Positions 1 through 16,202 of a stretch of DNA of 16,202 bases are shown in pieces (positions within the stretch are counted from its first letter, which is position 1; every line of letters starts with the position of its first letter). The notes under the pieces were generated by a model. The model saw only the letters and a list, made by a program, of their open reading frames with translations, had not been told where the DNA came from and searched no databases. The DNA is from Clostridiales bacterium (GTDB lineage Bacteria; Bacillota; Clostridia; Christensenellales; Aristaeellaceae). The stretch is from positions 1-16,202 of the forward strand of contig JAAZEI010000176.1 of the NCBI GenBank assembly GCA_012512355.1, in the 5' to 3' direction. The position numbers were made by a program, and so were the translations under genes.

Positions 1-139
1 GTAACTGATCGCGAGGAAGGATGAACCTTTTTTCTATCCCTCGGGGCAATTCATTCTACAACTTACCGTATTTCACAGGTATTCGAGCTATAAATAATGC
101 TATAATGAACAAAAAGCGTAAAAGGCAGGAATTACACGA
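1..139. other. Intergenic leader before the SDR gene
   Basis: There is no complete gene here. On the plus strand one frame is open from the window edge and stops at TGA 22-24, so these bases could be the last seven codons of an upstream gene, but this is too short to identify. A short AAGG/CCTT stem (17-20 with 26-29) runs into six T (28-33) and could be a weak terminator for such a gene. The rest holds the putative promoter of the SDR gene and its ribosome binding site, AGGA at 127-130. Confidence 0.35.
98..106 (+). promoter_or_regulatory. Extended -10 promoter for the SDR gene
   Basis: The sequence TGCTATAAT is a perfect TATAAT with the TG extension one base upstream. No good -35 lies 16-18 bp upstream, which fits an extended -10 promoter. 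The predicted transcript start near 113 leaves a leader of about 27 bases before the ATG at 140. Confidence 0.5.
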
Positions 140-982
140 ATGAAAATAATCGTCACAGGGGCCAGTGGGTTTTTGGGTTCGCGTCTTATCAAGAAACTGG
201 AACACCACCAGGCAGTCGGTGCTGTACGCCATGACTTTGACATCAGCCGGGAAGATGACGTCATGACCTACTTCCAGGAGCAGCAGCCTGAGGCTGTTAT
301 TCACTGTGCGGCGCTGTCGGATGTAGGAGCTTGCAGGGATAATCCCCAACTGTCCTACCAGGTCAATGTAATGGGTACAAAAAATATCGCCTTGGCTTGC
401 AGCAAACTGAAAATCAAGCTTGTTTTTTGCAGCTCGGATCAAGTATATGTGGGACTGCCCGGGGAGGCAGCCCACGTGGAAACAGAAGAAGTGCACCCGC
501 CTCATCCCTATGGTCAGCACAAGGTACTAGCAGAAAACCACTGCATCAATCTCAGTCCCAACAGCGTCTGTCTTCGCCTGGCTTGGATGTACGATGCCTC
601 AGTACTTCCTGGTGAGGGCAGGGGCGGGCTCGTGACCAGCGTGCTGCAAGCCGTCCGCAATGGTGAGCCGCTTTCCTACCCGGATAATGACTATCGCTCC
701 ATCACAAATGTCTGGGAAGTTATCGGGCAGATGGACAAAGCCTTGTCCCTGCCCGGCGGCATCTACAACTTTGGAAGTGAAAACACTGCCTCCACCTGGG
801 AAGTCGCAGCCCATATCCTGAAAACGAAAGAGCTTGCCCATGTACCTCTTTTAAAAAAAGAAAACACCTCCTCCAATACCCGGCGAAACATTCGCATGGA
901 TACGAAAAAGGCGCAAGTTCATGGGATAGAGTTTAACCTCTCACTTGAGGGCATCAGTTTGGCCTTAGCCCATCATCTCTGA
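140..982 (+). CDS. RmlD-like SDR family nucleotide-sugar reductase
   Basis: This is a cytoplasmic NAD(P)-dependent oxidoreductase of the extended SDR superfamily, closest by eye to dTDP-4-dehydrorhamnose reductase (RmlD). The 280-residue length fits that family. The Rossmann glycine motif TGASGFLG is at residues 6-13 (G7, G10, G13). A VIHCAALSDV strand follows near 53-62, a catalytic Ser region CSSDQVYVG at 97-105, and the active-site YxxxK as Y124-GQH-K128. The start is supported by AGGA nine bases upstream. No other rml genes are nearby, so the precise substrate is unknown; a role in surface-sugar synthesis is only an inference from the family. Its stop codon lies inside the 3' end of the convergent HIT gene (18 bp overlap). 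Confidence 0.85.
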   Translation: MKIIVTGASGFLGSRLIKKLEHHQAVGAVRHDFDISREDDVMTYFQEQQPEAVIHCAALSDVGACRDNPQLSYQVNVMGTKNIALACSKLKIKLVFCSSDQVYVGLPGEAAHVETEEVHPPHPYGQHKVLAENHCINLSPNSVCLRLAWMYDASVLPGEGRGGLVTSVLQAVRNGEPLSYPDNDYRSITNVWEVIGQMDKALSLPGGIYNFGSENTASTWEVAAHILKTKELAHVPLLKKENTSSNTRRNIRMDTKKAQVHGIEFNLSLEGISLALAHHL

Positions 983-1309
983 TAATTTTCTGCCGCCCAG
1001 GAGATGAAAATGAAGATGGGCGACGCTTTGACAGGCGTCTGCTCCGCAATTGCTGACCAGGCGGTAACCGCTTTTCGCGATTCCCTCCTGTTCAGCTATC
1101 TTTTGCGCTGCGCGCAGACAGCAGGAAAGCTGAAGGTCATCTAAATCACTGAGCGTATCCAATCCGCTCACATGCTGTTTAGGCAAAATAAGCACATGAA
1201 CCGGAGACTGCGGATTGATATCACGAAGAGCATAGCAATGACGATCTTCGTAAACCTTCTGTGAGGGGATCTCTCCATTGATGATCTTGCAAAACAAGCA
1301 ATTTTCCAT
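965..1309 (-). CDS. HIT family (histidine triad) nucleotide hydrolase
   Basis: This is a small cytoplasmic HINT-type protein predicted to hydrolyse nucleoside phosphoramidates or adenylylated compounds. The histidine triad H98-L-H100-F-H102 is intact near the C-terminus. The N-terminal CLFC (C4, C7) is the zinc-binding pair seen in many HINT proteins. The length of 114 residues is typical. I chose the second ATG (1309): GGAG lies nine bases upstream of it but only three bases from the first ATG at 1315, and family members commonly begin MENCxFC. The SD overlaps the mtaB stop region, so it is probably co-translated with mtaB. HIT following mtaB matches the common Firmicutes order. The stop overlaps the convergent SDR gene by 18 bp. 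Confidence 0.92.
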   Translation of the reverse strand: MENCLFCKIINGEIPSQKVYEDRHCYALRDINPQSPVHVLILPKQHVSGLDTLSDLDDLQLSCCLRAAQKIAEQEGIAKSGYRLVSNCGADACQSVAHLHFHLLGGRKLSEMMG

Positions 1310-1324
1310 TTTCATAAACTCCTT

Positions 1325-2611
1325 TTATTTTGACAGCACAGTGCCAACAAAGCGATCTTCTTTGATTTCATCAAGGCGAACCTTCGAAATCTCACCTGAT
1401 TGCGCGCCTTTTGCATAAACTTCCATATAATGAGGCGTGTAGCCGGAAGCTCCCGCCTCATCTTCCTCTTCAAACAAAACTTCAGCCGTTTTGCCCAAAA
1501 ATTTGAGACGAAACTCCCCGGACAGCTCCTTGCCAAGAGCAATCAATTCCTTGGCTCTTTCATCCTTAATCACCTTTGGCAGCTGCCCTGTCATGTCTGC
1601 GGCAGGCGTTCCTGCTCTTTGACTGTAGGGAAAAACATGGATTTTAGCAAAGCCGACTTCGCGGCAAAATGCCAGGCTGTCCAAAAACTCATCATCAGTC
1701 TCGCCGGGAAAACCAACTATGACATCTGTGGTGAGAGAACAATCAGGAAAGGCTGATTGCAAACGTCTTGCCGCCGCCAGATATTGCTGCGCCGTATACC
1801 TTCGACGCATGCTCTGGAGTATTCTGTCATTTCCTGACTGCAATGACAAGTGAAATTGCGGACAGAGTGATTTTACATCCGAAAGACCCTGGATAAACTC
1901 ATCTGTGGCCACCACGGGCTCAAGCGAACCCAGTCGGATGCGGGAGATTCCATCGACCTCATCGACTGCCCTGATGGCATCCAGCAGACTCTGTCCATGC
2001 AGGTCACGACCAAAACTGGACAGATGAATACCAGTCAGCACCACCTCGTGATAACCAGCCGCAGCCAGACGAATCGCCTCATTTTTAATGTCCGAAACTT
2101 CCCGAGATCGGATGCTTCCTCTGACATATGGGATGATGCAGTAGGCGCAATAGCGATCGCAGCCTTCCTGTATCTTCATCACAGCACGCGTATGCCCATC
2201 AAAGTCATCAATCTCAAGCTTCTCAAAGGGAATTTTAAGCACACTGTCTACGGCCGCTATCTGCGTATCCTGCTCCACCGCTTCACGCAGCAAGCTCACG
2301 ATGTCACCTCGACGCTGATTTCCTATGACCAGCCGAAGGCCGCGCCCGAGCAGCGCTTCGGCATCTTTTTGCGCGAGGCAGCCCGCGAGCACAACATCCG
2401 CCTGAGGATTTTGTTTCATGGCGCGGCGCACAGCCTGCAGGCTCTTTTTTTCACCGGTATTAGTCACAACACAGCTGTTGATGACATAGACATCTGCTAA
2501 CTCATGGAAGTTTTTTGTCTCGTAGCCTGCTTTTAAAAACTGCTCAAGCATGGCCTGGCTGTCATATTGATTCACTTTGCAGCCCAAGGTGAAGAAGGCA
2601 ACAGTATTCAA
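1325..2611 (-). CDS. mtaB: tRNA t6A37 methylthiotransferase MtaB (radical SAM)
   Basis: The enzyme adds a methylthio group to N6-threonylcarbamoyladenosine at tRNA position 37, giving ms2t6A. The 428 residues show the N-terminal UPF0004 domain with its three cluster cysteines (C11 in TLGCKVNQ, C47, C78 in AGCLAQ). A radical SAM CxxxCxxC follows at C151, C155 and C158, in the sequence CDRYCAYCIIPYVRG, which is characteristic of MtaB rather than MiaB or RimO. The C-terminal 60 or so residues fit a TRAM RNA-binding domain. The start codon is TTG (2609-2611): the protein begins at the family-typical position, AGAGGA lies 11 bases upstream, and there is no ATG in frame. It sits 94 bp after prmA and directly before the HIT gene. 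Confidence 0.95.
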   Translation of the reverse strand: MNTVAFFTLGCKVNQYDSQAMLEQFLKAGYETKNFHELADVYVINSCVVTNTGEKKSLQAVRRAMKQNPQADVVLAGCLAQKDAEALLGRGLRLVIGNQRRGDIVSLLREAVEQDTQIAAVDSVLKIPFEKLEIDDFDGHTRAVMKIQEGCDRYCAYCIIPYVRGSIRSREVSDIKNEAIRLAAAGYHEVVLTGIHLSSFGRDLHGQSLLDAIRAVDEVDGISRIRLGSLEPVVATDEFIQGLSDVKSLCPQFHLSLQSGNDRILQSMRRRYTAQQYLAAARRLQSAFPDCSLTTDVIVGFPGETDDEFLDSLAFCREVGFAKIHVFPYSQRAGTPAADMTGQLPKVIKDERAKELIALGKELSGEFRLKFLGKTAEVLFEEEDEAGASGYTPHYMEVYAKGAQSGEISKVRLDEIKEDRFVGTVLSK

Positions 2612-2705
2612 ATGATTATCTTTCCTCTTCTGGTTAATTTTTTGTGAGTTCGAAGTCTGTCAATGGTCAGAGATTATCCTGTTATTTCTTCAAAAAAGTT
2701 GCTTG

Positions 2706-3641
2706 TCATCTCCCTGAGCAAAATTTAACAGCAAATGCGATCCACTCTCCACGACAAAGTGTTTCGAGGATATCATATCCACACTTTTCCAGAGCGTGCC
2801 GCACATCTTCCTGCCTGTCTTTGATAATGCCAGAACAAATAAATATCGCATCGTCTTTTAACTGACTTTTGAGCGGTTCTGATAGCATCATGATGACATC
2901 TGCCAGGATATTGGCAATGGCAAAGTCATATGTCTCACTCAGCCCCTGCAGCAAATCTCCCAACTCTACCTTTACTTGGGCGTCCAGACCATTGATCAAA
3001 ACATTCTCCTGCGCTGTGCGAACAGCCAGCGGATCAATATCGATGGCCAGCACATCCTTCGCGCCCAGTTTGGCCGCTGCAATAGCCAATATGCCGCTGC
3101 CGGTCCCGATGTCAAGCACCTTGCCGCCCTGAAAGTATTTTTGTATCAGCTCAGCGCACAGCGCTGTCGTCTCGTGCGTGCCCGTGCCAAAAGCCAGGCC
3201 CGGGTCAAGGCTGATAACGATGTCATCTTTCTGAGCTTGATAGCTTTCCCAGCTGGGGCAGACCACCAACCGGGTTGTTATGCGAAAAGGTTTATAAAAT
3301 CGCTTCCAGTACTCTGCCCAGTCTTTTTCAAGCACCTCGCTGGTGAATATCTCCATTTTTCCCAGATCAAAACCCGCCAAAACAGGAAGTTGAAGAAGAT
3401 TTTCCCTCAGCCTGGCAATTTTTGCTTCATCCTGAAACCATGCTTTGACAATGACATCAACAGGCATATCATCAATCAATTTTTGGTCGATTAATTCCCA
3501 GTAGCCCGATGGTTTTCCGGGGTCGGGAACATCGGCGCGGTCAATAATCTGCGTCCCTTTTGCCCCTGCTCGCATCATGGCCTCAGAAACAATATCAGCC
3601 CCCTGGCTGTTGGTTTTCACGCTCAACTCTATCCAGTCCAT
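2706..3641 (-). CDS. prmA: Ribosomal protein L11 methyltransferase PrmA
   Basis: This SAM-dependent methyltransferase modifies lysines and the N-terminus of ribosomal protein L11. The length of 311 residues is normal. An N-terminal substrate-recognition domain (about 1-100) precedes the class I fold with the SAM motif VLDIGTGSGILAIAAAK, the acidic ribose-binding stretch AIDIDPLAV, and the PrmA-type ANILADVI motif in place of NPPY. GGAGG lies four bases before the ATG. It is the first gene of the prmA-mtaB-HIT unit. In many Firmicutes it follows dnaJ and precedes rsmE; neither is beside it here. Confidence 0.95.
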   Translation of the reverse strand: MDWIELSVKTNSQGADIVSEAMMRAGAKGTQIIDRADVPDPGKPSGYWELIDQKLIDDMPVDVIVKAWFQDEAKIARLRENLLQLPVLAGFDLGKMEIFTSEVLEKDWAEYWKRFYKPFRITTRLVVCPSWESYQAQKDDIVISLDPGLAFGTGTHETTALCAELIQKYFQGGKVLDIGTGSGILAIAAAKLGAKDVLAIDIDPLAVRTAQENVLINGLDAQVKVELGDLLQGLSETYDFAIANILADVIMMLSEPLKSQLKDDAIFICSGIIKDRQEDVRHALEKCGYDILETLCRGEWIAFAVKFCSGR

Positions 3642-3673
3642 CTATCCTCCATCAAGCAATAAAAAAAGTCAAA

Positions 3674-3679
3674 ATTATA
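3674..3679 (-). promoter_or_regulatory. Possible -10 for the prmA operon
   Basis: A perfect TATAAT (minus strand) lies 32 bases before the prmA start, in the 92-bp gap that separates prmA from the secreted-protein gene. The -35 region at 17-18 bp is poor, so only the -10 is supported. Confidence 0.35.
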
Positions 3680-3733
3680 ACCTTTATCAGATATACGGCA
3701 TATCCAATTATTTTGATGCCTGAGGCCGCTGTT

Positions 3734-4585
3734 TTATCGTTTGATGATATCATCCCGCAGCCTGTACAATGTAGCGCCTCGGCCCTTCATACAAAAAGCA
3801 TCCACAAACCACTCTATGGGTTTATCTGCGTCAAACTGGACAGCACCATAGCGCTGACCGCCTCTGCTCTCACCCTTCATGTTGGAATCAGTCCAGGTGA
3901 CGAGGCCATTCTCCTCATCATAATCCTCTGTAAACACGAGGCTGTGCGCCCCGATGCCATAATAGTAATTGGCAGACATCTGAAAAAAGTCTCCCCGTTT
4001 GACTTCGCGCATAAAACCAAGAGCGCGCTCCCTGTTGCTCTCAGGGGATTCATCAGCGTTATAATAAAATGAATGCGCGGCGTAAAAGGGATTTCCATTC
4101 TGCGCCGGGATATCTTCCCAGGCGATGCCATAGCTATAAGGCTTGGACTCTTTTGCCGGCAAATTATTGGGTATCAAAAGCGGCACCTCAGGATATTCTG
4201 CCATTGCAAAATCATCCCTGTTTTCACGAAAAAGGTGAACAGTGAAGTTTTTACAAATATAAATATGGCCTGAATTGTGTGCAGGCTGCAGTCGTCCTCT
4301 TGTCTGTTCAAAGAGGGTCTGCGCCAGATCAATCATGCGATCTATCAACTCATCCCGCGCGCCTGTTTGGATTTGCGTGATTTCAGCTGCCGTCTCAACC
4401 TTATCCTCAACCGGGCCTGCTGATGCTTGTACTTGTGTCTCAGGCGCTGCTGCAGGCATCGCCGTCTGCTGAGGCTGAACGACAGTGTTATCTCCAGGGG
4501 CAAATAGTGAGACCTCTTCATCTGTTGCAAAAGCTGCGGCCAACAGTAAAAATAAGGCTAAACATATTAATAAAGCACGCTTCAT
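3734..4585 (-). CDS. Secreted protein, probable papain-fold (CHAP/NlpC-like) cysteine hydrolase
   Basis: I do not recognise a named family, but the layout is informative. Residues 1-20 form a signal peptide (MKR, Leu/Ala core, cleavage after AFA) without a lipobox, so the protein is probably exported. Residues 21-75 are a Gln/Ala/Pro-rich linker. The folded part (about 78-283) shows, in order, C111 in IYICKNFTVHLF (compare the catalytic CxNF of CHAP domains), a KRGDFFQM strand at 196-203 like the GDxVQ strand before the catalytic His, H214 in GAHSLVF, and W231-T-D233-S-N235 after an ENGLVTW strand. This Cys-His-Asn/Asp order is that of CHAP and NlpC/P60 peptidoglycan hydrolases. The function is inferred from these motifs only. 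AAGGAG lies six bases upstream of the ATG. The gene has its own promoter. Confidence 0.8.
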   Translation of the reverse strand: MKRALLICLALFLLLAAAFATDEEVSLFAPGDNTVVQPQQTAMPAAAPETQVQASAGPVEDKVETAAEITQIQTGARDELIDRMIDLAQTLFEQTRGRLQPAHNSGHIYICKNFTVHLFRENRDDFAMAEYPEVPLLIPNNLPAKESKPYSYGIAWEDIPAQNGNPFYAAHSFYYNADESPESNRERALGFMREVKRGDFFQMSANYYYGIGAHSLVFTEDYDEENGLVTWTDSNMKGESRGGQRYGAVQFDADKPIEWFVDAFCMKGRGATLYRLRDDIIKR

Positions 4586-4639
4586 GCTGAACTCCTTTTG
4601 GTCGGCAACATAAGTATCATTGAAATACTTACCATATTT

Positions 4640-4668
4640 ATTGTACAGGGTTGAATCAAAAAGGACAA
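4640..4668 (-). promoter_or_regulatory. Sigma-A type promoter of the secreted-protein gene
   Basis: On the minus strand TTGTCC (4663-4668) and TACAAT (4640-4645) are separated by 17 bp. The predicted leader is about 45-50 bases. The remaining bases between this gene and the threonine aldolase stop (4669-4798) show no gene and no clear terminator. Confidence 0.5.
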
Positions 4669-4798
4669 TGCCTCCATCTCATACGAGCAGAGGAATGTCC
4701 GTTTTGAAAATAAAAATCTACTTGGCCCACATAGCCAGAAACATGCTCGTGATGATATCTGATACAAAAACATCATTCAAATATCCGGCCCGCATAAT

Positions 4799-5839
4799 CT
4801 ATGCAATTGCCCGAGCTACAGCTTCAAGCAGAGCCCGGACATCTTCCTCGCGCGTCGCCCAGCTTGTACAAAAACGGATGATGCTTGAATTCTCATCCGC
4901 TTTTTGAATTATCTGAAAGCCGAAGCTATCGCGAAGTTTGTTGATGACTTTATTGGGCAAGATAGGAAACTGCTGGTTGCTGGGAGAGTCTGCAAAGAAG
5001 CTGACACCAAGCTTTTCAAGCCCTTCTCGCAGTTGCATGGCCAAACTAACGGCGTGTTTTGATAAGTCAAAATAAAGGTCATCCTGCATCAGGGCCTCAA
5101 ACTGCAAGCCCATCAGCCATCCTTTGGCGAGCATGCCGCCTCTTTGTTTGATGCTGTAGCGAAAGTCTGTCTGCAGATCAGGATTTAAAATCACCACCGC
5201 TTCACCAAATAATGCCCCTTGCTTGGTCATGCCCATGGTAAATACATCGCAGTACTGCGCGATGTCCTGTAGATCCAGATCGCACCCTCGCGAGGCCAGC
5301 GCATAACCAAGGCGTGCGCCATCCAGAAAAAGCGGCAATTGAAGCTCACGGCAAACATTGCTGATGTTTTTTAATTCATCCAAACTGTAGATGCTGCCAA
5401 GCTCGGTGGTGTTGGAGATATATACCATGCCGGGCTGCACCATATGTTCGTGGGTTTCATCCTCCCAGTGCTGCCTTGAGAGCATCTGAATATCCGACGC
5501 TGTGATTTTGCCGCTTTTATTAGGCAAGCTGAGCACTTTGTGACCCGTCGCTTCAATCGCTCCGGTCTCATGTGCATTGATATGCCCGGTATCAGCCGCG
5601 ATGACTCCCTGGTAAGGGCGCAGAATCGAAGCGATCACAGTGAGGTTGGCCAAGGTGCCGCCTGGGATAAAATGCAATTTTGCCTGAGGCTGTCCGCACA
5701 TTTTTTGCAATATCTCTTCAGATTGTCTGCAATAAGTATCTTCGCCATATCCCCTGTGCTGCTGCCTGTTGATGTCACAAAGCACTTGGAGGATGCTTTC
5801 ATGCGCGCCTTCTGAATAATCGTTTCTAAATTCAATCAT
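4799..5839 (-). CDS. Low-specificity threonine aldolase family PLP enzyme
   Basis: This is a PLP-dependent fold-type I enzyme of the beta-eliminating lyase group, predicted to cleave threonine or allo-threonine to glycine and acetaldehyde. From the chosen start it has 346 residues, normal for the family. Visible are the N-terminal FRNDYSEGAH, the glycine-rich PGGTLAN near 59-65, HETGAIEATGHK (90-101), the cofactor-contacting FLDGARLG (D173) and the Schiff-base lysine K206 in TMGMTKQGALFGE. I prefer the ATG at 5839 over the upstream ATG at 5881: family members begin with M-x-F-x-NDYSEGAH, and AGG lies 8-9 bases upstream. This start overlaps the stop of the AAA ATPase gene by 8 bp, indicating translational coupling. 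Confidence 0.9.
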   Translation of the reverse strand: MIEFRNDYSEGAHESILQVLCDINRQQHRGYGEDTYCRQSEEILQKMCGQPQAKLHFIPGGTLANLTVIASILRPYQGVIAADTGHINAHETGAIEATGHKVLSLPNKSGKITASDIQMLSRQHWEDETHEHMVQPGMVYISNTTELGSIYSLDELKNISNVCRELQLPLFLDGARLGYALASRGCDLDLQDIAQYCDVFTMGMTKQGALFGEAVVILNPDLQTDFRYSIKQRGGMLAKGWLMGLQFEALMQDDLYFDLSKHAVSLAMQLREGLEKLGVSFFADSPSNQQFPILPNKVINKLRDSFGFQIIQKADENSSIIRFCTSWATREEDVRALLEAVARAIA

Positions 5840-6956
5840 CTGCTTGACCTGTTTCTTCAACGCTTCCGGATTCGTTTGCATCTTCCAAATCTTCCGCTTT
5901 GATTTCCATCAATTGTTCACGATTTATTTGCTGCAGACGCGCCAGACGATTGGCTTGCCTTGAAACAGACTTTTCAAACAGGTTGCGGACACCGCGCGCA
6001 TTGCCAAATCCGATTTTGTTTTGAGATTCATGTTTGATGATTTCTCGTAAGCGTTCTTTTGCACCTTCTGCCAGCACATAAGCGGATTTTTCGCAGCGCA
6101 GATAGAAGATGTCCATCAGCTCATCCACAGTGTAGTCAGGGAAATGGATAAAGCGATTAAAGCGGCTTTCAAGCCCGGGGTTTGAGTGAACAAATTCATC
6201 CATCAGCTCAATATAACCCGCAACAATGACAATGAGGTCATCACGATGATCCTCCATGGCTTTCAACAGAGTCTCGACCGCCTCTTGGCCATAATCCTGC
6301 GGTCCGCGCGTGGTCAAAGCATAGGCTTCGTCAATAAACAATACGCCGCCCAGCGCTTTTTGTATAATTTCCTGTGTCTTCAGGGCTGTCTGTCCAACAT
6401 ATCCTGCCACCATGCCGCTTCTGTCAACCTCCACCAAATGACCTTTTGACAGGATATCCAGGCTGTGGTAAATGCGGCTCATAATGCGGGCTACAGTGGT
6501 TTTACCCGTACCTGGGTTTCCGGAAAACACCATGTGAAGACTCAAATCCTTAACCTTGAGCTCATGCTCTTTGCGAAGCTGATTCACCCGGACCAGGTTG
6601 ATGAGACTCTCCACTTCATCTTTCACGCCTGTTAAGCCAATCAGGCTGTCAAGTTCAGCCCGCAGGGCTGCGATATCCTCCTTGGGCAGAGCAGCCTCAT
6701 GCTTTTCTGCTTTACCGGAATCTTTGCTCTGGGGCTTAGACTTGTCAGAGATCTCGTCCTGCGATTTTCCAGTAAAATCAATCTTGGGAACTTCAGGAAA
6801 ACCGGGCGGCGGTCCAGACTCAGTTTGCGGGAATCCTCCGTTGCCAAACAGGTCATCCCCCACTGTCTCCAGTTTGCTCTTTGTCAATTGGCTGATAATC
6901 TGGTTTTGCAGCCTGAGGATTTCCTCTTTGCGGCTGTTGAAATCATTGTTGTTCAT
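5832..6956 (-). CDS. SpoVK/CbxX-type AAA ATPase
   Basis: This is a cytoplasmic AAA+ ATPase of the CbxX/CfqX (SpoVK) family, ring-forming remodelling enzymes. An N-terminal polar, low-complexity region (1-95) precedes the AAA module. Walker A is GNPGTGKT (146-153), Walker B GVLFIDEA (204-211), the arginine-finger region GLESRFNRF (261-269) and the sensor-2 helix GNARGVRNLFE (318-328). It has 374 residues from the ATG at 6956, chosen because AGAGGT lies seven bases upstream; the longer frame back to 7013 has no such site and crosses the promoter. SpoVK homologues are often sporulation-linked, but nothing here shows that. The client protein is unknown. It overlaps and is co-transcribed with the threonine aldolase. 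Confidence 0.88.
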   Translation of the reverse strand: MNNNDFNSRKEEILRLQNQIISQLTKSKLETVGDDLFGNGGFPQTESGPPPGFPEVPKIDFTGKSQDEISDKSKPQSKDSGKAEKHEAALPKEDIAALRAELDSLIGLTGVKDEVESLINLVRVNQLRKEHELKVKDLSLHMVFSGNPGTGKTTVARIMSRIYHSLDILSKGHLVEVDRSGMVAGYVGQTALKTQEIIQKALGGVLFIDEAYALTTRGPQDYGQEAVETLLKAMEDHRDDLIVIVAGYIELMDEFVHSNPGLESRFNRFIHFPDYTVDELMDIFYLRCEKSAYVLAEGAKERLREIIKHESQNKIGFGNARGVRNLFEKSVSRQANRLARLQQINREQLMEIKAEDLEDANESGSVEETGQADD

Positions 6957-6990
6957 ACGTTTTACCTCTATCAATGTGCTTAATGCCCTT

Positions 6991-7019
6991 ATTATACAGG
7001 GCAACGGCATCATTGTCGA
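6991..7019 (-). promoter_or_regulatory. Sigma-A type promoter of the AAA ATPase-aldolase operon
   Basis: On the minus strand TCGACA (7014-7019, five of six) and a perfect TATAAT (6991-6996) are spaced by 17 bp. The predicted start near 6984 leaves about 28 bases before the ATG at 6956. A weaker alternative pair (TTGGCT and TAAAAT) lies further upstream, toward the HD-gene terminator. Confidence 0.6.
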
Positions 7020-7082
7020 AGTTTTCCAGCACCCTCTTAACCGATTTTAGCCTTATAAAAATAAAACAGCCAATACCCTTGA

Positions 7083-7127
7083 CCAAAAAAAGACTCCGGC
7101 AATCCAAGATGATTACCTGAGTCTTTT
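7083..7127 (-). terminator. Intrinsic terminator of the MFS-HAD-HD operon
   Basis: On the minus strand AAAGACTC (7119-7126) pairs perfectly with GAGTCTTT (7089-7096). The stem continues inward with GG/CC and AATC/GATT around a six-base loop. The right arm runs directly into seven T (7085-7091). It lies about 75 bases past the HD-gene stop. Confidence 0.88.
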
Positions 7128-7200
7128 CTTTGAGATGACTGATACCAATGCTTCATCACTTTCAGCGAGATGTGACAAAGACAACTAACACCCTTCTGAT

Positions 7201-7704
7201 CTATGCAAACTTTTGCTTATCCAGCCCAAACATAGTCCTGCACAATTGCTTCCCTTTGTTTGTGCGAAAAATTGTTTCAAGCGTATGCCGTATTGTCTTT
7301 TCATTGTTATCATGCTCAAAAAAATTCACCAGGAAATCTGCTTCAACCAGTATCTGATAATCAGCTCCCTGAATATCATCATAGGTATGATGGTGCGCAA
7401 TGATATAACAGATACGCTCCACCATATCCTCAGGCCAGCCGATAAGAAGCTTGCGAGCTTCATCGGGCCCCAGCTCCTCCTGCAAACGCGCGGTGGAGTG
7501 TCCATAAAGCGCTGCCGCAGGTTTGACCCCCACATCGTGAACAATCCCCACCGCTTCGAGGATTTCCAATGTGCGCTCGTCAAGCTTTTCATTTTCCCCG
7601 ATCATCAGTGCAAAATCACGCACCTTGAGCAAGTGCTGGATTCGTTTTGGCATCCCTTCAAAATAATCAATCGTACGATAAAGTAATTCGTCCGTCCGTT
7701 TCAT
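7201..7704 (-). CDS. HD-domain metal-dependent phosphohydrolase
   Basis: This 167-residue cytoplasmic protein is a single HD domain. The metal ligands can be placed: H24 in RIQHLLKV, the H56-D57 doublet in IVHDVG, further histidines at H69 (YGHS) and 104-106 (AHHH), and D123 in VEADFLVN. This is the layout of small standalone HD hydrolases that act on nucleotides or other phosphoesters. The substrate cannot be told from sequence. A perfect AAGGAGGT lies eight bases before the ATG, the strongest ribosome binding site in the window. The gene is 42 bp behind the HAD phosphatase and last before the terminator, so both hydrolases are probably made together. Confidence 0.85.
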   Translation of the reverse strand: MKRTDELLYRTIDYFEGMPKRIQHLLKVRDFALMIGENEKLDERTLEILEAVGIVHDVGVKPAAALYGHSTARLQEELGPDEARKLLIGWPEDMVERICYIIAHHHTYDDIQGADYQILVEADFLVNFFEHDNNEKTIRHTLETIFRTNKGKQLCRTMFGLDKQKFA

Positions 7705-7746
7705 CCCGTTTTACCTCCTTCACTATGATTCAAAATACAGGCATTA

Positions 7747-8556
7747 TTATGCCCGCAGAGCCTCAAGAATGGTCTGGATCCCATCAACCGCAAAATCAGG
7801 CTGGGTCTCACTTTGTTTCATAATATCAGGAGTTGTTTCGCCGCTGAACACCAAAATACTCATCACTCCGGCGCGTTTCCCGCAGACGATATCAGTATAT
7901 ATTCGGTCACCGATCAGGACAGTATCTTCGGGTTTTATGCCCTTCTTCTGCATGGCCAAAAGCGCGATTTCCGGTTCCGGTTTGCCTAAAAATCGCGGCA
8001 GCCTGCCTGTGGCGTGTTCCAATGCCTGGGCGAAAGAGCCGCAATCGGGAACATAACCAAACTCCGTGGGACAAACCCAGTCTGGGTTAGTGGCCAGGTA
8101 CTCTACTCCGCGATTAAGAAGGATGGAGGCATCCACCAACTTCTGATATACCAGTTCGGTATCATATGCCATTAACAGCAAATCAATCCCCTCTTCGAGT
8201 TTATCTGTGATGGGGAAGCCTTCCTTTTTAAGTTGGTTTTTAAATGACTCTGTTCCCAGGGCATAGATAAGCTTACCTTTATAATTGGCTCGCAAAAATG
8301 CGCAGGCAGCATCAGTGGATGTGAAAAAGTCATCAGAGGAACAGGAAATGCCCATACCGGTAAGCTTCTGTACATAGGCATCAGTTCCTTTAGAAGAATT
8401 ATTGGTTAAAAAAATTGGCTCAGCTCCCGACCTTCGGACTTCGTGTAAAAAATCGATTGTATCGGGAAATAAACGGCTGCCCAGGTATAGGGTGCCGTCC
8501 ATATCCAGCAGATACAATTTTTTATCCTTCAGTGCTTCCTGTAATTTATTGTTCAT
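7747..8556 (-). CDS. HAD-IIA family sugar/nucleotide phosphatase (NagD/AraL-like)
   Basis: This is a cytoplasmic HAD hydrolase of subclass IIA, the group that includes NagD, AraL, 4-nitrophenylphosphatase and pyridoxal phosphatase. Motif I is D18-M-D20-G-T, with nucleophile D18 and acid/base D20. Motif II is FLTNNSS (T51), motif III K192 in GKPEPEIA and motif IV G216-D217-RIYTD222-I. The cap domain lies about 85-185. The length of 269 residues is typical. The frame also allows a GTG at 8559, but AGGAG is seven bases from the ATG at 8556 and only four from the GTG. It is 27 bp behind the MFS gene. Family members dephosphorylate a wide range of small metabolites, so no substrate is assigned. 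Confidence 0.92.
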   Translation of the reverse strand: MNNKLQEALKDKKLYLLDMDGTLYLGSRLFPDTIDFLHEVRRSGAEPIFLTNNSSKGTDAYVQKLTGMGISCSSDDFFTSTDAACAFLRANYKGKLIYALGTESFKNQLKKEGFPITDKLEEGIDLLLMAYDTELVYQKLVDASILLNRGVEYLATNPDWVCPTEFGYVPDCGSFAQALEHATGRLPRFLGKPEPEIALLAMQKKGIKPEDTVLIGDRIYTDIVCGKRAGVMSILVFSGETTPDIMKQSETQPDFAVDGIQTILEALRA

Positions 8557-8583
8557 CACGGTTCTCCTTTAAATCAAAATAAA

Positions 8584-9858
8584 TTATGCATCATCAAAAT
8601 CTATGCTGTCCATTTCATGGCGCAGGTGGCTGAGGAAATAAAGTGCCAGCAGGGATAGCAAGAAAGACAGCAGCATGGGGAGGTTCAGCGCCCAAGTGGT
8701 TAAAAGCCCGTTGAGCGCACCAAAAGGGGCCGTAACCAACAAACAAAAGGACAGCGAGAAGCCAAACATGCGCGCCCGCTCTTCGTGGTCCAGCAGCAGC
8801 ATTTGAAGGCTGGAAAACAATGGAATGGTTATGCTCAAGGCAAGCGCTTCCGCTATCACACCCGGGAAAACTGCCCAGCTCGCAGAAGCCGGCAGCACAA
8901 AAAGCATCAGATGCAAGCCCGATAACAGCACTAACCCCACCAACATGGGCTTGTAAAAACGACGGGCATTCAAACGGTGGGACAAAACAAAAAAGAAACC
9001 CAGCATTGACAGCGACCGCAAACCGGATAACAGCGGCAGCGCCTCTTGCGATACCCCCAGCTTCTGAGTCAGCAGCAGAGGCCAAAAATTATCTGTCGCA
9101 CTGCGAATGACCATCACACAGGAGATAATGCCCAGCACCAGCATCAACGGCTTGCGGCGCAGCATCACACGAAGCACAGTAAAGCCGCCTCGGGCCGCAT
9201 GAAATACTGAGCGACCTTTTAGCTGTATTTTTCTCTTTTCCCCTGCCGCGGTCTCCCTTGTAAATATCTGCAGCAAGATAATTTTGGTCACCATAAAGAC
9301 AAAGGCAAACAGGAAGAGACCGCGCATGGTATTAACCAATGAAAATCGTCCCACTAGCAGGCTTGTCAGCGGCGAGAAGAAGCCTGACAGCAAGCCGGCT
9401 ATGGTGGAAAGCGAATAAATGCTCACAAGCATCCTGGGCGGAGCGTCTTCAACGAGCAAAAGACCCCAGGAGTTCTCTGTGATGCGCCAGGTGCCGTTAA
9501 GTACAGCGGCCGCGATAAACCAGGCAAAGCCCTGAGCGTTCATCCAGATGAGAAAAGGAACAGCCCAGCAAAAAAAATCCACAACCGCTGTTGTCCACCG
9601 GCGTCCAAACTTATCTGTGATGGCACCACTGAAAAACGAAGAAAACATCTGACTCAAGAGGTTGACCGTGGCAACCACACCAATCTGCAGAGGATCAAGC
9701 CCCAGCGCTCCCATGTACATCGACATCAGCGGCATATAGAGATTCACCGGAATGCCCCACATGGGTTCGGTATAGATACAAACGCGGGCATTGCCCTCCA
9801 GGGTCATCAGCGCATGCATGAGTTTGTTTCGGCCCAGCAAGGCTTTAAATTTCGACAT
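8584..9858 (-). CDS. MFS transporter
   Basis: This is a 424-residue inner-membrane protein with about 12 predicted hydrophobic helices. The MFS signature between helices 2 and 3 is GAITDKFGRR (78-87), close to the consensus GxxxDRxGRR. A central polar loop (ETAAGEKRKIQLKGR) divides the two halves, and the C-terminus is acidic (DSIDFDDA). The start at 9858 is chosen because GGAGGT lies nine bases upstream; an earlier ATG at 9888 has no such site. The substrate is unknown; the overall pattern resembles efflux-type MFS proteins but this is weak. It is first in a unit with a phosphatase and an HD hydrolase, and divergent from the ATL gene. Confidence 0.9.
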   Translation of the reverse strand: MSKFKALLGRNKLMHALMTLEGNARVCIYTEPMWGIPVNLYMPLMSMYMGALGLDPLQIGVVATVNLLSQMFSSFFSGAITDKFGRRWTTAVVDFFCWAVPFLIWMNAQGFAWFIAAAVLNGTWRITENSWGLLLVEDAPPRMLVSIYSLSTIAGLLSGFFSPLTSLLVGRFSLVNTMRGLFLFAFVFMVTKIILLQIFTRETAAGEKRKIQLKGRSVFHAARGGFTVLRVMLRRKPLMLVLGIISCVMVIRSATDNFWPLLLTQKLGVSQEALPLLSGLRSLSMLGFFFVLSHRLNARRFYKPMLVGLVLLSGLHLMLFVLPASASWAVFPGVIAEALALSITIPLFSSLQMLLLDHEERARMFGFSLSFCLLVTAPFGALNGLLTTWALNLPMLLSFLLSLLALYFLSHLRHEMDSIDFDDA

Positions 9859-9890
9859 GTTATTGTGACCTCCAGCCATATTCCCCAAGT

Positions 9891-9919
9891 ATCATACCTT
9901 CCCATGCCCCGCCTTGCAA
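9891..9919 (-). promoter_or_regulatory. Candidate promoter of the MFS operon
   Basis: On the minus strand TTGCAA (9914-9919) and TATGAT (9891-9896) are separated by 17 bp. The predicted start near 9884 gives a leader of about 26 bases. A second candidate is the extended -10 TGGTATATT at 9942-9950, one arm of the inverted repeat described separately. Confidence 0.45.
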
Positions 9920-9943
9920 GGTTTATTAACTGATACAGCACAA

Positions 9944-9983
9944 TATACCAATCCAATGAGCAAGCTTGCAGCTTATTGGTATA
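9944..9983. repeat. Inverted repeat in the divergent MFS/ATL promoter region
   Basis: TATACCAAT (9944-9952) and ATTGGTATA (9975-9983) are perfect 9-bp inverted copies 22 bp apart. Inside lie AAGCT (9962-9966) and AGCTT (9970-9974). A second pairing is possible: CCAATGAGC (9953-9961) with GCTTATTGG (9971-9979), 8 of 9 plus a G-T pair, because CCAAT is present twice in tandem. Each outer arm contains part of an extended -10 element. Confidence 0.7.
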
Positions 9984-9985
9984 AT
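9978..9985 (+). promoter_or_regulatory. Extended -10 promoter for the ATL gene
   Basis: TGGTATAAT (begins 9977-9978) is a perfect TATAAT at 9980-9985 with a TG extension. The -35 region is poor. The predicted start near 9992 leaves about 30 bases before the Shine-Dalgarno and ATC start. Confidence 0.5.
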
Positions 9986-10010
9986 AAACTTAAGCGATAT
10001 CAAACAGGCA

Positions 10011-10026
10011 GGAGGGTACTCAAATC
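10011..10026 (+). promoter_or_regulatory. Shine-Dalgarno and ATC start of the ATL gene
   Basis: GGAGGG at 10011-10016 is followed by seven bases and then ATC (10024-10026), exactly where a start codon is expected. Translation from this codon gives residues that align with the usual N-terminus of ATL proteins. No ATG, GTG or TTG is available in this frame before GTG 10051, which has no ribosome binding site. Confidence 0.6.
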
Positions 10027-10332
10027 ACTTTTTTTAAAAAAGTATATGTCGTGGTTGGCTCTATTCCTTCCGGTTATGTGATGAGTTATGGACAGGTTGC
10101 AGCACTTGCCGGCAACCCACGCATGGCCAGGCAGGTCGGATGGGCACTGCATGCCTTAAAACCCGGCAGCACTATTCCCTGGCAGCGCGTTGTTACCAAA
10201 GACGGCAGGGTCACCAAGCATGCTGACATGGGAGAGAATAATCTGCAAAAGTTGCTTTTGTTAAACGAAGGCGTTGCTTTTGATGTCCAGGGGCAGGTGG
10301 AAAAAAAGCATTTCTTTAAAAGAAATGCTTGA
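10024..10332 (+). CDS. Alkyltransferase-like (ATL) DNA-damage recognition protein
   Basis: This is a 102-residue homologue of the DNA-binding domain of O6-alkylguanine-DNA methyltransferase. The active-site Cys of the transferase motif PCHRV is replaced by Trp in IPWQRVV, so it should bind O6-alkylguanine and recruit repair without removing the alkyl group, as known for ATL proteins. The His is Gln here. Also visible are FFKKVYVVV (helix 1), SYGQVAALAG with the Tyr used in base flipping, and the recognition helix ARQVGWALHAL with its arginine finger. The natural first codon is ATC at 10024, after GGAGGG; GTG at 10051 is the first conventional start but would remove helix 1 and has no ribosome binding site. 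The 3' end carries the hairpin that terminates the opposite operon. Confidence 0.85.
   Translation: MTFFKKVYVVVGSIPSGYVMSYGQVAALAGNPRMARQVGWALHALKPGSTIPWQRVVTKDGRVTKHADMGENNLQKLLLLNEGVAFDVQGQVEKKHFFKRNA
10301..10330 (-). terminator. Probable terminator of the ABC transporter operon, inside the ATL coding end
   Basis: AAGCATTTCTTT (10306-10317) and AAAGAAATGCTT (10319-10330) are a perfect 12-bp inverted repeat around one base. On the minus strand the hairpin runs into seven T (complement of 10301-10307), followed by CC. It lies 56 bases past the ATPase stop. The stem is AT-rich, so efficiency is uncertain. A second GAAATGCT at 10350-10357 could compete for pairing. Confidence 0.6.
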
Positions 10333-10385
10333 GTGAGAATAAAGGTGATGAAATGCTCTTTAAAGCGAATCCAGGAGATCACTCC

Positions 10386-11459
10386 TCAGGTCTGTATCTT
10401 CAGCTGATCCTTGAGTGAGCCGTCATCATCGAAGACCAGGAAATCACTCAATTCCAGCCTTACTTCGTCACCGGGATTGAACTTATTATAATCACGGCCT
10501 TCACTGATGACACGCAAATCTACTTCCCCGATTTGTACACGATAATCGCTGGCTTCCCCCAGGTAATACTTCTTGGTAATGATAGCGGGAATTCCCACTT
10601 CACCCTTTGTCATGGTGATATTCTCAGGCCGGATAGCCACCTCTACCGCGCCGCGCCGCTCACCGGAATAAGGCAATTTGACATTTGTCCCTTTCAGGGA
10701 GATGATGCCGTCTTTTGACTCGCCTTTTAAGAAGTCAACCTTCCCCAGGAAGTCTGCGACAAATTGGTTAACCGGCTGGTTATAAATCTCTTCGGGTGAA
10801 CCTTGCTGCTGAACAATCCCCCGGTTGATGAGAAAGACGCGGTCACTCATCGCCATGGCCTCTGTTTGGTCATGGGTAACATACACCACAGTGATGCCCA
10901 GCCTGTTTTGTATCTCCTTAATTTCAAAGCGCATTCCCTCGCGTAGTTTGGCATCCAGGTTTGACAGCGGCTCATCCAGCAGCAGCAGCTGCGGCTCGGC
11001 GACAAGCGCGCGAGCCAATGCAACACGCTGCTGCTGTCCTCCTGACAGCTGATTTGGGTACCGCTGGGCATACTGGGATAAGTGCACAATATCCAATACC
11101 CTGGCCACTTTGTCTTCAACTGTTTTTTTATCTGCTTTGGCGATGGTCAGCGGATAGGCAACATTGTGGTACACATCCATGTGCGGCCAAACGGCATAGC
11201 TTTGAAATACCATGCCCACACCCCGCTTTTCCGGAGGTACAAAAGTATTGCCGCCCGACACCAGCATATCACCGATGTAGATTTCGCCTGTTGTTGGTTT
11301 TTCAAAGCCTGCGATCATCCGCAGCATCGTTGTCTTGCCGCAGCCCGAAGGGCCCAGCAGGGTGACGAACTCTCCGTCCTGGAATACCTCATTAAAATCG
11401 CTCAAAATGAGGCTGGTGCCAAATGATTTTGTGACATTCTTTATCGTAACGCTTGACAT
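10386..11459 (-). CDS. ABC importer ATPase (FbpC/PotA-like)
   Basis: This is the cytoplasmic energising subunit of the importer. It has 357 residues: Walker A GPSGCGKT (36-43), Q-loop at Q86 in GMVFQSYAV, signature LSGGQQQR (138-145), Walker B LLLLDEP (158-164), D-loop SNLDA and H-loop H196 in VTHDQTE. The C-terminal part (about 240-357) matches the TOBE region of the Fe3+/spermidine/maltose (CUT1-like) ATPase group. GGAGGG precedes the ATG by four bases, and only 13 bp separate it from the permease stop, so it is co-transcribed as the third gene of the operon. The predicted substrate class is ferric iron, 2-aminoethylphosphonate or a similar small anion; sequence alone does not decide. Confidence 0.93.
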   Translation of the reverse strand: MSSVTIKNVTKSFGTSLILSDFNEVFQDGEFVTLLGPSGCGKTTMLRMIAGFEKPTTGEIYIGDMLVSGGNTFVPPEKRGVGMVFQSYAVWPHMDVYHNVAYPLTIAKADKKTVEDKVARVLDIVHLSQYAQRYPNQLSGGQQQRVALARALVAEPQLLLLDEPLSNLDAKLREGMRFEIKEIQNRLGITVVYVTHDQTEAMAMSDRVFLINRGIVQQQGSPEEIYNQPVNQFVADFLGKVDFLKGESKDGIISLKGTNVKLPYSGERRGAVEVAIRPENITMTKGEVGIPAIITKKYYLGEASDYRVQIGEVDLRVISEGRDYNKFNPGDEVRLELSDFLVFDDDGSLKDQLKIQT

Positions 11460-11472
11460 GCTACCCTCCGTA

Positions 11473-14400
11473 TCAGATGGAAAACTCGCCCTTGGTCAGG
11501 CGGTTGAGAATCAGGTTAATGAAAATAACGATGAGCAAAATACCAAAGGCCATGGCGCTCGCCTGGGGCTGACTGGTAAAAGTCCAGTACTCATACAACT
11601 GAAAACCGATTGTTTTGGTGCTGTTTGAATAGAGCAGAGTGGTCATGGCCAGTTCATAAAAACACGGGATAAATATCAGGAACCATCCTGCTGCAATAGA
11701 GGGGAAAATAAGAGGACCCGTCACCTTGCGCATGGTTGTTATCCAGGAAGCGCCCGAGACCTGGGAAGACTCCTCCAACGAAACATGAATTTGGCTGATG
11801 GCAGAGGTAACTGTTCGCATGCCCATCATCATGTATTTAACAAGGTAAGCCACGATGAGAATATAGGCTGTATTGTATATATTTACTCCAAACCGACCCT
11901 GCATGGACATAATGAGCCCCAGCGCGATTACCACAGAAGGCGATCCGCTGCCCAGGGTAATCAGAAAGTCCGGCAGTTTCCGGCCGCGGATGGTCGTTCG
12001 CTGCATGAGATAGCTCATGGTAATGGCCACCAATATGCCTACGGTAGCTGAGACCGAAGCATAGATGAAGCTGTTCTTCAAGCTGGTCATGGTCTCCGAA
12101 CGAGAAAAAATGTTTGTCCACTGATGAAGGGTAAAATTGCCGGCCGCCATGAGTGACTTGCCCACGTCGATTTTAAGAGAAGTCGTGAGGATGGTGGCAA
12201 AAGGCAGCAAGACGACCAAGAAAGCAAACAGTCCAACAATGATCGTCAGCGGTATGCGCCAGGTGCGCAGATCCACAATGTTGGGGCGGGTAGATTTCCC
12301 TGATACTGTAATATATTGCTTTTTTGCCAGGACAAAGTCCGAGATATACAGAATCAGCAAAGCCAGTGTCATCAAAAAGACTGACAGCCCTATGGCGTCA
12401 TTGAGCCCCTGGGTGCCTCTGCCATAGTATTCGATGATGCGAGTGGTCACCGTGTGAACGCGCCCAGGAGCCCCCACAATGGAAGGGATGCCATAAGCGC
12501 TGGCCGCGCTGACAAACACCAGCAAAGCGCCTGCGATCAGGGAGGGTGTCATGATTGGCAGCGTTACTTTTAATAGAGTTAAAAAGGGCGAAGCGCCGGA
12601 AATACGTGAAGCTTCCTCAAGGGAGGGATCCATCTTCTCCATCGCCCTGGAAATGGTAATAAAGGCATAAGGATAAAAGAAGGTGGTGAGCACCCACACC
12701 ATCCCGCCCATGCTGTAGATATTTAGCGGGCCCACTGCAGACTTAAGCCCCAAGAGGGTGCGCAAAATCACGTTGATGCTGCCTACATTGGGGTTGAGCA
12801 GACGCAGCCAGGCCATGGCCCCGACATAGGGTGGCACCATGTAAGTGAGAACGAACAAATGACGGAAAAATTTCTTCCCAATCAAATTGGTTCTGCCCAC
12901 CAGCCAGGCCAAAGGAAAAGCGATGACCGTGCCCATTACCATGGCGGAAAGTCCGGAAACCATGGTATTAACCAAAGCACTTCGGTTCATGTTGTAGCTA
13001 AACAGGCGCTCAAATGTTTGCAAAGAGAAGGTGCCTTGGGGTGTAAATGCTTTGTAGAGCATGTATCCCAAGGGCAATATCTGGAACACCAGCATAAAAT
13101 CGACAATCAGCAGAATTAACAGCCATTTCATGTCTATGCGCCAATCGTTGGAGGAACGCATCAAAAACGCCAGCAGCAGAGAATCAATAAACAGCAGCGC
13201 ACCCAGAAGCGCCAATACCTTTCCCTTGCTATTGATGATTTGGGTCAGCCTGTCGCCGCCGCCTGCGGCAATGGTCTGCGCTGCGCGAATACGCGGCGCG
13301 TTGGCCCGAATTGCTAGCCTTAAACCCGCGCCAACCTCATCACCATAAAGTTTTCCAAAACCGCTACCTGACAAAAGATGCAAGTAAAGCAAGGCTTCCT
13401 CACGCTCTAAATCAGTCTCGCTCAAAAAGTTTTCAGCAAACTCGGGTAGGGGGGCCAGGGGGTCAATGATGCCATGCAAAAGATCTTCGCGCAGAACACT
13501 TCGCTGTTGTTTTGGTAAACTCTCGACGCTGCGCTGGACTGCGATGGGGATGCGCGGCGCATCAAAAGCAAAGAGTGCTGCAATGAGACTTGATTTTGTC
13601 TGCCAGGCATCTTCACTGGATAGCTCGGCCAGGTAATCTTCAATAAGGCGGCCTGTATCCGCATCCCTTGCCATAATCAATTCATTGGCCAGATTGTTTT
13701 GGATATCACTCGCCGATTCGCCCTGAACGAAAGCCTGAAGTGAAGACACCATCAAGTCATCTTGCGCTGAAGACACATGGGCAGTCATATCAAGCGCCTG
13801 GGAAAACAAGGGGGTGAGATAATCATTCCAAGCTTTATCTTGCAGCATATCAGCCTGCTCCAAAAGAGCTTGAGATTCTTCCTCTGCCAGGGCATCCGCC
13901 TGCAGCAAAATGAGGGAATTATGGTCCATACCCGAAAGGTCCGGGTGCACGCTTTGCAAGCTTTCATATAAAGCCCGTGACAGTGCCAGCAATCTGGCAC
14001 CCGATGTATTTTCAGGTGTAAGAGATAAAAGAACTTCCGCAAAGGCGTCAGCTGCACTTAAATTGACAATATTCTCTTTCACCTCTTCGTCTTTTGTGAC
14101 GTCAAAAAGAAGAGCTTTCAAATCTGAAAGATTATACTCAGGCGCAACACGATGAAGCTCATTGAATATTTCTAGCGCTACACCTGCAACCCCGGCCGCA
14201 CCATTGCGATAGCGAGCCAGGCGCTTTTCACCGATAGCCTCCGCAAACAAAAGACCGGACTGCTCTTTCAGCTCTCTTTCAACAATACTTTCACCGCTCT
14301 TTTTTGCTTCCTGCAGGCTGGCGCGTAAATTTTCTGCCTCACTTTGCGGCAGACTATCTGCCAGTTTGAGGATAAGCCATTCATAAGCCGGAACACCGCT

Positions 14401-14859
14401 ATCGTTTGTCCCCAGGATCACAGCGTCAAGCGCCAGGGTGGCGCGGCTGACACCTTCTTTGAGATCATCATCTGAAGTCTCACGAAGCAAGGTTGCCATC
14501 ATATCAGCACGCCGGGCGATGTCGGTACGTTTGTAATCAGAAAGCGTCTCACCCGCGTAGCGCACCCTCCGCCACAAGTTTGACAGCACCCTGTCCATGC
14601 TGCGGCTGAGTGTCTGCAGGCTCTCCTCATCAAACTTTGCCAACAAAGGCTTATCAGCCTTCAGCCCTTCCTCCGCTAGTCGTCCCGCTTTATTGATGAG
14701 CATAAAACCCTTGGCATCATCAAAGTTGGACTGACTAAGTGCCTGGGTGCCGCGCACCCCCAAAAAGATCAACAAAAGACCCAACGCAACAGCGAAAGTC
14801 AGGGCAATTTTAACACCCCGGCTGCGGCGGTGGGTCTGGGACATCAGAGGGCTGGTCAT
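11473..14859 (-). CDS. Double ABC permease with a ~510-residue extracellular domain
   Basis: This 1128-residue membrane protein forms the channel of the importer. Two FbpB-type transport domains are fused: the first about 577-845 with EAA loop EEASRISGASPF (748-759), the second about 865-1128 with EESSQVSGASWI (1029-1040). Usual fused permeases of this type have 500-600 residues. Here a cytoplasmic basic tail (HRRSRGVK), a membrane helix (about 17-37), a long helical, acidic, Cys-free region (38-546) and a second helix (547-567) precede them. By the positive-inside rule the region lies outside the cell. I cannot assign it to a known domain. Segments near 122, 249 and 374 look alike, suggesting repeats. 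The start is set by AGGAG seven bases upstream. It lies 82 bp behind the binding-protein gene and 13 bp ahead of the ATPase gene. Confidence 0.9.
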   Translation of the reverse strand: MTSPLMSQTHRRSRGVKIALTFAVALGLLLIFLGVRGTQALSQSNFDDAKGFMLINKAGRLAEEGLKADKPLLAKFDEESLQTLSRSMDRVLSNLWRRVRYAGETLSDYKRTDIARRADMMATLLRETSDDDLKEGVSRATLALDAVILGTNDSGVPAYEWLILKLADSLPQSEAENLRASLQEAKKSGESIVERELKEQSGLLFAEAIGEKRLARYRNGAAGVAGVALEIFNELHRVAPEYNLSDLKALLFDVTKDEEVKENIVNLSAADAFAEVLLSLTPENTSGARLLALSRALYESLQSVHPDLSGMDHNSLILLQADALAEEESQALLEQADMLQDKAWNDYLTPLFSQALDMTAHVSSAQDDLMVSSLQAFVQGESASDIQNNLANELIMARDADTGRLIEDYLAELSSEDAWQTKSSLIAALFAFDAPRIPIAVQRSVESLPKQQRSVLREDLLHGIIDPLAPLPEFAENFLSETDLEREEALLYLHLLSGSGFGKLYGDEVGAGLRLAIRANAPRIRAAQTIAAGGGDRLTQIINSKGKVLALLGALLFIDSLLLAFLMRSSNDWRIDMKWLLILLIVDFMLVFQILPLGYMLYKAFTPQGTFSLQTFERLFSYNMNRSALVNTMVSGLSAMVMGTVIAFPLAWLVGRTNLIGKKFFRHLFVLTYMVPPYVGAMAWLRLLNPNVGSINVILRTLLGLKSAVGPLNIYSMGGMVWVLTTFFYPYAFITISRAMEKMDPSLEEASRISGASPFLTLLKVTLPIMTPSLIAGALLVFVSAASAYGIPSIVGAPGRVHTVTTRIIEYYGRGTQGLNDAIGLSVFLMTLALLILYISDFVLAKKQYITVSGKSTRPNIVDLRTWRIPLTIIVGLFAFLVVLLPFATILTTSLKIDVGKSLMAAGNFTLHQWTNIFSRSETMTSLKNSFIYASVSATVGILVAITMSYLMQRTTIRGRKLPDFLITLGSGSPSVVIALGLIMSMQGRFGVNIYNTAYILIVAYLVKYMMMGMRTVTSAISQIHVSLEESSQVSGASWITTMRKVTGPLIFPSIAAGWFLIFIPCFYELAMTTLLYSNSTKTIGFQLYEYWTFTSQPQASAMAFGILLIVIFINLILNRLTKGEFSI

Positions 14860-14877
14860 CTTGGCTCTCCTTGAATT

Positions 14878-14915
14878 GGCGGAGGGAACCGGGATTAACC
14901 AGTTCCCCTCCAGCC
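14878..14915 (-). other. Intercistronic hairpin between binding protein and permease genes
   Basis: On the minus strand GGAGGGGAACTGG pairs with CCCGGTTCCCTCC: six GC-rich pairs, a one-base bulge, AAC/GTT, a G-T pair and GG/CC around a small loop. GGC/GCC flank it, separated by one unpaired base. No T-run follows, so it is not a full terminator. A stem at this place is usual for keeping binding-protein mRNA more abundant than the permease part. Confidence 0.6.
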
Positions 14916-14941
14916 ATATAATTAATCAGTATTTTTGTTTT

Positions 14942-15967
14942 TTACTTGCTAATGGTGACGTTTTGCTGGAAAGCAGTCTGGATTTCATCGCGCATGGTGT
15001 AGCAGCGCACCCAGTCAACACCGATATCGCTTTCAATCAATCCGTTTGTATCAATAGAATCAAAAGGCGCTTCTTCCATGCCGCTAAATACAGAGTGCAT
15101 ATATCCCTCAATGACAAACTGTTGGCCTTCTTGCGACAGCAGCCAATCTGTAATCGCTTCGCAAGCCTGGATGTTCATGTTGGCGCTGCGATCAGCCGCA
15201 ACGGTCATGACAGTTGAGGGGATAAGAATGACGCCGTCTTCGGGGTAAATGCAAGCCAGCTTGCTGCCATCTTCTGCGCGCTTTTTAAGAACTGATTCCT
15301 CAAGAATCATGATGACTTTGCACTCACCTGTTTCAAGCTTTGTCAGCGCGGTAGAGCCCGACTCAATCATTACATTGTTTTTGCCCAGTGCTTCAAAGAA
15401 CTCATAGCCATACAGATCGCTCAAGGCGGCGATACCGGCCATGGTGGTACCGGAGGTCAGTGGGTTGCCCATAGAAATCTGGCCCTTGAGGCTTTCGTCA
15501 TAGGCAAACTCTTCAAAGGTTTTTGGCAGTTCTTCAGGGGTATAAAGTTCGGGATTGTAGGCAAGCACCATGTTGCAAACGCGAACCGGGTACCAGTAGC
15601 CTTCCTCGTCATAGGGAAAACGCAGCATGTCCTGCGCATTTTCGATCACATAGGAGTGGAGCCAGTCGCCTTCTTTGAGTTCCAGCGAGTAAGCAGGCTC
15701 AGCCACCAGCATCATGTCGCAGCCAAGTTTGCCGGTCTGGGTCTCACCAGCCAGCTTCTGCTGCAGAGCGCCTGTACCGCCGTAGAAGAACTCGACGTCC
15801 AGGTTTGGGAATTCTTTGGCCATGGCTTCATCCATCATGTCAATGACAAATTGGTACATGGATGTATAGATAACCACCTTGCCAGTGAGTTCCTCGTTGA
15901 CAGCGAGTGCTGATGGGATAGCCAGCAGCATGGTCAGGCATAGTAAAATCGCGAGCAGTCTCTTCAT
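14942..15967 (-). CDS. Extracellular solute-binding protein of Fe3+/AEP-type ABC importer
   Basis: This is the substrate-capturing subunit: 341 residues, first gene of the operon. Residues 1-22 are a signal peptide (MKR, Leu core, IPSALA cleavage site). The only Cys in it, C10, sits in the hydrophobic core preceded by Leu and does not fit a lipobox, so the mature protein should be released rather than lipidated. The mature part has the type II binding fold of the FbpA/PhnS/ThiB group: VVIYTSMYQF strand, FFYGGTGALQQKLAGE (60-75), PVRVCNMVLAYNPE hinge (127-140) and GNPLTSGTTMAGIAAL (167-182). Iron-binding tandem tyrosines of classical FbpA were not clearly found, so the substrate remains open. 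AGGAGG (15978-15983) lies ten bases upstream of the ATG. Confidence 0.92.
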   Translation of the reverse strand: MKRLLAILLCLTMLLAIPSALAVNEELTGKVVIYTSMYQFVIDMMDEAMAKEFPNLDVEFFYGGTGALQQKLAGETQTGKLGCDMMLVAEPAYSLELKEGDWLHSYVIENAQDMLRFPYDEEGYWYPVRVCNMVLAYNPELYTPEELPKTFEEFAYDESLKGQISMGNPLTSGTTMAGIAALSDLYGYEFFEALGKNNVMIESGSTALTKLETGECKVIMILEESVLKKRAEDGSKLACIYPEDGVILIPSTVMTVAADRSANMNIQACEAITDWLLSQEGQQFVIEGYMHSVFSGMEEAPFDSIDTNGLIESDIGVDWVRCYTMRDEIQTAFQQNVTISK

Positions 15968-16202
15968 GTTCCTTATTCCTCCTGTGTTCTATGACGGGAT
16001 ATCTTCCCGTTCCTTAGACTCAATGTATCATATCAATAAATATTTATCAAGCGATAAATAAACCATAAATATTGAGAAACGAAAGAAGCAAACAACAAAA
16101 ATCCATTCTTCTGATAATTTGTTTTTTATCATGTGATGAAATCCAAGGTCCAGCCTTCGCAGCAGAGACGTTTTTCAAAAACAGTTCCTTATTCATGCAA
16201 GA
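15968..16202 (-). promoter_or_regulatory. Promoter and leader region of the ABC importer operon
   Basis: An extended -10, TGATATGAT on the minus strand (16027-16035), places the transcript start near 16020, giving a leader of about 50 bases. A TTGATA/TACATT pair with 17-bp spacing overlaps it as an alternative. The leader contains a small hairpin, ACGGGA (15994-15999) with TCCCGT (16005-16010), loop five bases, just before the Shine-Dalgarno. Upstream, 16036-16073 is very AT-rich with operator-like repeats. A minus-strand frame is open from the window edge to a stop at 16047-16049 (about 50 codons) but has no coding signal I can support. Confidence 0.45.
16036..16073. repeat. AT-rich palindrome and direct repeats upstream of the ABC operon
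   Basis: ATAAATATTTAT (16036-16047) is a perfect 12-bp palindrome abutting the extended -10. ATAAATATT occurs at 16036-16044 and again at 16065-16073, with a further ATAAAT at 16054-16059. The position over the -35 region suits a repressor or activator site, but no known consensus is matched with confidence. Confidence 0.45.

What the first reader, a model, noticed from the sequence alone, without database searches (positions are those of the whole stretch)
13222..14748. ABC importer permease carrying a ~510-residue extracellular helical domain
Seen: one uninterrupted frame of 1128 codons with its own Shine-Dalgarno. It contains an N-terminal helix, about 510 residues of soluble-looking, acidic, cysteine-free sequence, a second helix and then two complete permease domains with both EAA loops. 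Known: fused FbpB-type double permeases are normally 500-600 residues without such a region. Inferred: charge distribution puts the region outside the cell, where it could dock, retain or gate the binding protein, or sense the cell envelope. I cannot match it to a named domain.
Basis: partly seen in the sequence, partly recalled or inferred. Interest (0 to 1): 0.8.

Follow-up and report, generated by a model that had tools for sequence, protein, structure and literature searches.

The report
Importer permease with extra outer domain
A nutrient-importing membrane protein of a little-known bacterium carries a large, fast-changing helical domain outside the cell that matched no family in the databases searched, and related bacteria have the same importer with no such domain, a small one, or this large one.

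Summary
ORF 11473-14859(-) is an intact 1128-aa fused double permease of the FbpB/PhnU2 kind. Residues 38-546 form an acidic, Cys-free, all-helical extracellular domain between two extra N-terminal membrane helices, with no Pfam, NCBIfam or PDB-sequence match. It is a real, selected domain: 11 database relatives (10 of full length; 38-61% identity in the domain), AlphaFold pLDDT 80 or more in 52 of 56 ten-residue blocks, and median dN/dS 0.28-0.37 against 0.05-0.08 in the permease.

New here: three architectures on a permease that stays 66-86% identical to the window's: no domain, ~213 aa, or ~510 aa. The long form is a clade (support 0.997) nested among short forms and arose by a ~300-aa insertion in the middle. 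In the genomes searched the domain sits only on this permease.

The domain shows no specific co-divergence with the binding protein. A P2-like docking/gating role is my best, unproven guess; whether the fold is new was not tested.

Novelty: new variant of a known kind.

The parts
11473..14859 (-). whole ORF, 1128 aa: TM1 - extracellular domain - TM2 - permease domain 1 - permease domain 2
14867..14872 (-). Shine-Dalgarno AAGGAG, 7 bases before the ATG
   Evidence: read from the sequence
14761..14817 (-). extra N-terminal membrane helix TM1 (residues 15-33)
   Evidence: hydropathy; helix 6-44 in the model
13222..14748 (-). extracellular all-helical domain, residues 38-546
   Evidence: no family match
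14560..14751 (-). part shared with the short form: N-terminal ~65 residues of the domain (residues 37-100)
   Evidence: hhalign of short and long profiles, 96.1% probability
13669..14559 (-). approximate long-form-specific insertion (about residues 101-397; edges uncertain by some tens of residues, since the profile match of the C-terminal part begins weakly at residue 341)
   Evidence: what the aligned regions leave over; median domain length 510 vs 213
13219..13668 (-). part shared with the short form: C-terminal ~150 residues of the domain (about residues 398-547)
   Evidence: hhalign 99.3% probability over residues 341-547; profile A4 hits 13219-13806
13162..13218 (-). extra membrane helix TM2 (residues 548-566)
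   Evidence: hydropathy
12343..12918 (-). permease domain 1 (BPD_transp_1)
11494..12027 (-). permease domain 2 (BPD_transp_1)
14942..15967 (-). binding protein (SBP_bac_6/8; FbpA/AfuA/PhnS2 group), plain signal peptide without lipobox
10386..11459 (-). ATPase with TOBE_2 (closest NCBIfam model PhnT2, below its cut-off)
7747..8559 (-). HAD-IIA phosphatase, same strand; a relative sits directly upstream of the binding protein in three other long-form loci
7201..7704 (-). HD-domain protein, same strand; relatives near the ATPase in five short-form loci

Best explanation
An ordinary fused type I importer permease (FbpB/PhnU2 kind) that has gained an N-terminal module TM - extracellular helical domain - TM. 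In this bacterium's clade the domain was then enlarged from ~213 to ~510 residues by an insertion in its middle (shown by comparison). The module is anchored by its two helices and stands out in the cell envelope, where it changes much faster than the permease (shown). Most likely role (inferred, about 40%): an accessory extracellular platform beside the translocation mouth that helps the acidic, freely secreted binding protein approach or release, i.e. it works like the MalF P2 region without belonging to it. The substrate is possibly an organophosphate or phosphonate (inferred, about 50%).
For: ORF and topology. Domain confidently folded and all-helical in both forms: short; long. Relatives and restriction to this permease in what was searched. 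Three architectures and nesting. Insertion. Purifying selection. Binding protein found next to the permease in 94 of 99 loci and ATPase in 90 of 99. No Omp85 match in 60 genomes, own included, so the domain faces the wall/outside. In the short form the most conserved quarter of domain sites is richer in basic than acidic residues (0.177 vs 0.059) while the rest is acidic (0.082 vs 0.164), and the mature binding protein is strongly acidic (-32 here; median -31 in the short class). Domain/binding-protein partial correlation 0.20, Mantel p 0.001. Substrate hint: the closest NCBIfam models are PhnS2/PhnU2/PhnT2, PDB relatives include AfuA and P5PA, phosphohydrolase-type neighbours.
Against: The docking step is untested: no complex was modelled. 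Co-divergence is not specific: domain/permease 0.22 (p 0.002) and domain/ATPase 0.47 (p 0.001) equal or exceed domain/binding protein 0.20, while binding protein/permease is 0.72. In the long form conserved sites are not basic-enriched (0.107 vs 0.099). In-family binding proteins are equally acidic where the domain is absent (-33 to -38; the two outgroups -15 and -16). Domain-less relatives exist in the same family, so the domain is not needed for this kind of importer in general. Conservation in the short domain is patchy along the sequence rather than confined to the membrane-near ends. The best PDB sequence match of the binding protein is an 'iron-binding protein', so the substrate guess may be wrong.
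Confidence: 0.45

Rival explanations
1. Envelope-facing spacer or shield: the domain does not touch the binding protein but packs into or against cell-wall polymers or neighbouring proteins, positions the importer, or covers it from outside agents; its fast change reflects exposure.
For: Fast evolution against a highly conserved permease (median dN/dS 0.365 vs 0.082 in 173 short pairs, 0.275 vs 0.054 in 4 long pairs; median distance 1.39 for the domain against 0.25 for the permease in 70 short loci); tolerance of a ~300-residue insertion; no specific co-divergence with the binding protein; no Omp85 in the lineage sample.
Against: In the own genome (79% complete) no other of 51 BPD_transp_1 matches lies in a frame above 658 aa, whereas a general shield or spacer would be expected on other importers too. 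No Pfam match, wall-binding or other.
Confidence: 0.33
2. Retention tether: it replaces the lipid anchor that the secreted binding protein lacks in a monoderm cell.
For: By script, binding proteins beside domain-bearing permeases lack a lipobox in 8 of 8 readable long loci and 74 of 77 readable short loci; no Omp85 match; the two outgroups without the domain (L051, L169) have lipobox-like N-termini.
Against: Five of five in-family domain-less loci with a readable binding protein also lack a lipobox. L168 and L111 have both lipobox and domain. 14 of 14 readable SBP_bac_8 proteins of this genome lack a lipobox although no other permease frame exceeds 658 aa. Lgt is found in 79 of 80 genomes.
Confidence: 0.1
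3. Ligand-sensing or regulatory ectodomain, like a receptor's sensor domain set between two helices, that modulates the permease.
For: TM - helical ectodomain - TM layout.
Against: No output domain: the N-terminal cytoplasmic tail of this protein is about 14 residues. No sensor-domain match in Pfam.
Confidence: 0.1

Closest known systems
FbpB of Thermus thermophilus (PDB 9j4r), fused type I permease
   Different: Chain of 490-493 residues without the TM - ectodomain - TM module (its alignment starts at residue 624 of the query)
NCBIfam PhnU2 (TIGR03262), putative 2-aminoethylphosphonate permease
   Same: Best NCBIfam match, aligned over residues 578-1123
   Different: 140.5 bits against a cut-off of 593.25; model of 546 positions without the domain
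Fusobacterium vincentii permease (L051)
   Same: 59.6% identical over the whole permease part; same binding protein - permease - ATPase order
   Different: 560 aa, no domain; its binding protein begins with a lipobox-like sequence
MalF P2 region of the E. coli maltose importer
   Same: Large extracytoplasmic region of an importer permease; contacts the binding protein, and in simulations the membrane (passages of PMC3150292). In one search two MalF chains align from residues 547 and 555, i.e. with the extra helix TM2 included
   Different: P2 is residues 91-271 of MalF and contains beta-sheets; here the domain is all-helical and precedes the permease core; the MalF rows shown cover no part of the domain
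GlnPQ-type importers with binding domains fused to the permease
   Same: Extracellular domain covalently joined to the transporter (start of the abstract of PMC11331510 in the listing)
   Different: Here the binding protein is still a separate gene and the domain has no binding-protein family match

Membership tests
Fused FbpB-type type I importer permease (BPD_transp_1) | Two BPD_transp_1 domains in one chain, each with an EAA loop | tested here: met
Fused FbpB-type type I importer permease (BPD_transp_1) | Gene beside an SBP_bac_6/8 binding protein and an ABC ATPase | tested here: met
Fused FbpB-type type I importer permease (BPD_transp_1) | Permease core fold of FbpB | tested here: met
NCBIfam PhnU2 (2-aminoethylphosphonate permease) | Score over the curated equivalog cut-off | tested here: not met
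   140.5 of 593.25 bits; so not filed as PhnU2
MalF P2-type extracytoplasmic region | Beta-containing fold of MalF residues 91-271 | tested here: not met
   domain is helical by DSSP, with isolated bridge residues only; P2 description from passages; no direct fold comparison with P2
MalF P2-type extracytoplasmic region | Contacts the binding protein during transport | not testable with these tools
   no co-folding or binding assay available
GlnPQ/OpuA-type fused binding domain | Fused domain is a binding protein by sequence family | tested here: not met
   no SBP family match for the domain; all-helical models
Any domain of known fold in the PDB | Structural match of the domain itself | tested here: inconclusive
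   permease matches fill the lists shown; the domain was not folded alone

The most novel reading that the evidence does not exclude
A previously undescribed extracellular helical module, confined to one permease of one bacterial lineage, that takes part in binding-protein handover or gating in an ABC importer and has been enlarged by an internal insertion while the importer itself hardly changed: an evolutionary series (none, small, large) of an accessory domain on one transporter.
Probability: 0.35. Interest if true: 0.7.

Novelty: new variant of a known kind. Interest (0 to 1): 0.5.

Why it matters
Importer permeases are usually thought of as compact cores served by a separate binding protein. 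Here a conserved core carries an uncatalogued outer domain that exists in three states among close relatives, a natural deletion series for asking what an extracytoplasmic domain adds to a type I importer. It also bears on how monoderm bacteria run importers whose binding proteins appear not to be lipid-anchored.

Tried and rejected
Internal duplication as the source of the long form: hhalign of its halves and thirds against each other gave at most 2.2% probability, and the whole against itself at most 1.8% off the diagonal; however the SHORT profile against itself gave an off-diagonal match of 36.3% (E 0.00037), a weak hint of a repeat within the short domain that I did not pursue. Frame fusion or assembly error: spoken against by relatives of the same length. 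Domain borrowed from a stand-alone protein: the search at stand-alone length gave 3 proteins, all on contigs of 1.0-1.2 kb, so likely fragments (there, as, only 7999 candidates were scored); in 200 family genomes every profile hit lies in a permease-length frame or in what I read as a contig-edge fragment (G187 frame of 405 aa, G018 of 383, G153 in two pieces); in a phylum draw of 398 genomes only the own genome matched. Loss of the lipoprotein pathway: Lgt in 79 of 80 and LspA in 68 of 80 genomes. G063, which looked like a domain-less 85%-identical relative, is cut by its contig end and was dropped. L134, first labelled 'mid', is a short form whose start was chosen too far upstream. Weak sequence hits of the domain, taken as chance: single members of A4 to 14 Pfam families at E 0.011-0.1, three of them TPR-type; LpoA in the PDB at E 0.52. 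Structure: no match of the domain itself in the rows shown for the PDB, which were filled by the permease, so this says little; the viral library gave no match at E <= 0.001. Literature: among the papers listed (none; 12 of 1,466 shown) I recognised none that describes this domain; one search found no paper for its terms on the T. thermophilus FbpB structure. I saw listings, plus passages only of PMC3150292, PMC4546632 and PMC8427247.
Full report
WHAT IS THERE. ORF 11473-14859(-) is one open frame of 1128 codons with an ATG start and AAGGAG seven bases upstream. It lies 82 bases after a binding-protein gene (14942-15967) and 13 bases before an ATPase gene (10386-11459), all on the minus strand. 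The window is contig C72 of a 2.0 Mb draft genome, 79% complete. A genome of the same genus (G029) has a contig of the same length and match position as a record titled 'Christensenella sp. UBA1385' (L049 and L072), so the bacterium is probably a relative of Christensenella-labelled Clostridia (inference). Pfam finds two BPD_transp_1 stretches and nothing in residues 38-546 (one hit below cut-off lies at 939-967). NCBIfam finds transporter models on the permease part only among the 25 matches of the whole protein and none for the domain alone; best is PhnU2 at 140.5 of the 593.25 bits it requires. Hydropathy places membrane helices at 15-33 and 548-566 around the region, whose net charge is -31 and which has no Cys.

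TOPOLOGY. The EAA loops of type I permeases face the ATPase in the cytoplasm (established knowledge). In the short-form model the helices between the second extra helix and the first EAA loop put the short linker after that helix (MRSSNDWRIDMKW in this protein) in the cytoplasm and hence the domain outside (my reading of the helix list). Charge agrees: mean net charge of the N-terminal tail is +3.2 (9 long) and +2.5 (82 short), of the linker +1.4 and +0.5, of the domain -19.4 and -6.5. Omp85 had no match in 60 genomes, own included, while it was found in 7 of 14 control genomes, so 'outside' probably means the wall side of a monoderm cell.

A REAL FOLDED DOMAIN UNDER SELECTION. Eleven database proteins match the domain (E 6e-93 or better; only 7999 candidates were scored); 10 are 1092-1129 aa and one, of 951 aa, covers 72% of it. 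AlphaFold2 gave ten-residue block means of 63-92 over residues 11-570 of this protein, 52 of 56 blocks at 80 or more (36 sequences), and 87-95 over residues 21-270 of a short relative (57 sequences). Both domains consist of helices and loops, with isolated bridge residues in the long one only. The permease parts were poorly modelled in both (overall mean pLDDT 69.7 and 65.3). In 177 pairs of domain-bearing loci with 89-98.5% quick permease identity (90 loci screened, L134 left out; the window is in none of the 4 long pairs), Nei-Gojobori dN/dS medians were 0.365 (N-terminal part with the domain) against 0.082 (permease) in 173 short pairs and 0.275 against 0.054 in 4 long pairs; pairs are not independent and many dS values approach saturation, so these are rough.

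THREE ARCHITECTURES. I analysed 99 loci with this permease (18 duplicates, two contig-cut loci L121 and L165, and short refetches L052-L060 and L141-L164 left out). Apart from two outgroups (Fusobacterium L051, 59.6%; G821 L169, 43.9%) they are 66-86% identical to the window in the permease part. Eight have no domain (six of the window's family plus the two outgroups), 82 a short one (median 213 residues) and 9 a long one (median 510) (L134 relabelled short). In a FastTree of the permease part the 9 long loci form a clade (0.997) inside the short ones (enclosing nodes 0.891, 0.885, 0.91, 0.933, then 0.118 and 0.225). Two domain-less loci, L170 and L171, branch outside (0.999-1.0), but whether the other four (L172-L175) are ancestral or secondary losses is unresolved (0.225). 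Profile comparison aligns short 1-65 with long residues 37-100 (96.1%) and short 27-213 with long 341-547 (99.3%), leaving an insertion of about 300 residues in the middle. No repeat was found within the long domain; the short profile shows a weak off-diagonal self-match (36.3%).

DISTRIBUTION. At E <= 1e-120 the permease was found in 78 of 200 family genomes, 8 of 297 genomes of an order draw and 2 of 398 genomes of a phylum draw, each count including the own genome; the order draw added one genome of another family (G316, short form), the phylum draw one domain-less relative (G821). The short-domain profile hits 69 of 200 family genomes, every time in a permease frame or what I read as a contig-edge fragment, and 1 of 398 in the phylum draw, that one being the own genome; it was not run on the order draw. 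Titles of the 80 named loci are mostly Clostridia or Clostridiales MAGs, some Christensenella or Christensenellaceae, and a few carry other labels (Oscillospiraceae, Ruminococcaceae, Synergistaceae, Erysipelotrichaceae, Chloroflexi); their true families were not checked (80 of 309 confirmed relatives kept). In the own genome it is the only BPD_transp_1 frame above 658 aa among 51 matches.

Retention: binding proteins were found next to 94 of 99 permeases. By script, no lipobox in 8 of 8 readable long (one N-terminus missing), 74 of 77 readable short (one missing) and 6 of 7 domain-less loci. By eye I overrule one of the last, L051, which starts with a lipobox-like sequence, so 5 of 5 in-family domain-less loci with a binding protein lack a lipobox. 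Of the three short loci flagged, L168 and L111 look genuine and L048 ambiguous. In the own genome 14 of 17 SBP_bac_8 hits, the window's included, had readable N-termini (L188-L190 did not) and none had a lipobox by script, although Lgt and LspA are present. So missing lipidation is general here and does not track the domain. Docking: in 70 short loci, partial correlations of distance matrices were 0.20 (domain/binding protein, Mantel p 0.001), 0.22 (domain/permease, p 0.002), 0.47 (domain/ATPase, p 0.001), 0.72 (binding protein/permease), 0.28 (permease/ATPase) and -0.21 (binding protein/ATPase). The binding protein follows the permease core; the domain's link to it is not specific, and domain distances are near saturation. 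For docking: short-form conserved sites are basic-rich while variable ones are acidic, and the binding proteins are very acidic. Against: the long form does not show this, and in-family domain-less loci have equally acidic binding proteins.

SUBSTRATE. All three components are closest to the NCBIfam 2-aminoethylphosphonate set, far below cut-off for binding protein (60.1 of 392.75) and permease and nearer for the ATPase (353.7 of 457.7). PDB relatives of the binding protein are proteins called iron-binding (best), then AfuA and P5PA. AfuA was annotated as iron-binding but carries hexose/heptose phosphates (passages of PMC4546632), and P5PA binds pyridoxal phosphate (passages of PMC8427247). 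A HAD-IIA phosphatase gene is near the operon in 4 of 9 long loci and an HD-domain gene in the window and 5 of 68 short loci examined (17 of 99 loci were lost in that script, and flanks differ in length). An organophosphate or phosphonate substrate is a reasonable inference, not a result.

VERDICT. It is a new variant of a known kind: an FbpB-type permease with an uncatalogued, lineage-specific ectodomain. What the domain does is open; a P2-like accessory role is my leading guess at about 40%, an envelope-facing spacer or shield second at about 33%. Whether the fold is new is untested, because the domain could not be folded and searched alone.

Noticed in passing
own genome, loci L182-L198; loci L061-L181: In this apparently monoderm lineage the readable importer binding proteins almost all carry plain signal peptides without a lipobox although Lgt and LspA are present; how they are kept near the cell is unexplained.
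   Followed up: partly
window 5832-7013 (-): AAA ATPase closest to stage V sporulation protein K, EccA and CbbX models in NCBIfam, below their cut-offs.
   Followed up: no
window 8584-9888 (-) and 7747-8559 (-): An MFS transporter (434 aa) and a HAD-IIA phosphatase follow the importer on the same strand; a relative of the former lies near one other long-form locus (L062), of the latter near three.
   Followed up: partly
L061-L065, L107 (long form) versus L066-L140 (short form): Judging only by isolate names, some long-form genomes may be anaerobic-digester MAGs (my recollection of the AS isolate series) while many short-form ones are named after ruminants; two AS isolates are short-form, and habitats were not checked.
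   Followed up: no
L131: A short-form permease with about 51 extra residues inside the permease part (885 aa); insertion or assembly error not examined.
   Followed up: no
loci such as L067, L071, L085: Long open frames on the opposite strand at the binding-protein and ATPase positions in many relatives (clusters 3 and 4); taken as chance frames, not examined.
   Followed up: no
short-form profile (alignment A4 region): Weak off-diagonal self-match of the short domain profile (36.3%, E 0.00037), perhaps a remnant of an internal helical repeat.
   Followed up: no
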